In this document: one piece after another, positions 1 through 64,000 of the stretch
Layout of the letters: the number at the start of each line of letters is the position of its first letter
How positions within the stretch are numbered: position 1 is the stretch's first letter
Assembly: GCF_024138145.1 (NCBI RefSeq)
Contig: NZ_CP099997.1
Span: 992,001 to 1,056,000, forward strand
Origin: Natronosalvus halobius
GTDB taxonomy: Archaea > Halobacteriota > Halobacteria > Halobacteriales > Natrialbaceae
DNA: 64,000 bases
Direction of reading: 5' to 3'
Program-made: the position numbers and the translations under genes
Notes under the pieces: generated by a model
Told to the model about the DNA's origin: nothing
What the model saw: only the letters and a program-made list of their open reading frames with translations
Database searches by the model: none

Positions 1-195
1 CGAGAACGCGTAGACGACGGCGTGCGGGAAGCGAAACGCGGTTGCCGTCACCGCGACGGTGTCGTCGACCGGCCGCGAGATGTCCGGACCTGGGCCTTCG
101 ACGTCGAGGCCGATCCCCTGCACGTGGAGTTCGGCGTTGTCTGCGTCGACCACTCGCAGGTGGGTGTCGTCGTCGGCCACCTCCCACTCTATCAT
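1..195 (-). CDS. Partial haloarchaeal protein of unknown function (N-terminal 65 residues)
   Basis: An open frame runs leftward from ATG at 193-195 and leaves the window with no stop. The visible product begins MIEWEVADDDTHLRVVDADN and is acidic, with GC-rich third positions and alternating beta-strand-like segments, so it looks like real haloarchaeal coding sequence. No signal peptide or membrane segment is seen. It is divergent from glyA with about 170 bp between the starts. I do not recognise the family. Confidence 0.7.
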   Translation of the reverse strand, partial: MIEWEVADDDTHLRVVDADNAELHVQGIGLDVEGPGPDISRPVDDTVAVTATAFRFPHAVVYAFS

Positions 196-369
196 TCGAG
201 TTATTGAATCTCCGCCCGTGAAGTTAGTTGTATCGCCTTACCAGTTGTATATCTTTCATATCCTCCTCGTCTCCGCCGCACAGTTTCGAGCGTTCGACAT
301 CGAGAACGGTTGCGGCCCACGTTGCCGGGGAAAGGTACACTTATACAGCGTCCGGGCGCCACTGGAAAT

Positions 370-1617
370 ATGGACCACGACCACGTCCGAGCCGTCGACC
401 CCGCCGTCGCCGACGCGCTCGAAGGTGAGATCGAACGACAGCAGGACACGCTGTCGATGATCGCCAGCGAGAACCACGTCAGCCGCGCCGTTCTCGACGC
501 CCAGGGGAGCGCGCTCACGAACAAGTACGCCGAGGGCTACCCCGGCGCGCGCTACTACGGCGGCTGTCGGTACGCCGACGAGGTCGAACAGCTCGCCATC
601 GACCGCGCGACGGAACTCTTCGACGCCGAGCACGTCAACGTCCAGCCCCACTCGGGCACCCAGGCCAACCAGGCCGTCTACTTCGCGATGCTCGAGCCCG
701 GCGACAAGATCCTCTCGCTCGACCTGACCCACGGCGGCCACCTAAGTCACGGCCACCCGGCGAACTTCACCGGCCAGCTCTACGAGGTCGAGCAGTACGA
801 GGTCGACCCGGACACCGGCTACCTCGACTACGACGGGCTCGCCGACCACGCCGCCGAATTCGAACCGGACGTCATCGTCTCCGGATACTCCGCGTACCCA
901 CGCGAGGTCGAGTGGGAGCGCATCCAGGACGTCGCCGAGGAGGTCGACGCGCTCCACCTCGCCGACATCGCCCACATCACGGGACTCGTGGCCGCGGGCG
1001 TCCACTCCTCGCCCGTCGGCATCGCGGACTTCGTGACCGGCTCGACCCACAAGACGATTCGTTCCGGACGGGGCGGCATCGTCATGACGAGCGAGGAGTA
1101 CGCCGATGACGTCGATTCCGCCGTGTTCCCCGGCGGCCAGGGCGGCCCGCTCATGCACAATATCGCCGGCAAGGCCGTCGGCTTCGGCGAGGCGCTCGAG
1201 CCCGAGTTCGAGACCTACGCCGAACGGACGGTCGCCAATGCGAAGGCCCTCGGCGAGACGCTTGCCGACCACGGGTTCTCGCTGGTTTCGGACGGCACCG
1301 ACAACCACCTCGTGCTCGTAGACCTCCGAGAGTCCCACCCCGATACGACCGGTGGCGACGCCGAAGAGGCGCTCGAGGATGCCGGCATCGTCCTCAACGC
1401 GAACACCGTCCCCGGCGAGACGCGCTCGGCGTTCAACCCAAGTGGCATCCGGGCGGGGACCCCGGCGCTGACGACCCGTGGCTTCGACGAGGACGACCTG
1501 CGGACCGTCGGCGACCTCATCGCGCGCGTGATCGATTCGCCTGACGACGAGGACGTGATCGCCGACGTGAGCGAGTCGGTCGACGAGCTCTGTGCGGCGA
1601 ACCCGCTCTACGAGTAG
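370..1617 (+). CDS. glyA: Serine hydroxymethyltransferase
   Basis: This PLP enzyme interconverts serine and glycine and supplies one-carbon units on tetrahydrofolate or a related pterin in the cytoplasm. The 415-residue product has the usual family length. Diagnostic stretches are SMIASENHVS near residue 30, NKYAEGYPGARYYGG near 50-65, QPHSGTQANQAVY near 80, and the Schiff-base lysine in GSTHKTIRSGRGG (Lys228, codon 1051-1053). I chose the ATG at 370 (MDHDHVRAVDP) because the family starts there; upstream GTG codons in frame would add an unlikely tail. A TTATACAG element about 20-30 nt upstream suggests a leaderless mRNA. A T-run at 1701-1705 may end transcription. Confidence 0.96.
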   Translation: MDHDHVRAVDPAVADALEGEIERQQDTLSMIASENHVSRAVLDAQGSALTNKYAEGYPGARYYGGCRYADEVEQLAIDRATELFDAEHVNVQPHSGTQANQAVYFAMLEPGDKILSLDLTHGGHLSHGHPANFTGQLYEVEQYEVDPDTGYLDYDGLADHAAEFEPDVIVSGYSAYPREVEWERIQDVAEEVDALHLADIAHITGLVAAGVHSSPVGIADFVTGSTHKTIRSGRGGIVMTSEEYADDVDSAVFPGGQGGPLMHNIAGKAVGFGEALEPEFETYAERTVANAKALGETLADHGFSLVSDGTDNHLVLVDLRESHPDTTGGDAEEALEDAGIVLNANTVPGETRSAFNPSGIRAGTPALTTRGFDEDDLRTVGDLIARVIDSPDDEDVIADVSESVDELCAANPLYE

Positions 1618-1724
1618 GTCGCCGGAGGAAAGGAGGGCGTCCGAGGAAGCCACGTTTTGTCAATTCGTACTGGGTCCTCGAGAGGGGGCGATCGGACGTA
1701 TTTTTGGCTCGTAACTCGAGAGAA

Positions 1725-1763
1725 CTCACGGATTGATCTCACGGATTGATCTCACGGACCGAT
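1725..1763. repeat. Three copies of a 13-bp tandem repeat
   Basis: The unit CTCACGGATTGAT is present at 1725, 1738 and, with two changes, at 1751. It lies in the 200-bp gap between the convergent ends of glyA and the ABC permease gene. It is one of a series of short tandem repeats found at gene ends in this window. Confidence 0.9.
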
Positions 1764-1817
1764 CTGTGAAACGAGGAGAAAGCAGGTGAGATGATCGCAG
1801 TTCTGGCGACTCGACGA

Positions 1818-2666
1818 TTAGCTCAGGATCGCGTTTTTGAAGCGGAGATACCCAACGCTGACCGGAACGATGATCCAGAGGGCCACGATGATCCACGCGA
1901 ACCAATTTTCGAGGTAGAATGGGACGTCACCCGCGACACGACCAGCAGCGGTGAAATCGAGACCCTCCGCCCCTACAATCTCGATGAGGGTCAGCGCGAT
2001 CGCAGTCAATGCCTGTCCGGGGCTTAGCCGAAGAACGAAGAGGTACCAGACAGGTAGTCCGTCGAATCCAGGCAAGCTTCCCTCGAGGACCCAGTACGTG
2101 CCCATCAGGACGAACTCCCAGAGGAAGTCGAAGAGGACGAAGAACACCAGAACGCCCGCCAGTGCTTTCGCTCGAGAACTGACGCTGGCCGAGATACCCA
2201 CGGCCACCGACACGTAGACGAGACCCATAACCAGCGAGAAGACCAGGAGGCCGAGGTAATCTGCAACGACGAAGCCGTCGTACAGCGCACCGATTACGAC
2301 CGCGCCGACGAGGAAACCGATTAGGGTCGGAACTGCGACGACGCCGGCGCGTCCGATGACCTTCCCGAGAATCACGTCGCGACGGGTATTTGGGAGACCC
2401 AGGAGGAAACGAATGCTCCCCGATTCGCGTTCGCTCACAATCGCCTGGTAGCCGACGACTAACCCGATGATCGGGATGAGTAAGGCGATCGGCGTGAAGA
2501 GGAAGTAAAGCGCCTCCGCGAACGTCGGCGTCGTCCCTTCGGCAAGCAGGTATGGGATCGCCGATACGCCGGCAACGAGCAGAACTAACAGGACGGTGAG
2601 CGCCCACAACATCATCGATCGGCCGGCGTCGGAGAAGTCCTTGCTGGCGATGTGCATCCAGCTCAT
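1818..2666 (-). CDS. ABC-2 type transporter permease
   Basis: The 282-residue integral membrane protein has about six hydrophobic segments, starting around residues 20-40 and 55-75. It contains the ABC-2 hallmark region ESGSIRFLLGLPNTRRDVILGKVIGR at residues about 77-102, the cytoplasmic coupling loop found in NosY/Ybh-type permeases. It begins inside the stop of the ATPase gene (ATGA overlap, 2663-2666), so the two are translated as a pair. The substrate cannot be told from sequence; haloarchaeal pairs of this kind are generally annotated only as ABC exporters. Confidence 0.9.
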   Translation of the reverse strand: MSWMHIASKDFSDAGRSMMLWALTVLLVLLVAGVSAIPYLLAEGTTPTFAEALYFLFTPIALLIPIIGLVVGYQAIVSERESGSIRFLLGLPNTRRDVILGKVIGRAGVVAVPTLIGFLVGAVVIGALYDGFVVADYLGLLVFSLVMGLVYVSVAVGISASVSSRAKALAGVLVFFVLFDFLWEFVLMGTYWVLEGSLPGFDGLPVWYLFVLRLSPGQALTAIALTLIEIVGAEGLDFTAAGRVAGDVPFYLENWFAWIIVALWIIVPVSVGYLRFKNAILS

Positions 2667-3613
2667 GCGTTGACCTCCGCCGAATTGGCGTTCTCGAGTC
2701 GGCCGGAATCCGACGTCGTGAGCACGGCGAACAGTTCCTCGAGCGACGGTTCCTTCGAGGTGATGTCGGTGATCTTCACCCCTCGTTCCTCGACGGCGTT
2801 GATGATGGCCGCTTTCTGGTCCGAATCTTTCAGGCTGACGACGATATCGGTTCCCGAGACCCGTGCGTCGGAGACGCTCGCCATGGACTGAAGGGAGGAG
2901 AGGATTCCGTCCGGCACCGTATCGACGGTGAGGACGAGCCGTGATTCGGCGTCGAACTGCTCTTTCAGCGTCTCGATCGTGTCTTCGGCGACGAGCTGAC
3001 CGTCGCGCATAATCCCGACCCGATCACAGATCGCTTCCACCTGTTCCATGATGTGACTCGAGAAGAACACCGTCGCGCCGCGGTCGACTTCCTCGAGGAT
3101 GATCTGGCGCATCTCCCGGGCGCCGTTCGGGTCCAGTCCCGACGAGGGCTCGTCGAGGATGAGGAGGTCGGGCTCACCGACGAGCGCCATCGCGAGTGCC
3201 ACGCGCTGTTTCATCCCGGTCGAAAAGCCACCTGCCTTCCGATCAGCGGCCTCCTGGAGTCCGACTCGTTGGAGTAGTGCATCGGGATCGTCAGCTGCGC
3301 CTTTCGTGTCGATGGCGAACTGGACGTGCTTTCGCGCGGTTAATCGGTCGTACATGCCGAAGTCTTCCGGGAGGACGCCGGTCGCCTGTCGGATAGCGAG
3401 CGAATCGTCGACAATGTCGTGACCGAGAACCGTCGCGGTTCCGGACGTCGGCGGGGTAAACCCGAGGAGCATGTTGATCGTCGTCGACTTCCCCGCTCCG
3501 TTCGGGCCGAGGAAGCCGTACACTTCACCTCTCCTGACCTCGAGGTCGAGCTCGTTCACGGCCGTGACGTCGCCGAATTGTCGTGTGAGCGAATTTATTT
3601 GAATTGCGACCAT
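2663..3613 (-). CDS. ABC transporter ATP-binding protein
   Basis: The 316-residue ATPase drives the permease encoded directly downstream. Walker A is GPNGAGKS at residues 36-43, the signature is STGMKQR near 131-137 and Walker B is LLILDEP near 150-156, followed by the D-loop SSGLDPNG. A C-terminal extension from about residue 215 has the fold-back seen in ABC-2 exporter ATPases of the CcmA/DrrA type. Its start has no good Shine-Dalgarno sequence and the mRNA is probably leaderless. Residues important for ATP hydrolysis are all present. Confidence 0.95.
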   Translation of the reverse strand: MVAIQINSLTRQFGDVTAVNELDLEVRRGEVYGFLGPNGAGKSTTINMLLGFTPPTSGTATVLGHDIVDDSLAIRQATGVLPEDFGMYDRLTARKHVQFAIDTKGAADDPDALLQRVGLQEAADRKAGGFSTGMKQRVALAMALVGEPDLLILDEPSSGLDPNGAREMRQIILEEVDRGATVFFSSHIMEQVEAICDRVGIMRDGQLVAEDTIETLKEQFDAESRLVLTVDTVPDGILSSLQSMASVSDARVSGTDIVVSLKDSDQKAAIINAVEERGVKITDITSKEPSLEELFAVLTTSDSGRLENANSAEVNA

Positions 3614-3971
3614 AGTATCGTCAGTATCTAAACAAAGTACATGGACAAATAGTTTTAGCTATCGATCGCTGAATTTCGCTTCAGATACCGTGGTTACCGT
3701 TTCACCCCCACCCCCATCCCCCATCTCCCATCCTCCTATCCTCTTTTGGAAACAGTCTCAAGTTCGTTCGTTTCGAGGAGGCAGTCTCGAGTTCGTTCGG
3801 TCAGGGAGTGTTCGCCGTCTTCACCTTTCAATCCGTCGAGCAAACGGTACCGTCGTCAGTATCTCGAACGAAAAACGGAAACGGGCCGACTCGTGGAAAC
3901 GCATACGCCCCTGGTCGCTCTGACCGTCCACTCCTCGGCTGTCGAAGCACCAAGACGTTTGTACACGCTCG
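3614..3971. other. Intergenic region with polypyrimidine tract and an 18-bp direct repeat
   Basis: No gene is seen in these 358 bp. Positions about 3698-3748 are almost pure pyrimidine on the + strand. Two near-identical 18-mers (CAGTCTCAAGTTCGTTCG at 3753 and CAGTCTCGAGTTCGTTCG at 3782) follow. The region must contain the promoters of the leftward ABC genes and the rightward CNNM-like gene, but I cannot fix TATA elements with confidence. Confidence 0.6.
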
Positions 3972-5216
3972 TTGAACCGTCTTCGAGTGAACAGTCTCGA
4001 GATCGGTCTCAGGTTGCTCGCCGGGGCTGGATTAATTCTGGTGAACGCCTACTTCGTCGCCACCGAGTTCGCGCTCACTCGCGTCAGGCAGTATCCTGAG
4101 TCGGAGTTCGACACACCGGGACTTCGACGGGCGTGGGAGATGACGGAGGACCTCGAGTTCTACCTGACGACCTGTCAGATCTGGATTTCGGGGACCAGTA
4201 TCGCGCTCGGAATTGTCGCCGAACCGGGGCTGGCGGCCATCTTCGAACCGGTCTTCCAGAACTCGTTTCTCGCGTCCGTCGGCGCCGGTTCCCTGCTGGC
4301 GTTCTTCATCATCAACATGATCCACCTCACCCACGGCGAGCAGACGCCGACCTACCTCGGCGTCGAACGCTCGAAACAGGTCGCACGGTACGGAGCCGGG
4401 CCACTGTACTGGTTCGCGTGGGTGATCTCTCCGCTGATCGCCGTTGGCGACAGGACGGCGAAGGCGACGCTCAAACTCTTCGGGGTGGAGATGACCGGCG
4501 CCTGGCTCGAGGCCGAAACCGAGCGAATCGAGACGCGCGCCGAACTCCACCGGGAACTCGGCTCCGTCCTCGAGCAAGGCGAACTGTCCAGGGAACGCCG
4601 AGAGGAGGTCTTCAACGCCCTTGCCGTCGACGAACTACGGGTGAGCGACGTCATGACCGACCGAGAGGACATCGTCTTCCTCTCGACGGATGTCTCGGTC
4701 GCCGAGAACCTCGAGCGGATGGGATCGAGCCCACACACGCGATTCCCACTGGTCGAAGGGGACCTCGAGCGATACGTCGGGATCGTCTACGTGCCGACGG
4801 TCGTCGATCGGATCGATTCGCTTCGCTCGGGCGAAACCTCGTTCGAGGACATCTCCACGCCGCCGATGTCGCTCGCGCCCGACACGCCGGTGAGCGAGGC
4901 AATCGACGAATTGCAGGCCGAGAACCAGGAACTGGGGCTCGTTCAGACGGGTGTCGGGGGTTCAGATGGAGAGTCGGTCGAGGCTGACGCATCCGCAGCT
5001 GATGAATCGGTCGAGGCTGACGCATCCGCGGGCGACGGCCGCCCGTCTCGAGAGAGCGACTCCGTCGGAGAGAACGCTGCCGAACCGTCGGAACGAATCG
5101 ACGGGTTGATGACCGCGACCGACGCCCTCGAGGCGATCGTTGGCGCATTCGACGACCCGCTCGAGACGGATGAGTTCCAGGTCGGCGACGTAAAGTCTTC
5201 GCGTAGACGTGGATAG
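3972..5216 (+). CDS. CNNM/DUF21 transmembrane protein with CBS domain pair (hemolysin C-like)
   Basis: The protein of up to 414 residues has an N-terminal membrane domain of the CNNM/DUF21 type (three to four hydrophobic helices within residues 10-170, with NAYFVATEFALTRVR near 25-39) and a cytoplasmic CBS region from about residue 215 (VSDVMTDREDIVFLS). The family is linked to divalent cation, mainly Mg2+, efflux or its regulation. The start is TTG at 3972 or GTG at 3987; the sequence does not decide. Within the second CBS unit sits a Ser/Ala/Glu/Asp-rich linker made by a 33-bp tandem duplication, so that CBS motif is split by about 50 residues. Confidence 0.85.
   Translation: MNRLRVNSLEIGLRLLAGAGLILVNAYFVATEFALTRVRQYPESEFDTPGLRRAWEMTEDLEFYLTTCQIWISGTSIALGIVAEPGLAAIFEPVFQNSFLASVGAGSLLAFFIINMIHLTHGEQTPTYLGVERSKQVARYGAGPLYWFAWVISPLIAVGDRTAKATLKLFGVEMTGAWLEAETERIETRAELHRELGSVLEQGELSRERREEVFNALAVDELRVSDVMTDREDIVFLSTDVSVAENLERMGSSPHTRFPLVEGDLERYVGIVYVPTVVDRIDSLRSGETSFEDISTPPMSLAPDTPVSEAIDELQAENQELGLVQTGVGGSDGESVEADASAADESVEADASAGDGRPSRESDSVGENAAEPSERIDGLMTATDALEAIVGAFDDPLETDEFQVGDVKSSRRRG
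4974..5039 (+). repeat. 33-bp in-frame tandem duplication inside the CBS linker
   Basis: The block TCGGTCGAGGCTGACGCATC plus 13 bases occurs twice in a row. It encodes two copies of SVEADASA-type sequence. Because the length is a multiple of three it only lengthens an acidic linker. Confidence 0.88.
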
Positions 5217-5317
5217 AGAGGGGGATAGAGTCGGGAATAGACACGAGGGTAGAGACGCGAATAGCGTCGTTAGATTAGCGGTGGGTCGAACTCCAGCGGT
5301 CCAGTTTGCCACACGTC

Positions 5318-5380
5318 AATAGCAGTTCATCGGATCGCAGTAGCAGTTCGTCAAATCTCGGTAGCCGTTCGTCGACATCG
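5318..5380. repeat. Three imperfect copies of a 21-bp tandem repeat
   Basis: Units start at 5318, 5339 and 5360 and share the core GTAGCAGTTCGTC with some changes. They fill the gap between the CNNM-like gene and the universal stress protein gene. No open frame or stem is obvious. Confidence 0.8.
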
Positions 5381-5441
5381 ATCCCAAACCCCCTTCTGAA
5401 AACGCCTCACAGTTATGGCCGTCCCGGTCGAACTCCACCCC

Positions 5442-6329
5442 ATGTACGACTTCCTCCTCGTCCCGGTCGACGGGAGTGACGCGTCGTCTGTCGCGCTCGA
5501 GTACGCCCTCGAAATCGCGGCCGACCACGACGCGACGGTCCACCTGCTGTACGTGGCGGACACGAACAAGCCGAGTCACGTTCGATACGAAGCCAACGTC
5601 GTCGACGTGCTCGAAGACGCCGGCGAGGACGTCCTGCAGGACGCGCGCGAGCGGGCCGAGGTCCACGGCGTCTCGACCGTCACCGACACGATACAGGGTC
5701 AGCCGCGGACGGTCATCACCGAGGCGGCCGCCGAGGACGTCGTCGACCTCGTCGTGATGGGGACGAGCGGTGAACGCAGTCTGACTGAACACGTCCTCGG
5801 GAGCGTTACCGAACACGTCGTCAACGCCAGCGACGAGCCGGTTCTCGCGGTTCGAGCGGCCAGCGACGCGAGCAAACCGTACCCCTACGAAAACGTGCTC
5901 GTGCCGACAGACGGCAGCGAACACGCGGAACGTGCCCTCGAGTTGGCGGGCGAGATCGTGCGCGAACACTGTGCCACGCTCCACGTCCTCACGGTCGTCC
6001 AGGACTCGCTGTTCGGCATCGGAGCGGATTCGTCGGACGAAACCACGACAGCGTCGCGTGACCGCGCTCGAGACGCGCTGTCCGAAACGGCCGAGACGAT
6101 GCGCTCGGCCGGCGTCGACGAGGTGACGACGACGGTTGAATCGGGATCCGTCCCGCAAGCGATTCGCTCGTACGCGGTCGAACACGGGATTGACCTGATC
6201 GCGATGGGGACGCACGGACGGTCCGAACTCGATCAACGCCTGCTCGGCTCCAGGACCGAGCGCATGCTTCGAATTACGCCGGTCCCGGTGCTCACGACGT
6301 CACGTCCGGGTTCGATCAATGACCAGTAG
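5442..6329 (+). CDS. Tandem universal stress protein (two UspA domains)
   Basis: The 295-residue cytoplasmic protein has two UspA domains. Domain 1 begins MYDFLLVPVDGSDASS and ends with the nucleotide-binding motif VMGTSGERSLTEHVLGSVTEHV near residues 105-126. Domain 2 starts near residue 148 (YENVLVPTDGSEHAER) and ends with AMGTHGRSELDQRLLGSRTERM near 255-276. The G-2x-G-9x-G-S/T pattern of ATP-binding Usp proteins is kept in both. I chose ATG 5442; an ATG at 5415 would add nine residues not seen in the family. The stop codon lies within the first unit of a 32-bp repeat array. Confidence 0.92.
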   Translation: MYDFLLVPVDGSDASSVALEYALEIAADHDATVHLLYVADTNKPSHVRYEANVVDVLEDAGEDVLQDARERAEVHGVSTVTDTIQGQPRTVITEAAAEDVVDLVVMGTSGERSLTEHVLGSVTEHVVNASDEPVLAVRAASDASKPYPYENVLVPTDGSEHAERALELAGEIVREHCATLHVLTVVQDSLFGIGADSSDETTTASRDRARDALSETAETMRSAGVDEVTTTVESGSVPQAIRSYAVEHGIDLIAMGTHGRSELDQRLLGSRTERMLRITPVPVLTTSRPGSINDQ

Positions 6330-6447
6330 ACACAATGGGTGCGTTTCTCGGCCACCTGTAGACACAATGGGTGCGTTTCTCGGCCACCTGTAGATACAGC
6401 AGGTGCGTATCACGACCGCCAGTAGACACAACAGGTACGTATCTCCA
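6326..6447. repeat. Four-copy 32-bp tandem repeat starting at the stop codon of the Usp gene
   Basis: Units begin at 6326, 6358, 6390 and 6422 with the consensus GTAGACACAATGGGTGCGTT followed by TCTCGGCCACCT. The first two are identical and the last two are diverged or shortened. The TAG of the first unit is the stop codon of the upstream gene, so deletion or gain of units would not change the protein. There are no spacers, so this is not a CRISPR array. Confidence 0.93.
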
Positions 6448-6467
6448 ATCCGAACCGATCACCGACG

Positions 6468-7265
6468 ATGAGTCTCCTCGAGAACCTGACGCTGGTATTC
6501 GTCGCCGGATTCGTAACTGCCCTCGCAACCGGGCTTGGAGCGCTCCCATTTTTCTTCTTCGACGAGATTAGCGACCGTCACAACGTCGTGCTCTGGGGAC
6601 TCGCGTCCGGGATCATGGTCTCGGCATCGGTGTTCGGCCTCATCGAGGAGGGGCTGGCCGAGGGGACCGCCCTCGAAATTGTGGCGGGGATGCTGGTCGG
6701 AGTCCTCCTCGTCGTCTTGGCCCATAACGTGCTCCTCGACGCGGATCTCGACCCTCGAGAGTACGAGGAGGCCGACTTCAAAAAGCTCGTGCTCATCCTC
6801 GGCATTCTAACGGTACACAGCTTCCCGGAAGGAATCGCCGTCGGCGTCTCGTTCGCCGACCTCGGCCTCGAGGGCGGGATCGGGTTCCTGGGGTTCACCG
6901 TCCCGCTCCTGGCGGTGTTCATGACGATTGCCATCTCGATTCACAACATCCCGGAGGGTACGGCCATTTCGATTCCGCTGAAGTCGATGGGAGTCAGCCG
7001 CTGGAAGATGGTCTGGTGGGCCGTCTTCTCGAGTCTCCCCCAGCCAATCGGGGCTGTCATCGCCTTCGCGTTCGTCCAGGTAGCCCGGGACTTCCTCCCG
7101 TTCGGATTCGGGTTCGCCGCGGGTGCGATGATCTACCTCGTCGTGAGCGAATTCATTCCCGAAGCGCTCGACATCGGCTCTGGGTTGCCACGCGGCGGAA
7201 AACCGGAGCTAGCTGGCGGGATCATCGCGGGCGTCCTGGTGATGGTTCCCCTGGCGTTCATCTGA
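6468..7265 (+). CDS. ZIP family divalent metal transporter
   Basis: The 265-residue membrane protein has about eight hydrophobic helices. Two metal-site helices are clear: HSFPEGIAVGVSFADLGLEG near residues 118-137 and ISIHNIPEGTAISIP near 157-171, both carrying the H-x(2)-PEG pattern of ZIP transporters. A short acidic loop (DADLDPREYEEAD) lies before them in place of the histidine-rich loop of eukaryotic members. It probably imports Zn2+ or another divalent metal across the cytoplasmic membrane. The gene starts at ATG 6468, 20 bp after the 32-bp repeats. Confidence 0.93.
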   Translation: MSLLENLTLVFVAGFVTALATGLGALPFFFFDEISDRHNVVLWGLASGIMVSASVFGLIEEGLAEGTALEIVAGMLVGVLLVVLAHNVLLDADLDPREYEEADFKKLVLILGILTVHSFPEGIAVGVSFADLGLEGGIGFLGFTVPLLAVFMTIAISIHNIPEGTAISIPLKSMGVSRWKMVWWAVFSSLPQPIGAVIAFAFVQVARDFLPFGFGFAAGAMIYLVVSEFIPEALDIGSGLPRGGKPELAGGIIAGVLVMVPLAFI

Positions 7266-7273
7266 CCGCGGCA

Positions 7274-7627
7274 CTATCGGTTCCGATCGTCCTCGAGTCG
7301 AGTTCGTCGCGTTTCGAACTCCTCCTCGGAGAGATTGCCGCGGGCGTACGCCAGGCGCAATTCCTCGAGAGCAGGGTCGGTTTCGCCACCTCGAGAGGTA
7401 AGCGCTCTGTAGAGTAGGTAGCCACTTGCGACGACGATAGCGAGCAACAGGGCCCACATCGCGAGCCAGGACCACGGCATCCCCGTTCCGTCCCACGGAC
7501 CACTACCCATGTGTCCGCCACCCCACATGCCCATCGCCGGCCAGAAGATGGCCATCGCGACGAACGGGACGAGTACGAGGATGGCGAGGAGGATGAGCAG
7601 CGATCGAACCGCGTCACTCGAAGTCAT
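7274..7627 (-). CDS. Small membrane protein with C-terminal SHOCT domain
   Basis: The 117-residue protein has two predicted membrane helices (residues about 9-33 and 52-76) separated by a Gly/Trp/Met-rich segment with GGGHMGSGPW, and ends in a SHOCT domain, DPALEELRLAYARGNLSEEEF, near 84-104. SHOCT domains are short oligomerisation modules found at protein ends in prokaryotes; the precise role here is unknown. The gene is convergent with the ZIP transporter, 8 bp apart. The Met/His cluster could bind metal, which is inference only. Confidence 0.85.
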   Translation of the reverse strand: MTSSDAVRSLLILLAILVLVPFVAMAIFWPAMGMWGGGHMGSGPWDGTGMPWSWLAMWALLLAIVVASGYLLYRALTSRGGETDPALEELRLAYARGNLSEEEFETRRTRLEDDRNR

Positions 7628-7787
7628 ACCTCAACCTACTCCCGAACTCGTGATAAAGATTCGACCCGGCCGTCCGCGGTAGTCGCGCGTTTACCGCGAT
7701 AGCACGCGGTGCCCGCGGGAACGTCGACGTCGACGTCGACGTCGGCGCCATCCATCGCCCTTCGGACTCGGTGCCCGCTGGCGAGCG

Positions 7788-8966
7788 TCACATTCCGATC
7801 GCCGTCTCGAGTCCGTACCCGAGCCCGAACGCCAGGACGAACGAACCGATCCAGGCGAGGACCGTCACGCCGAGTTTTCGAGGGCTGACGCCGCTGCTCC
7901 CACCCACGGCCAGTCCGCTGCCGATGATCGCGCTGACGATGATCTCGTTGAACGAGACGGGGACGCCGAGCAGGACGGCCGTCTGCGCGATCAGAAACGA
8001 GGGGACGAGCGTCGAAATCGATCGCCGCGGGCCGAGCGAGGCGTACTCCTGGGAGATCGATTTGATCATTCGCGGTGCACCCGTCCAGGAGCCCACGAGG
8101 ATCCCGAGTCCGCCACCGGTGAGGATCGCCGTGGTCGAGACGGCCATCCCGCCCCCGGTTTCGACCAGTGGCAACAGTGGGCCGACCGCGAGTCCGACCT
8201 GACTCGCCCCCGCAGAGAAGGCGACGAGGGCACCGAGCGCGAGTAGGAACCGGCGAAGCCCCCCGCCGAGATCACGACTGACGTCCCAGCGGACCAGCAG
8301 GCCCACCGGAATCGCGAAAAGCGCGGTTGCGGCCCCCGTTCCGACGAGTCCCTCGAGCGGGACAAATCGGCTTCCGGCCGCCGCCAGCGTCCCGCCTGCG
8401 GACGCGAGGAACGCGAACTCGAGGTTCGCGACGACGGCGCCGACGATCACGGCGAGGATCGGCACGCTCACTCGTTCGGGGACGTCAGCGCGCGGCAGGA
8501 CGCTCGCGATTCCGTAAGCGATGCCGCCACCGACGAACGGCGTCAGAACCCACAGCGCTCCGATTTCGGCGTACTTCGAGGGAACGGGCTGGCCGCCGAG
8601 GGCGAACCCGACGCCGATCACCGCGCCCGTGACGGTGAACGCGATCGCGATCGGATACCCCGTCACGATGCCAACCGCCATCAGGCTGGCGCCGATCAGG
8701 AGAACAACGATAACGGCGCTAGGCGGAAGCGTGACTCCCTGCACGAGGCCGCGGCCGACGGCGTCCGAGACGCTTCCACCCTGTGTAACTGCGCCGGCGA
8801 ATCCGAGGATACCGACCACGAACGCCGCTCGCATGGTCGAGATGGCGTTCGCGCCGACCGCCGGGGCGAACGGCGTCGCACCGCTCGAGCCGGCGCCGAT
8901 CACCCAGGCCATGAACAGGCTGGCGAGTGCCGCAATGCTGAAGAGTGCAATCGTCGTGAGGTCCAT
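7788..8966 (-). CDS. PiT family inorganic anion permease (phosphate or sulfur oxyanion)
   Basis: The 392-residue protein has ten or more hydrophobic helices and two inverted PiT signatures: GANAISTMRAAFVVGILGFAGA near residues 38-59 and SWTGAPRMIKSISQEYAS near 288-305. Classical PiT proteins move phosphate with Na+ or H+; the Bacillus CysP branch moves sulfate. It is the most distal leftward gene of the sulfur cluster, about 100 bp after the YeeE/YedE pair. The context makes a sulfur oxyanion a fair alternative to phosphate, but no residue in the sequence proves the substrate. Confidence 0.88.
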   Translation of the reverse strand: MDLTTIALFSIAALASLFMAWVIGAGSSGATPFAPAVGANAISTMRAAFVVGILGFAGAVTQGGSVSDAVGRGLVQGVTLPPSAVIVVLLIGASLMAVGIVTGYPIAIAFTVTGAVIGVGFALGGQPVPSKYAEIGALWVLTPFVGGGIAYGIASVLPRADVPERVSVPILAVIVGAVVANLEFAFLASAGGTLAAAGSRFVPLEGLVGTGAATALFAIPVGLLVRWDVSRDLGGGLRRFLLALGALVAFSAGASQVGLAVGPLLPLVETGGGMAVSTTAILTGGGLGILVGSWTGAPRMIKSISQEYASLGPRRSISTLVPSFLIAQTAVLLGVPVSFNEIIVSAIIGSGLAVGGSSGVSPRKLGVTVLAWIGSFVLAFGLGYGLETAIGM

Positions 8967-9062
8967 CGTTGGTGACGTGTGTACCGGAAATTTGGTCTCT
9001 GGCTCGAAATTTGCTCAAACGCTCGAGGGCTACGTGGGTCGTGGGTGGGCGATCGTCGCCTC

Positions 9063-9533
9063 TCAGTCTGCACTCGACGGTGTCGTCTCGCTCGATGCGC
9101 GCTGGCTCCGCCAGACGCCCTGGAGGTAGGCACCGGCGAACATCCCGACGATCGCCCACAGGATCGTGACGTTCCCGATCCCGAGGCTGGCGTAGGCCGC
9201 GCCAGGACAGATTCCGGAGAGGCCCCAGCCGACGCCGAAGATGGCGCCGCCGATCAGGACGTTTCGATCGAACGATTTCAGGCGACGACCGTAGGTGTCG
9301 CCGGTCAACGGCGCCAGTTCGCGGAGGCGCGGCGTGACCCAGAACGCGATGCCCGAGACGACCGCCGCGCCGAACATCACGAACAGCAGGCCGAAGTCGT
9401 CGAACTGGAGGAAATCTAGCACGACTTCTGGCCGGGCCATGTGGCTGTAGGCGAGGCCAAATCCGAAGATCAGGCCGCCAACGAGGATTAGCGGCATGAA
9501 CAGCGAGTGCCGTTCGGGCCCGCTCGCGCTCAT
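9063..9533 (-). CDS. YeeE/YedE family transporter, second half
   Basis: The 156-residue protein carries the second repeat of a YeeE/YedE-type channel, with about four hydrophobic helices and the conserved motif GLSGICPGAAYASLG near residues 107-121. The cysteine in this motif corresponds to those used for thiosulfate or persulfide relay in bacterial YeeE. Its ATG at 9531-9533 overlaps the stop of the preceding half gene (ATGA), so the halves are probably made in equal amounts and assemble. It starts MSASGPERHS; the longer upstream frame overlaps the first half and is not used. Confidence 0.92.
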   Translation of the reverse strand: MSASGPERHSLFMPLILVGGLIFGFGLAYSHMARPEVVLDFLQFDDFGLLFVMFGAAVVSGIAFWVTPRLRELAPLTGDTYGRRLKSFDRNVLIGGAIFGVGWGLSGICPGAAYASLGIGNVTILWAIVGMFAGAYLQGVWRSQRASSETTPSSAD

Positions 9534-10069
9534 GGGCTCACCCCCAGTGCGGAGACCAGCTGTGCGGTCACGATCGCCACCGCCAGGAACGTCACGACGC
9601 CGACGATCGAGGTTTTGGAAGCCGAGCCGACGCCACAGACGCCGTGACCCGACGTACAGCCCTTCCCGACGCGCGTGCCGATGCCGACGAACACGCCGCC
9701 GACCAGGAGTCGCCACGGCTGGACGTCGGTCGTCCAAGCGCCGCCCTGCCAGACGACGGCGTAGACCGCCGCCCCCAGGATGATCCCGAGGGTGAAGACG
9801 ACGCGCCAGTCTCGAGACGCCCGATACTGCTGGAACTGGGACTGGTCCGAAACGTACGACAGCGTCGACTCGAGGAACGTACTCGCACCGGCGGCGATGC
9901 CCGTCCCGAGGTAGATTGCGACTGCGCCGAGACCGACGAGTAATCCCCCAATGGCGTACCGCGAGATGCCGTTCGGGAAGAGGTCGGCGAGCGGCGCCAA
10001 TTGCAGTGGCAGGTGCAGTTGTAAGGGCAGTTGCGGGTACAGTTGTAGGGGCAGGAGTTCAGCGATCAC
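9530..10069 (-). CDS. YeeE/YedE family transporter, first half
   Basis: The 179-residue membrane protein carries the first YeeE/YedE repeat with the signature GKGCTSGHGVCGVGSAS near residues 138-154. In bacteria the two halves are fused and import thiosulfate; here they are separate overlapping genes. The N-terminus has an odd Leu/Pro/Gln run (LLPLQLYPQLPLQLHLPLQL) written by an imperfect short tandem repeat at about 10005-10055. The true start could therefore lie further in, but no ATG does so before the first helix. The rhodanese-MBL gene ends 11 bp upstream. Confidence 0.9.
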   Translation of the reverse strand: MIAELLPLQLYPQLPLQLHLPLQLAPLADLFPNGISRYAIGGLLVGLGAVAIYLGTGIAAGASTFLESTLSYVSDQSQFQQYRASRDWRVVFTLGIILGAAVYAVVWQGGAWTTDVQPWRLLVGGVFVGIGTRVGKGCTSGHGVCGVGSASKTSIVGVVTFLAVAIVTAQLVSALGVSP

Positions 10070-10080
10070 GGGTATCTGGA

Positions 10081-11283
10081 TCAGTCGTCAGCCAGGGAAT
10101 CCTGGCTGGCGGCGCAGTTGTTCGGGCCGAGCTCGAGTTCGAACGCCTCGTCGTCCTCGGCGGTCTGCTGTCCCAGGTTCGTCGCGATGATGTCCTCGTA
10201 ATTGGCCGGACGAGGCGGCATGTTCGAGAGGATCAGGTCGACGAACTCGTCTTCGTCCATCGTGAGTGCGTCCATGCGGTCGACGAGGTCGCCGATCGGC
10301 GCCGTGTACGTCCCGTCCTCGGCGGGGACGGCCGCGTCGCTGAAGTGAGCCCCGCCGACGAGCGTGTCCTCGGGCAGGGTCAGCACGCGCTCTTGCAGCG
10401 ATTCGTACAGCGTGCGCGCGGCGTCTTCCGCGCCGTCGTCGCCCTCCTCGAGGTCCGGTCGGGCAACGCTTTCGACGAACAGGCCGTCGCCGGTCGCGAG
10501 CAGGCCGTCGTCGATCAGGTAGGAGGTCATCCCTGAGGTGTGCCCGGGCGTGTAGACCGCCTCGATCGTGGCGTCGCCGACCGCGAATTCGTCGCCGTCC
10601 TCGGCCAGCGTCACGTCGTCGGTGTAGGTGACCCCGCGGTCGGCCGCGGGCGCGGGGAGAACGCCTTCGACGCCCTCCTCGGCGAGCGATCGAAGCCCCG
10701 AGATGTGGTCCGCGTGTACGTGCGTGTCGAACGCGTACGTCAGGTCGACGCCGAGGTCGTCGGCGTCCTCGAGGTAGCGGTCGGTGAAGGCACGCAGCGG
10801 GTCGATCACGGCGGCGTCGTCGCCGTCGTAGAGCAGGTAGCCCAGGCAGCCAGAGGAGGGACGCTGGTACTGGAGCAGGGTACCGGCGCCGTCGTAGTTC
10901 GTGACTTCGTGGGCCTCGTAAATGCGCGCCCACCCGTTCATCCCGTCCTCGAGGTGGTTGACGTCGTAACCGCGCTCCTCGAGCGCCCCGGCGACGAACT
11001 CGCTGGCGCCGCCTTTCGCACAGAGGACGGTGACTTCGCGGTCGTCCGGAATCTGTGCAAGCACGTCGTCGTCGATTTCGTCGTCCAGGAATTCGAAGTA
11101 CGGGACGTTGATCGTCTCGACGGTGTCACCCTCGATGCGCCACTCGTCGTAATCCGATTGCATGCGAGCGTCGAGGATCGTGACCGAATCTCCCTCGTCG
11201 ATGCTGGCTTTCAACTCCGCAGGCGTGATCGAATCGACTGCAACGTCGGGCGTTGGTACGTCCATTTCGCTCATTGTGTTCAT
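10081..11283 (-). CDS. Rhodanese-metallo-beta-lactamase fusion (persulfide dioxygenase/sulfurtransferase-like)
   Basis: The 400-residue protein has an N-terminal rhodanese domain (residues about 18-125, catalytic Cys88 in VLCAKGGASE) and a C-terminal metallo-beta-lactamase domain (from about 140) with HVHADH at 188-193, TPGHTSG near 248 and GGAHFSD later. Related proteins oxidise or transfer persulfide sulfur; ETHE1/Blh-type dioxygenases bind one iron at the MBL site. The domain order here, rhodanese first, is the reverse of the common MBL-rhodanese form. The start at 11283 is supported by a CTTAAG element at 11306-11311, about 25 nt upstream. It is the first gene of the leftward sulfur operon. 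Confidence 0.92.
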   Translation of the reverse strand: MNTMSEMDVPTPDVAVDSITPAELKASIDEGDSVTILDARMQSDYDEWRIEGDTVETINVPYFEFLDDEIDDDVLAQIPDDREVTVLCAKGGASEFVAGALEERGYDVNHLEDGMNGWARIYEAHEVTNYDGAGTLLQYQRPSSGCLGYLLYDGDDAAVIDPLRAFTDRYLEDADDLGVDLTYAFDTHVHADHISGLRSLAEEGVEGVLPAPAADRGVTYTDDVTLAEDGDEFAVGDATIEAVYTPGHTSGMTSYLIDDGLLATGDGLFVESVARPDLEEGDDGAEDAARTLYESLQERVLTLPEDTLVGGAHFSDAAVPAEDGTYTAPIGDLVDRMDALTMDEDEFVDLILSNMPPRPANYEDIIATNLGQQTAEDDEAFELELGPNNCAASQDSLADD

Positions 11284-11518
11284 CCATCCGTACCGGGTGC
11301 TCTCACTTAAGAGTTTGCATGGTATTTCCCTATCTATACAATATTATGTCCGTCGTTGGTTCGACAGTATCTCGAATAACGTGCGTATTGGCACTTACGA
11401 TTAGATGTAACTATCACCCCGGTATCACGGTGATTCACTAGAAGGGCAATAATCGATACTCTTTTATTCCCCTATCCGGTATTGTGTGGTAGCTCCAATA
11501 CAGAGCAACCGATCATCA
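11284..11518. promoter_or_regulatory. Divergent control region of the sulfur cluster
   Basis: These 235 bp separate the leftward rhodanese-MBL operon from rightward tusA. A CTTAAG element at 11306-11311 fits a leaderless leftward transcript. An A+T-rich stretch at about 11325-11410 follows. An inverted repeat, ATCACC (11414-11419) and GGTGAT (11430-11435), lies near the rightward promoter. CTTTTATT at about 11461-11468 may be the rightward TATA element, leaving a leader of about 25-30 nt. A shared operator that controls both sides is plausible but is inference. Confidence 0.55.
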
Positions 11519-11764
11519 ATGAGTTCAGAGTACACCGTTACGGAGACGCTCGACGTGAAAGGACAGTCCTGCCCAATGCCCATCGTGAAGACCAAGCAGG
11601 CCATCGACGACCTCGGCGACGGCGACGTCCTCGAGGTCGTGGCGACCGACTCAGGTAGCATGAGCGACATTCGGGGCTGGGCCGAGGGCACCGACGGCGT
11701 CGAGCTCCTCGACCAGGTCGAATCGGACGATCTCTACACGCACTACGTGAAGAAGACTGCCTAA
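11519..11764 (+). CDS. tusA: TusA-like sulfur carrier protein
   Basis: The 81-residue protein has the family's CPxP motif near the N-terminus (GQSCPMPIVKTKQAID, Cys18), which carries a persulfide. TusA proteins accept sulfur from cysteine desulfurase or rhodanese and pass it to DsrE/TusD-type proteins, tRNA thiolation or molybdenum cofactor assembly. I chose ATG 11519 because the family begins just before the first strand; an upstream GTG would add 11 residues. The DsrE-like gene follows after 7 bp, consistent with one operon. Confidence 0.93.
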   Translation: MSSEYTVTETLDVKGQSCPMPIVKTKQAIDDLGDGDVLEVVATDSGSMSDIRGWAEGTDGVELLDQVESDDLYTHYVKKTA

Positions 11765-11771
11765 GTATACA

Positions 11772-12350
11772 ATGAGCACCGACAACGCAACCCCGTCCAT
11801 CGACGGCAGCGAGTTCGACGCTGCCGACGTGGAGGCCCTGCTCGAGCGCGTCGAGGAACTCGAGGACACCGTCGCTGACCTGGACGACGACCAGAAGAAG
11901 ATGACGATCGTCGCCACCCAGGGCAGTTTCGACATGGCGTATCCGCCGCTGATCCTCGCGAGCACGGCAGCCGCCTTCGGCTGGGACGTCGTCGTCTTCC
12001 ACACGTTCTGGGGGCTCGACATTCTCCACGAGGAGAAGTCCCAGAACCTCAAGTTGAGCGCCGTCGGCAATCCGAACATGCCGATGCCGAACGCCCTGGC
12101 AGCCCTCCCCGGGATGGACTCGATGGCGACGAAGATGATGCAAAAGAAAATCGACGAGAACGGGACGGCCACCATCGAGGAACTCATCGACATCTCGCTC
12201 GAGAGCGGGGTCGACCTCCAGGCCTGCCAGATGACCATCGAGTTGATGGACTACGATGAGGACGACTTCTACGACGGCGTGACGACTGGCGTTGGAGCCG
12301 CGACGGCGCTCCAGCACATGGCCGAGTCGGACATCCAGCTCCTGGTCTAA
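11772..12350 (+). CDS. DsrE/DsrF-like (DsrE2 type) sulfur-relay protein
   Basis: The 192-residue protein starts with an acidic coiled-coil-like segment (residues about 15-38, [20 protein letters not shown]), followed by a DsrE-like fold: MTIVATQGSFDMAYPPLILAS near 41-61 and the conserved cysteine in LQACQMTIELM near 149-159. DsrE2 proteins accept sulfane sulfur from TusA and hand it on, and may be membrane-associated. Here no clear membrane helix is seen, only a moderately hydrophobic patch. The gene sits between tusA and a HalOD1 gene, 2 bp before the latter. Confidence 0.9.
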   Translation: MSTDNATPSIDGSEFDAADVEALLERVEELEDTVADLDDDQKKMTIVATQGSFDMAYPPLILASTAAAFGWDVVVFHTFWGLDILHEEKSQNLKLSAVGNPNMPMPNALAALPGMDSMATKMMQKKIDENGTATIEELIDISLESGVDLQACQMTIELMDYDEDDFYDGVTTGVGAATALQHMAESDIQLLV

Positions 12351-12352
12351 CC

Positions 12353-12607
12353 ATGAGCATGGCACCCGACGACGCAGCCGATTCGTGGGCGACGAATCCG
12401 AGTTTGCGCGTCATCGAAACCGTCGCCGAGGCTGATGGAATCGATCCAGAAGCCTGTCATCCACCGCTCAACGACGTCGTCGATCCGTCCGCTCTCGACC
12501 AGATTTTCCTGGAGACTGGACCAGCGGCACCGTTCAGGCAGGTGAGCTTCGAGTACCGTGGCTACGATGTCACCGTCTACTCCGATGATCGCGTCACGCT
12601 CGAGTGA
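12353..12607 (+). CDS. HalOD1 output domain protein
   Basis: The 84-residue protein matches the haloarchaeal HalOD1 pattern: VIETVAEADGIDPEACHPPL near residues 19-38, then VDPSALDQIF and a terminal YRGYDVTVYSDDRVTLE. HalOD1 is a small predicted output domain often found alone or after receiver domains; its biochemical role is unknown. It begins 2 bp after the DsrE-like gene, so it is probably the last gene of the rightward sulfur operon. Its presence may mean signal-linked control of the pathway, which is inference. Confidence 0.85.
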   Translation: MSMAPDDAADSWATNPSLRVIETVAEADGIDPEACHPPLNDVVDPSALDQIFLETGPAAPFRQVSFEYRGYDVTVYSDDRVTLE

Positions 12608-12742
12608 GAACTTCGTTCTGTGACTGCATTCGTTCCGTGACTGCGTACGTGCTCGAGACGTTTCGTTCGCACCGAACTCGAACGTTGATTCGGGCACGCG
12701 TGAGGCGGTGAGAACGGTGAAGAAGTGAGAACGGTAAGGCGG

Positions 12743-14302
12743 TTAGAACGGATACTCCCGACGGTCGTGCTGAAGCGAAATCCACTTCTTCTCGGTCACC
12801 TCGTCCATGATGTCGGTACCGTTGTAGCCGCCGACGCCGGACGCCTTCGTTCCGCTGAACGGAACGTGAGCCTCGTCGTTGACCGGCTGATCGTTGACGT
12901 GAACCATGCCCGTCTCCATCCGCTCGGCAATTTGCATTCCCGTTCCGACATCACCGGCGTGGACCGATCCCGAGAGGCCGTACTTCGTGTCGTTGTGCAC
13001 CTCGACCGCCTCGTCGACGTTCGAGACGGAAATCACCGGCGCGATGGGGCCGAAGTGTTCGTTGCACGCGGCGGCCATGTCGTTCGTAACGCCGGAGAGG
13101 ACTGTGGGGGCGACGAGCAGAGAGTCGTCGCCGTCCCCCTTTCCATCGTCACCGCTTTCGTTTCCGTCGCCACCCTCGTTTTCGTCGCCCTCGTCTCCGG
13201 CGCTATCCATCGGCACCGTCTCGCCGCCCGTCTCGAGTGTCGCCCCGGCCTCGACCGTCTCCTGGACGTACCCCAGCATCTCGTCGCGCTGGGATTCGTC
13301 GATGACCGGGCCGACTACCGTCTCGGGATCGTGGGCGCTTCCGACCGGGAGGGATTCGGCGCGGTCGGTGAGTCGGTCGACGTACTCGTCGTAGACGTCC
13401 TCGTGCACGATGTGGCGGTTGATGGAGATACAGACCTGTCCCTGGTGGACGAAGGTCCCAAAGACCGCCGAATCCACCGCCGCCTCGAGGTCGGCGTCGG
13501 CGGTCACGATGTGTCCATTGTTTCCGCCCAACTCGAGGGCGATCACGGAGAGGTTCTCGCCGCCGGTCGTCGCAACGCCGCGGCCGACGGGCGTCGAACC
13601 GGTGAACGCGACGACGTCGCTCTCGGGGTGGGCGACGACAGCGTCGCCGATGTCGGAGCCGCTACCGGTGACGACGTTAAGCAGGCCGTCCGGTAGGCCG
13701 GCTTCCTCGTACAATTTCGCGATTAGAAGCCCGCCCGTAATCGGCGTGTTCGACGCAGGTTTGAGCACGACGGCGTTGCCGGTCGCGATGGCGGGCGCGA
13801 CGGCCCTACCCGAGAGATTGAGGGGGAAGTTCCACGGCGAGATTACCGTAACGACGCCCTGCGGTTCCCGCCTGACGAGATTTTCCTTGCCCGGAACGTT
13901 CGAGTCGGCCTGCTCGCCCTTCATGCGGCGGGGGAGCGTCGCGGCCTCCATCGCCTGGTCCGTAGCGATCTGGACCGACGTTTCGCCCATGATCCGGGAG
14001 CCGCCCGCCTCGTGGGCCAGGAGGTCGACGATCTCGGCTTCGTACTCCTGGAGCAGGTTCGCCACGTCGAGGGCGACGCGCTCGCGCTCGACAGGCGGGG
14101 TCTCTCGCCACTCGGCCTGGGCCGCTGCCGCAGCCTTGAACGCCGCGTCGACGTCGGCTTCCGACCCTGCGGGAACGCGTGCGATCTCCTCTCGAGTTGA
14201 GGGGTCCTGGACCGAGATTTCTTCGTCGCCGTCTGATTCCGTCCATTTGCCGTCAGTGTAGAGTGCGTTCCAGTCTGCGTCGATCGAGAAGGTATCCGGC
14301 AT
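12743..14302 (-). CDS. NAD(P)-dependent aldehyde dehydrogenase with acidic insertion
   Basis: The 519-residue enzyme oxidises an aldehyde to the acid. Visible hallmarks are VISPWNFPLNLSGRAVAPAI near residue 150, the nucleotide-binding FTGSTPVGRGVA near 230, the catalytic Glu in ALELGGNNGHI near 260 and the catalytic Cys in HQGQVCISINR near 293. The form VCISINR is common in benzaldehyde/vanillin-type members, but the substrate is not settled. A low-complexity Gly/Asp/Glu/Asn insert of about 26 residues (encoded at about 13108-13205) interrupts the C-terminal catalytic domain. I chose ATG 14302 (MPDTFSIDAD); ATG 14314 is four residues longer. Confidence 0.92.
   Translation of the reverse strand: MPDTFSIDADWNALYTDGKWTESDGDEEISVQDPSTREEIARVPAGSEADVDAAFKAAAAAQAEWRETPPVERERVALDVANLLQEYEAEIVDLLAHEAGGSRIMGETSVQIATDQAMEAATLPRRMKGEQADSNVPGKENLVRREPQGVVTVISPWNFPLNLSGRAVAPAIATGNAVVLKPASNTPITGGLLIAKLYEEAGLPDGLLNVVTGSGSDIGDAVVAHPESDVVAFTGSTPVGRGVATTGGENLSVIALELGGNNGHIVTADADLEAAVDSAVFGTFVHQGQVCISINRHIVHEDVYDEYVDRLTDRAESLPVGSAHDPETVVGPVIDESQRDEMLGYVQETVEAGATLETGGETVPMDSAGDEGDENEGGDGNESGDDGKGDGDDSLLVAPTVLSGVTNDMAAACNEHFGPIAPVISVSNVDEAVEVHNDTKYGLSGSVHAGDVGTGMQIAERMETGMVHVNDQPVNDEAHVPFSGTKASGVGGYNGTDIMDEVTEKKWISLQHDRREYPF
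13108..13205 (-). repeat. Low-complexity GDE/GGDGNES-coding insert
   Basis: The stretch encodes a run of Gly, Asp, Glu, Asn and Ser with irregular repeated TCGTCGCC/TCGTTTTC-like units. It lies between VPMDSAG and LLVAPTVL of the aldehyde dehydrogenase, a surface loop in the family. It resembles the NETDD repeats in the neighbouring sugar dehydrogenase gene. Confidence 0.7.
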
Positions 14303-14601
14303 ATCTTCTCCCATGGGAAACCGCTGTGTAATACCCAGGCTTGCCTCTTCAGACGTGGCAGAGTTAATGGACAGGTGCTCAACTGCCACGCAGATAGACT
14401 GTCGTACAGATCGAGATGTCCCAGATCGTTATGCTGGGTTCACAAATCGTCTCGAGCCTGGTCGCCCTAACACGAGGTAGGATCGTCGCCGTTACTGGTG
14501 CAGCGTTTTGTCTCCGGCCTCGAGGCGAAGTTGCGTTTCGTTCCCGAGGCGAACGTTGAGTTGCGTCGTCCTACCGAGACGAAGTTACGCAACCATCACA
14601 G

Positions 14602-16902
14602 TCAGGCGGTCTCGTTACCGCTACCTCCGTTTGATTCGGTTTCGTTAGCGTCGTCGGTCTCGTTCCCGTCGTCGGTCTCGTTCCCGTCGCCGGTCTCGTT
14701 TCCGTCGTCGGCCCCGTCGTCCTGCTCCGTATCGTCACCCTCGTCGCTTTCATCGTCGTTCGTCTCGCTTTCGTCTTCTCCCTCACCGTCTTCTCCTTCG
14801 CCTTCCTCCTCACCCGCTTCCTGTGCGACCGAATCTTCGTGAGGTTCGATCTCCTCACCGTCCTCCTCGGAGACGATGCGGAACACTTCGCCCGTTTCAC
14901 CGTCGGTGTACCGCGCCGTCGTCAGGACGTACAGCTCGCCATCGTGATCCCGACCGAACGAGAGGATGAACCGGTTGATCGCGTTCTCGGGCGCGTTGGC
15001 AACCGAGAGCCGGTTGATGTCCCACAGGTCCTCCTCGCTTCGATCGGCCATCGGCTCGTACTCCTCGAGCGGTGACGCGAAGAGCGTCCCCGAAGGTCGT
15101 TCGAACGCGTTGCTCCAGTCGCCGAAGACGTAGTGGCCCTCGAGCGCCGGTGCCCCCTCGCCCTCGTAGACGTAGCCGCCGGTGATCGAGATGCCAATGG
15201 TCTCCTCGCCAACCTGGTGTGGGTAGTGGATGACGGGATCGAGCAGCGGTTCGCCGCCACGAACGTCGTCGGGAGTTTGCGACGGGCACTCCGAGGGCGG
15301 AGCGTTCGGATCGGCCGTCGAGAAGCACTCGATGCCCTCCTTGACGTTCCAGCCGTAGTTCCCGCCGTTCTCGACGATGTTTACCTCCTCGTACAGGTTC
15401 TGCCCGACGTCTGCAACGAAGAGACGACCCTCTCCGTCGAACGAGACCCGCCACGGGTTGCGAAGCCCCCAGGCGAAGTACTCGTCGAAGCCGTCGTCGC
15501 TGTCGACGAACGGGTTGTCGCCCGGGATGGCGTAGGGTTTCCCGTCCTCGCCTTCGTTGTCGACGTCGATCCGGTGAATCCCGCCGAGCAGGGTTTCGGT
15601 CGTATTCTGGGCGTTGCCGCCCTCGTTCTCGTCGTACCAGTCTTCCAGGTGACCGAAGCCGACATCGTCCGCTCCGCCGCCGTCGCCCAGTGCCCAGTAC
15701 AGATAGCCGTCCGGTCCGAACACGACGGGGCCGCCGTTGTGATTGAACTGCGGTTGGTCCACTTCGATGAGAATCTGCTCCGTTTCCAGGTCAACCGACG
15801 CGAAGTCCTCCGTCGCCTGGAATTCAGCGAGGACGGCTGTGTGGTCGTAGGACTCTTCCGCTTCGTCCTCGCCGTTCGAGCCTTCGCTGCCGTTGTCGTC
15901 GGTCTCGTTGTTGTCGTCGGTCTCGTTTCCGTCGTCGGTCTCGTTTCCGTCGTCGGTCTCGTTTCCGTCGTCGTCAGCCCCGTCGTCAGTCCCGTTCTCG
16001 TCGCTCGAGTCCTCACGCAAAGGGGCGCTGTAATAGACGAAGAGCCGGCGGTTCTCCTGGTACTCGGGGTGGAACGCGAGTCCGAGGAGGCCACGCTCGT
16101 CGAACCCCGCATCCGTCGCAGCACCGACGTCGACCATCCGGTCGGTGAGGTCGAGGAACTCGGTCGGTTCGCCACCGTCGGCAGCAACGTGGTAAACCTG
16201 ACCTGGTTGATCGAGCACGTAGTAGCAGTTTTGCTGACCGGGTGCCGTTTCGAACCCGATCGGCGAGACGAACCCGCCGGCGACACGCTCGAGACCAATC
16301 GTGGGCCCCTCGCCGATGACGTCGGCCACGTCCTCCTCAGTCTCGTCGCCGTCGGCACCGTCGGCCGATTCACCGATCTGGATGTCGCCACGCATCGTCC
16401 CCGGATGGACCGAACAGTAGTACTCGGCCATCTCCTCGGTCGCCTCGAACTCGAGGGTCTGGGTTTCGCCCTGTCCGCTCATGATTTCCGTCCCGACGAT
16501 ATCGTTCCCGTCCGCGTCCAGGATGATGATATCGTGGGGCAAGCCGTCGACGTTCTCCCAGGTTATCGAATACGTCTGTCCGGCCTCGAGCGTCAGCGTC
16601 GGATTCGTCTCCCCTTCGATATCGGATGGCGACCGCCCCTCCCAGCCTGAGGTGACGCCGCCGAGTTCGATCGTCGTTTCTTCCTGGGCGACGGTGAGGC
16701 CGCTGAGGCTCGCCACGGCGCCAGCCGTAGCGGTCGCCCGGAGGAAGGTTCGTCGTGACGGCCACGTTCGTCGACGAGTCTCTGTTTGCTGACTCGTTTT
16801 CTCCTGTGACGTCTCTTCGAGCGTCGTCCCCTCGAGTGTCGTCCGTGCGGTGTCGGGCGCCTGCTCGTTGTCAGGCGTCCGTTCGTTGTCGTTTGGTTTC
16901 AT
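14602..16902 (-). CDS. Tat-exported cupredoxin-sugar dehydrogenase fusion
   Basis: The 766-residue protein starts at ATG 16902 (MKPNDNERTP). After a polar leader of about 45 residues a Tat signal follows, SRRTFLRATATAGAVASLSG, so it is exported folded. A cupredoxin domain (residues about 75-170) has the type-1 copper ligands in LPHDIIILD and YYCSVHPGTM. Then a six-bladed beta-propeller of the glucose/sorbosone dehydrogenase family (PQQ-type) extends from about 195 to 680, with GLLGLAFHPEY and FNHNGGPVVFGPDGYLYWALG. Acidic NETDDG repeats interrupt it near residues 306-335 and fill the C-terminus. It probably oxidises sugars outside the cell and passes electrons to the built-in copper site; this route is inference. 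Confidence 0.9.
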   Translation of the reverse strand: MKPNDNERTPDNEQAPDTARTTLEGTTLEETSQEKTSQQTETRRRTWPSRRTFLRATATAGAVASLSGLTVAQEETTIELGGVTSGWEGRSPSDIEGETNPTLTLEAGQTYSITWENVDGLPHDIIILDADGNDIVGTEIMSGQGETQTLEFEATEEMAEYYCSVHPGTMRGDIQIGESADGADGDETEEDVADVIGEGPTIGLERVAGGFVSPIGFETAPGQQNCYYVLDQPGQVYHVAADGGEPTEFLDLTDRMVDVGAATDAGFDERGLLGLAFHPEYQENRRLFVYYSAPLREDSSDENGTDDGADDDGNETDDGNETDDGNETDDNNETDDNGSEGSNGEDEAEESYDHTAVLAEFQATEDFASVDLETEQILIEVDQPQFNHNGGPVVFGPDGYLYWALGDGGGADDVGFGHLEDWYDENEGGNAQNTTETLLGGIHRIDVDNEGEDGKPYAIPGDNPFVDSDDGFDEYFAWGLRNPWRVSFDGEGRLFVADVGQNLYEEVNIVENGGNYGWNVKEGIECFSTADPNAPPSECPSQTPDDVRGGEPLLDPVIHYPHQVGEETIGISITGGYVYEGEGAPALEGHYVFGDWSNAFERPSGTLFASPLEEYEPMADRSEEDLWDINRLSVANAPENAINRFILSFGRDHDGELYVLTTARYTDGETGEVFRIVSEEDGEEIEPHEDSVAQEAGEEEGEGEDGEGEDESETNDDESDEGDDTEQDDGADDGNETGDGNETDDGNETDDANETESNGGSGNETA
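15890..15985 (-). repeat. NETDDG-coding tandem repeat inside the sugar dehydrogenase
   Basis: The unit TCGTCGGTCTCGTTTCCG or close variants occurs about five times with an 18-bp period and encodes DDGNET/DDNNET. A related array at about 14640-14715 encodes the C-terminal tail of the same protein. Confidence 0.85.
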
Positions 16903-17314
16903 GTCCCGTTGAGATACTCTCCTGACGGCAGAATAACGTGAAGCGACTGTTCCGGCGGGTAATCGAGGCTTCTTTGGAGTAGTGGTCCTTTTCCTCGAGA
17001 AACGGCCTCGCGCGGCAGTGGTGGTGATCGAACTGGAACCAAAGACCAATAGAGAAGGAACGGACAGTCGGAGAAAATCGACACCAGGCGCCCGGTTCGG
17101 ACTCGTCGGGCATGAGGAAAGATAGACGAGGAGAGATACACGAGGAGATACGGCAAAGACGCAATCAGGAGAGAGGAGACGCAAGAAGAACAGAGACGAG
17201 GAGAAGAGAACAGAAGAGAAAAGGTGGAGAACAAAAAGACGGGCGAAGAAAGGGATCGTTACGAGAATGAGAGCAGCGTTTGAAGAAAACGTCTGAGAGC
17301 AGGACGCAGTCTTC
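16903..17314. other. Intergenic region with long purine-rich tract
   Basis: No gene is supported in these 412 bp. From about 17110 to 17280 the + strand is roughly 85-90 percent purine, rich in GAGGAGA and AAGAGAA. It lies upstream of the sugar dehydrogenase gene (leftward) and at the 3' end of the multicopper oxidase gene. An open frame through it on the minus strand gives a Ser/Leu/Phe-rich low-complexity product and is rejected. Confidence 0.7.
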
Positions 17315-18439
17315 TCAGCCCTCGTAGCCTGCGTACCCCATGAGGTCGCTGAAGATGTCGGTGTCCATGACGTCGCGGTAGACGATCGCACTGACCATAC
17401 CACCGGGGTAGAAGTTCCTGTTCATCGCGTGATCGACTTTGTGGCAGTGCGCCAGGTAAATTCCCGGGTCGGCGTTCGCTTCGAACTCGATCGTATGGCG
17501 CTCCGCGGGCGCGACGTTGGTGATGTCGCGCTCGTACTGCGCCGCTTCGGGTATCTGGCCGCCGTCTTTCTCGACCAGACGGAAACGGTGGTTGTGCGTG
17601 TGCAACGGGTGAGACATGTACCCCGCGTTGACGAAGTGGAGCCTGACCGTGTCGCCCGAATCGACGATCATCGGCGAACCGTCTTCGGGGTGGAGCGTCC
17701 GGGGCAGGCTCTTTCCATTGATCGTGAACACGTCGGGATTACGCTGGCGAGGGCTGTACTCGATGTCCTCGCCGTTCATCTGTCTAGGAACGCGTGAATC
17801 CCAGTCCTTGACCGTCATGAAGTACTCCTTGTCGGCTGGTTCGTACCCCTTCGGATCGACGCGGAAGATTCCGTACATCCCCATGTCGATGTGCCTGTTC
17901 GTCTGATAGTGACAGTGGTAGAGGTGTGTCCCCGGGACGTTCGCCGGGATCGTGTAGGTGTGTTTCTCGCCCGGGTCGACGCGAATACCCGTCGTCGTCG
18001 GCACGCCGTCGTTCTCCCAGGTCTTGTGTGAGCCGTGAAAGTGAAGCGTGTGCGGGTGACTCCCGTCCGTGTTGTCGAGCGTCACTTCCATGTCGTTGCC
18101 CTCGGTCGTTCGCAGGATCGGCCCCGGAACGCTGGGTTCCCTGTCGTCGGCCTGGAACGCCCAGACCTGTGGGAACTCGATTGGACCGCCCATCGACTCG
18201 AGCGGGTGCACAGGGTGTCGGGAGGTGACGCTCCGAAGCGTGACTTCTCCGCCCTGGTCGTCGACCTGGACGACCGACGGTGGGCTCGTCGTCGGGAGGT
18301 CTGACTGGGTGGCTGCTTTCGAATTCAGGTTCATCGGTGACTGACAGCCAGCGAGGACGGCAGCGCCAGTTCCGCCGGTTGCAGCCAGATATTGTCGCCG
18401 CGAGATGCCAGTTCCAGGGGCTCCGATGTGATCGGCCAT
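17315..18439 (-). CDS. Exported two-domain multicopper oxidase
   Basis: The 374-residue protein (from ATG 18439, MADHIGAPGTG) has a Tat-like start, GISRRQYLAATGGTGAAVLAGC, ending in a possible lipobox cysteine. Two cupredoxin domains follow. Copper-binding clusters are HPHTLHFHG, HLYHCHYQTNRHIDMGM, HPLHTHNH and HLAHCHKVDH, so a type-1 site and a trinuclear-type His cluster are likely. It belongs with two-domain laccases and nitrite-reductase-like proteins; CuNiR-type CAPEG sequence is absent, which favours an oxidase. It sits behind the sugar dehydrogenase in opposite order on the same strand and could accept its electrons, which is inference. Confidence 0.9.
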   Translation of the reverse strand: MADHIGAPGTGISRRQYLAATGGTGAAVLAGCQSPMNLNSKAATQSDLPTTSPPSVVQVDDQGGEVTLRSVTSRHPVHPLESMGGPIEFPQVWAFQADDREPSVPGPILRTTEGNDMEVTLDNTDGSHPHTLHFHGSHKTWENDGVPTTTGIRVDPGEKHTYTIPANVPGTHLYHCHYQTNRHIDMGMYGIFRVDPKGYEPADKEYFMTVKDWDSRVPRQMNGEDIEYSPRQRNPDVFTINGKSLPRTLHPEDGSPMIVDSGDTVRLHFVNAGYMSHPLHTHNHRFRLVEKDGGQIPEAAQYERDITNVAPAERHTIEFEANADPGIYLAHCHKVDHAMNRNFYPGGMVSAIVYRDVMDTDIFSDLMGYAGYEG

Positions 18440-18590
18440 GTACACCTGAACGTTTGAACTCCCCCAGTATAGCGGGTCACACCAGTTCTTATCCACTGGG
18501 AATGCGAGCGAAGATGTTCGTCCAGATGACTAAAGCAAGAGGACGGCCAATTCGAGGTCTGTCCGGTCGGTCGGCATTTCGTGAGGTGTC

Positions 18591-18614
18591 CCACCCCACC
18601 GTGTCGAGTGTTTT
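18591..18614 (-). repeat. ORB-like repeat A
   Basis: Read on the minus strand the site is ACACTCGACACGGTGGGGTG, flanked by an A-run on its 5' side. It matches the consensus exactly. Confidence 0.85.
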
Positions 18615-18657
18615 TTGGAGTGGGCCGGCCGTCGACTGAGGGGCGGTAGGGTGAGAG

Positions 18658-18678
18658 ACCCCACTTTGTCGAGTGTTT
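18658..18678 (-). repeat. ORB-like repeat B
   Basis: Read on the minus strand the site is ACACTCGACAAAGTGGGGT, with two changes in the centre compared with the consensus. It has the same orientation as repeat A, 67 bp away. Confidence 0.8.
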
Positions 18679-19144
18679 CGGGTTAAGGGGTGGTGATGTC
18701 TGCGAGGCGAGCAAAGTCGAGGCGTCGTCGATGAAGGAGATCGGGTGGGTGAACTCGAGGCATCTTTGGGAGGGGTGGTCTGAAAAAGGACGGCGCCTCG
18801 ACGGTGCGTCTCCTGACAGGGGAGGTGAGAGTAACGTCACCGACGAAGAAAATCACGATGACATCGTAATATCGAAAAGATAGTCATCGTCGAACGCAAA
18901 ATCCCGCTAACGGAACGCAACGAGCGACTCATTCGGATGGCTCATCTGAACCGTCAATGCAGATGAGAGGTCTGAATCGAGCGTACGTCACCGGAAGAAG
19001 TGTCTCCCGGTACGCATACGGTGGAGAACTCGAGGGGTGAACTCGGCTATCGAGACAGCCTATCTGGCGTCTCGATACGATCGCTCGCGACGCGACATGG
19101 GTTGACCCGGAAAGGCGATCAGTTCGAGCTCCTGGGAGCGGTCC

Positions 19145-19167
19145 GAAACACTCGACACGGTGGGGTG
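19145..19167 (+). repeat. ORB-like repeat C
   Basis: The site ACACTCGACACGGTGGGGTG is a perfect match in forward orientation, 125 bp before the orc1 start. Confidence 0.85.
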
Positions 19168-19212
19168 TCCACCTCATCGAGGGGTGGTAGGGCCGACCGG
19201 AGACGATCCGTC

Positions 19213-19239
19213 GAACACTCGACGCACTCGACACGGTGG
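19213..19239 (+). repeat. ORB-like repeat D, abutting the orc1 TATA element
   Basis: The sequence CACTCGACACGGTGG at 19225-19239 matches the left 15 bp of the repeat, then runs into TTTTATATA instead of GGGT. A partial copy (AACACTCGAC) precedes it at 19214. Confidence 0.75.
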
Positions 19240-19248
19240 TTTTATATA
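19239..19248 (+). promoter_or_regulatory. TATA element of the orc1/cdc6 gene
   Basis: GTTTTATATA lies about 25-30 nt before ATG 19272, the right spacing for a leaderless haloarchaeal transcript. It is fused to the end of ORB-like repeat D, so binding of the initiator there would block the promoter. Confidence 0.75.
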
Positions 19249-19271
19249 TCTTGCAGCGAGCAGTCCAACTA

Positions 19272-20498
19272 ATGCCGCTGTTCGATCGGGACACGTCAAT
19301 TTTCTCTGACGAGGACGTGCTACGGGAGGACTATCAACCGGAGTCGATCCAGGAACGGGACGAAGAGATCGACACGTACATGGCTTCTCTCCAGCCCGTC
19401 ATCAACGGAGCACAGCCACGAAACCTGTTTCTCTACGGCAAGGCCGGCGTCGGGAAGACAGCCGTCACCCGCTATCTCCTCTCCCATCTCGAGCGTGACG
19501 TCGACGCCTACGACGACGTCGCGTTGACCGTCGTCTGGCTCAACTGTAACAACCTCTCTTCTTCCTACCAGGTCGCCGCGAATCTCGTCAACGAACTGCG
19601 ACCGCCAAGCCAACAGATCAGCACGACCGGCTACCCTCGCCAGACCGTCTTCGATATGCTCTACACCGAACTCGAGAGCATCGGCGGAACCGTCCTGATT
19701 GTCCTGGACGAGATCGATCACATCGGCGACGACGATGGCATCCTCTACGAACTCCCACGCGCTCGTGCGAACGGCTACCTCTCGTCGGTCAAACCCGGTA
19801 TCATCGGCATCAGTAACGACCTGAGCTTTCACGACAGTCTCTCCCCGAAGGTCAAGGACACCCTCTGTGAGGAGGAAGTTCACTTTCCGCCGTACACCGC
19901 CGGCGAGTTGCGCTCGATTCTCGAGCAACGAGCGGAGAACGCCCTGTACGAAACCGCCTACGAAACGAACGTGCTCTCGCTGTGTGCAGCACTCGCCGCC
20001 CAGGACACCGGTAGTGCGAGGCAGGCACTGGATTTGCTCTACAAGGCAGGGGACATCACGCGAGCTGCCGACGAGACGACCATTAGAGAGTCTCACGTGC
20101 GCGACGCCCAGCAGGCGCTCGAGCGTGGACAGATCCGCCAGGGAATGATGGAGTTGACTCGACACGGTCACCTGGCGCTGGCGGCGGTGCTCAGCATCGC
20201 GATCGGTGACGAGACGCCTGCCCGCGTTCGCGAAATCTACCCTGAGTACTCGGCGATCGCCGAACGGTTCGGGACGAAGCCCCTCGTTCGGCGACGGATG
20301 CACGATCACCTCTCCGATCTGGCCATGCAAGGTATTTTGAAGCGGTACGCCCGTAATCACGGTCGATCGGGCGGCCAGTACTACGAGTACGATCTCGACG
20401 TGACCCTCGAGTTGGCCCTCGACGTCGTCGACGAACTCGAGGACGTCGACATCTCGCTCGAGGCGGTTCGAGGCGCAAAACTGCGGGGATTACGATGA
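19272..20498 (+). CDS. Orc1/Cdc6 family replication initiator
   Basis: The 408-residue AAA+ ATPase has Walker A in [19 protein letters not shown] near residues 54-72, Walker B in [13 protein letters not shown] near 145-157, a sensor 1 region in [14 protein letters not shown] near 178-191, sensor 2 in [15 protein letters not shown] near 247-261 and a C-terminal winged helix from about 300. It binds origin boxes and loads the MCM helicase. ATG 19272 is chosen over an upstream GTG at 19236 because the latter overlaps the TATA element. Flanking ORB-like repeats support the role. It is one of the several Orc paralogs usual in haloarchaea; which one is not decided here. Confidence 0.95.
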
Positions 20499-20586
20499 CG
20501 GCGAGGAGTACGGTGATCGAGAACCGCCTGTACGAAAGCTACTCGATTGCGATCTAATCGTCGTCGACTTCCATTGATTCCAGTAG

Positions 20587-20634
20587 TCGAGTAGCCCCTC
20601 CTTTCGGCTTTCGAGTAGCCCCTCCTTTCGGCCC
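20587..20634. repeat. Two copies of a 24-bp tandem repeat downstream of orc1
   Basis: TCGAGTAGCCCCTCCTTTCG plus four bases occurs at 20587 and 20611. It lies between the end of orc1 and ORB-like repeat E and is unlike the ORB sequence. Confidence 0.85.
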
Positions 20635-20650
20635 TCCACTAGCGTTGGCA

Positions 20651-20678
20651 GAACACTCGACACAGTGGGGTGGGGGTG
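20651..20678 (+). repeat. ORB-like repeat E
   Basis: ACACTCGACACAGTGGGGTG, with a single change from the consensus and an extended G-rich tail, in forward orientation. Confidence 0.85.
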
Positions 20679-20762
20679 TAACCCGCAGGACTCTGTCCTT
20701 CAGCCGATGGATATTCACCCTCGTCCAGCTGGATGTGATCTCAGACGGAAGCTCGCGCAACT

Positions 20763-20790
20763 AAACACTTGACACGGTGGGGTAGGTCAC
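20763..20790 (+). repeat. ORB-like repeat F
   Basis: ACACTTGACACGGTGGGGTA, one change from the consensus, forward orientation, 112 bp after repeat E. Confidence 0.83.
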
Positions 20791-20851
20791 CCCAGATATC
20801 CGAATATTCTGGACGACCTCTCCTATCCTGACCGTTTCTCGTCGTCGCAGA

Positions 20852-20879
20852 GAAACACTCGACACAGTGGGGTGGGTGA
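20852..20879 (+). repeat. ORB-like repeat G
   Basis: ACACTCGACACAGTGGGGTG, forward orientation, 90 bp after repeat F and 160 bp before the start of rpl11. Confidence 0.85.
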
Positions 20880-21042
20880 GTCACGGATAGTCGTTCGAAT
20901 AGTCACGTTCGAGCCCACCCGACACGGTCTCATCGAGGAATCCTCGTCTCGTTTCACTCGCTACGACAGACTCTCACACATTTTTCGGGCCGGACTGGAC
21001 CGAATGGCAACCCTTAAAACTCGAGCGAGGATTCATTCGGGT

Positions 21043-21519
21043 ATGGCTGGAACCATCGAAGCGCTCGTACCGGGTGGCCAGGCCAATCCTGGCCCACCGC
21101 TCGGTCCCGAGCTCGGACCGACGCCCGTCGACGTACAGGCGGTCGTCAACGACATCAACGAACAGACCGCGGCCTTCGACGGCACCGAAGTACCGGTTAC
21201 CATCGAGTACGAGGACGACGGCAGCTACTCGATCGACGTCGGTGTCCCACCGACGGCCGCTCTCGTCAAGGACGAGGCCGGATTCGACACGGGAAGCGGC
21301 GAACCCCAGAAGGACTTCGTCGCCGACCTCTCGATCGATCAGGTCAAAACGATCGCCGAGCAGAAGAAACCCGACCTGCTCGCCTACGACACGAAGAACG
21401 CGGCCAAAGAGGTCGTCGGCACCTGCGCCTCGATGGGCGTCACAATCGAAGGCGTCGATGCTCGCGAGTTCAAAGCGAAAGTCGACGACGGCGAGTACGA
21501 CGACGCTCTCGTCGAGTGA
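21043..21519 (+). CDS. rpl11: 50S ribosomal protein L11
   Basis: The 158-residue protein starts MAGTIEALVPGGQANPGPPL, the conserved N-terminal domain with the proline-rich switch, and has the rRNA-binding C-terminal domain with CASMGVTIEGVDA near residues 127-139. It forms the GTPase-associated centre with L10 and L12. The start ATG 21043 is fixed by the family and by a TTAAAA element at 21014-21019. Unlike the usual tight L11-L1-L10-L12 order, a leftward membrane protein gene separates it from rpl1, so it is transcribed alone. Confidence 0.97.
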   Translation: MAGTIEALVPGGQANPGPPLGPELGPTPVDVQAVVNDINEQTAAFDGTEVPVTIEYEDDGSYSIDVGVPPTAALVKDEAGFDTGSGEPQKDFVADLSIDQVKTIAEQKKPDLLAYDTKNAAKEVVGTCASMGVTIEGVDAREFKAKVDDGEYDDALVE

Positions 21520-21711
21520 CGACCCGAGCATCGAACGGTCACCCACTTCTCAATCACACTTTGGGGTTCGAGTAGCAGTCGCTACCGTTTTCGCTTCGTT
21601 GCATCACGTTCAATTCGACGCGTTCCGTCCTCGCTTCGTCTCGTCCAACTCGCATTGTCACGTCTAACTGTCCGTTCGTCCAGAACGCTGACGCGACAAT
21701 CGATCGAGTGT

Positions 21712-22323
21712 CTACACCTTGTTCGCCGGTGGAACGACCCGTTCCTCTGGCTGGCGAACGCCACCGTTCCCAACGAGCACTCGAGTACCGGCACCAACTC
21801 CTAGCGCGGTGGCTATCGTGACGAATGCGAACCCGAAAGTCGGGACCAGCGCGGTGACTCCCCCGAGTAGGCCGCCAGCGATCACCCAGCCGGGGGTCCG
21901 AGACAGCCCGAACCGCGACGTAATCGTTGCCCCGATGGCGACGTAGCCGAGCGCTGCACTCACCGGAAGCACGACCACGCCGATGGCGACGAGCGGAATC
22001 GCGAAGAATATCCCGACCGCCGAAGATGAAATCAGGATGCCGGTATAGAACAGGCCGCCGAGAACGAGCGTACCTGGAATCCCGACACACAGGGAGATAA
22101 CCGGGCTCCGTCGAGAAACCTCGAGCGTTTTCCTCCCCGAGTACCGGAGGATTCCGAGAGCAAACCCGCCGACCAGGACGATCCCGACGGCCTGTATCGC
22201 GGCTTGCTCGAGCGGCGACAGCCCACTGAACGCCGTAACCGCCTGTTCGTAGACGCGAACGGAACCGCTCTCGCCCCCTCCCCCGAGGCCCCCAACGATA
22301 GCGTATAAATCTATCGGCCACAT
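21712..22323 (-). CDS. Predicted multi-spanning membrane protein, haloarchaeal, unknown function
   Basis: The 203-residue protein has about five hydrophobic segments (residues about 40-60, 78-98, 100-125, 130-150 and 155-180) separated by short loops, many Gly/Ala/Val residues and a charged C-terminal tail. It starts at ATG 22323 with MWPIDLYAIVGG. The haloarchaeal style of composition and GC-rich third positions support coding. It lies between two ribosomal protein genes on the opposite strand. I do not recognise a functional family. Confidence 0.8.
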   Translation of the reverse strand: MWPIDLYAIVGGLGGGGESGSVRVYEQAVTAFSGLSPLEQAAIQAVGIVLVGGFALGILRYSGRKTLEVSRRSPVISLCVGIPGTLVLGGLFYTGILISSSAVGIFFAIPLVAIGVVVLPVSAALGYVAIGATITSRFGLSRTPGWVIAGGLLGGVTALVPTFGFAFVTIATALGVGAGTRVLVGNGGVRQPEERVVPPANKV

Positions 22324-22497
22324 TGTTGCGTCCTACATCTGCCACGATAATGTACATTTCGGTCAGTTGCACATTCACAACTTCTAATTGATCCAAGTTC
22401 CGGATCAGTTGAGCGAACTGTACGCTCGAGGAGCGTCCAACTGGATCAAATCGAGGCCACGAAACCCCTCGCTCCTCGAGGCGCGGAGTTCGACGGG

Positions 22498-22591
22498 TTT
22501 AAGTTCGCCATGACACTTTCTCAAAGCGAGACAGGCATGGCCTGTTTCACTGACCCGTAGAAGCATACCCTGCGTACTACGGAGGTGAACG
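22498..22591 (+). promoter_or_regulatory. Promoter and structured leader of the L1-L10-L12 operon
   Basis: TTTAAG at 22498-22503 is the likely TATA element, placing the RNA start near 22526. The leader begins with a near-perfect hairpin: GAGACAGGC (22528-22536), loop ATG, GCCTGTTTC (22540-22548). A Shine-Dalgarno sequence, GGAGGTG, lies at 22580-22586. In archaea protein L1 is known to repress its own operon by binding an mRNA element that mimics its 23S rRNA site. The hairpin is a candidate for that element; the identity is inferred from position only. Confidence 0.6.
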
Positions 22592-23224
22592 ATGGCAAAT
22601 TCGGATATCGAAACAGCAGTCACTCGCGCACTCGAGGACGCACCCGATCGGAACTTTACCGAGACGGTCGACCTCGCGATCAATCTGCGCGATCTAGACC
22701 TCAACGAACCGTCGAATCGTGTCGACGAGTCCGTCGTGTTGCCGTCTGGAACCGGCCAGGAGACCCAAATCGTCGTCATCGCCGAAGGCGAGACCGCCGT
22801 CCGCGCCGAGGAGGTCGCGGACCAGGTCCTTTCGGGGAGCGACGTGGCCGATCTGGACGACGACGACGCCAAAGATCTGGCGGACGAAACCGACTTCTTC
22901 ATCGCCGAGGAGGCGATGATGCAGGACATTGCGCGGCACCTGGGGACGATCCTGGGTCCGCGAGGGAAGATGCCGGACCCGCTCTCGCCCGACGACGACG
23001 TCGTCGAGACGGTCAACCGGCTCAAGAACACCGTGCAAGTTCGTTCGCGGGACCGACGCACGTTCCACACGCGCGTGGGTGCCGAGGACATGGGCGCCGA
23101 GGACATCGCCGACAACATCGACGTCATCCTCCGGCGCTTGCACGCCGACCTCGAAAAGGGCCCACAGAACATCGACTCCGTCTACGTGAAGACGACGATG
23201 GGGCCGTCCGTGGAGGTGGCCTGA
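22592..23224 (+). CDS. rpl1: 50S ribosomal protein L1
   Basis: The 210-residue protein has the archaeal L1 features: [21 protein letters not shown] near residues 19-39, and the conserved [13 protein letters not shown] near 121-133. It binds the L1 stalk of 23S rRNA and is likely to repress its own operon. Start ATG 22592 follows a good Shine-Dalgarno sequence. The L10 gene begins 1 nt after the stop codon, so translation is coupled. Confidence 0.97.
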
Positions 23225-23225
23225 A

Positions 23226-24278
23226 ATGAGCGCTGAAGCACAGGCGGAAGCCGAACGCAAGACCGAGAACCTCCCCGAGTGGAAGCGCGAGGAGGTCGAC
23301 GAACTCGAGACCCTCATCGACGAGTACGAGAGCGTCGGCGTCATCGGTATCACCGGCATCCCCTCGAAGCAGCTCCAGGACATGCGTCGCGGCCTCCACG
23401 GCACCGCCGTGGTCCGCGTCAGCCGCAACACGTTGCAACGACGCGCGCTCGAGTCCGGCGGACTCGACGACCTCGTCGAGCACGTCGACGGACAGGTCGG
23501 CCTCGTCGCGACGAACGCGAACCCGTTCGCGCTGTACAAGGAACTCGAGGCCTCGAAGACGCCCGCACCGATCAACGCTGGCGAAGTGGCCCCGAACGAT
23601 ATCGTCATCCCCGAGGGTGACACGGGGGTCGACCCCGGTCCGTTCGTAGGCGAACTCCAGCAGATCGGGGCCAACGCCCGGATCGAAGAGGGTTCGATCC
23701 AGGTCATGGAGGACTCGACCGTCCTGGAGGCCGGCGAGGAGGTCTCGGCGGATCTCGCGAACGTCCTCAACGAGCTCGGCATCGAGCCCAAGGAAGTGGG
23801 TCTCGACCTGCGCGCCGTCTTCTCCGAGGGCGTACTGTTCGATCCCGAAGACCTCGACATCGACGTCGAGGCCTACGAGAGCGACGTGCAGACGGCCGCG
23901 GCCTTCGCACGCAACCTCTCGATCAACGCGGGCTACCCGACGGCCCAGACCGTGCCGACGATCATCGCGAAGGCGACGGGCGAGGCCAAAAGCCTCGGCC
24001 TCCACGCGGCGATCGAAAACGACGACCTCATGCCCGACCTCGTCCGCAAAGCCGACGCGCAACTGCGCGCGATTGCGGCCCAGATCGACGACGAGGAGGC
24101 GCTCCCGGAGGAACTCCAGGGCGTCGAGGCCCCCGCTGCGGACGCGGGTGCGGCAGGGTCTGAGGAAGAATCGAGCGACGACCAGAACGGCGACGAGTCC
24201 GAGGCCGCTGACGAAGACGAGGACGATGACGACGATGACGGTGACGGCGCAGAAGGACTCGGCGCAATGTTCGGATAA
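23226..24278 (+). CDS. rpl10: 50S ribosomal protein L10 (P0)
   Basis: The 350-residue stalk base protein has the archaeal P0 layout: an rRNA-binding N-terminal domain ([20 protein letters not shown], then [18 protein letters not shown] near 39-56), an inserted archaeal/eukaryotic domain, helices that bind L12 dimers, and an acidic Asp/Glu run before the terminal GLGAMFG. The tail matches that of L12, as usual for P-proteins. It is the middle gene of the stalk operon, with about 39 bp to rpl12. Confidence 0.97.
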
Positions 24279-24317
24279 TACAGATACAGACACAGACACA
24301 CTACGAGGATTACACCA

Positions 24318-24659
24318 ATGGAATACGTTTACGCAGCACTCATCCTGAACGAGACCGACGAAGAGATCAACGAAGACAACCTGACCGGCGTGCTCGAGGC
24401 CGCCGGCGTCGAAGTCGAGGAGTCCCGCGTCAAGGCGCTCGTCGCCGCACTCGAGGACGTCGATATCGACGAGGCCGTCTCCGAGGCTGCCGCGGTCCCC
24501 GCTGCCGGCGCTGCCGCCGGCGGTGCGGCTGCTGCTGGTGCCGACGAGGGCGAGGCCGAGGAAGCCGAAGAGACCAGCGACGTGCCGGACACGACGGACG
24601 ACGACGATGACGAGGAAGAGGAGGCCAGCGGCGAGGGCCTCGGCGAACTCTTCGGCTAA
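24318..24659 (+). CDS. rpl12: 50S ribosomal protein L12 (P1)
   Basis: The 113-residue protein begins [20 protein letters not shown], has an Ala/Gly-rich hinge near residues 60-77, a long acidic stretch and the conserved C-terminal GEGLGELFG that recruits translation factors. It is small and of the expected length. A T-run 25 bp after the stop probably ends the operon transcript. Confidence 0.97.
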
Positions 24660-24683
24660 GTCGGGTTTCGACGTTTCACACCG

Positions 24684-24690
24684 ATTTTTT
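24684..24690 (+). terminator. T-rich archaeal terminator after rpl12
   Basis: A run of T residues (CGATTTTTTA) lies 24 nt after the rpl12 stop codon. Oligo-T tracts are the usual intrinsic stop signals in archaea. Confidence 0.6.
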
Positions 24691-24756
24691 ACGGAGCCAA
24701 ACTAACGTGGGAGCCACAGCACCGTTACTGCCTAAAACCGTTGGTGACGATAGGCC

Positions 24757-24945
24757 TCAGTCAAGCGGCGTCGTCAGGCTGGTCACGCCGGTCGCGAGAA
24801 CCAGTCCGACGACGACCGCTGCCACTGTGGCTCCCCATCCAAGTTGGTAATAGAGCAAGAATCCGTTCATACTGACGAGGACGCACACCATCACGAGGAT
24901 GACGTACGTTCGGTACTTCTCAGTTTGAGCCATGTGTTTATCCAT
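24757..24945 (-). CDS. Small two-helix membrane protein
   Basis: The 62-residue product has two clear hydrophobic helices (residues about 13-33 and 38-57) joined by a short turn, and a charged N-terminus, MDKHMAQTEKYR. A second ATG at the fifth codon is a possible start. An ATTTTACG-like A+T-rich stretch about 15-20 nt upstream could be its promoter. Composition is suitable for a real gene, but no family is recognised. Confidence 0.6.
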   Translation of the reverse strand: MDKHMAQTEKYRTYVILVMVCVLVSMNGFLLYYQLGWGATVAAVVVGLVLATGVTSLTTPLD

Positions 24946-25519
24946 ATCTGAAAGAGGATTTATTTTACGAAGCCGATGTCTAAGTCAGCGACCTCCGTTG
25001 CACCCGTCGAGATCAACTCAATCGGTCACGGGCCCGTCGCCTCGTAGAGTCTCCAACTCGCTCCTCCGGTGAGAGTGACACCAAACTTCGACCTCGAGAT
25101 GGTAATCTCGAGCCATCCAAGAATCACAGCCCACGTATGTTCGTAATCGATACGAACACCAATCAGGGTGAGATTAGTTCGAATCAGTTCCGTCGAAAGG
25201 GTGGTCGAGAGACCATACCTGTCGTGAGACACTTCGGTGGTACAGGCAACGCCACCCGATTCGTACGTGCCCGTCTTGATTGGAAGGTCGAGACTCGAGT
25301 CCGGGAAATTTCTGCCGCCAAGACTCAGACAATTCGATATCTGGAGTGCAGTTGGGGAATAATCAGTGGTCTGAATCCCACGTCAGCGCGTACGCCGCAT
25401 CCTGATTAGTGACAGATGAGGCTGGCGCTTCTCCCTTGCAAAATGTCTTGCAGGTGCCGACCGCGAGCCATTGCTCATCCTCGAAACACCTATAATAAAT
25501 AAATCTAATGCATATAAAT
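24946..25519. other. Intergenic region without a supported gene
   Basis: Several short frames exist here on both strands, but none has haloarchaeal third-position bias or acidic composition, and they overlap each other. The sequence has lower G+C than its surroundings. An A+T-rich stretch at 25490-25506 is probably the promoter for the next gene. It may hold decayed coding sequence, but I cannot identify any. Confidence 0.6.
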
Positions 25520-25789
25520 ATGGAGCCAATCGTCCTCGTCGGATTGTTCCTCGTCGTTCCGACGATTGTAATTGGGGCCGCGTTCCTCGTCCACCAGGAC
25601 GCGAAACGGTTGGGGATGGACGACTACGACAGGTGGTTCGGTATCGTCGTGCTGACAGGCGGTACGGGACTGCTCCTGTACCTGCTCGAACGGGACGACC
25701 ATGAGGCGGAGCAAACGGTGCCGGCGGACGCGGAGTTCCCGCTTCCTGGAGCGACCGTCGGGGAGGAAGGGTCTGAAAGCAACGAGTGA
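25520..25789 (+). CDS. Small membrane protein, two helices, unknown function
   Basis: The 89-residue protein (MEPIVLVGLFLVV) has a hydrophobic N-terminal helix (residues 3-24), a charged link HQDAKRLGMDDYDRWFG, a second helix (about 42-60) and an acidic tail ending EEGSESNE. The link resembles that of small haloarchaeal membrane proteins often found as lone genes. ATG 25520 is preferred over ATG 25508 because the A+T-rich element at 25491-25505 then has TATA spacing. Function unknown. Confidence 0.75.
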   Translation: MEPIVLVGLFLVVPTIVIGAAFLVHQDAKRLGMDDYDRWFGIVVLTGGTGLLLYLLERDDHEAEQTVPADAEFPLPGATVGEEGSESNE

Positions 25790-26077
25790 GAGGCCGCATG
25801 GCCACGTTCGTTGGCGGCCTCCGTGAATCCGTAGAAATTCGAACCAACTCTCGGACGCTACTGCGTCGTCTGTTCTCGCCCCCACTGTGGCGCCGCGCTT
25901 GCGGTACCCTGATATTGATCGGCTTTTCAGTGACGCCGATTGGATTGGCTATTGTCCCTATTGTACTAAGTTCACCTATTTCACCTATTGCATCCCATTT
26001 CGACGTGGCTGCTCTCACTCGAGCAACCATTGTACACTCCTCGAGTTTAAGTACTGAAACGCGCCCAGACGTGACCA

Positions 26078-27319
26078 ATGGCACAGGCGTTCCTCGAGGT
26101 GACCGTGAATCCGACGTTCACGGCCGCCCTCCTGTGCTGGATCGTCGGCGGTGCCGCCCTCGGCTCGGTCAGCGGCCTCATTCCCGGGCTGCACGCGAAC
26201 AACTTCGCGCTCCTGCTCGCAGGCGTCGCCCCCTCCGTTCCGGGGCCGACGCTGTTCGTCGGCTGTGCAATGCTCTCGGCGGGCGTCGTCCACACCTTCC
26301 TGAACGCCGTCCCGGCGATGGCCCTCGGAGTCCCCGACGCCGAAATGGCCGTCACAGCGCTACCGGGCCACCAGCTGGTGCTCGACGGTCGGGGCTTCGA
26401 GGCGATTCGGCTCTCGGCGGTCGGGAGCCTGCTGGCCGTCCTCGTGGCGATACCGCTCGCGATTCCCGTAACCGTCGCCGTCACGGCCGTCTACCCCCAG
26501 CTTCGAGCCAATCTTTCGATCCTGCTCGCGGTGATCGTGATCGCCCTCGTGCTCTCAGAATCCACGTGGCGGCGCCGCTTCGCCGGTCTCCTCTCGTTTT
26601 CGCTCGCAGCGACTCTCGGCTGGGCGACGCTCGATCTGTCGCCCGACGCACCCCTCGAAGCCGGTGGGATGCTCGCGCCGCTGTTCGCCGGCCTCTTCGG
26701 TGCCCCGGTGTTGATCGACGCCGTTCGAGGCGGCGTCCCCCCACAGCGGGAAGCAGTGCTTCGCATGTCCCGCCCGTTGATTCTGATGACGGCTGTCGCC
26801 GGCGCGCTGGCCGGTGCCGTCGTCGGCTACTTGCCCGGCATCTCCGCCGCGATCGCCGCAGTCGCCGTTCTCGTCGTCCTCCCAGGCGGGGCCACTGCCC
26901 GAAGTTACATCGTGGCGACGAGCGGCGTCGACACCGCGAACACCATTTTCGCGCTCTTCGCGCTCGTCGCCATCGGCCAGCCGCGTTCGGGCGTCATGGT
27001 CGCCTTCCAGCGCGTCGACGCACCGCTCGAGCTCCCGATTCTCCTCTCCGGGGTCGTCCTGGCCGGAGTCATCGGATTCGCGCTGGTGATCGTCGTCGGC
27101 GATGCCTACCTCGAACTGGTCGGCCGACTCGAGTACTGGCGGATTTCGGCGGCGGTGCTCTCGTTGCTGGTCTGTCTCGCCTTCGTGTTCGCGGGTCCGG
27201 TCGGCGTTCTCACGTTCGGCGTGGCCACCGTCGTCGGGCTGGTTCCCGTTCGCCTGCAAGCCAGGCGGGTTCATCTCATGGGCGTGTTGATCGGTCCGCT
27301 GGCTCTCGCCGGGCTCTGA
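26078..27319 (+). CDS. TctA-like (tripartite tricarboxylate transporter) membrane protein
   Basis: The 413-residue protein has about eleven hydrophobic helices and two TctA-type glycine-rich signatures: GGAALGSVSGLIPGLHANNFALLLAG near residues 24-49 and GYLPGISAAIAAVAVLVVLPGG near 250-271. Bacterial TctA works with TctB and the binding protein TctC, but neither is present here, so this is one of the solitary archaeal members whose substrate is unknown. A GTTTAAG element at 26044-26050 fits a leaderless start at ATG 26078. The 288 bp upstream hold no supported gene. Confidence 0.85.
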   Translation: MAQAFLEVTVNPTFTAALLCWIVGGAALGSVSGLIPGLHANNFALLLAGVAPSVPGPTLFVGCAMLSAGVVHTFLNAVPAMALGVPDAEMAVTALPGHQLVLDGRGFEAIRLSAVGSLLAVLVAIPLAIPVTVAVTAVYPQLRANLSILLAVIVIALVLSESTWRRRFAGLLSFSLAATLGWATLDLSPDAPLEAGGMLAPLFAGLFGAPVLIDAVRGGVPPQREAVLRMSRPLILMTAVAGALAGAVVGYLPGISAAIAAVAVLVVLPGGATARSYIVATSGVDTANTIFALFALVAIGQPRSGVMVAFQRVDAPLELPILLSGVVLAGVIGFALVIVVGDAYLELVGRLEYWRISAAVLSLLVCLAFVFAGPVGVLTFGVATVVGLVPVRLQARRVHLMGVLIGPLALAGL

Positions 27320-27401
27320 GAAGCGGCGTCTTCGAGAGGGCGAGTGATCGCCGGTAGCGCGAAAGACAACCGTTAAAAGCGACGGGCGGGAAGAAACGAG
27401 T

Positions 27402-27581
27402 ATGAGTTCCACGGACCGACGGGAGACTCGCTCGTGCGTCTCCTGTGGGATCAACATCGCGGGCACGAACGCCGCGTCGTTCAAGTGCCCCGACTGTGGC
27501 GCACAGATCTACCGCTGTGCCAAGTGTCGCAAACAGAGCAACCTTTACGAGTGCCCCGACTGTGGGTTCCTCGGCCCCTGA
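27402..27581 (+). CDS. HVO_2753-type double zinc-ribbon small protein
   Basis: This 59-residue protein has four CxxC-type knuckles: CVSC, CPDC, CAKC and CPDC, arranged for two zinc sites, and ends [10 protein letters not shown]. The pattern is that of the small zinc-finger protein described in Haloferax (HVO_2753), linked there to swarming and biofilm behaviour. The EF-1 beta gene follows after 4 bp, the conserved archaeal arrangement. A CGTTAAAAGC element at 27371-27380 gives a leaderless transcript. Confidence 0.93.
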
Positions 27582-27585
27582 TACC

Positions 27586-27852
27586 ATGGGAAAAGTAGCC
27601 GCCAAGATCAAAGTCATGCCGCAGAGCCCCGAAATCGACCTCGACGCGCTCCAGGAGCGCCTCGAAACCGCCCTCTCGGAGGGGGCGAAGATCAACGGTG
27701 TCGAGCGCGAGGAAGTCGCGTTTGGTCTCGTCGCGCTCTACCCGACCGTCATCGTCCCTGACGGCTCCGGTGGCACCGAGGGCGTCGAAGAGGCCTTCAG
27801 TGAGGTCGAGGGCGTCGAGAGCGTCAACGTCGAGAACGTCGGGCGTATCTGA
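27586..27852 (+). CDS. Translation elongation factor 1 beta
   Basis: The 88-residue protein ([20 protein letters not shown]) matches archaeal EF-1 beta in length and sequence, including [14 protein letters not shown] near residues 44-57 and the terminal [12 protein letters not shown]. It is the nucleotide exchange factor for EF-1 alpha. It is cotranscribed with the zinc-ribbon gene directly upstream. Confidence 0.96.
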
Positions 27853-27991
27853 GGGTCCGACCGCCGAATTTTCGTCTGTCGTCGATCACCGTAGCGACGG
27901 CGTTCGCTCCTCGAATCGATGAATGAGGTGTCCTGGTGCCCAGGAGAGGCCAGGTACCAGTCGTGCTCGTGGCGATGAGGCCGCCACCCGA

Positions 27992-28154
27992 GTCTACGAG
28001 AATCGAGTCGCTCGCGTCTACGAGAACTGGATCCTCACGTCCACGAGAGCAGGATCCTCACGTCCACGAGAATGGATTGTTCGAGTCCACAAAAAGCGGA
28101 TCACTCGTGTCCTCGAAAACTGGAGCACTTGTGCCCTCGAGAAGCGGACCGCTC
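27992..28154. repeat. Seven degenerate 23-24-bp tandem repeats ending at the yihY stop codon
   Basis: Units start with GTCTACGAGAA or GTCCACGAGAA at about 27992, 28016, 28039, 28062, 28085, 28109 and 28133. The copies drift progressively along the array. The last runs into the stop codon of the leftward YihY gene at 28153. Read in frame it would give RVYENxxx repeats, but no start codon or family supports a gene. Confidence 0.85.
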
Positions 28155-28974
28155 AGCCGATCGCCCACCGGTCTTCGGCTTCGACGCGGTCTGCCATGAC
28201 CGCATTGAGTATCACTCCGCCGAGCAGCGCCAGCGCCCCGACGTACAGCCAGGTCAGGAGCAACATGATGCCGCCCGCGACGCCGTACAGCTCGACGCTT
28301 TCGGAGGTCGTGAGGTAGAGGCGGAAGCCGATCGCACCCAGGGTCCACGAAATCGCCGTGAGGACGGCACCGGGGAGCGCTTCCCGAACCGTCACGGCAG
28401 GCGGAGCAAATTGGTAGAACATCGGGAGGAACACGGCGAACAGCGCCCCCGCCAAGAGCGGGATACTCGCCAGCAGGGCAACCGTCTGCCCGGCGACGGC
28501 CACTACCCCGACCTGGACGACGATCACCGAAGCGACGGCGAGGATCACCGTCACGAGGATCAGCCCAGTGTCTCGAGCCGTCTGACGAGGGGACCGTTCC
28601 GCCTGGACGCCGTAAACGTGACCGAACGCGCGGTTGATCGACTGGAACGTCGTGAACGCGCTCCAGGCGAGCATGGCGGCGGCGATCACCGCGGCCCGCC
28701 CTCGACCCGATCCTTCGCCGATCATCCCGTTCATCGTCGACACCAGTGATTCGGGGTCGGCCCCGAACGCGGGTGCTAGTAGCTCCAGGGCGCTCTCGAG
28801 CCAGCCGACCGTCGTCATCCCGATGAGTGCGAAGATGGCCAGCGGAATCAGGGCGTTGAAGATGTAGAACGCGACCCCGGCGGCGACGAGGGCGAATCCG
28901 TTCTCTCGAGCGACGGCGACGACGCGCCGGGCAGTGGATTCGTCTACGGGGAGTGATCGTTCGAGTTGGCTCAT
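28153..28974 (-). CDS. YihY/BrkB-type membrane protein
   Basis: The 273-residue protein has about six hydrophobic segments. It shows the YihY family beginning (VARENGFALVAAGVAFYIFNALIPLAIFAL near residues 23-52) and the conserved FLPMFYQFAPPAVTVREALPGA near 183-204. The name ribonuclease BN for this family is historical and not its function; the role is unknown. The start codon at 28974 lies inside a 14-bp repeat that also reaches the stop codon of the next gene. Confidence 0.92.
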   Translation of the reverse strand: MSQLERSLPVDESTARRVVAVARENGFALVAAGVAFYIFNALIPLAIFALIGMTTVGWLESALELLAPAFGADPESLVSTMNGMIGEGSGRGRAAVIAAAMLAWSAFTTFQSINRAFGHVYGVQAERSPRQTARDTGLILVTVILAVASVIVVQVGVVAVAGQTVALLASIPLLAGALFAVFLPMFYQFAPPAVTVREALPGAVLTAISWTLGAIGFRLYLTTSESVELYGVAGGIMLLLTWLYVGALALLGGVILNAVMADRVEAEDRWAIG

Positions 28975-29020
28975 TCGGATTTGCTCATTCGGATTTGCTC
29001 ATTCGGATTTGCTCATTCCA
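28970..29020. repeat. 14-bp tandem repeat bridging two gene ends
   Basis: The unit CTCATTCGGATTTG occurs at 28970, 28984 and 28998, with a partial copy at 29012. Its CAT is the start codon of the leftward YihY gene in the first unit, and the TCA of the last unit is the stop codon of the upstream trans-sulfuration gene. Confidence 0.93.
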
Positions 29021-30203
29021 GCGCCGCTTCGATCGCCTGCTCGAGATCGCCGATCAGGTCGTCGACGTGCTCGATACCTACCGAGACGCGGATCAGACTG
29101 TCGGTGAGTCCGGCCGCGATGCGCTCTTTCCGGGGGATCGCCGCGTGGGTCATCGGTGCGGGCTGTTCGATCAGGCTCTCGACGCCACCGAGGCTCTCGG
29201 CGAGGGTGAACACCTCCGTGTTCGAAACCACGTCGCTGGCCTGCTCGAGCGTCCCGTCGAGTTCGAAACTGAGCATGCCCCCGAAGTCGTCCATCTGCTT
29301 CGCGGCGATCTCGTGGCCAGGATGGCTCTCCAGGCCGGGGTAGTAGACGCGATCGACGTCGGGGTGATCGTCGAGCCACTGAGCGATGGCGCGGGCGTTC
29401 CCGCAGTGACGATCCATCCGAACAGGGAGGGTCTTGGTTCCGCGGAGGACGAGGAAAGCGTCGAATGGGCCGGGGGTCGCGCCCACGGAGTTCTGGTAGA
29501 AGCCGAAGCGCTCGTCCAGGTCGGGATCGTTCGTCAGGAGCGCCCCGCCGACGACGTCGGAGTGGCCGCCGAGGTACTTGGTGAGCGAGTGACTAACGAC
29601 GTCGGCACCCAGTTCGAGCGGGCGCTGGAGATATGGCGTTGCGAAGGTGTTGTCGATGGCACAGATGGCGTCGTGCTCGTGGGCGATCTCAGCAGCCCCC
29701 TCGATGTCCACGATAGACAGTAGCGGATTGGTCGGGGTCTCGAGCCACAGGAGTTCGGTGTTGTCCTGGAACGCCGCGTCGATCGCCTCCAGGTCGGTCA
29801 TGTCGACGAAGGTGAACTCGATCTCGTACTGCTCGTAGACCTGGGTGAAGATGCGGTGGGTGCCACCGTACACATCGTTCCCGGTGACGACGTGGTCGCC
29901 GGACTCCAGCAGATTGCAGACGGTGTTGATCGAACCCATGCCGCTCGAGAAACAGCGGCCGTAGTCGGCACCTTCGAGGCTCGCGAGGTTGGCCTCGAGA
30001 TCGTCGCGCGTGGGGTTGCCGGTTCGGGAGTACTCGTAGCCGCGGTGGTCGCCGGGGCCGTCCTGTTCGTACGTCGAGTTCGCGAAAATTGGCGTCATGA
30101 GGGCGCCGGTTTCGTCGTCGGGTTCCTGGCCTGCGTGGATCGAACGAGTCTCGAAACGAAACTCCCGTGCGCCGTCACCGTCGGTACCGCGATCGTCGCT
30201 CAT
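29013..30203 (-). CDS. Cys/Met metabolism PLP enzyme (cystathionine gamma-synthase or gamma-lyase)
   Basis: The 396-residue enzyme has the family's N-terminal [24 protein letters not shown] near residues 16-40, [21 protein letters not shown] near 58-78, the cofactor-binding [13 protein letters not shown] and the PLP lysine in [17 protein letters not shown] near 205-221. These enzymes make or split cystathionine, linking cysteine, homocysteine and methionine. Sequence alone does not separate synthase from lyase. asd and two MetE-like genes lie 5-8 kb away. Confidence 0.9.
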
Positions 30204-30382
30204 ACGTACGGAGGCAACTGCCGGCGGGATTACTGTTCCCTTTTTCGGTCGAGATTCCCGGCTACTCGATCACGAATAGCCCCACCCATAGCCTCACCTC
30301 GAGCGGCCACCGTGATCTTGAGACGAGACGGGGCGAGAACGTGCGTTTTATAACCGTCACCGGTCAAGAGCGTCGTACGACT

Positions 30383-30673
30383 ATGCCGAACTCGAACGGA
30401 CCTCGTCAGGGAACCCGGCGAAAGCTCTCGAACAACCCCCGAGATCGCGGGACCTCGCCGCCGCAGCGCGCGATCCAGGAGTACGACGTGGGCCAGAAGG
30501 TCCACCTCAAGATCGATCCGAGCGTTCCGAAAGGGCGCTACCACCCACGATTCGACGGTCACACCGGTGAAGTCGTCGGCAAACAGGGCAAGGCCTTCAA
30601 AGTCGAGATCACCGACGGCGGGAAGGCGAAGACGTTGATCGTCACCGCTGCCCACCTCCGCGCCCAGGAATGA
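30383..30673 (+). CDS. rpl21e: 50S ribosomal protein L21e
   Basis: The 96-residue protein ([20 protein letters not shown]) is of typical length and carries the L21e core [24 protein letters not shown] near residues 34-57. TTTTATAA at 30346-30353 gives a leaderless transcript. Its stop overlaps the start of rpoF by four bases (ATGA), the conserved archaeal arrangement. Confidence 0.97.
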
Positions 30674-31026
30674 CGATCTTCAAAGAGATCGTCGACGAGG
30701 AGTACCTGACGGTCTCGGAGACGAAGGATCTCCTCGAGGACATCGAAACCGAACGGGCACTCGACGACGAACGCGAGCTACGATACGAACTCGCGCGCGC
30801 CATCGAACACGTCAACCGCTTCGCCATCCTGGAGACCGAGGACGCGAACGCCCTCGTCGAGGACCTCCAGGACCTCGAGAAGGTCGACGAGCCGACGGCG
30901 TACAAGATCGCGAACCTGCTTCCGCGGGATCGACAGGAACTTCGGACGGTGTTCGCCCAGCAGCGCTACTCCGTGTCGGGTGACGAACTCGACGAGATCC
31001 TCAACATCATCGCGAAGTACGTCTGA
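30670..31026 (+). CDS. rpoF: RNA polymerase Rpb4 family subunit F
   Basis: The 118-residue protein ([20 protein letters not shown]) matches archaeal RpoF, which pairs with RpoE to form the polymerase stalk. The helical C-terminal HRDC-like part includes [20 protein letters not shown]. It overlaps L21e and is followed, after 105 bp with its own promoter, by the DUF655 gene. Confidence 0.93.
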
Positions 31027-31131
31027 GGCCGTTCGGGCGTTGACGTATCCGACTTCGGCTTGCTGAGTGTCGTTCGTGCGAACCGTCGTTGAGCCGACTC
31101 TTTAAGTATTCCGTCACCGTACCTCGAGTCA

Positions 31132-31719
31132 ATGAGCGAAGCCGACAGCGATGAGACGGACGTGCGCCGAGCGGTCGTGCTGGATTATCTAGCCCACGGG
31201 CTCTCAGGTGGACGACGTCGCTACCAGCAGTCACCGGCCGGCTACGCCCTTGGCGTAGACGACTTCACGCTGTATCAGGTCGCCTTCGACGAGGATGCTC
31301 GGCTCACGATCGGCACCCGAGTCGTCGTCGAGCCCCCAGCAGAGCGCGACGTCGTCGAGGAGTGTCACCCCGTCGGGTACGATGACCTCTCCTCGGGTGC
31401 CCAGTCTGAACTCGAGTACGTCATCGCCGATCTCATCGAGGAGAACGAACGGCGGTTTGTGGACTTCTACAACGATGCGCAGCCGATCACGCTTCGGCTC
31501 CATCAGCTCAACCTGTTGCCAGGCATCGGGAAGAAACTCCGAAACAACATCCTCGACCAGCGAAAGCGAAAGCCCTTCGAGAGCTTCGAGGACCTCGAGG
31601 ATCGGGTCTCGGGATTGCACGACCCCGACGAGGTGCTGGCAAATCGAATTCTCGAGGAGTTACGGGACGAGGACCTCAAGTATCGGACGTTCGTGGGTCA
31701 CGCTCAGCGAAACGAGTAG
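31132..31719 (+). CDS. DUF655 family RNA/DNA-binding protein
   Basis: The 195-residue protein has a beta-rich N-terminal half and a helix-hairpin-helix motif LPGIGKKLRNNILDQRKRKP near residues 126-145, as in archaeal DUF655 proteins. They are conserved next to ksgA in archaea and are thought to act in ribosome or RNA metabolism, which is not proven. A TTTAAG element at 31101-31106 supports ATG 31132 as a leaderless start. Confidence 0.92.
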   Translation: MSEADSDETDVRRAVVLDYLAHGLSGGRRRYQQSPAGYALGVDDFTLYQVAFDEDARLTIGTRVVVEPPAERDVVEECHPVGYDDLSSGAQSELEYVIADLIEENERRFVDFYNDAQPITLRLHQLNLLPGIGKKLRNNILDQRKRKPFESFEDLEDRVSGLHDPDEVLANRILEELRDEDLKYRTFVGHAQRNE

Positions 31720-31780
31720 TTTGTCGCTCCTTTTCGTCTTCACCGCCGGTTGCGAGCGACAGCTACTCATGCGACAGGTC

Positions 31781-31847
31781 TTCACACGCGGCCATTCACA
31801 CGACAGCTATTTACACGACAGCTATTCACGCGACGGTGATTCAAACG
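31781..31847. repeat. 15-bp tandem repeat between DUF655 and ksgA genes
   Basis: About four copies of TTCACACGACAGCTA run from 31781 to 31847 with small changes. It lies in the 184-bp gap, just before the ksgA promoter region. Confidence 0.85.
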
Positions 31848-31903
31848 AGTGATACGCTCTCGAGACGGTGCGTTTACAGCCCCCTGCCCCCTACGTCCGG
31901 GCA

Positions 31904-32863
31904 ATGAGAGATCCAGACGGGTTGATCGCGAGGGCGGGGGTTCGCGGTGATCCCGACCGCGATCAACACTTTCTCGTCGACGATCGGGTCCTCGATCGAT
32001 TGCCGACGTATCTCGAGTCGCTCGACCAGGACGCGTCGCCAGGCAGGGGAGAGCAATCGACCGGACTGACTGAATCGACTGAACCGGCCGGATCGACTGA
32101 ATCGACTGAACCGGCCGGATCGACTGAATCGGCCGAATCGACCCGCGAGGTAACGAGCCACCTCCTCGAGATCGGCGGCGGGACGGGTGCACTCACGGAC
32201 CGACTGCTCGCCGTCGCCGACGAGGTGACCGTCGTCGAACGAGACCGACGGCTGGCCGCGTTTCTCGAGGAGGAATTCGCCGAGGAGGTCGCGGCCGGCC
32301 ACCTGACCGTCGTCCAGGGCGACGCTCTCGATGTCGACCTCCCCTCCTTTTCGGCGTCGGTCTCGAACCTTCCCTACGGCGTCTCGAGCGAAATTGCGTT
32401 TCGCCTCCTCCCCGAAAAGCGTCCACTCGTCCTGATGTTTCAGAAGGAGTTCGCCGAGCGAATGGTCGCCGAGCCGGAGACCCCCGAATACGGGCGGCTG
32501 TCGGTCTCGGCCCAGCACTTTGCGGCCGTCGAAATCGTCGAAACGATCCCGAAGGAGGCGTTTTCGCCGCCGCCGCAGGTCGAGAGCGCGGTCGTCAGGT
32601 CGATCCCGCGGACGCCCAACTACGAGGTCGCGGACGAGGCGTTCTTCCTGCGGTTCGTCAAGGCGGTGTTCACCCAGCGACGAAAGACGATGCGAAACGC
32701 GATTCGCAACACGGCTCACATCTCGGGGCTCGAGGATGCAGACGCCGTCGTCGAGGCGGCAGACGAGGAACTGCTGGGCAAACGGGCGGGGGCCGTCACG
32801 CCCACCGAATTCGCCGAACTGGCGACGCTCGCCGACGAGGTGGGCCGTTCGGATGAGAGGTGA
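31904..32863 (+). CDS. rsmA: 16S rRNA dimethyladenosine transferase KsgA/RsmA with repeat insertion
   Basis: The 320-residue enzyme dimethylates two adenosines near the 3' end of 16S rRNA. It has the start RDQHFLVDDRVLDRLP near residues 23-38, the SAM motif LLEIGGGTGALTDRLL near 87-102 and the catalytic NLPYGVSSEIAFRLL near 151-165. Between residues about 48 and 82 there is a Thr/Ser/Glu repeat (ESTEPAGST, 9 residues) encoded by a 27-bp tandem repeat, absent from most KsgA proteins. I chose ATG 31904; a GTG at 31868 would add a poor tail. mscS-like follows after 6 bp. Confidence 0.93.
   Translation: MRDPDGLIARAGVRGDPDRDQHFLVDDRVLDRLPTYLESLDQDASPGRGEQSTGLTESTEPAGSTESTEPAGSTESAESTREVTSHLLEIGGGTGALTDRLLAVADEVTVVERDRRLAAFLEEEFAEEVAAGHLTVVQGDALDVDLPSFSASVSNLPYGVSSEIAFRLLPEKRPLVLMFQKEFAERMVAEPETPEYGRLSVSAQHFAAVEIVETIPKEAFSPPPQVESAVVRSIPRTPNYEVADEAFFLRFVKAVFTQRRKTMRNAIRNTAHISGLEDADAVVEAADEELLGKRAGAVTPTEFAELATLADEVGRSDER
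32071..32142 (+). repeat. 27-bp tandem repeat within the ksgA gene
   Basis: Units start at 32071 and 32098 (TGAATCGACTGAACCGGCCG plus seven bases), with a partial third at 32125. Each copy encodes ESTEPAGST. It lies upstream of the SAM-binding motif. Confidence 0.9.
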
Positions 32864-32869
32864 AAATCC

Positions 32870-34021
32870 GTGGTAGACGCGTTCACTGGGCTCGAGTGGC
32901 TCGAAAACACGTTCCACACGCAGTTCCAGAAGGGGGTGGCGACGGCGGTCGTTACGGGGCTGTTTCTGCTCGTGTTAGTTTCCCATCGACGCCTCCAGTC
33001 CTGGATTTCCGACCGATCGCGGGCGCTGTACGCCGATATCGTCGCGACGATTCTCCTGTTCGGGGCGGGAGGGTTGGCGCTGTACGTGGCCGTCGGGGTC
33101 TGGGGGGCGACCGAGGAACTGTCGACGGTTCTCTCGCGATTCGATCCGGAGGGGACGTTCCTCCCTCGGGTGACCGCATCGTTCGTGATGGTCGTGATGA
33201 CCTACATCGTCTGGCGATTCGTGAGACGGCTGTTACACGACGTGGTGGCCTCCTCGACCACGGTCACGAAACACCAGGAGGAGGTATCGAATCGCGTCAT
33301 CCAGGTATTCATCTGGTCCGTCACGCTCGTAATCGTCCTCAGCATCTGGATCGACGACCTCAGCGGGCTCCTCGTCGGGGCCGGGTTCCTGGGTATCGTC
33401 GTCGGTATGGCCGCCAGACAGACCCTCGGCGCGTTGCTCGCCGGGTTCGTCCTGATGTTCTCCCGATCGTTCGAAATTGGCCACTGGGTCGAGATAGACG
33501 GACGGGAGGGAACGGTCACGAACATCTCGATCTTCAACACGCAAATTCAGTCGTTCGACGGGGAGTACATCGTCGTCCCCAACGACGTCGTCACGACGAG
33601 CATCGTGACGAACCGCTCGAAGAAGGGGCGTCTTCGAATCGAGGTCGAAGTCGGCGTCGACTATAGCGTCGACGTCGACCAGGCGGCGACGCTCGCTCGA
33701 GACGCCCTCGAGCCGATCGAGGAGGTGATGGACGTCCCCGAACCGATGGTCGTCACGAAGCAGTTCGGCGAGTCGTCCGTCGTCCTGGGCGTTCGATTCT
33801 GGATCGATCGGCCGAGTGCGCGACGGCGCTGGACGGCCCGGACGAAGGCCATCAGCGCGATCAAGACCCAGTTCGAGGAGGCCGACGTCAAGATCCCGTA
33901 CCCACAGCGGGAGTTGAGCGGACGCGAGGAGACCGACGGATTTCGAATGCAATTGGACGAACCAGTGAACGAAACGACGGCTCGAGGGACGACGTCCAGA
34001 CGGCCGTCGGAGGACGACTGA
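32870..34021 (+). CDS. MscS-type mechanosensitive ion channel
   Basis: The 383-residue protein starts at GTG 32870. It has four hydrophobic helices (residues about 22-42, 55-80, 100-125 and 145-165) and the MscS pore region with GAGFLGIVVGMAARQTLGALLAGF near 166-189, followed by the beta domain WVEIDGREGTVTNISIFNTQIQSFDGEYIVVPN near 206-238. It releases solutes under osmotic downshock. It lies between ksgA and hemK with a 1-nt overlap with the latter (TGATG), so it belongs to the same operon. Confidence 0.93.
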   Translation: MVDAFTGLEWLENTFHTQFQKGVATAVVTGLFLLVLVSHRRLQSWISDRSRALYADIVATILLFGAGGLALYVAVGVWGATEELSTVLSRFDPEGTFLPRVTASFVMVVMTYIVWRFVRRLLHDVVASSTTVTKHQEEVSNRVIQVFIWSVTLVIVLSIWIDDLSGLLVGAGFLGIVVGMAARQTLGALLAGFVLMFSRSFEIGHWVEIDGREGTVTNISIFNTQIQSFDGEYIVVPNDVVTTSIVTNRSKKGRLRIEVEVGVDYSVDVDQAATLARDALEPIEEVMDVPEPMVVTKQFGESSVVLGVRFWIDRPSARRRWTARTKAISAIKTQFEEADVKIPYPQRELSGREETDGFRMQLDEPVNETTARGTTSRRPSEDD

Positions 34022-34599
34022 TGGGGAAGGATCTCGCCGAGCGTCGCGGGCTCGAAACCGACGTCTATCAGCCGGCGGAGGACTCGCAACTGCTCGCGGA
34101 CGCGGCCAGTGACCGACTCGAGGAGGGAGAGTTAGTCCTCGAGGTCGGCACCGGTTCGGGGTACGTCGCCGACCGGATCGCGACCGAGGTCGGGGCTCGA
34201 GTCGTCGCTGCCGACGTCAACCCGCACGCCGCGGCGAACGCACGCGAGCGTGGACTCGAAGCGGTGCAGGCGGATCTCGTCTCGCCGTTCCGAGCGGGCA
34301 CCTTCGACGCCGTCGCGTTCAACCCGCCGTACCTGCCCACGGACCCGGACCACGAGTGGGACGACTGGATGGAGCGCGCCCTCTCGGGCGGTGAGGATGG
34401 CCGGGCGGTGATCGATCCGTTCCTCGCGACGGTGTCCCGGGTACTGGCTCCGGACGGCGTCGTCTTCCTCCTGGTCAGCAGCCTCACGGGGGTCGACGCG
34501 GTGGTCGAACGCGCGGGCGAGGAGGGGTTCAGTGCGGTCGCCGTCGCCGACGAGTCGTTCCCGTTCGAGACGCTGACGGTGCTCGAACTGGTTCGGTAA
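34021..34599 (+). CDS. HemK2/PrmC-like class I methyltransferase
   Basis: The 192-residue enzyme has SAM motif I, VLEVGTGSGYVADRIA near residues 40-55, and the N-P-P-Y active-site motif in FNPPYLPTDPDHEWDDW near 101-117. Family members of this length methylate glutamine in GGQ of release factor aRF1, with Trm112 as partner. It is the last gene of the L21e-to-HemK block, fused by overlap with the mscS-like gene. Confidence 0.92.
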   Translation: MGKDLAERRGLETDVYQPAEDSQLLADAASDRLEEGELVLEVGTGSGYVADRIATEVGARVVAADVNPHAAANARERGLEAVQADLVSPFRAGTFDAVAFNPPYLPTDPDHEWDDWMERALSGGEDGRAVIDPFLATVSRVLAPDGVVFLLVSSLTGVDAVVERAGEEGFSAVAVADESFPFETLTVLELVR

Positions 34600-34786
34600 T
34601 CGGATATGGGGTTCGCCGTCGGCGACCGTTCGCGTTTCGCAGTAACCGCATCGAGCGAGATTTCCGCCGTTTTCGGTACCGCCTTCGAGTGGATCGAACA
34701 CTTCCTCGAACGCACTGGAGATAACTCGTAAGCATACAAGCGTATGGAAAATATTAAGCACCGGCATAGCCTAGCTCCGTCCACGC

Positions 34787-35788
34787 ATGACCGAGTACGT
34801 ATCGACCACGCCGGGGCTGTTTCCGCTCCCGGACTGGGCGAAAGACGATTTATCCGACGCAAAAGGACACCAGAAACACGATCTCATCAGCGGCGACGAG
34901 GGCGAGGCGATCACGAGCATCTACGACGAGGCGCGCGCCGAAGTCGTCGAGACCCAGGTCGAGGCCGGACTGGACCTGATCTCGGAGGGCCAGCTTCGCT
35001 GGGACGACATGCTCGCCCATCCGCTGACCGTTCACGACGCCGTCGACACGGGGGGCATCGTCCGCTACTACGACAACAACAACTTCTATCGCGACCCCGT
35101 CGTCACCGACGAACTGGGCTTCTCGGGCGACGTCGCGGGCGAACTCGAGGCCGCCGCCGCTCTGACGGAGGAACCGCTCCAGGCCGTCCTCCCCGGCCCG
35201 TACTCGCTGGCCGACCTGGCCACCGACGACCACTACGGCGACGAGGAGACGTTCCTGTCGGCCGTCGCCGACTTCCTGGCCGGCGAGGTCGAGGCGTTCC
35301 CGGCCCACGAGACGCTGTTCCTGCTCGAACCGTCGCTCGTCGAGAATTCGCCCGGCGACGGTCTCGACGAACGCGCGAGCGAGGCGGTCGACACCGTCGC
35401 GAGCGCGACCGACGCCGAGGTCATCGTCCAGCCGTTCTACGGGGCGCTCGAGGAGAAGGTCTACGCCCACCTGCTCGACGCCGACTTCGACGCGCTCGGG
35501 TTCGACTTCGTGACCGAACAGGAGCAGAATCTTTACAACATCCAGGAGTACGGCGCCACCGACGACATTTCGCTGGGACTGGCCGACGGCCAGAACACCC
35601 TCCTGGAGGAACCCGAAGCGATCCGCGAGCGAGCCGACTGGGTATTCGACCAGATTCCAGTCACCGACTTCGAGACGACGTACCTGACGACGAACACCGA
35701 GACGTTCTACCTGCCGTACGCGAAGTTCGAGGCGAAACTCGAGGTGCTGGCTGAGGCTGCCGCGCTCGCGGAGGTGACCCACGCATGA
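34787..35788 (+). CDS. MetE-like protein lacking the zinc ligands (partner subunit)
   Basis: The 333-residue protein resembles the UROD/MetE-like TIM barrel of methionine synthase: YVSTTPGLFPLPDW, then EGQLRWDDMLAHPLTVHD near residues 66-83 and VLPGPYSLADLATDDHYGDE. The positions that hold zinc in MetE are changed: the HxC motif corresponds to QPFYGAL and the final Cys motif to TTNTETFYLP. So it is probably not a methyltransferase on its own, but acts with the next gene, with which it overlaps by four bases. ATATTAAG at about 34749-34756 gives a leaderless start. Confidence 0.82.
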   Translation: MTEYVSTTPGLFPLPDWAKDDLSDAKGHQKHDLISGDEGEAITSIYDEARAEVVETQVEAGLDLISEGQLRWDDMLAHPLTVHDAVDTGGIVRYYDNNNFYRDPVVTDELGFSGDVAGELEAAAALTEEPLQAVLPGPYSLADLATDDHYGDEETFLSAVADFLAGEVEAFPAHETLFLLEPSLVENSPGDGLDERASEAVDTVASATDAEVIVQPFYGALEEKVYAHLLDADFDALGFDFVTEQEQNLYNIQEYGATDDISLGLADGQNTLLEEPEAIRERADWVFDQIPVTDFETTYLTTNTETFYLPYAKFEAKLEVLAEAAALAEVTHA

Positions 35789-36864
35789 GCCAGCACCAGA
35801 ACGCGAACAAAGACCAGTTCCGACCTAAGGACCACGCGGCCGAGCACTTCCTGCTGACGACGGTCGTCGGTAGTTACCCCAAGCCCAAGTGGCTCAACCG
35901 GGCGAAAGAGCTGTACCAGGACCCAGAGCACGGCTTCGACGCCGACGACTACCAGGAGGCCAAAGACGACGCGGCCCGTCTCATCACGAACGAACACGAG
36001 CGCGCGGGCCTCGACGTGGTCGTCGACGGCGAGATGCGCCGCAACGAGATGGTCGAGTACTTCGCCCACCGGATCGACGGCTACGAGTTCAACGGTCCGG
36101 TCAAGGTCTGGGGCCACAACTACTTCGACAAGCCGTCCGTCGTCAACGAGGTCGAGTACGACGAGACGTGGCTGGTAGAGGAGTACGAGTTCACGGCGTC
36201 GGCGACCGACCGCCCGGTGAAGGTCCCCATCACGGGTCCGTACACCCTCGCGAACTGGTCGTTCAACGAGGCCTACGACGACGAAGAGTCGCTCGCGTAC
36301 GACCTCGCGGACCTGGTCAACGAGGAAATCGAAAAGCTCGTCGAGGCTGGCGCTCGCTACATCCAGATCGACGAACCCGCCCTCGCGACCACCCCCGACG
36401 ACCACGCCATCGTCGGCGAGTGTCTCGAGCGCATCGTCGCCGACATCCCCGAGGACGTGCGAATCGGCCTCCACGTTTGCTACGGAGACTACTCGCGGAT
36501 CTACCCCGAAATACTGGAGTTCCCCGTCGACGAATTCGACCTCGAACTCGCCAACGGCGACTACGACCAGCTCGAGGTGTTCAAAGACCCCGAATTCACC
36601 AAGGACCTGGCCTTCGGCGTCGTCGACGTCCACGACGCCGAGGTCGAGTCGGTCGAGGAAATCGAACGCAACATCGAGAAGGGACTCGAGGTCGTCCCTC
36701 CGGAACAGTTGGTCGTCTCGCCCGACTGCGGCGTGAAACTCCTCCCCCGTGAGGTCGCCTACGGCAAGATGAAGAACATGGTCGACGCGGCTCGCAACGT
36801 CGAGCAGCGCCTCGACGAGGGCGACCTCGAGGTGCAGTCGCGAGCGGCGCCGGCGGACGACTGA
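35785..36864 (+). CDS. Cobalamin-independent methionine synthase-type enzyme (MetE C-terminal domain)
   Basis: The 359-residue enzyme has the short archaeal MetE form with only the catalytic barrel. Visible features are TTVVGSYPKPKWL near residues 29-41, DGEMRRNEMVEYFAHR, GPYTLANWSFNEAYDD, IDEPALAT near 195-202 and the zinc ligands in IGLHVCYGDYSRIYPE and VVSPDCGVKLLPREVAYGKM. It transfers a methyl group to homocysteine; in archaea the donor may be a corrinoid or tetrahydropterin. It forms an operon with the zinc-less homolog upstream. Confidence 0.92.
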   Translation: MSQHQNANKDQFRPKDHAAEHFLLTTVVGSYPKPKWLNRAKELYQDPEHGFDADDYQEAKDDAARLITNEHERAGLDVVVDGEMRRNEMVEYFAHRIDGYEFNGPVKVWGHNYFDKPSVVNEVEYDETWLVEEYEFTASATDRPVKVPITGPYTLANWSFNEAYDDEESLAYDLADLVNEEIEKLVEAGARYIQIDEPALATTPDDHAIVGECLERIVADIPEDVRIGLHVCYGDYSRIYPEILEFPVDEFDLELANGDYDQLEVFKDPEFTKDLAFGVVDVHDAEVESVEEIERNIEKGLEVVPPEQLVVSPDCGVKLLPREVAYGKMKNMVDAARNVEQRLDEGDLEVQSRAAPADD

Positions 36865-37028
36865 GCAACCCACTACCTCGTTTTCAGCCGACTCACTCTC
36901 GTCCGACCCGTTCTCGGCGTGATTCTCCTCGTCCTCGAGCGACTGCCATCCACGTCACGAGCCCCCGAACCACTGCAAACCGTGACACCATCCAAACCGT
37001 TTTGCGCGCCCGGTACCCAGGGCCGACA

Positions 37029-38063
37029 ATGACCGTACGAGCAGGCATCCTCGGCGCCACCGGCGCCGTCGGACAGCGACTCATTCAACTCCTCGAACCC
37101 CACCCCGACTTCGAAATCGCGGCGCTCACCGCCAGCGACTCGAGCGCGGGCAAATTCTACCGCGAGGCCGCGAAGTGGCGCGTCGACACGCCAATTCCGG
37201 ACGCCGTCGCCGACACGACCGTCACCGAAACTGACCCCAACGCCGTTCCGGACGACGTCGACCTCCTCTTCTCCTCACTCCCCTCGAGCGTCGGCGCCGC
37301 CGTCGAACCCGGCTTCTGCGAGGCGGGCTACGTCGTCTCCTCGAACTCCTCGAACGCCCGGATGGCCGACGACGTCCCGCTAATCATTCCGGAGGTCAAC
37401 GCCGATCACCTCGACCTGCTCGAGGTCCAGCGCGACGAGCGCGGTTGGGACGGTGCCCTCGTCAAGAACCCGAATTGCTCGACGATCACGTTCGTGCCCA
37501 CTCTCGCTGCCCTGGCCGAGTTCGACCTCGAACGCGTCCACGTCGCCACCCTCCAGGCGGTGTCAGGGGCCGGCTACGACGGCGTCACCTCGATGGAGAT
37601 TATCGACAACGCCATCCCCCACATCGGAGGCGAGGAGGAGAAACTCGAGACCGAATCGAAGAAGCTCCTGGGCACGTTCGACGGCGCGGAACTCGACCTC
37701 CACGGCGTCGACGTCAGCGCCTCGTGTAACCGGATTCCGACGCTGGACGGCCACCTGGAGAACGTCTGGGTCGAAGCGGGCGACGATCTCACGCCCGAAT
37801 CCGCCGTCGAGGCACTCGAGGCGTACCCCTCGCTCGACCTTCCCTCCTCACCGGACCCGCTGATTCACGTCTTCGAGGACCTCGAGCGACCCCAGCCTCG
37901 CCTCGACCGCACCCTGGGGGAGGGAATGGCAATCTCCGTGGGCGCGCTCCAGGAGTCGACCTTCGGCCTGCAGTACAACTGCCTCGCTCACAACACGATC
38001 CGCGGAGCGGCGGGTGCGAGCGTGCTGAACGGCGAACTGTTGCTCGAGAACGGCTACCTCTAG
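37029..38063 (+). CDS. asd: Aspartate-semialdehyde dehydrogenase
   Basis: The 344-residue enzyme reduces aspartyl phosphate to the semialdehyde, the branch point to threonine, methionine and lysine. It starts TVRAGILGATGAVGQRLIQLL (nucleotide-binding loop), has the catalytic cysteine in VKNPNCSTITFVPTLAAL near residue 148 and the family motif VSGAGYDGVTSMEIIDNAIPHIGGEEEKL near 178-206. ATG 37029 is preferred over an upstream frame start at 37002. It is a single gene near the methionine synthase pair. Confidence 0.95.
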   Translation: MTVRAGILGATGAVGQRLIQLLEPHPDFEIAALTASDSSAGKFYREAAKWRVDTPIPDAVADTTVTETDPNAVPDDVDLLFSSLPSSVGAAVEPGFCEAGYVVSSNSSNARMADDVPLIIPEVNADHLDLLEVQRDERGWDGALVKNPNCSTITFVPTLAALAEFDLERVHVATLQAVSGAGYDGVTSMEIIDNAIPHIGGEEEKLETESKKLLGTFDGAELDLHGVDVSASCNRIPTLDGHLENVWVEAGDDLTPESAVEALEAYPSLDLPSSPDPLIHVFEDLERPQPRLDRTLGEGMAISVGALQESTFGLQYNCLAHNTIRGAAGASVLNGELLLENGYL

Positions 38064-38099
38064 GTTTCGACGCCGACTGCGGGCTGACGGCGGTCCGAC

Positions 38100-38528
38100 T
38101 CACTCCTCGACCGGCAATACCAGCACTGGGAGCGTCGCCTTCCTGATCAGCCGTCTGCTCGTATCGCCGCTTAGCATCTCGACCAACCGATTCCCCTTGC
38201 GCGGGACGAACGCGACACCGTCAGCCCCGTGATCGTCGGCGGCCTCGAAGATGGTCTCGACCACGTCCGTCCCGTACAGGACCTCCGTCTCGACGCGCGC
38301 ACCCGTTTCCTCGAGCGGGGCGCCCGCTCGCGAAAAGACGTCCTCGGCGAACTCCCGGCGAGCCTCGAGCGGCGCCTTGTCAGGTGCACCACCTCCCTTT
38401 TCGATGACGTGGACGACCAGGACGGTGTTCTCCGGACCGATTCGCGGGGCGAGCGCTCTGGCCGTTCGCTCCCCGTCGTCGGGGTCGGCCGCCGGAACGA
38501 GGATGGGGCCGTCGAACGTGATCGCCAT
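38100..38528 (-). CDS. Universal stress protein family (single domain)
   Basis: The 142-residue protein is a single UspA domain: ITFDGPILVPAADPDDGERT near the start and the end VAFVPRKGNRLVEMLSGDTSRRLIRKATLPVLVLPVEE. The G-rich ATP loop is altered to PRKGNRLVEMLSGDTS, so nucleotide binding is uncertain. Its ATG 38528 overlaps the stop of a short upstream frame (TGATG), implying coupled translation. Confidence 0.87.
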   Translation of the reverse strand: MAITFDGPILVPAADPDDGERTARALAPRIGPENTVLVVHVIEKGGGAPDKAPLEARREFAEDVFSRAGAPLEETGARVETEVLYGTDVVETIFEAADDHGADGVAFVPRKGNRLVEMLSGDTSRRLIRKATLPVLVLPVEE

Positions 38529-38602
38529 CAGTGAACACCCGGCAAGCGGTGATCCGGTTCTCGAATCGAGGGCTCCTCGTAGTGGTTCGCAGCTCGTTCC
38601 AT
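38528..38602 (-). CDS. Possible 24-residue small protein coupled to the Usp gene
   Basis: A frame of 24 codons, MERAANHYEEPSIREPDHRL plus four residues, ends in a TGA that overlaps the Usp start (TGATG). Its ATG at 38600-38602 is about 25 nt downstream of CCTTTATC (38627-38633, minus strand), a fitting TATA position for a leaderless mRNA. If so this short protein or leader peptide is the first gene of the transcript. The codon usage fits, but the size makes chance possible. Confidence 0.45.
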   Translation of the reverse strand: MERAANHYEEPSIREPDHRLPGVH

Positions 38603-38801
38603 ACGCTTCTGTTCGGTTTCGGAGACGATAAAGGTCCGGCGAGATCCACTCTTCGAAGGACTGTCACGGTTGGCCAGGCCGGTCAGTGGTCTCACGACAC
38701 GGAGGCGAATACTGGCCAGGTCTCGACGCCGTAGCGACAGCCCAGCCGATCTTCGGGGCCCGTAGCGATAGCCCAGGCCCAGCCGATTTGTGATGACGTC
38801 T

Positions 38802-39551
38802 TCACCGACTCTCGTCGGGGATCCGAACCTCGTGTGCGAGCGTCCCCACGCCCTCAACCTCGATTTCGACCGTATCGCCGTCCTGGAGCGGCCCGACGCC
38901 TTCGGGGGTGCCGGTCGCGATCACGTCGCCGGCCTCGAGCGTGAGGTAGGTCGTGATCTCCGCGATGAGTTCCGGAATCGAGAAGATGAGTTGCGTTCGC
39001 GAGCCGTCCTGTTTCAGTTCGCCGTTGACGCGCGAGCGGACGAACGCATCCTCGGGCACTTCGTCGGGCGTCGCGAGCACGGGACCGATGGGCGCGGCGC
39101 CATCGAAGGCTTTCCCGCGGACCCAGTTTTGCTCCTGGCGCTGGTCGTCGCGGTTCGAGAGGTCGTTCACGCAGGTGAAGCCCTCGACGACGTCCATCGC
39201 GTCTTCGGCTGGGACGTGCCGGCACTGCTCGCCGATTACGACGCCGATTTCGGCCTCGTAGTCGATTCGCTCCTTCCCGCCGGGAACCGTGACGGTATCC
39301 CCGTGGGCCGCCAGCGTGTTCGGCGGCTTGAGAAAGAGCAACGGACGGTCGGGGACGTCGGAGTCCATCTCCGCGGCGTGGTCGGCGTAGTTGCGTCCGA
39401 TGCAGACGACCTTCGAGGGTTCACACGGTGGTAGGACGTCGATTTCGTCGCTCTCGAGGTCGTAACTGTCGGATCCGAACTGGACGCGGTCGTTTTCGAG
39501 TCGGCCGCGTCGAATCGCTCCGGCCGGATCGCGGAATCTGACGAACTTCAT
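38802..39551 (-). CDS. Fumarylacetoacetate hydrolase family protein
   Basis: The 249-residue protein has the FAH-family pattern: VVCIGRNYADHAAEM near residues 48-62, FLKPPNTLAAHGDTV, the metal-binding IDYEAEIGVVIGE near 96-108 and the domain core FTCVNDLSNRDDQ. Members hydrolyse or isomerise diketo acids, decarboxylate oxaloacetate, or act in aromatic catabolism; the substrate is not indicated. ATG 39551 (MKFVRFRDPAG) is the family start; a longer upstream frame is dominated by the repeat at 39627 and is not used. Confidence 0.92.
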   Translation of the reverse strand: MKFVRFRDPAGAIRRGRLENDRVQFGSDSYDLESDEIDVLPPCEPSKVVCIGRNYADHAAEMDSDVPDRPLLFLKPPNTLAAHGDTVTVPGGKERIDYEAEIGVVIGEQCRHVPAEDAMDVVEGFTCVNDLSNRDDQRQEQNWVRGKAFDGAAPIGPVLATPDEVPEDAFVRSRVNGELKQDGSRTQLIFSIPELIAEITTYLTLEAGDVIATGTPEGVGPLQDGDTVEIEVEGVGTLAHEVRIPDESR

Positions 39552-39626
39552 GCTGTACGTGCGTGCTCGCGCGCCTGGACGAAAAGCGTTGAGAAGGCGG
39601 TGAAGGCACCCGTCAGAAGTGGGGTT

Positions 39627-39690
39627 CGAGGCGCCAGCGGCGGACCCGAGGTGCCAGCGGCGGACCCGAGGCGCTAGCGGCGGACTCGAC
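39627..39690. repeat. 20-bp tandem repeat upstream of the FAH-family gene
   Basis: Units of CGAGGCGCCAGCGGCGGACC occur at 39627, 39647 and 39667, with a fragment after. Changes are few. The array lies 75 bp before the FAH start on its upstream side. Confidence 0.9.
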
Positions 39691-39768
39691 GCGTTCGTCA
39701 CGGGCTATCACCCTCGCCACGGAACGGAACGCTTTTTACTAGCCCCGGGAAACGATTGGATGCGACCC

Positions 39769-39843
39769 GCTCCGTTGGTGTAGTCCGGCCAATCATTTCG
39801 GCCTTTCGAGCCGATGACCTGGGTTCAAATCCCAGACGGAGCA
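39769..39843 (+). tRNA. tRNA-Glu (anticodon UUC)
   Basis: The 75-nt sequence folds as a tRNA: acceptor stem GCTCCGT/ACGGAGC, D-arm, anticodon stem TCGGC/GCCGA with loop CTTTCGA giving anticodon TTC, and T-arm CTGGG TTCAAAT CCCAG. No CCA is encoded. A TATA-like TTTTTACT lies about 30 nt upstream. An 8-bp hairpin (GTTGCTGC/GCAGCAAC, 39845-39873) follows the gene. Confidence 0.95.
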
Positions 39844-40244
39844 TGTTGCTGCGAACACACGGTGAGCAGCAACTGCGGTCCTGGATTTGAAGTAGACCAG
39901 TCGCGCGCAGCGTAACGAGCACGTCTGGTCGTGGTTCAAATCCCAGACGGTGCACTCGTCGAGCACGCGTGACGAAGCAGAAGCCTTCTGTCGGACGGCG
40001 TGACGAAGCGAACGTGACTTCCCCGTGCCTCGCAGTTTTCACACGTCGCGTACCGTGCCCGCCGTAAACGGCGAGATTCTTTCGCTGCTCGACGATAGCC
40101 AGGACACCTACCCACGACGGTAGTCGTGACCACCGCCTGGCAATTCGTGTAATCACTACGGACGAAGCGTCCGCAAGGCCATCTCGAGCACGGGCCAACA
40201 GCCTGGCCGATATACTCATTTACCCCATCTACCGACTATAGACG
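39844..40244. other. Non-coding stretch after tRNA-Glu
   Basis: Apart from the hairpin and tRNA fragment there is an inverted repeat GACCAG/CTGGTC at 39895-39930. A long minus-strand frame runs through the tRNA and its copy and would give GFEPR-type peptides, a well-known translation artefact of tRNA T-arms. ATATACTCATTTA near 40207-40220 may be the promoter of the response regulator gene. Confidence 0.7.
39933..39953 (+). repeat. Duplicate of the tRNA-Glu 3' end (att-like)
   Basis: GGTTCAAATCCCAGACGG at 39933-39950 repeats exactly 18 bp of the tRNA-Glu T-arm and acceptor (39822-39839), 111 bp downstream. Such 3' tRNA duplicates mark the edges of elements integrated by tyrosine recombinases. 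Only 93 bp lie between the two, so any element is gone or the copy is a scar. Confidence 0.7.
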
Positions 40245-40691
40245 ATGAAGGAAAGCGAACCCTCGGCCGACATTCTCCTCGTCGAGGACAATCCGGGTGA
40301 CATTCGGCTCGCCACCGAGGCGTTCGCGACCGGCCACAGCGGGTGTACGCTGCACGTCACGAAAGACGGAATCGAGGCGCTCGAGTTCTGTCACCGCCGC
40401 GGTGCGTACGAGGATGCCCCGCGTCCAGACCTCGTCGTGCTCGACCTCAATATACCCCGAAAACACGGCGTGGAGGTACTCGAGGAACTCAAATCCGACC
40501 CCGACCTCAAGACGATTCCGGTGATCGTACTCACCAGTTCGGAGAGTCGCGAGGACATGCGCAAATCGTACGAACGCCACGCGAACGCCTACGTCACCAA
40601 ACCGGTCGACCCCACCGAGTTCATCGAAACGATCCAGTCGCTCGAGACGTTCTGGCTCTCAGTCGTTCGATTGCCGACGTGGGAGCGGTAA
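40245..40691 (+). CDS. Single-domain response regulator
   Basis: The 148-residue protein is a CheY-like receiver domain: DILLVEDNPGDIRLATEAF near residues 9-27 (acidic pocket), phospho-acceptor Asp in LVVLDLNIPRKHG near 62-74, Thr/Ser in VIVLTSSESRED near 91-102 and Lys in AYVTKPVDPTEF near 112-123. No output domain is attached. It resembles the halobacterial Rcp1-like receivers that follow phytochrome-type kinases. No kinase gene lies next to it. Confidence 0.93.
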   Translation: MKESEPSADILLVEDNPGDIRLATEAFATGHSGCTLHVTKDGIEALEFCHRRGAYEDAPRPDLVVLDLNIPRKHGVEVLEELKSDPDLKTIPVIVLTSSESREDMRKSYERHANAYVTKPVDPTEFIETIQSLETFWLSVVRLPTWER

Positions 40692-40706
40692 TCGGCGACT
40701 CGCGTT

Positions 40707-42428
40707 CTACGCCGACTCTTTCTCCACAACGAGGTCCTCCAGGACGAGCACGTCCAGTCCCATGCCGTAGAAGTCCTTGATCGCATGCGTCGGGGTCCTG
40801 ACGATCGGCTCGGCGTGGTCGTTGAACGACGTGTTGAGGACGACGGGAACCCCCGTGATGTCGGCGAACTCAGAGATGAGCCGGTGGTATCGTGGATGCT
40901 GGTCTTCGCGTACCGTTTGCGGGCGCGTCGAATCGTCGGCAGGGTGCAAGACGGCTTCGAGGTCCTCGACCTTCTTCGGGTTGGCGTCGAACGCGTCGAT
41001 CATGAACGGGGCCGGTTCCCCGTCGACCAGATACTCATCGGCGGCTGACTCGAGCATCGACGGGGCGAAGGGACGCCACTCCTCGCGGTGTTTGACGAAC
41101 CGATTGACTCGGTCGCGCGAGGCTGCTGTCCGCGGATCGGCGAGGATGCTTCGGGCGCCGAGGGCCCGCGGCCCGAATTCCATGCGGCCCTGGAACCAGC
41201 CGATCAGGTCGCCATCGGCGATCCGTTCGGCGACGTAGCGCTCGAGGTCGTCGGGTTCGACGTAGGAGAGTTTGTTCGTCTCGAGAGTCGACCGGATCTG
41301 CTCGGTTTCGTACTCGGGGCCGAGGTAGACGTGTGTCTGCCGGTCGACGTTGATCGGTCGCTGGCGCGCCCAGCCAGCCCCCAGCGCGAGGCCAGCGTCG
41401 TGAGCGACGGGCTGGACGAACGTCTCTTCGACGACGGGCAACTCGCGAACGCGCTGGTTCAGCTTGCAGTTGAGCGCGACGCCGCCGGCCATGGCGACCG
41501 TTCTCGTTCCGAGGCGGTCGACGGCTGCTTCGACGATGTCGACGACGGTCTCCTCGAGCAACTTCTGGGCCGTGTGAGCGAGGTCCTTCTCCCACTGGTC
41601 GAACTCGCCGGACGTCTCGCTTCGGGGGCGGTCGAACGCCTCCTCGAGCGCTTCCACGCCGTGGCCGGTCCCCCATCGTTTCGTCAGGCTGGTCACGTCG
41701 TAGTCGACGCCCGTTTCGATCAACGTACGGAGGGTATGTTCGATTTCGGTGTTGTCCTCGCCGTACGGTGCCAGTCCCATGACCTTCCCCTCGCCGTTGA
41801 ACATGCGGTAGCCGAGGTATTCCGTGATGATGGCGTAAAACAGTCCGAGGCTGTTGGGGTGTTCGTACGTCCGAGCTCGCCGGAGGCCGTCCTCGGTGGC
41901 GTGCCAGATGACCGTCGAGTCGTACTCGCCTTTCGCATCGATCGTGAGAACGACCCCCTCGTCGAACCCCGAGGGATGGAACGCGCTCGCCGCGTGGCAG
42001 CGGTGGTGGGCAATCGTCTCGACCGGCGGCAATGGCGTCCCGAAGGCCTCGAGTCGACGCTCAATCTGTCGCGTCGGCAGAAACCGGCTCCGAACCTGCG
42101 TGACGAGCGACTCCTCGAGCGCAGAAAGCGTCCGACCAACTCCGGGGGCGCGGATCGCATCGGTCACGTAGTGGGCGGTGATCTTCCTGCGGAGCGTCGG
42201 ATCGTAGGGCAAGACGATACGATCGAGATCCGTGATAGTCAGGTCGCGATACTCGAGACACGCCTCGATAGCATTGGAGGGGAACGTCTCCGTGGCGTGT
42301 TTCTCTCGCGTGTAACGTTCTTCCTCGACGCCGAATACGGGGACTCCGTCCTCGAAGAGGACTGCACTGGGATCGTGCTGGCCGTACAGTCCGATCGCGG
42401 GTTTAAATGCGAGTAGATAATCCGTCAT
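40707..42428 (-). CDS. NodU/CmcH-type O-carbamoyltransferase
   Basis: The 573-residue enzyme has the Kae1-like N-terminal domain (YGQHDPSAVLFEDGVPVFGVEEERYTREKHA near residues 14-44; the histidines in AHHRCHAASAFHPSGF near 140-155) and the C-terminal domain with GWFQGRMEFGPRALGARSILADPR near 413-436. Such enzymes add carbamoyl groups from carbamoyl phosphate to sugars or other acceptors. There are no glycosyltransferase genes nearby, so the target is unknown. It is convergent with the response regulator gene and divergent from an HTH regulator. Confidence 0.92.
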   Translation of the reverse strand: MTDYLLAFKPAIGLYGQHDPSAVLFEDGVPVFGVEEERYTREKHATETFPSNAIEACLEYRDLTITDLDRIVLPYDPTLRRKITAHYVTDAIRAPGVGRTLSALEESLVTQVRSRFLPTRQIERRLEAFGTPLPPVETIAHHRCHAASAFHPSGFDEGVVLTIDAKGEYDSTVIWHATEDGLRRARTYEHPNSLGLFYAIITEYLGYRMFNGEGKVMGLAPYGEDNTEIEHTLRTLIETGVDYDVTSLTKRWGTGHGVEALEEAFDRPRSETSGEFDQWEKDLAHTAQKLLEETVVDIVEAAVDRLGTRTVAMAGGVALNCKLNQRVRELPVVEETFVQPVAHDAGLALGAGWARQRPINVDRQTHVYLGPEYETEQIRSTLETNKLSYVEPDDLERYVAERIADGDLIGWFQGRMEFGPRALGARSILADPRTAASRDRVNRFVKHREEWRPFAPSMLESAADEYLVDGEPAPFMIDAFDANPKKVEDLEAVLHPADDSTRPQTVREDQHPRYHRLISEFADITGVPVVLNTSFNDHAEPIVRTPTHAIKDFYGMGLDVLVLEDLVVEKESA

Positions 42429-42537
42429 GGTGGCGACTGGTTTCGATACTCGTACCGAATCGAGAGGCACACAAAACACCCTTGGTCTTTTGCTGGACTG
42501 GAAAATCGCAGCTTATTTGCCGACGTTGAGTAACCGA

Positions 42538-42903
42538 ATGGCTGTGAACCAGGAGGCAATAGCAGATTCATCGGATATATTTCAGGTCCTGGCAGACGAC
42601 TACGCCCGTCGGATCCTCGTCGCGGCTGACGACGGGCCAATGACCGCAAAAGCGCTCAGTGACGCCTGCGACGCCTCGCTCGCGACGGTGTACCGTCGGG
42701 TCTCAAAGCTGCAGAACCACGGGCTTCTCGACGAGCGAACGTCGATCGATTCGGACGGAACACACAGACGCGAGTTCGAAACCGTCCTCGAAGGGCTCCA
42801 CGTCGACCTCTCGGAAGGCGAGTTTACGCTCACCGTCGATACTTGCGATACGTTGGCGGACAACTTCACGGAACTCTGGGACGATATGCGAGTATCACAA
42901 TGA
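42538..42903 (+). CDS. Winged helix-turn-helix (ArsR-like) transcription regulator
   Basis: The 121-residue protein has a DNA-binding domain near residues 15-75 (FQVLADDYARRILVAADDGP, then LSDACDASLATVYRRVSKLQNHGLL) and an acidic C-terminal part, typical of small haloarchaeal ArsR-type regulators. Its stop overlaps the start of the next gene (ATGA). I chose ATG 42538 over longer frames overlapping the carbamoyltransferase promoter. Divergent orientation suggests it may control the neighbouring carbamoyltransferase or itself. Confidence 0.9.
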   Translation: MAVNQEAIADSSDIFQVLADDYARRILVAADDGPMTAKALSDACDASLATVYRRVSKLQNHGLLDERTSIDSDGTHRREFETVLEGLHVDLSEGEFTLTVDTCDTLADNFTELWDDMRVSQ

Positions 42904-43166
42904 TTGGGCCATCGCTCGTCGCCGCCAAACTGGTCACGTTCGTCCTGGGACTGGCAGTCGCGTTGCTGGCCTACCACGGCTACCGTCGAAACGAAAGTCA
43001 GCCGATGCTGTACGTCTCGGCGGGGTTCGTGTTCATCGCCGGCGGGGCGATCTGTGAGGGTCTCATCTATCACACGTTCGGCTTCTCGATTCTTTCAGCC
43101 GGACTCATCCAGTCGGCGATCGTTTCGAGCGGACTGGTGCTCGTGCTCGTGTCGCTCGTGAAGTAG
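42900..43166 (+). CDS. DUF7521-type three-helix membrane protein
   Basis: The 88-residue product has three hydrophobic helices (residues about 5-25, 36-55 and 62-86) with almost no loops. The pairing of a small HTH regulator with such a membrane protein, overlapping by ATGA, is common in haloarchaea (DUF7521), and the two may form a signal-sensing couple. Its function is unknown. Confidence 0.85.
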   Translation: MIGPSLVAAKLVTFVLGLAVALLAYHGYRRNESQPMLYVSAGFVFIAGGAICEGLIYHTFGFSILSAGLIQSAIVSSGLVLVLVSLVK

Positions 43167-43193
43167 GCGGAATCCGCCACGGAAATCGGTCTG

Positions 43194-43529
43194 ATGGACG
43201 TGTCCTGGAGGTCGAGGAGGCCGGGTACATCTATTCACGAAGTTTGGGTCCCGGCGAACACGAGTGGACCGTCGCTGCCGGCGAGGAGACCGAGACGGGT
43301 ACGTTCGTCGTCGAAGCCGTCGAGGACTACGAGGACAGGAGGACGGGTTGTACGTCTCCATTCTCGACCCGGACGGTGCCGTGGGAAGGGCGATCGTCAG
43401 GGAAACGGACGACGGTCAGACACGGTATTGTTCTACTTCAATATCGACGTCATGAACTACAGCTACGAGTCTGTCGAAGGTGCGCGCGACGGTTTCGTCG
43501 GTGACAAAACCGATTCGCTCATTGTGTGA
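43194..43529 (+). pseudogene. Frameshifted remnant of an exported or surface-type protein
   Basis: Consecutive pieces in different frames look like one decayed gene: GPGEHEWTVAAGEETETGTF with VVEAVEDYED (about 43244-43335), then GLYVSILDPDGAVGRAIV after a frame change (about 43344-43397), then a low-quality tail. Each piece has haloarchaeal codon bias, but the whole needs at least two shifts. No start is visible. The parent family is not identified; the pattern resembles beta-sandwich domains. Confidence 0.6.
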
Positions 43530-43862
43530 GTGACAACAGTACAGAACCGTGTAGATTCTGGTTCTGGAACTGTTATTTTGAAATCGCAAGGTGGTGGCGC
43601 TTCAAGGGGGTGCTGTAAGGGTTCTACCAGCCACTGATTATCAGCTTTGAAAACGTTCCATTGAGGTTGAGAGTCATTTATTCAGAAGTGGCCGATGTAT
43701 TTATTAGGGATGGTTGAGGTTCCACTATCAGCATCTAACAGAACGATGAGAAGCTGACGGAGTGGTTGACGTGGTACATACCCCCTAACCCATCCGTCGA
43801 TTGTGGGAATCATTCCCCTGTCAATAAGTCTTCCTATTGTTCACACGGTGCTGTGATTCGAC
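43530..43862. other. Low-G+C intergenic region before the pilin genes
   Basis: No gene is supported. TGTATTTATTAGG at about 43695-43707 is a possible TATA element for the pilin operon. The sequence composition changes here from GC-rich to AT-richer, in line with a boundary of transferred DNA. Confidence 0.6.
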
Positions 43863-44267
43863 ATGCAAATGGAAAGCAAAATTCAAACCGAAGACGAATC
43901 GTCCAGTCGGGCGGTATCGCCAGTTATTGGTGTTATCCTGATGGTTGCGATCACCGTAATCCTGGCTGCAGTGATCGCGGCGTTTGTGCTTGACCTCGGC
44001 CAGAGCAATAGCGCAAATGTAAACGCTGGTGTAACCATTGACGGCGATGGCACATCGGAAGTTACGGTTACTCTCCAAGACAAAGGCAATGCAGACGGAG
44101 TTAAGTTCGTAAACAATAGTGGAAGCCACATACCCAGTAATCTCACTGAAACAGGGCAATCCGTTACTATAGACGGAACTTCTGGAGAATCTGGCGAGTA
44201 TAGTGTAGTTGCTTACACAGACAACGGTGAAGAAACGGCGATTAATAGCTTCACAGTTACTTCCTAA
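43863..44267 (+). CDS. Archaeal type IV pilin, copy 1
   Basis: The 134-residue protein has the archaeal Pilin_N signature [20 protein letters not shown] at residues 13-32, followed by the rest of the hydrophobic helix to about 45. The signal peptidase PibD should cut before AVSPVIG. The rest is Thr/Asp/Asn-rich beta sequence. Such pilins mediate adhesion and biofilm formation. It is followed 2 bp later by a close paralog. G+C is lower than in the surrounding housekeeping genes. ATG 43869 is an alternative start. Confidence 0.95.
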
Positions 44268-44269
44268 TT

Positions 44270-44671
44270 ATGAGAATGGAAAGCAAAATTCAAACTGAAG
44301 ACGAATCGTCCAACCGAGCGGTATCGCCGGTTATTGGAGTGATCCTTATGGTGGCTATCACGGTGATTTTGGCTGCCGTGATCGCTGCATTTGTGCTCGA
44401 CCTCGGTCAGAGCAACAGTACAAATGTAAACGCTGGTGTAACCATTGACGGCGATGGCGCATCGGAAGTTACGGTTACTCTCCAAGATAAAGGTAATGCA
44501 GACGGAGTTAAGGTAGTTAATTCAACTGATGGCTCTAACGAGGGTAGTACTGAATCGGTTGGTGGTTCTATCAAGGTAAACAGTACAGGCAACTATAGCG
44601 TAGTTGCATACCAAGGTAGCTCAGGCGATCCAGACGAAGAAACAGCTATCAATAGTTTCGGAGTCCAGTAA
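44270..44671 (+). CDS. Archaeal type IV pilin, copy 2 (tandem duplicate)
   Basis: The 133-residue protein shares almost the whole N-terminal 80 residues with copy 1, including [20 protein letters not shown] and [11 protein letters not shown], but the C-terminal 50 residues differ (VVNSTDGSNEGSTESVGGSI). This pattern is what gene duplication followed by divergence of the exposed part would give. A T-rich stretch at 44688-44702 may be the operon terminator. Confidence 0.95.
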   Translation: MRMESKIQTEDESSNRAVSPVIGVILMVAITVILAAVIAAFVLDLGQSNSTNVNAGVTIDGDGASEVTVTLQDKGNADGVKVVNSTDGSNEGSTESVGGSIKVNSTGNYSVVAYQGSSGDPDEETAINSFGVQ

Positions 44672-44933
44672 TATGGACGATCGGTAGTATATTTTCTTTC
44701 TTCAAAAGTAAAGCAGTTAGGAGATGAGCTGAGAAGTTCGTTTCCGAATATGGTCTCAAGCTAATTGATGCTGTAAAGCAACTCAGGTGGCTGTCCGAAA
44801 AGGAGTAGATCTCGGACGTGAATCGGCCCGATCGGGCCGCCTATCGCACCAAGACACTCACTATACCCGGGTTGCCGTCCGCCTTACTCGCAACCAGGAC
44901 ATAAATCTCCAGCAACATCGGAACTGCGACGAC

Positions 44934-45498
44934 ATGAAAGTCTGGCTCAGCCAGATCGAAGTTGCACAGCTTCTCGAGGTCGCCACCGACACCCAGCAGC
45001 AACTCGCCTATTCGTTGGGCGCACGCTGTGGGCTCCGGTCGCACGAAATTCTCGACGTCTCGCCCGAGGACGTCGTCGACACCGACGCCGGGACAGTACT
45101 CCGGGTATGGCACGGGAAAGGCAACAAGTTCCGTGAGACGCCCGTTCCGCGCGATCTGGCGACCACTATCCGAACCGTGGCCGACGTCCGCGACTCCTCG
45201 AACGAAAAACCGTTGCTCGAGATCTCGACGACGCGCTCGCTTCGGCGATGGGTCAGCAGAACCGCTCGCGAACTTCACCAGGTGACCGGCGACGACGGCT
45301 GGCTCTATCTCGGCGTGCACGACCTCCGACGGACGTGAGCGACCGCGCTAGCGAGCAACGATGTCGATCCGCTCCTGGTGATCGACTGGGCGGATGGAAC
45401 GATCTCGAAACATTTCTCGAGCACTACCGCGGGACGTACTCGCCGGAAGCACAACAGCAAGAACGCAAAAAGTCGACTGGTTTAATCGAAAAGTTTGA
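44934..45498 (+). pseudogene. Decayed tyrosine recombinase/integrase (XerC/D-like)
   Basis: The frame from ATG 44934 (MKVWLSQIEVAQLLEVATDT) reads the catalytic domain of a haloarchaeal tyrosine recombinase: GARCGLRSHEILDVSPEDV, WHGKGNKFRETPVP and LGVHDLRRT, then stops at TGA 45336-45338 where TGG (Trp, WATALA) is expected. Beyond, ATALASNDVDPLLVIDW continues in frame, then shifts near 45388 to GGWNDLETFLEHYRGTYSPE with the nucleophile tyrosine, and shifts again near 45470 to VDWFNRKV and a stop. One nonsense change and two frameshifts make it inactive. Confidence 0.85.
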
Positions 45499-45508
45499 TT
45501 GGACTCCG

Positions 45509-46012
45509 CTATCGTCCTTTGCCACGACCGCCACCAGGTGCGACTTCGTACGTACCGCCGACCCTGATAACGTCACCAGCTTCGTTCTTCCCGTTACCCA
45601 AATCCTCGTTGAATTTGTACTCCACCTCAAATTCGTAGATTCCGGGCGATTTTGGCGGTGTCGTGTAGCGCCAGTACGTCGTCCAGCCGTCCTCTTCTTC
45701 GTCGATACCCCCGCGATATGAGTCGAAATCGTCTATGGGCTCTCCATCGATCCACGCTCGAATCTCATATTTCCCGAGAAAGTCCTCGAGTTCCGGTTTG
45801 GTCGGTGAAATCCATCCAATTCGATGGGTGATCCAGTCACCCGTCGACACCTCCTGGGGCTTTGGAGTCGGAAACGGATGGACGGATGCGCTCGAGACGT
45901 TCTCGTTCGGTGGAAGTCGTCGGCCGGACTCTGCAGCGGCCAGGCCCGAAGCGGCTATCGTACTACCGAGCGCTACCGATCCTGCGTTCACAAGGAGTTG
46001 TCTGCGACGCAT
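45509..46012 (-). CDS. Exported protein of unknown function (twin-arginine-type signal)
   Basis: The 167-residue protein has an N-terminal RRRQLLVNAGSVALGSTIAA signal with the Tat-like arginines and a cleavage region near AAAESG. The mature part is acidic and aromatic with beta-sandwich character (HRIGWISPTKPELEDFLG, YEFEVEYKFNEDLGNGKN) and ends in a Gly/Arg tail. Convergent with the integrase remnant, 10 bp apart. No family recognised. Confidence 0.75.
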   Translation of the reverse strand: MRRRQLLVNAGSVALGSTIAASGLAAAESGRRLPPNENVSSASVHPFPTPKPQEVSTGDWITHRIGWISPTKPELEDFLGKYEIRAWIDGEPIDDFDSYRGGIDEEEDGWTTYWRYTTPPKSPGIYEFEVEYKFNEDLGNGKNEAGDVIRVGGTYEVAPGGGRGKGR

Positions 46013-46169
46013 AGTAGGAAATTTGACCTAATCATCTAATATATTCCGGTCGGCTAACATAACTACTGCTGAAAATACAACGCCGCTATCTCTCGCTAAA
46101 AGTCATAGTGATCGAGGAATGATTCGAGTACCAGAATCTATATCAAACAGATAGTATTTGTTAGTTGTA

Positions 46170-46352
46170 ATGAGTGCGACAGAACGACGGCTTCGGAACC
46201 TCCTGCTAATGGCGCTCGCAATACAGTGTTCGATCTTCGGAATAGTAACCTCCGAAGTGGTACTTTTGTACCTCAGCCTGGGGATTACGACACTTGCAAT
46301 TGGTAATGAGGCGTTCTGGGTGTTCGAAATTGGCAAAGCGATAGATCGGTAA
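46170..46352 (+). CDS. Small two-helix membrane protein
   Basis: The 60-residue product begins MSATERRLRNLLLMALAIQC and has two hydrophobic helices (about residues 10-28 and 32-50), ending EIGKAIDR. Starts at TTG or ATG further upstream are possible but less good. An A+T-rich stretch about 25-30 nt upstream could be its promoter. The size and lower G+C leave some doubt, and no function can be given. Confidence 0.55.
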   Translation: MSATERRLRNLLLMALAIQCSIFGIVTSEVVLLYLSLGITTLAIGNEAFWVFEIGKAIDR

Positions 46353-46423
46353 CACGCACCGCCGAGAAGCTGGGGCTCACCCTCCAGGCGATCAATACCG
46401 CTCAAGCAGTGAGCGCTTATTTT

Positions 46424-46700
46424 CACGCGGGCTCACCTCCGTGGCGACCGGGCGCGATCTCGGAATCGGGAATCGAGACATCGACATCCGCGCCGATTCC
46501 GCGGCTCAGGCGACGGGACGAATTGCACTCGCTGCAGCGTGGCCGCGGTCCCCGTCGTCACCATAAGACGCGGCGGAACTACTCGCTAATGTGGGTACCA
46601 CAGTGGTCACAGGTCGACCGATCGACCGATCGACCGGCGTCCAGGATGTGGAACTTACGCAGACCACCCTCGGTCAGAAGTGTGTCGAGAAGGCTCTCCG
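46424..46700 (-). pseudogene. Possible remnant of a zinc-ribbon protein
   Basis: On the minus strand two pieces look like one broken small gene. The first (about 46700-46575) reads VTESLLDTLLTEGGLRKFHI and then STCDHCGTHISE followed by TAG. The second (about 46535-46424), in another frame, reads CSECNSSRRLSRGIG and ADVDVSIPDSEIAPGRHG. CxxC pairs in each suggest a zinc ribbon. No start codon is seen for the first piece. This may be decay next to tRNA-Trp or chance. Confidence 0.35.
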
Positions 46701-46716
46701 TGACTTATATTTCGAA

Positions 46717-46891
46717 TGGGGTCGGAGGGATTTGAACCCCCGATCGACTGATATCTCCGGTGCGCCTCGGAACTCCAGAGGGTCATCACACGGACACTGA
46801 TCAGGTGCCCGATCAGTATATCAGTCTGGAGTGTCGTCCCGGGCGCGGGACCTCTGGAGTCAGTCGCCATGCCTGGCTTGGCCACGACCCC
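46717..46891 (-). tRNA. tRNA-Trp (anticodon CCA) with an intron of about 100 nt
   Basis: On the minus strand the acceptor stem is GGGGTCG (46885-46891) and CGACCCC (46718-46724), discriminator A. The anticodon CCA is at 46855-46857; the anticodon stem ACTGA pairs with TCAGT at 46747-46751. About 100 nt lie between, the usual place (after position 37) for archaeal introns. The intron contains a box C, GTGATGA (46783-46789), and CTGA boxes, as in the Haloferax tRNA-Trp intron, which guides 2'-O-methylation of its own tRNA. A CTTTAG element lies about 26 nt upstream. Confidence 0.93.
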
Positions 46892-47017
46892 TCGAGCAAT
46901 CGTTGGGTGATCCAGCCTAAAGCAGTTACGGTTCAGGTGAGAGACTGCGGCCGCAGATTCTGACCAGCGACCCGAGCGTTCGGAGTGAATCAGGCGAAAT
47001 TCCAACTCGAGACCGCG

Positions 47018-47944
47018 TCAGAGCCAGGGGGCCCGTCCAGCGGTCGACGTCGTGTCGTCGCCTGGGTACGGATCGGCGTCGCCGTTCGAGTCGTCGACGG
47101 TCACGGTTGAGTTCGAGTCGTCCCGTTCGAGATTATCGGCCGCGTCTATCGACGCTTCCGAACTTTCGCCGCCATCAGTCTGCGTTCCGGAACTGGCCGA
47201 CGGGGCGTCCGATTCGTCATCGGTGTCGGGATCCAGCGCGAACAGCGCGGCGACGACGAGCGCAGCCAGCGGCGCCTGCCCAAAGGCCATCCCCATAATC
47301 GAGAGTGGCAACAGACCGAGGGCGACGGCGCTCCCGAACCGGAACCGGTTGAGATCCATGTATTCGCGCAGGTACGGCCCGCTGGCAGCCACGGAGAGCG
47401 CGAACGCCACGCCGATCACGGCAGCCAGCGTCGCATTGGCGACCAGGTGTGGGTCGTCCATGAGCGCGAACTCCGCACCCGAGGGCTCGAGGCTGGCGAC
47501 GAGTCCCAGTCCGATGATGACGCCAGGACTCGGCAGGTACTCGCCGACGGTGGCACTCGCGGTCTTGGCGGCGATGGCCAGTATGACCAGCGCGGCGAAT
47601 CGCTCGAAGGTCGCCGTCTCGATCACGCTCTCGATCGCCGGCGCGAGCGCGGCCTGGATCGCTGCGAGCACGATCAACGGAATGCCGACGAGCAACACGA
47701 CGCGAACCTGCTCGCGGACGGTCCCCTGCATCTCCGCGAGGATGACGGCGAGGGTCGCACTGCCACCGAAGATGAGGAGGCCAACCTGGACGGCGCTCGC
47801 CGGCGTCTCGAGGGCGCCGGCCAGGATCAGGGCGACGAAGATGCCGTCGACTAGCGGGAGGGCCATCACCAGGGCGAGGAGTCTGGCGTCACCGCCGACT
47901 AATCGTTCGAGACGGAGGGCGACGGGGTGTTGTGACGTACTCAT
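47018..47944 (-). CDS. DUF5794 family multi-spanning membrane protein
   Basis: The 308-residue protein has about seven hydrophobic helices from residue 20 to 240 and an acidic Ser/Thr/Asp-rich C-terminal tail of about 65 residues (DPDTDDESDAPSASSGTQTD). The helix region includes LVMALPLVDGIFVALILAGAL and VGEYLPSPGVIIGLGLVASL. It matches the haloarchaeal DUF5794 family as I know it; the function is unknown. Confidence 0.82.
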   Translation of the reverse strand: MSTSQHPVALRLERLVGGDARLLALVMALPLVDGIFVALILAGALETPASAVQVGLLIFGGSATLAVILAEMQGTVREQVRVVLLVGIPLIVLAAIQAALAPAIESVIETATFERFAALVILAIAAKTASATVGEYLPSPGVIIGLGLVASLEPSGAEFALMDDPHLVANATLAAVIGVAFALSVAASGPYLREYMDLNRFRFGSAVALGLLPLSIMGMAFGQAPLAALVVAALFALDPDTDDESDAPSASSGTQTDGGESSEASIDAADNLERDDSNSTVTVDDSNGDADPYPGDDTTSTAGRAPWL

Positions 47945-48505
47945 CGATTACGAACGATGGCCGTGACCCGAGGCCTGGGGATGGGGGTAACGAGGTGAAC
48001 GGTCCCGCAGCGACTGCTGGAGCGGAAGCCAGTCCATCGACGTCGACATCGACGTCGACGAGGAGCGTTTCCGTCCAAGCCGAAGACCTCGTGCTGTGAG
48101 TGGGCAATTCCCAAAGAAAATCGCGGCTACGGAGTCGAACGTCGTCCGGCCGGCGAGTCGGGAATCGCGGAAGTTCACAGCGTGCATACTCGAATCGAGT
48201 GGACCTGTATTATTAAACGTTGTGTGAGATTGCTGAACACGAACCGTGAAATCGTAACCGAAACACGAGTAACACTAGAGAATATCTCCTGTCGTAGCCG
48301 ATTAGACGAGAGTTTTCAACACTGGGCGACATCGATCAGCAAAAGTTGCCCGCCAGGGAGTGAGACCGTGAATTGTGGTAGTACCGGTGGCAGTAACAGT
48401 GCTAGTGTCGGAACCCCATCGCGTCAAACATCGAGAATGGCGTCGAGTACCACACGCTCGAGGGAGTCTCGGAACGCTTTTTACCGACGGTTCCGGACAG
48501 TTTAC
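47945..48505. other. Intergenic region before guaB, no supported gene
   Basis: Frames here are short and low-quality. A short GTCGAC-rich repeat (ATCGACGTCGAC twice) lies at about 48037-48059. A CTTTTTACC element at 48478-48486 lies about 25 nt before ATG 48506 and is the probable guaB promoter. An A+T-richer stretch at about 48200-48290 holds nothing recognisable. Confidence 0.65.
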
Positions 48506-50005
48506 ATGGCGAACGACGTTCCCGAGCACGAGCCGTATTCTGCGAAATTGCGCGTACCGGAAGCGTTGACGTTCGACGACGTCTTGCTCCGGCCAAAGGA
48601 GAGTCGTGTCGAGCCCGACGAGGCGGACCTGTCCTCGCGAGTGTCTCGAAACGTCGAGGTCTCGGTCCCGATTCTCTCGGCGGCGATGGACACTGTCACC
48701 GAGAGCGAGATGGCAGTCGCGATGGCCCGTCACGGCGCACTCGGCGTCCTCCACCGGAACATGAATATCGATGAGATGGTCGAATCGATTAGTAGTGTCA
48801 AGCGCGCGGACGAACTCATCATCCCCTTCGACGACGTCGTGACGGCCGACCCGGAGATGACGGTCCGCGAGGTCGACGAGATGATGGTCCGCGAGGGCGT
48901 CGGCGGGGCACCCGTCGTCAATACGAACGGCGAGGTGCTGGGCATCATCTCGAGTACGGACATCCGCCCGCACCTCGAGGTAGGAGAGAACGACCCGGTG
49001 ACGGAGGCGATGACCGACGAGGTCATCACGGCGCCCCAGGACATCGACGCGCGCGACGCGTTCGACCTGATGTACGAGCACAAGATCGAGCGCGTCCCCG
49101 TCGTCGACGACGAGAACTTGCTGGTCGGCCTGGTCACGATGCAGGGCATCTTGCAGCGACGGGAGTACAAACAGGCCGCTCGAGACGAAACCGGCCGCCT
49201 GCGGTGTGGCGTCGCCGTCGGTCCGTTCGAAACTGATCGCGCGGTCGCGGCCGACGAGGCGGGGGTGGACGTGCTCTTCATCGACTGCGCCCACGCGCAC
49301 AACCTGAACGTCATCGACGGAGCGCGCGAGATCAAAGAATCCGTCGACGCGGACGTCGTCGTCGGGAACGTCGGGACGCGAGAGGCCGCGGAGGACCTGG
49401 TGGACTTCGCCGACGGCATCAAGGTCGGCATCGGCCCGGGATCGATCTGCACGACGCGGGTCGTCTCCGGCGCTGGTATGCCCCAGATCACGGCGGTCGC
49501 GCAGGTCGCGGACGTGGCGAGCCAGCACGACATTCCGGTGATCGCTGATGGCGGAATTCGCTACTCCGGCGACGCCATCAAGTCGATCGCCGCCGGTGCC
49601 GACGCCGTGATGCTCGGTTCGTACTTTGCGGGCACTGACGAGGCTCCTGGACGCGTCGTGACGATGAACGGCAAGCGCTACAAGCAGTATCGAGGAATGG
49701 GATCTGTCGGGGCGATGAAATCGGGTGACGGCGACCGATACCTCAAGGATGATCCGGAGGACGACGAGGAGTACGTGCCGGAGGGTGTCGAGGCGGCGAC
49801 GCCGTACAAGGGCACGCTCCAGTCGGAGCTCCACCAGCTCGCGGGCGGAATGCAGTCGGGAATGGGGTACGTCGGTGCGGAGACGGTCCCCGAATTCAAG
49901 GAGCGAGCGGAGTTCGTTCGTGTCTCCTCGGCTGGCCAGGCCGAGGGGCACGCCCACGACGTGGTGATTACGGACGAAGCGCCGAACTACTCGCCGAGCG
50001 AATAA
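48506..50005 (+). CDS. guaB: IMP dehydrogenase
   Basis: The 499-residue enzyme oxidises IMP to XMP for guanine nucleotide synthesis. It has [22 protein letters not shown] near residues 21-42, two CBS domains (residues about 95-215; [20 protein letters not shown] and [20 protein letters not shown]), the catalytic loop [17 protein letters not shown] near 310-326 with the active cysteine, and the flap with [21 protein letters not shown] 48506 is preferred over far-upstream starts by family length and TATA spacing. Confidence 0.96.
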
Positions 50006-50249
50006 TCCGCCTCGGGAGACCGCTATTAGGGGAGTGTCTGCTCAACATTGCTGATGGGGTGAAAACACGTCGAGAGAAATTTTGGCCAGGTCGACACAAG
50101 ACGATACTCGACCGAGTTGGGTAGTGCGCCCCGATTGAGGGAATACGGCTGAATAGTACCGTGCTTTCTCGCTCGTGTATTGGACGTTAGCATCCTCATT
50201 GGCCAATAGCTAGATATGCTAGAAAGACAAACGGAACCCAAGAACATTC

Positions 50250-51767
50250 ATGGGACGGGGACAGGCGAGTATTATTGGGGTTGTGCTCTTGATGGGTTTT
50301 GTCATCATTTCAGCGACGGCAGTTGCCGTTATGGGGTCGTCTGCCCTCGCCGTTGTACAGGATCAATCGAACTCAGAACACAGAATCAATGAAATGCAGT
50401 CGCTCTCACAGGAGATGAGAACGGCCTCTATGTCAAATGACGGGACGTTGGCGACGGACGTCGGTGAATTCGAGTTCGAATCGGGAGGAAATATTCAGGT
50501 TCTCGTAGACGGGGAGGTCGTTGCAAATCACGACATGAACCGCATCGTGAACGGCAACCTGGTTTACGAAGGCGGATTACTCATCGATGGCGAGCGAGTG
50601 GTAGACTCTCCAGAAATGGATTCACAGGATGGAGTATATCGACTTACGATGCCTGTCGTTTCTGGGGATTCACTGAACGAAGAGTTGCGACACAAAACGA
50701 CGCGGTCGGTTCCAATTACTGACTCGACTGCCAACGTAACTATCGTAATCGAGAGCGAATACTACGAGCACTGGGAAACTCTGTTTGAAGATGCTGACGA
50801 TATCGAAACAATTCCGGAAGACAATACCCTCAAAGTTATGTTCCCTGGTGGAAAAGCACCTGAACCGAAAACCGTCGAGAACGCGCTCTCGCTCGGATTG
50901 GCCAACCAGCAAAACGTCGGATTGAACGATATACCGGGGCTGACTGCGGATAGTTACAATTCTGAGGTCGGATCATACGATCCTGCCAATCCTAACCGGA
51001 ACGCGAAGGTTGCTGCCCATGACGACCTAGACGACAACATGGGAGCAGGATCTCAGGGGATCCTCATCAGGGGTGACTTTGTCACATCAGGAAATGTGAA
51101 GAAGAATATGCGTAACGGATCTCACAAAAACTTCGAGGCTGATAACGTCTATTGGGACAACGACAGTATCGAAAAAGGGATTCCAACGTCAGAGTTACTG
51201 GATAATCCGTCTGACTACTCGGACGAACAATTGTACGTGACTGGCGATCTCGAGGGAGGCAAGTACTACAAGAAGGGACTTCTCGTTACCTCCAACGAAA
51301 TTACCGTAACCGATAGCTCGACGCTGTACGTTGACGGTGATCTGGAACTGTCCTCTTCGGACATTATCGTTGAATCCGGAAACGAACTTGAGGTTCACGT
51401 AGATGGTGACCTCGTGCTAGACGATTCATCCGTAATCAATCAGGACGCGCATAATTCGTTGGATATCTCCTTTTATGTATCCGGAGACGTGCAAATAGAA
51501 CCTCAGGAAAATTCGCGATCCGAGTTAACTGGGTTACTCCACGCATCGGAGGGAACGCTGCACATGAACGACGAGGTCGAAATCTACGGGGCACTGGCTA
51601 TCGACGACATCGTTACGGATAACCACAACAAGGATCACCTGCTGATTCACTACGACGAAAATCTCGAGAATAAGGTATTAAAACAAGTCTCGGAGACTGA
51701 AATGGAGGAAGCAAGCCGAGACACGAAATTCATCGAAATCAGGTTCTCTGAGTTCGATTCTGAGTAA
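50250..51767 (+). CDS. Surface protein with pilin-like N-terminus and bactofilin-like repeat region
   Basis: The 505-residue protein starts MGRGQASIIGVVLLMGFVII, a class III-like helix as in haloarchaeal DUF7289 pilin-like proteins, anchoring it in or assembling it from the membrane. The middle is Asp/Glu/Ser-rich. The C-terminal third has repeated turns such as LYVTGDLEGGKYYKKG, LYVDGDLELSSSDIIVE and VHVDGDLVLDDSSV, which suggest a beta-helix as in DUF7305/bactofilin-like proteins. G+C and codon use are lower than in guaB, pointing to transfer. It is likely cell-surface. Confidence 0.8.
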   Translation: MGRGQASIIGVVLLMGFVIISATAVAVMGSSALAVVQDQSNSEHRINEMQSLSQEMRTASMSNDGTLATDVGEFEFESGGNIQVLVDGEVVANHDMNRIVNGNLVYEGGLLIDGERVVDSPEMDSQDGVYRLTMPVVSGDSLNEELRHKTTRSVPITDSTANVTIVIESEYYEHWETLFEDADDIETIPEDNTLKVMFPGGKAPEPKTVENALSLGLANQQNVGLNDIPGLTADSYNSEVGSYDPANPNRNAKVAAHDDLDDNMGAGSQGILIRGDFVTSGNVKKNMRNGSHKNFEADNVYWDNDSIEKGIPTSELLDNPSDYSDEQLYVTGDLEGGKYYKKGLLVTSNEITVTDSSTLYVDGDLELSSSDIIVESGNELEVHVDGDLVLDDSSVINQDAHNSLDISFYVSGDVQIEPQENSRSELTGLLHASEGTLHMNDEVEIYGALAIDDIVTDNHNKDHLLIHYDENLENKVLKQVSETEMEEASRDTKFIEIRFSEFDSE

Positions 51768-51797
51768 CGCCGAAGATTCGTGGTTGTATAATCGAGA

Positions 51798-52658
51798 TCA
51801 ATTCCAGGGAGCCATATCCGGATCCACCTCTCGATGCACTTCCTCGATCCCGTCGATTCTCTCGAGATCCTCACTGTCCAACTCTACGCCTAGCGACGCC
51901 CAGTTGTCCGAGATATGATCCTGGCCGGTCGCTTTCGGAATCGCGGTGACGCCTTTCTCGCGGAGCCAGGCGAGACTAACCTGGGCCTCGCTGACGTCGT
52001 GTTTTTCCGCCACGGACTGTATCTCGGGTACGTCGAAGACCTCGCCTCGAGCCAGCGGCGAGTAGGCGACGAGTTCGACGTCCTGGTCGGCACACACCGA
52101 CCGAAGCTCTTCCTGGGGAAGCAGCGGGTGACACTCGACCTGGTTCGCGAAGAGAGGTGCATCCAGGAGGTCGATCGCCTCCTGGAGGTGGCGAGGCTCG
52201 AAGTTGCTGACGCCGACGTTGCGGATCAGGCCGTCGTCGTAGAGTTCGTCGAACGCGGCCAGCGTCTCCTCGGCGTCGTAGGTGTTGATCGGCCAGTGGA
52301 CGTACAGCAGGTCGACGGCGTCGACGCCGAGTTTCGCCAGGCTCTCCTCGGTTGTCTCGAGGACGTCGTCGTGGGCAAGGTTTGAGGTAGCCACCTTCGT
52401 CGCCAGGAAGACGTCCTCGCGGTCGATGTCGGCGTCGGCGTCGGCGTTGGCAGTAGCGTCGGCAATTCCCTGCCCGACGTACTCCTCGTTGTCGTAACCT
52501 TGCGCGGTATCGACGTGACGGTACCCCATCTCGAGCGCGGTTCGAACGGAGTCCGCACACTGGCTCGGATCGGTGTTCTGCCAGGTGCCGAGGCCGAGCA
52601 TCGGCATGCCGTTCGCGGCCGGACAGTCCCCACTGGTGGGTTCGGAACTGGAATCCAT
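51798..52658 (-). CDS. Aldo/keto reductase
   Basis: The 286-residue enzyme has the family motifs MPMLGLGTWQNTD near residues 18-30, MGYRHVDTAQGYDNEEYVGQ near 44-63 (catalytic Asp and Tyr), the lysine in VFLATKVATSN near 83-93, the histidine in DLLYVHWPINTYD, and the NADPH-site stretch AIPKATGQDHI. It reduces carbonyls with NAD(P)H. A short Ala/Asp repeat (ATANADADADID) is written by a GTCGGC-type repeat. No operon partner is evident. Confidence 0.93.
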   Translation of the reverse strand: MDSSSEPTSGDCPAANGMPMLGLGTWQNTDPSQCADSVRTALEMGYRHVDTAQGYDNEEYVGQGIADATANADADADIDREDVFLATKVATSNLAHDDVLETTEESLAKLGVDAVDLLYVHWPINTYDAEETLAAFDELYDDGLIRNVGVSNFEPRHLQEAIDLLDAPLFANQVECHPLLPQEELRSVCADQDVELVAYSPLARGEVFDVPEIQSVAEKHDVSEAQVSLAWLREKGVTAIPKATGQDHISDNWASLGVELDSEDLERIDGIEEVHREVDPDMAPWN

Positions 52659-52741
52659 ACTCGAGCGCTAGCGGACGAGTCGAAAAGGCGTTGGGTTTGC
52701 GGGTGCCACCTCTCGTGACGGGGCGGGCGTGGAGGCGTCGG

Positions 52742-53479
52742 TTACTGATACATCCGCAACGGCTGGGCCTGCGTGCTCTCGGCGGATTCGACCTCGCGCA
52801 TCCGTTCGGCGAACGCCTGGCGCTGTTCCTGGATCTCCCCCGCTCGATCGATCAACGCCTCGACGTCGAGTTCGACATCGGCGATGGGACAGATGCCGTC
52901 CTCCAGGAGGATGCTCGCCGCTTCGGGATCGGGGAACTGCGGGCTGCACTCGACGACGAGGCCGAACGAATCGGTCCCGAGTTCGGCCGCCCGGTTGAGC
53001 AGGGCGCCGGTCGGACCGCTGATGACGCCGTCCTCTGTCGGGCTATCGATGCCGTAGGTGTCGACGGCGTTGGCGTCGCCGGTCGTGACGCCGAATAGTT
53101 TGGGCGGGTCGTCACGCTGGGAGGGCAGGCCGCTGAGGTACACCGGCGTCGCGTCGTGGTCGACCGCCCAGCTTGTCAGACAGCCGGCGACCGACTCGAG
53201 CGCCTGCGTGCTGATGGGAACGTCGCTCTGGAGCGCGATGACGTCCTCGGCCTCGCTGACGTAGAGTCGGACGGGCGGCTGGATGGTCGTTGATCCGCCG
53301 CGGTAGATCCCGATTCGCGGGAGTCCGTCGCAGTGAACGCTCGCGTAGTAGCGCATGTCGAGCTGGTCGATCAGGTGGTCGGTTGCGATTTTCCCGACGA
53401 GACCGATGCCGGGAAACCCTTCGACGAGCACTGGGTCCTCGAGTTCGGCTTCCGGCCCCTGTCTACGGATCTCTGACAT
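52742..53479 (-). CDS. PAC2 family proteasome-assembly chaperone
   Basis: The 245-residue protein has the PAC2 beginning LEDPVLVEGFPGIGLVGKIATDHLIDQL near residues 13-40 and the conserved YLSGLPSQRDDPPKLFGVTT and SGPTGALLNRAAELG stretches. Archaeal members (PbaA/PbaB type) are related to eukaryotic proteasome assembly chaperones. ATG 53479 (MSEIRRQGPE) is chosen by family alignment. It ends in a helix (RAGEIQEQRQAFAERMREVE) with coiled-coil character. Confidence 0.92.
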   Translation of the reverse strand: MSEIRRQGPEAELEDPVLVEGFPGIGLVGKIATDHLIDQLDMRYYASVHCDGLPRIGIYRGGSTTIQPPVRLYVSEAEDVIALQSDVPISTQALESVAGCLTSWAVDHDATPVYLSGLPSQRDDPPKLFGVTTGDANAVDTYGIDSPTEDGVISGPTGALLNRAAELGTDSFGLVVECSPQFPDPEAASILLEDGICPIADVELDVEALIDRAGEIQEQRQAFAERMREVESAESTQAQPLRMYQ

Positions 53480-53641
53480 AGGCGAGGTGACATCGTCTGG
53501 CGACTTAAAACCGGCCACGGCAGGCGCCCGCGGCTCTCGGCCCCGTGGCATCGATCTCCCTGGCGCCGGCCCCGTGGTGTCGACCCCATGGCGCCGACCG
53601 CTTCGAAACCCACAAACGAAGCGCCCTCGAATCTCGTCCCA

Positions 53642-54556
53642 ATGGAGCCACTCGAGCGGTACCGGCCGATCGTCGACGACTTCGAGGCGTTTCAGGCAGC
53701 CTGCGGACGGCCGCTCGGAATCGCCGTCCGGGTGAACACGATCAAGGCCTCCGTGGAGCGAGCGATAGCGACCCTCGAGCACGACGACATCGAGTACGAA
53801 CAGGCCGCGTGGAATCCGCGGGTACTCCGCCTCGAGACCGACTCGCCAGGGTCGACGTGGGCCTCGTTTCACGGGTTCGTCCACACCCAGGAGGAGGTCT
53901 CCGCGGTGCCGCCCGTCGTCCTGGACCCCGACCCAGGCGAGACCGTGTTCGACGCCTGCGCGGCCCCCGGCGGCAAGGCGACCCAGCTGGCCGCGCTGAT
54001 GGACGACCGGGGCACAGTCGTCGCCAACGACAGCAACCTCGGTCGCCTCTCAGCGCTTCGATTCAATGCCGAGCGTCTCGGCGCGACATCGCTGGCGGTC
54101 ACCCACCAGGACGCGCGAAATTTTTCGTTCGCGCCGCTGGCCGTCGACCAGTTCGATCACGCACTCGTCGACGCCCCCTGTTCGTGTGAGGGGACGATTC
54201 GCAAGAACCCGACGACGCTCGAGGAGTGGTCCGAGGACCACGTCCACTCGGTGGCGGGCATTCAGAAGGGTATTCTCCGGCGAGCGGTGCAGGCGACCCA
54301 GCCGGGCGGCACCGTGGTCTACTCGACGTGTACGTTCGCGCCGGAGGAGAACGAAGCGGTCGTTCAGCACGTCCTGGATGCCGAGGACTGTCGCGTCGTC
54401 GACGTGGATCTCGACCCTGACCTCGAGTATGCCCCCGGCGTCACCGAGTGGAACGACGAGACCTACGACCCGAGCCTCGAACGGGCGATCCGCATCTATC
54501 CGCACCACAACGACACCGGCGGCTTTTTCGTCGCGAAACTGGAGGTGGGCGCCTGA
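53642..54556 (+). CDS. NOL1/NOP2/Sun family RNA cytosine-5 methyltransferase
   Basis: The 304-residue enzyme has an N-terminal segment MEPLERYRPIVDDFEAFQAA, SAM motif I in VFDACAAPGGKATQLAALM near residues 103-121, motif IV with the cysteine in ALVDAPCSCEGTIRKNP near 176-192 and the catalytic cysteine in VVYSTCTFAPEENEAVV near 225-241. Target is tRNA or rRNA cytosine. ATG 53642 is preferred over ATG 53588. The next gene begins inside its stop (TGATG), so the pair is coupled. Confidence 0.94.
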   Translation: MEPLERYRPIVDDFEAFQAACGRPLGIAVRVNTIKASVERAIATLEHDDIEYEQAAWNPRVLRLETDSPGSTWASFHGFVHTQEEVSAVPPVVLDPDPGETVFDACAAPGGKATQLAALMDDRGTVVANDSNLGRLSALRFNAERLGATSLAVTHQDARNFSFAPLAVDQFDHALVDAPCSCEGTIRKNPTTLEEWSEDHVHSVAGIQKGILRRAVQATQPGGTVVYSTCTFAPEENEAVVQHVLDAEDCRVVDVDLDPDLEYAPGVTEWNDETYDPSLERAIRIYPHHNDTGGFFVAKLEVGA

Positions 54557-55071
54557 TGGCCGACGACCTCGAGATGAACGTCGGTCAGCAGTTCGATCGG
54601 CTCCCGGCGACGGACGCCGACCGAACTGTCGAGGGCCGGGCCTCGCGCGAAGCGGTGCTCGAGTACTTCGGGGACCGCTTTGGCATCCCGCCAGAGACGT
54701 TCGAGGAACACACGTTCTGGGAGAAAGGGGCCGGGAAAATCTGGATCTATAGCGGGGAGAGCCCGTCACCGGCCGAAATCGAGGCCCTCGGGATGACCTG
54801 CCTGCGAACGCGACAGGACCACTGGAAGCCGACGACGGATTTCGTCCAGCGGTTCGGACGGCACGCCACTCGGTGTGTCGTCGACCTCTCGGATGCGGAA
54901 GCGACCCGGTTCGCCGACGGCGAAGACCAGTCCCTCGAGTGGGACGGCGACTGGGGCTATCTAATCGCCGCACACGACGTCGACGGCGACCGCGAGCCAA
55001 TCGGTGTCGGCCTCTACCTGCACGACGAGCTCAGGTCGATGATTCCGAAGGGAAGACGGCGGTCGCTCTGA
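54556..55071 (+). CDS. DUF7122/PUA-like partner of the RNA methyltransferase
   Basis: The 171-residue protein has an N-terminal alpha/beta part ([20 protein letters not shown] near residues 31-50, then [11 protein letters not shown]) and a C-terminal part resembling a PUA domain ([40 protein letters not shown]). Both are as in the NIP7/Nop2-associated proteins. Coupled translation suggests it gives RNA specificity to the methyltransferase. The last residue is followed at once by the heptamer array. Confidence 0.85.
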
Positions 55072-55073
55072 AG

Positions 55074-55178
<105 letters not shown>

Positions 55179-55226
55179 TCTCGCTCGCGAAGCGAGAACT
55201 GATCCAGGACAGCGACTAGACGCTAG

Positions 55227-55346
55227 TTACTCGTCCGATTCGTCGTCGTCTCGTCCGCGGTGCCAGACGTTCGTGACGGAGTGTCCTGCTGGCGGGGTGT
55301 GGCTAACGTTTTTCATCGTCTCGGATTCGGGGGTCTTCGATGACAT
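55227..55346 (-). CDS. 39-residue acidic/basic small protein, leaderless
   Basis: A short frame, MSSKTPESETMKNVSHTPPA followed by GHSVTNVWHRGRDDDESDE, lies between two heptamer repeat arrays. Support for a real gene: GC-rich third positions, the halophile-type acidic tail, and a TTTATA element (55369-55376, minus strand) about 25 nt before ATG 55346, as for leaderless haloarchaeal genes. No signal peptide or helix is seen; the His/Pro centre may be a turn or binding segment. Function unknown. Confidence 0.7.
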   Translation of the reverse strand: MSSKTPESETMKNVSHTPPAGHSVTNVWHRGRDDDESDE

Positions 55347-55399
55347 GGACAGACGTAGCGAGACGTCCTATAAAGACGTTGCCTATGGGGAATGAATAC

Positions 55400-55428
55400 A
55401 ATATAGTGTGTTAATATCACACTATATT
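55400..55428. promoter_or_regulatory. Perfect 11-bp-arm inverted repeat
   Basis: AATATAGTGTG (55400-55410), loop TTAATAT, CACACTATATT (55418-55428) form a perfect palindrome in an otherwise plain intergenic region. It lies about 25 bp upstream of the TATA element of the 39-residue gene. It could be an operator for a dimeric regulator, or, as RNA, a hairpin followed by a T-run (rightward). Confidence 0.7.
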
Positions 55429-55443
55429 TTTGGGTGTGGGCGG

Positions 55444-55478
55444 CTACTCGCTACTCGCTACTCGCTACTCGCTGCTCG
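55444..55478. repeat. Five-copy 7-bp tandem repeat (CTACTCG)
   Basis: CTACTCG occurs four times from 55444 and once as CTGCTCG, then decays. Read on the minus strand the unit is CGAGTAG, close to the GCAGTAG of the first array. It follows the inverted repeat. Confidence 0.9.
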
Positions 55479-55597
55479 TTTCTCGTCACTTGCTACCCCT
55501 CGTTGTTCGTAATGAGCTATTCATTACTCGTCACTCGCACTCCGACAGCGACGCCGTCGCTACTTTCGTCTAGATAGCTCGAGAAATACAGAACCGA

Positions 55598-55903
55598 TCA
55601 GTTATCGAGTGGCTCGACGTTGATTTCGCCGCCAGCGGAGACAGTCACGAGACACTCGTTGTAGGCAAACGAGACCGTGCCGTCGGATCGAAGGCCCTCC
55701 GCGCGCGGCTCGAAGAGGCGCTCGAGCGCGTCGGCGTCGATAGCATAGTGAAGCGGGTCGAGTTCCGTAACGTCGAGTCCGGTAAACGTTGCTACAGCGT
55801 CGGCGACGGTGACGCTCAGCGGTTCGTCGTCGAGTCGGTCGAATTGAACCGAGTACGATTCAGTCGTTCCAGAACGAATTTGTGGCGAAGATGTTTCAGT
55901 CAT
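55598..55903 (-). CDS. HalOD1 output domain protein
   Basis: The 101-residue protein has the HalOD1 pattern: LSVTVADAVATFTGLDVTEL near residues 29-48, then LHYAIDADALERLFEP and a strand-rich end with VSFAYNECLVTVSAGGEINV. Domains of this type are thought to be outputs of haloarchaeal signalling proteins. It is next to, and in the same direction as, a large PAS/GAF/HTH sensor that ends about 105 bp beyond. Confidence 0.85.
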   Translation of the reverse strand: MTETSSPQIRSGTTESYSVQFDRLDDEPLSVTVADAVATFTGLDVTELDPLHYAIDADALERLFEPRAEGLRSDGTVSFAYNECLVTVSAGGEINVEPLDN

Positions 55904-56008
55904 CGTGTATTCAACCCCCCTAGAGATGGGAAGACAGTCGACCGTTTGTAGGTCTGGGCAAAGAGTCTGGCTGTTAACCCTATAATGTGGTCGAAGAATG
56001 GGGGTTAA

Positions 56009-59000
56009 TCAGTTAACCCTGCTCCACTCGTGATCGAAGACGGCGGTGAAGAGCTTTCGTTCGACCGATCGTACGTGGTTGTGGAAGGCCGGTGACGAGA
56101 TGCCGAGCGACCCAGCGAGTTCCTCGCCCGTGGTCTCTCGCGGCCACTCGAAGAAGCCGCCGTGATAGGCGGTCTGAACGACTTCTCGCTGGCGATCGGT
56201 CAACAACGACAGGAACTGATCGCGCTCGCGCGTCCTCGGGTCCCCCGCCAACCGTTCGTTCTCGCCCGACCGCTCCCGACGGGCGACCATCGACGCCGAG
56301 AGCCCTCGTCGGTTCATCTCCGCGAGAACTTCTCGGACGGCGACGGAGTTCGGTATCTCCAGCGTCGTTCGCGTTCCCGTGTCGGGGTGAGCCGTAAACG
56401 ATCGAAGCAAGCCGCCGTGGCCGTCGACGATGGCGGCAAGGAACGGTTCCGTCAGTTCGAGCTGGATCACTGTTCGGTCGTCGGTTCGACTGATGACGGT
56501 CCCGTCGGTGACCGTCTCGATCGAGTCCAGGACGTCGGGTTCGACGTCGCTATCGACGTTCGCGAAGACGGTCGATGTGCCGTCTTCCTGTTGAATAATC
56601 CCCTCGAGTTCGACGCGGGCGTTCGCGACGCGGGAGAGAGCTGTCAGCGGCGTCTCGGTCGTCACCTCGAGTTCGACTTCGGTAGTTGCACCGCCCAGGA
56701 GCGCCTGTTTTCGCTGAACGGCGTTGATCGCGTAGGCGACGGTCTCGCCGAGGTCGTCCAGGACGGACCGGATGGGTTCGTCGAAGCCCGTTCGATCCGT
56801 ACTGTAGAGTGTCAAGATGCCGTACAGGAAGTCGTCGTAGACGAGTGCCACGGCGTAGACGCTCTGGAAGTCCCGCGAGAGGGCTTCGGTTCGCCAGGCG
56901 CCGTGACGGAGGTCCTGGGCGACGTTGTCGACGTTCGTCGGTTCGAGCGTGCGAGCGGTTCGACCAGCCGGTTCGGCGGCCGGGTCGTCGACGGCCGTCA
57001 CCGTCACCGACTCGAGATAACCGCGGCCGTATCCGGCTTCATGGCGCGCCAGTATCTCGTTGCCGCCGGGGTCTGGTTCGCCGATCCAGACGTACGAACA
57101 GTCCTCGAGGTCCGTGAGCCGGTCGCAGAGCCCGGTCTCGATTTCGTCCCTCGAACTCGCGCGCAGCAGGAGTGACTCGATCTCTTCGCGGAGGGAACTC
57201 GCCTCGTTCAGGCGCTCGAGATGCTCGTTCTGGCGTTTGAGCTCCTGTTCGCGTTCGTGGAGTCGCTGGGTTCGACTGATCCGATCGAGGGCGGCTTCGG
57301 CGGTCGCGCCGAACACCTGCGCGAGGTCGACCGTCTCGTCGGTGAACTGGCCCTCATCGGTCGACAGCGTTGCCAGCACGCCGTGTTCACCGAGTGGGAC
57401 GAAGAGTCCGCTTCTGACGGCGGTATCGTCGTCGAAGACGTGTGGCGACGTTCGAATGTCGTCGAAGACCTTCGTTTCGCCGTCGACGAACGTCTGCCAG
57501 GAGATGCTGTCGTCGGGCCCGAACCGGGGCGGCAAGCCGATATCGGTCAGGAGGTCCGTCGTGTACGCGGCCGGAACGAGTTCGTTCTCTCGGTCGTCGA
57601 ACCGGAACACGACGACGTTTTCCAGGTTCAGTACGTCGGTGGCGACGTCGACGATGTACTCACAGGCGGTCTGTTTCGATTCGACCGTCAGCAGGTGTTG
57701 GGTCGCTTCGTACAGCGTGTTGAGCGTCTCGTCGTACTGCCGTCGCTCGGTGACGTCGACGCCGATTCCGATGATCCGTTCGACCGTTCCACCGGTGACC
57801 ACCGGCCGGTACCATGTCTCGAAGATTCGACCTTTGATCCGCTGGAAGCTGTGGACCGATTCACCGCCGAGCGCTCGGTTGACGTCGCCGACGACCGGTG
57901 GGTGCTCCGCGTACACGTCGTATATCGACTGGCCGACGACCGACCCGGGATCGAGTCCGATTCGCTCGAGGCCACGTCCCTCCGAGAGGGTGAACGTTCC
58001 GTCATCGTCGATGACGAACAGGATGACGGGGACGTTTTCGACCAGTACCTGGAGCCGTTCGGACCGCTCGACGAGCGCGCGTTCACGCCGGACTCGTCTC
58101 GACACGTCTCTGAAGTAAATCGACAGCCCCGTCGGTGACGGGTACATCCGGGCTTCGATCCACCGATCGAACGGTTCGTAGTAGCTCTCGATCGTTCGCG
58201 CTTCCTGTGATTGCAGGGCCGCAATCGCCTCTCGCTGGAAGTCGCCGCCTTCGGCCTCTGGAAAGACATCGACGAACGACTCCCCCAGGATCGCCTCTTT
58301 CGACGTCTCGAGGAGCTCTTCGGCTCTCTCGTTGAGGTACGTGAAGTTCCCGTTCGTATCGAGGGAAAAGAACGCGTCGGTGACGCGGTCGAACGACTCG
58401 CTCAACTCACGTTCGACCCGCCGGTAGGCCGTAATGTCGCGCGTCGAAACGACGACACCGTCCACGGCCGAGTCCTCGAGCCGATTCGTGAGGACCGCCT
58501 CGTGAACGCGCCAGGTTTCGTCGGCGTGTCGATACCGGTACTCACACGTTTTCGACGTACCGGCGTCTGCCTCGCGAACGGCCTCGAACGCCCGGTAGAA
58601 CGAATCGCGGTCGTCGTAGTGAATCCGTTCGTCGAGGGGGTGGTCGACGAGTGCATCGGGGTCGACACCGACGATGTGAGGCGTGGACGGCCCGGCGAAG
58701 GTTACTCGCCCGCCGTCGTCCAGGACCAGGAATAGTGACTGGGACTTTTCGATCAACGTCTGGCACCAGGTGTCCACTTCCGCTGCGGCCGCCGTCGCTC
58801 GCTGACGCTCGAGAACGGTCGCGAGCCGTCGTCGGAGCAGACCGGGATGGTTTGCCGTCGTGACGTCGACGACGTCGATCGCACCGGCGTCGAGGGCGGA
58901 CTCGAGGTGTGCTGCCAGCGGGTCGCCGTCGTGGTTTCGACTGGAATCAGAGACGGTCGATCGATCGGCTGGCGGACCGACGACCACGGGCACGTCCTCG

Positions 59001-59266
59001 AGTGCTGCGGAGGCGGCCGAAACAGTACCCACGTCGTCGGTGAGTACGCAGTCGACTACCTCGAGCGACTCGAGTTCTGGCGGCCGCTCTTCGACGGCCG
59101 AAACCGGGCCGTAGACGGTAACGGAGGGATTGGCTCGCTGGCTCCCGTCTTCGCTCGACTGCGACCGCTTGGCCGCCGTTTCGGCGGGGCTAGCGAGCGC
59201 CTCGATCCAGGACGCAGAACCGACTGCCAGGACGGTTCCCGACGCCGCTTCCATCGCGTGACGCAT
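56009..59266 (-). CDS. Bacterio-opsin-activator-like sensor-regulator (PAS, GAF, HTH_10)
   Basis: The 1085-residue protein has an N-terminal receiver-like region (residues about 1-165), three PAS domains (about 175-300, LDDGGRVTFAGPSTPHIVGV; 300-415, TNGNFTYLNERAEELLETSK; 425-545, DDDGTFTLSEGRGLERIGLD), one or two GAF domains (about 550-700 and 735-880), a BAT-specific region and a C-terminal HTH_10 (LTDRQREVVQTAYHGGFFEW, then GISSPAFHNHVRSVERKL). It is likely to sense redox, light or small molecules and bind DNA. Start MRHAMEAASG is chosen over further-upstream frames. No His-kinase core is seen. Confidence 0.92.
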   Translation of the reverse strand: MRHAMEAASGTVLAVGSASWIEALASPAETAAKRSQSSEDGSQRANPSVTVYGPVSAVEERPPELESLEVVDCVLTDDVGTVSAASAALEDVPVVVGPPADRSTVSDSSRNHDGDPLAAHLESALDAGAIDVVDVTTANHPGLLRRRLATVLERQRATAAAAEVDTWCQTLIEKSQSLFLVLDDGGRVTFAGPSTPHIVGVDPDALVDHPLDERIHYDDRDSFYRAFEAVREADAGTSKTCEYRYRHADETWRVHEAVLTNRLEDSAVDGVVVSTRDITAYRRVERELSESFDRVTDAFFSLDTNGNFTYLNERAEELLETSKEAILGESFVDVFPEAEGGDFQREAIAALQSQEARTIESYYEPFDRWIEARMYPSPTGLSIYFRDVSRRVRRERALVERSERLQVLVENVPVILFVIDDDGTFTLSEGRGLERIGLDPGSVVGQSIYDVYAEHPPVVGDVNRALGGESVHSFQRIKGRIFETWYRPVVTGGTVERIIGIGVDVTERRQYDETLNTLYEATQHLLTVESKQTACEYIVDVATDVLNLENVVVFRFDDRENELVPAAYTTDLLTDIGLPPRFGPDDSISWQTFVDGETKVFDDIRTSPHVFDDDTAVRSGLFVPLGEHGVLATLSTDEGQFTDETVDLAQVFGATAEAALDRISRTQRLHEREQELKRQNEHLERLNEASSLREEIESLLLRASSRDEIETGLCDRLTDLEDCSYVWIGEPDPGGNEILARHEAGYGRGYLESVTVTAVDDPAAEPAGRTARTLEPTNVDNVAQDLRHGAWRTEALSRDFQSVYAVALVYDDFLYGILTLYSTDRTGFDEPIRSVLDDLGETVAYAINAVQRKQALLGGATTEVELEVTTETPLTALSRVANARVELEGIIQQEDGTSTVFANVDSDVEPDVLDSIETVTDGTVISRTDDRTVIQLELTEPFLAAIVDGHGGLLRSFTAHPDTGTRTTLEIPNSVAVREVLAEMNRRGLSASMVARRERSGENERLAGDPRTRERDQFLSLLTDRQREVVQTAYHGGFFEWPRETTGEELAGSLGISSPAFHNHVRSVERKLFTAVFDHEWSRVN

Positions 59267-59389
59267 AGACTCAATTGCGCGTAGATCACCAAAAGGGCGC
59301 CGCCCCGTCGATCCAGTGGTCTCGGCTGGGATCCACAAACGAGCGCCGGAACCCGTACGTACAAGAGCGAGGGCGCCCTCCGTCGGGAC

Positions 59390-59671
59390 GTGCAACTCGA
59401 GTGTGTCTTCTTCGGGCCGTTTCGCGAGGACACCGGCGAAACGACGACCGAGTGGGACACGGACGGCGAGACCGTCCGCGACCTGCTCGTCGAACTCGAG
59501 GCCGCCTATCCGGTGCTCGAGGGCCGCCTGCTCGACGGCGACGAGGAGTCACTCGCCGGAAAGACGGTCGTGACGAAGAACAAGCGAGACGTCAGACACC
59601 TCGACGGCCTCGAGACGGAACTCCAGGACGGCGACGTGTATCGGCTCGTGCCGTCGGTGTACGGCGGTTGA
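59390..59671 (+). CDS. SAMP/MoaD-like ubiquitin-fold small modifier
   Basis: The 93-residue protein starts at GTG 59390 and has the beta-grasp pattern MQLECVFFGPFREDTGETTT, then ETVRDLLVELEAAYPVLEGRLLDG and DGDVYRLVPSVYGG, ending in the diglycine needed for adenylation by an E1-like UbaA. Archaeal SAMPs serve both in protein conjugation and as sulfur carriers for pterin cofactors or tRNA. Convergent with the tungsten aldehyde oxidoreductase gene (42 bp), it may supply sulfur for its cofactor. Confidence 0.9.
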   Translation: MQLECVFFGPFREDTGETTTEWDTDGETVRDLLVELEAAYPVLEGRLLDGDEESLAGKTVVTKNKRDVRHLDGLETELQDGDVYRLVPSVYGG

Positions 59672-59713
59672 TGGCGAAACGCTGATGACGGTGACGACCC
59701 GAGTCCGGCCCCG

Positions 59714-61390
59714 TCAGTCCGCGGAGGGAACGACCGAATCGACTCGCCCCGTCGGAACTGTCCCGTCGTCGTTCCAGCCACGAGCCTCGTAGTACTCATC
59801 CACCGCGGCCTCGAGGTCCGGCAGATCGTAGGGAGTTCGGTCGTCCTCGACGCCGAACCCGCGCTGGTTGTTGAAGTGACGTTCCCGCTCGACCGTGCGA
59901 GCGCCGACGGCCATGAGGTCCTCGTAGTCGGCGTCGAACAGTTCCTCGAGTCGCTCGTCGGTCACGTAGTCGTCGCCGAACGCGCAGACGATTCCCGTGT
60001 CGCGAAACGCCGACGAGTTCTCCTCGTCGACCAGCGTCTCGGCCTTGCCGAGCGTGCCCTCCGGGTCGAGTTCGCCGCTGTACTCGAGGCTCAGCATGCT
60101 GGCGTACATGTGGTCCCCGCCGCGGTTGGCAACGGCGTAGGAGAGTCCCTGTCCGTGGAGGACGCGCCCGTCGTGGGCGGCGAACTCCATTCCCTTGACG
60201 GTGTAGTCGTCGACCCCCAGCTCCTCGTGACAGCGGTGGACGCCCTCGGCGAGTACGTCACCGATGCCGTCGCGGTAGGCGATTCGTTCGGTGATCTCGT
60301 GGGCGAGATCCGCGTCGCCGAAGGCGTCCTCGCTCTCGAGGTAAGCGGCGACCGTCACGCCGGCGGAGATGGTGTCCATCCCCAGCGTGTCACAGAGTTC
60401 GTTCCCCTTCATCACGTCGACGACGTCGCCCATCCCCTGCAGGGAGCCAAAGGAGTAGACCGTCTCGAATTCCGGGCCCTCGGTCTCGAGGCCCGTCTCT
60501 TCGTCCCTGGTCGGGAGTTTACAGCCGTAGGCACAGGCCGAGCAGGCCGCGCGCTTGTACTTCTTCTCCTCGACGGCGTTGCCGCCGATGTCAGCCACGT
60601 GTTCGAACTCGTAGTCCTGGAAGTACCGTGTCGGCAGGGAGAAGTTGTCGTTGATGAACTCGGTGCCGCCGGTCGTCCCCTGGCGTTTCATCAGGTCGTC
60701 GGACTCGGCGGCCTCGCGGTGGACGTCCATCTGGACCGGCGGGAACTCGATGTCGGGTGCGGAATCGCCCTCGAAGGTGACGCACTTGACGTTCTTCGAC
60801 CCCAGAACGGCCCCGAGCCCACCTCGACCGAACGCTCGCGAGTCGAATGTCATCACGCTCGCGAAGCGCACGAGGTTCTCGCCGGCAGGGCCGATGGCGA
60901 TGCAGTGTTCGGGGCCGAGGTCCCGGGTGTCGGCCACGTACTCGGAAATTTCGGGGACGAGTGCGTTCTCGAGTTCGGGTACTGCTTCGAACTCGACTTC
61001 GACACCGTTGGCGCCGTCCGTGACGTGTACTGCGAGCAACTCGTCGCTCTCACCGACGACCTCCAGGACGCTGATGCCAGTTCCTGCGAAGTTCCGGGAG
61101 AGGTAGCCGCCGGCGTTGGTTGAAACCAGGCCATCTGTCAGCGGTGAGAGCCCGGTCATGTTCATCCGGCCGGTGAAGGACATCCGGCTCTGCTGGAGCG
61201 GCCCCGTCGAGAGGTAGGCGCGATTCTCCGGGCCGAACGGATCGGCGTCGAACGGGATGCGGTCGTGTGCGAGGGCGGTGGCCGTCGCGCGACCGCCAAT
61301 GGTTCGTTCGAGCACATCGTCGATGTCGGTCGTGGTTGCGGTCCGGTCGCTCACGTCGACCGTGAGCAGGGGACCCCGTGCGTGGCGCAT
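59714..61390 (-). CDS. aor: Tungsten-containing aldehyde:ferredoxin oxidoreductase
   Basis: The 558-residue enzyme has the AOR beginning LLTVDVSDRTATTTDID, the tungstopterin regions YLSTGPLQQSRMSFTGRMNMTG and FAGTGISVLEVVGESDEL, the domain 2 motif AFGRGGLGAVLGSKNVK near residues 188-204 and the [4Fe-4S] cysteines in AACSACAYGCK near 283-293 plus VCAFGDDY near 464-471. It oxidises aldehydes to acids with ferredoxin. A GTATAAG element about 28 nt upstream fits a leaderless transcript. Confidence 0.94.
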   Translation of the reverse strand: MRHARGPLLTVDVSDRTATTTDIDDVLERTIGGRATATALAHDRIPFDADPFGPENRAYLSTGPLQQSRMSFTGRMNMTGLSPLTDGLVSTNAGGYLSRNFAGTGISVLEVVGESDELLAVHVTDGANGVEVEFEAVPELENALVPEISEYVADTRDLGPEHCIAIGPAGENLVRFASVMTFDSRAFGRGGLGAVLGSKNVKCVTFEGDSAPDIEFPPVQMDVHREAAESDDLMKRQGTTGGTEFINDNFSLPTRYFQDYEFEHVADIGGNAVEEKKYKRAACSACAYGCKLPTRDEETGLETEGPEFETVYSFGSLQGMGDVVDVMKGNELCDTLGMDTISAGVTVAAYLESEDAFGDADLAHEITERIAYRDGIGDVLAEGVHRCHEELGVDDYTVKGMEFAAHDGRVLHGQGLSYAVANRGGDHMYASMLSLEYSGELDPEGTLGKAETLVDEENSSAFRDTGIVCAFGDDYVTDERLEELFDADYEDLMAVGARTVERERHFNNQRGFGVEDDRTPYDLPDLEAAVDEYYEARGWNDDGTVPTGRVDSVVPSAD

Positions 61391-61916
61391 ATTCGGAGGA
61401 TCGAACTCGAGTCTCTTATACTATCGGCTGTCGGCCGGTTTCGCTTCTCCGGACGCGATCGGAGCCGTCCGGTCGATCACTCCGCCCTGGACGGTGAGGA
61501 CCGGTCGCTCTCGATTCGGCGGTGGTCCGCGAAAAATATTGTATCGCACTCTGTTCCTGGACGTAATGCGATTGGCGTGTCTGTGGGGGATCGCGTCCGT
61601 GTCTGTTGGGGATCGCGCGTGTCCGTGTGGTCGCCTTCGAGATCGCTCCACTCGCTCGTTGTCTCTCGAGTCGATACGCGATCTGCCTCCGTGGTCCCAT
61701 CTGTCCCGTTTGGAAGCAGATCATCAGTATGTGTGGCAGTGACACGGAAGCGTGTTGTGCCGTCGATAGCAGGCATCGATCCCTCGGGGACTACGACGCC
61801 GGACGGGACTGATTCCTCGGTTAGCGAATCAGTCACCGATCGCTCGAGCCAACTTCGCGGGTCTCGATCTCGACCCAGAAGGTGATATCGTTTCGCTCGG
61901 ATCAGTACGTCTCGAG
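61391..61916. other. Intergenic region between aor and the fatty acid transporter
   Basis: No gene is supported in these 526 bp. The aor TATA element is at about 61416-61424. A doubled segment GTGTCTGTxGGGGATCGCG (near 61577 and 61599) is the only structure. Overlapping frames on both strands are Arg/Ser-rich and lack acidic halophile character. Confidence 0.65.
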
Positions 61917-63365
61917 TCAGTACGGGATGAACGTAAGCGCGAGCGCGAGGAACGGCGTGAGCAGAAGCATCATCGCAATCGCGTAGCCGAACATCTCTCG
62001 CGCCTTGATCCCCGTGATCGCGAGCAGTGGGAGCGCCCAGAACGGGTTGAACAGGTTCGTGTGCGCGTCGCCGACCGCGTAGGCGATGGTGGCCTGCCCG
62101 ACGGGAACGCCGTGACCCTGTGCCGCCTCGACGACCGAAGGACCGAGGACGATCCACTCGCCGCCGCCGGAGGGCACGAACAGGTTGACGATGCCGCCGG
62201 CAATCCAGGCGACGATCGGGAACGTCGCCGGCTCCGAGATAGCGAACAGTCCCTCGGCGATCGAAGAGGAGAGCCCGGAGGCGTTCATCATCCCCTGGAT
62301 ACCGGCGAAGAACGGGAACAGCAGGATGATACCGGCGGCGGCCTCCGCCGCCTCGCCGAACCGTTCGCGATAGTAGGCGGGGCGCAGGAAGACGAGCAAG
62401 CCAGCGAACAGGAACGCGAAGTTCACGAGATTGAGATTCCAGGCATTGAGGCCCTCGGTCGCGAGGAGGTAGCCGACCATGACTACGCCACCGAGAGCGA
62501 TCAGTCCGCCGAGGAGTCGACTGTTGTCGATTTTTTCGGCCGGCGTCTCGTACGTGTCGATGCCGCCGTCGGGAACGGTGTCGCTACCGGCCCCCGACTC
62601 GTCGAACAGGTTCTTCTCGTCGACGAATTCCGTAATCGAGCGCGTCCGCCCCGCCCCCGGCGCGAGCAGGTACAAGAACGCAGCAGCGACCACGATCGAG
62701 GAAACCGTCAGCAAGAGGGCGTAGCTACTGAAGATTGTCTCGCTGGCCGGGACGATTCCGTCGATGTAGCCTCCCTCGATGAACTCATTTTCAGGGGTGT
62801 TGAGCAACAGCGGCGCCGACGCCGATAGCCCCCAGTGCCAGGTCAGGCCGAGGCCCATGTACCCGGCGACACACAGCAGCGGGTAGTGAACCGGCATTCC
62901 GTTCCGATGGGCTGTCTTTCCCATCTCTCGAGCGAAAATCGCCCCGAGGATGAGGCTGAACCCCCAGTGAATCCACGCCACGGCCATCGAGAAGACGCCC
63001 ACCAGGACGACGGCCTGTTTCCCGGAACTCGGAAGCTGGGTCAAGCGTTTGAGCAACGCGTTCACTCGTGGGTGATACGCGAGCACGAAGCCCGTCATCA
63101 GGATGAGCGTCATCTGCATCGCGAACGCGAGGAACGCCCAGAATCCCTCGAACCAGTAGGTGGTCATCTCGAGCGGATCGGATCCCTCGAAAACGATTCC
63201 GGCGACGAATACGATGTACGACAGGATGATCGCAAACAGAAACGGACTCGGCATCCATCGTTCGACGACGTCTGCGAGCTCTTTTCCGACCCGTTCGAAG
63301 AGTCCTGGTTTCGAGTCGCCACCACGATTCGTCCCTCCGCTGGCACCATTGTCTCGTGTTGCCAT
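61917..63365 (-). CDS. Short-chain fatty acid transporter (AtoE/TIGR00366 type)
   Basis: The 482-residue protein has an acidic N-terminus then about twelve hydrophobic helices. It shows VERWMPSPFLFAIILSYIVFV near residues 35-55, YHPRVNALLKRLTQLPSSGKQ near 97-117, VAWIHWGFSLILGAIFAREM near 128-147 and the terminal IVNLFVPSGGGEWIVLGPSVVEAA near 393-416, all of the AtoE family. Substrates in that family are short-chain fatty acids such as butyrate. An internal acidic loop near 250-275 lies between helices. Divergent from an MFS gene. Confidence 0.94.
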   Translation of the reverse strand: MATRDNGASGGTNRGGDSKPGLFERVGKELADVVERWMPSPFLFAIILSYIVFVAGIVFEGSDPLEMTTYWFEGFWAFLAFAMQMTLILMTGFVLAYHPRVNALLKRLTQLPSSGKQAVVLVGVFSMAVAWIHWGFSLILGAIFAREMGKTAHRNGMPVHYPLLCVAGYMGLGLTWHWGLSASAPLLLNTPENEFIEGGYIDGIVPASETIFSSYALLLTVSSIVVAAAFLYLLAPGAGRTRSITEFVDEKNLFDESGAGSDTVPDGGIDTYETPAEKIDNSRLLGGLIALGGVVMVGYLLATEGLNAWNLNLVNFAFLFAGLLVFLRPAYYRERFGEAAEAAAGIILLFPFFAGIQGMMNASGLSSSIAEGLFAISEPATFPIVAWIAGGIVNLFVPSGGGEWIVLGPSVVEAAQGHGVPVGQATIAYAVGDAHTNLFNPFWALPLLAITGIKAREMFGYAIAMMLLLTPFLALALTFIPY

Positions 63366-63390
63366 GATCCGTGGTAATTGGTAACTGTAT

Positions 63391-63403
63391 TAAATATTTA
63401 TAT
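63391..63403. promoter_or_regulatory. Shared bidirectional TATA element
   Basis: TAAATATTTATAT is self-complementary in its centre. It lies about 26-38 nt before ATG 63365 leftward and about 25-37 nt before GTG 63428 rightward. Both genes would give leaderless transcripts from overlapping promoters, so they may compete or be controlled together. Confidence 0.65.
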
Positions 63404-63427
63404 GTCGAACCGACCAATTCGGGGACA

Positions 63428-64000
63428 GTGACGGGGCCGGTTTCGACGAACGACGGCTACTACTACGGCTGGGTCGTGACGACAGCCTGCTTCATCGGCA
63501 CCTTCGTCATCTTCGGTGTGTCCTACTCCTTTGGCGTGTTCTTCGAACCGTTAGCGGCCGACTTCGACCTCTCTCGAGGCGCGACGTCGCTCGTGTTCTC
63601 CGTCCAGACCCTGATGATCTACGTCGGTGCGGCGCTCTTCGGCGGCATTGCCGACCGCTACGGCGTCAGACGAGTCATGGGCGCCGGCGTAGTGTTGCTG
63701 GCACTCGGGTTGCTCTGGACGAGCGAGGCGAACTCGATCACGACGCTCGGCCTTGCCTACGGAGTCGTCACGGCCCTCGGCATGGGACTGATCTACGTCG
63801 TCTCGTACGCGACCGTTCCCCGGTGGTTCGAGCGCCGTCGAGGCTTCGCGAGCGGTCTCGCCAGCGCCGGACTCGGTGTCGGCATGGTCGCCGTCACGCC
63901 CGTCGCGACGCTCCTCATCGCCCGCTACGGCTGGCGGCGCGCCTATCTCGCCCTTATCGCGGGGCTGGTCGCCCTGCTCGTCGTCGCCACCGTGCTGATC
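63428..64000 (+). CDS. Major facilitator superfamily transporter (N-terminal part, runs off the window)
   Basis: The frame from GTG 63428 is open for 191 codons to the window end. It begins VTGPVSTNDGYYYGWVVTTA, has helices near residues 13-37, 50-72, 78-97 and 103-125, and the MFS signature GGIADRYGVRRVMG between helices 2 and 3 (near 76-89). The style YGWVVTTACFIGTFVIFGVSYSFGVFF matches oxalate/formate antiporter-type and monocarboxylate carriers. Divergent from the AtoE-like gene, with a shared promoter. Confidence 0.88.
   Translation, partial: MTGPVSTNDGYYYGWVVTTACFIGTFVIFGVSYSFGVFFEPLAADFDLSRGATSLVFSVQTLMIYVGAALFGGIADRYGVRRVMGAGVVLLALGLLWTSEANSITTLGLAYGVVTALGMGLIYVVSYATVPRWFERRRGFASGLASAGLGVGMVAVTPVATLLIARYGWRRAYLALIAGLVALLVVATVLI

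Follow-up and report, generated by a model that had tools for sequence, protein, structure and literature searches.

The window analysed here is a 64-kb stretch of Natronosalvus halobius DNA, positions 992001-1056000 of contig C1 in genome G000. The genome totals 3.85 Mb and comprises contigs C1 (3.51 Mb), C2 (294 kb) and a third of 47.6 kb. At positions 19272-20498 of the window, on the plus strand, is an orc1/cdc6-family initiator gene. It starts with ATG and encodes 408 amino acids, with Walker A (GKAGVGKT) and Walker B (IVLDEID) motifs and lid and winged-helix domains. Pfam recognises Cdc6_lid and Cdc6_C in the product, and the match to NCBIfam TIGR02928 is far over the cut-off. The closest solved structures are 2qby_A (Cdc6 homolog 1, E 6e-62) and 2v1u_A (Cdc6 homolog, E 1e-57). 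The gene had been labelled Orc1/Cdc6 in the original prediction. Membership of the family holds, but this is not the canonical Orc1. That protein is encoded elsewhere (C1:2812415-2814013) and is 37% identical to the window Orc over 275 amino acids. Five more Orc-like genes are present in the genome. On the 294-kb contig, the orc genes at C2:202022 and C2:58335 have different repeats of their own, about AAACACTCRTGAAANNTGGGGGG and ATACAGCGGCAANGNGGGGT, respectively. A multicopper oxidase gene (17315-18496, minus strand; Pfam) forms the left border of the locus and is found at that place in just the two closest relatives. To the right, the ribosomal protein L11 gene (rpl11; 21043-21519, plus strand; Pfam) is followed by those for L1, L10 and L12 and marks the position at which the cassette is conserved.

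Both strands of the window were scanned for sites within three mismatches of the 19-bp box ACACTCGACACGGTGGGGT. Seven were found, all inside 18593-20873 and, as predicted, nowhere else in the window. Dinucleotide shuffles of the window gave a mean of 0.01 matches and a maximum of 1. Hence, the box cluster is far beyond chance. The seven "copies" originally described are seven matches, but exact copies number just two (boxes 1 and 3); the other five carry one to three mismatches. Their orientation, two reversed then five forward, was described correctly. Boxes 1 (18593-18611, no mismatches) and 2 (18658-18676, two mismatches) are on the minus strand, and both are kept in all eight orthologous loci described below. 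Boxes 3 (19148-19166, no mismatches) and 4 (19224-19242, three mismatches) are on the plus strand, at -124 and -48 from the orc ATG. Boxes 5 (20653-20671), 6 (20765-20783) and 7 (20855-20873), each with one mismatch, are also on the plus strand, downstream of orc. The complete gene lies between boxes 4 and 5, so the boxes do bracket it. A shorter box remnant, ACCCGACACGGT, is present at 20917-20928. Separately, a 24-bp unit, TCGAGTAGCCCCTCCTTTCGGCTT, occurs twice in tandem at 20587-20634, directly after the orc stop codon.

The box is not common in the genome. At up to three mismatches, the 3.85 Mb contain just two sites outside the locus, C1:865796 (one mismatch) and C1:1100252 (three). The first of these (C1:865796-865814) sits between two genes: a glutamine amidotransferase gene, probably trpG, precedes it, and a ribonucleotide reductase gene follows 352 bp on. 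The spacing is the same in two relatives, G112 and G114; other relatives have single distal boxes elsewhere. A parallel with DnaA and nrd genes was considered for this box. We retain it as no more than a lead, the box being present in just three close species.

Boxes 1 and 2 (reversed) and box 3 (forward) flank positions 18677-19147, and each ends GTGGGGT. The G-string of box 1 points leftward, away from the A+T-richer stretch, and box 3 is the right arm of the inverted pair. A candidate unwinding stretch, assigned by its place between the inverted clusters, spans 18828-18977 (46.7% GC over 150 bp). The lowest-GC 60 bp (36.7%) are at 18843-18902. The lowest-GC 100 bp, at 18846-18945, are 45% GC compared to a window mean of 62%, a value matched by 2.8% of window positions. 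Divergent boxes around an A+T-richer stretch, with boxes on both sides of the gene, had been predicted. The layout is as described, but the A+T enrichment is modest and box 4 is a promoter element, as set out below.

The existence of multiple orc-linked origins, with G-strings and with ORBs specific to their family, is established (PMC3528665). The window locus has repeated G-string ORBs, at least two of them inverted, in the intergenic DNA flanking an intact orc1/cdc6 gene. A modestly A+T-richer stretch lies between the inverted clusters, and the locus is on the 3.5-Mb main replicon. These features support the reading of the locus as a haloarchaeal origin. Judged by its sequence, it is very probably a second chromosomal replication origin carrying its own initiator gene. 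Briefly, Orc made from 19272-20498 would bind the 19-bp boxes either side of 18677-19147. The inverted clusters, with boxes 1 and 2 reversed, box 3 forward and G-strings outward, would frame the A+T-richer stretch. The DNA would open there, MCM helicase would be loaded and the origin could fire.

The locus belongs to a kind of orc-linked origin known from Haloarcula and Haloferax, as far as sequence can place it; the kind itself is not new. By layout, it resembles Haloarcula hispanica oriC2-cdc6E/oriC2D (Wu et al. 2014, PMC3936714), where a second origin of the chromosome adjoins its own cdc6. Both have G-string boxes on either side of the gene and a downstream cluster, which in H. hispanica restrains firing. 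Haloferax mediterranei oriC2 and oriC3, and the dormant oriC4-cdc6H (PMC4595724), are likewise extra chromosomal Orc-linked origins with inverted ORBs. The Haloferax relatives that we found differ in having Orcs 55-59% identical to that of the window and other box types. Inverted boxes, outward G-strings and, in modest form, an A+T-richer stretch are shared with archaeal oriC1-orc1, where oriC1 normally sits beside an Orc gene. Conversely, the Orc (37% identity, as above) and the box are different.

An Orc at least 90% identical (90-100%) is encoded in eight Natrialbaceae genomes, and the box set and layout recur in all of them. Each orthologous locus has two or three reversed boxes upstream of orc and two or three forward boxes downstream. 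Each also has a plus-strand box at -98 to -124 from the ATG and another at exactly -48. The boxes are kept while most of the intergenic DNA has diverged. The orc-rpl11 neighbourhood is common to six of the eight (G000, G112, G114, G117, G100 and G119), with L11 identity of 88-99%. In G111 and G113, Orc and boxes are together beside a different gene set, away from the L11 operon. Hence, the cassette behaves as a unit. The Natronosalvus genome G115 (91% complete) is without this Orc and has no box at up to two mismatches. In G119, the reversed boxes are around 1.45-1.6 kb upstream, and G+C-rich DNA with a long ORF (L072:8000-9196) lies between the arms. Hence, the unwinding layout, A+T-rich element included, is not preserved in G119, and the usual arrangement is disrupted in its genus.

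Dormancy is known for some haloarchaeal origins that have proper boxes (PMC4595724, PMC3528665). The locus might itself be dormant or in decay, having been acquired long ago, initiator included, from a plasmid or from another haloarchaeon; its boxes would still bind Orc while chromosome replication normally began at oriC1. We consider this possible, though unlikely. Dormant Orc-linked origins are documented in both Haloferax and Haloarcula, the layout is disrupted in G119 and the same Orc and box type are scattered over several haloarchaeal families. Against these points, Orc is 90-100% identical in eight species and the boxes have been retained beside diverged flanks. A remnant of an integrated plasmid or provirus, with its replication module still recognisable, is highly improbable. 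Orc-box cassettes do move between replicons, and a 48% identical relative of the window Orc is encoded on the 294-kb contig C2. However, the cassette is next to the ribosomal L11-L1-L10-L12 genes, an arrangement that six of the eight genomes share. Inspection by eye of the ORFs at 14-26 kb identified no recognisable integrase, and the sole tRNA gene of the window is around 19 kb away.

The original prediction held that the box may define the specificity of this Orc. We compared boxes and Orcs across haloarchaea. Where the Orc is 65-74% identical, the box is the same; these loci are in Haloarcula amylovorans, Har. pellucida, Natronomonas, Halovenus, Halorubrum and one unclassified strain. Loci with Orcs at 53-60% identity have other box types: ACAGCGGACANNGTGGTGT, TTCACTTGCAACGGTGGTG or AACGTTTGAATGGGTGGTG. 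The box of another Orc family is ACAGCGGACATGGTGGTGT. Placed on a tree of 87 Orcs, the four box labels require three changes, the smallest number possible, compared to a mean of 35 when shuffled. Box type A makes up one side of a branch (support 95). A possible long-branch join was flagged between types C and D; type A is unaffected. Orc and box are thus conserved together and differ together, and this co-variation supports the idea that the box defines the specificity of the Orc. A literature search with the box core found no paper. The Orc-box pair, kept from Natrialbaceae to Haloarcula and Halorubrum, offers clean material for testing origin specificity.

Box 4 has no G-string. It reads GCACTCGACACGGTGG then TTT, with GGTTT in place of GGGGT, making it a truncated ORB. 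It also abuts the putative orc TATA box, TTTTATATAT (19240-19249, plus strand), which is kept in the alignment and lies around 28 nt before the ATG. This position fits a leaderless haloarchaeal promoter. Having lost its G-string beside a TATA box, box 4 is a promoter element. Within the upstream alignment, no non-coding stretch is better conserved than the promoter element that ends CGACACGGTGGTTTTAT. An extra left half-site, ACACTCGAC (19215-19223, plus strand), sits 9 bp ahead of the next half-site and starts an array: gaacactcg acgcactcg acacggtgg TTTTATATAT. The same organisation recurs in other orc promoters, where left half-sites of the gene's own box family follow one another at 9-bp intervals and lead into GGTGG-TTTTAT. 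For this comparison the 9-nt left half was used, since 16-mers were blurred by the right half common to boxes. The own-family half-site is the best or tied match in 84 of 87 promoter loci. Among 43 non-redundant promoters, 35 have their strongest period at a lag of 9; for control DNA taken from further upstream the figure is 2 of 43, with around 4 expected. The 9-bp period is not a coding signal: 52 of the 87 loci have an in-frame stop within 75 bp before the ATG. The paralogue at C2:202022 also has a 9-bp phased promoter (lag-9 identity 0.64). No 9-bp array was found at the promoters of the orc at C2:58335 or of canonical orc1, though a single oriC1-type box is present near -34 in the latter.

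Box 4 lies in a promoter array that co-varies with the box of each family. This suggests autoregulation, with box 4 and the phased half-sites as a predicted Orc operator over the orc promoter. Box 4 and the half-site 9 bp before it would cover DNA just upstream of the TATA box. After the origin boxes had been occupied, Orc bound at box 4 would block transcription factors and reduce orc expression. The missing G-string would make box 4 a weaker site. We found no description of promoter-array self-control by archaeal initiators in the open-access literature searched. The array provides a direct, testable idea for how archaeal initiators could set their own level.

The promoter evidence also bears on a further alternative: that the boxes are mainly a regulatory array, through which Orc controls itself and perhaps rpl11 and ribonucleotide reductase, with no replication start at the locus. 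The co-varying array embedded in the promoter would suit this explanation. So too would the position of the downstream boxes upstream of rpl11, and the lone box 352 bp before the reductase gene in G000, G112 and G114. However, promoter control needs no inverted upstream clusters around an A+T-richer stretch. Furthermore, rpl11 is missing as a neighbour in G111 and G113, and G111, G117, G119 and G100 have no reductase link. We regard a purely regulatory role as very unlikely.

Directly downstream of the initiator gene, three forward boxes lie within around 380 bp. Boxes 5-7 share one orientation, as in the Cdc6-titrating oriC2D of H. hispanica. The two clusters differ in size, oriC2D comprising 11 ORBs over 722 bp. 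Origins of H. hispanica require the cdc6 gene located with them, and oriC2 is restrained by the ORB-rich region downstream (PMC3936714). By analogy, we propose that boxes 5-7 are probably a regulatory, Orc-titrating cluster, which would take up surplus Orc in the way proposed, from experiments, for oriC2D (PMC3936714). If so, the locus would work like E. coli dnaA autoregulation and datA titration (PMC3936714), with boxes in the promoter of the initiator and a separate titrating cluster; the initiators are unrelated and the comparison is of workings only. We have considerable confidence in the account as a whole: an orc/cdc6-linked Natronosalvus origin, separate from oriC1, where Orc would bind, unwind the DNA, repress its own gene and be titrated. 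Boxes, gene, layout, conservation and co-variation are computed results; binding, unwinding, firing, self-repression and titration are predicted from them.

The locus lacks the oriC1-type ORB pair (TCCA...GAAAC..AGGGG) and Orc1; both are elsewhere in the genome. We defined the oriC1 core as an inverted TCCA...GAAAC pair around 300 bp apart. Such a core was found in 78 of 125 family genomes and 0 times in the control; in G000 it is at C1:2607184-2607515. If every main contig is taken to be circular, the distance between locus and oriC1 as a fraction of the circle is 0.454 in G000, 0.441 in G112, 0.440 in G114, 0.419 in G111, 0.496 in G117, 0.475 in G119 and 0.487 in G100. The locus is therefore roughly opposite oriC1 on seven chromosomes (0.42-0.50). 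These genomes are related and not independent evidence, so the placement is suggestive and not a test. Its retention on seven chromosomes nonetheless argues against a dormant origin. At first, orc1 itself seemed to lie opposite the locus; because orc1 is displaced, the oriC1 core was taken as the reference instead.

In Natronosalvus, 206 kb separate the oriC1 core from orc1 in G000, 236 kb in G112, 194 kb in G114, 148 kb in G111 and 1345 kb in G117. In G115, they are on different contigs. In G100, G119 and all other family genomes listing both on one contig, the separation is around 0.4-1.2 kb. These distances suggest that the main Natronosalvus origin, oriC1, has lost contact with its own orc1 gene. 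Experiments in H. hispanica showed that plasmids can replicate even when the origin and its cdc6 are not in cis (PMC3936714). Hence, by analogy, the separated oriC1 may still work. The separation allows a natural test of whether an archaeal origin depends on having its initiator gene adjacent. A broader proposal, which could go either way, is that haloarchaeal Orcs other than that of oriC1 share a self-control element: left half-sites of their own box, phased at 9 bp and running into the TATA box. Such cassettes would be self-limiting. Natronosalvus, with a cassette opposite an oriC1 parted from orc1, would then have a two-origin chromosome where an adjacent initiator is known just at the cassette.

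GC skew was calculated from sampled 20-kb stretches covering around one third of C1 in G000 and was not distinguishable from noise (permutation P 0.19). In 40 sampled stretches of G117 the permutation P was 0.82. A cumulative maximum near 1.06 Mb in G000 was suggestive at first and was discarded because of these values. Separately, positions 3208001-3228000 of C1 are 46% GC compared to around 64% for the chromosome, and are possibly an integrated element.
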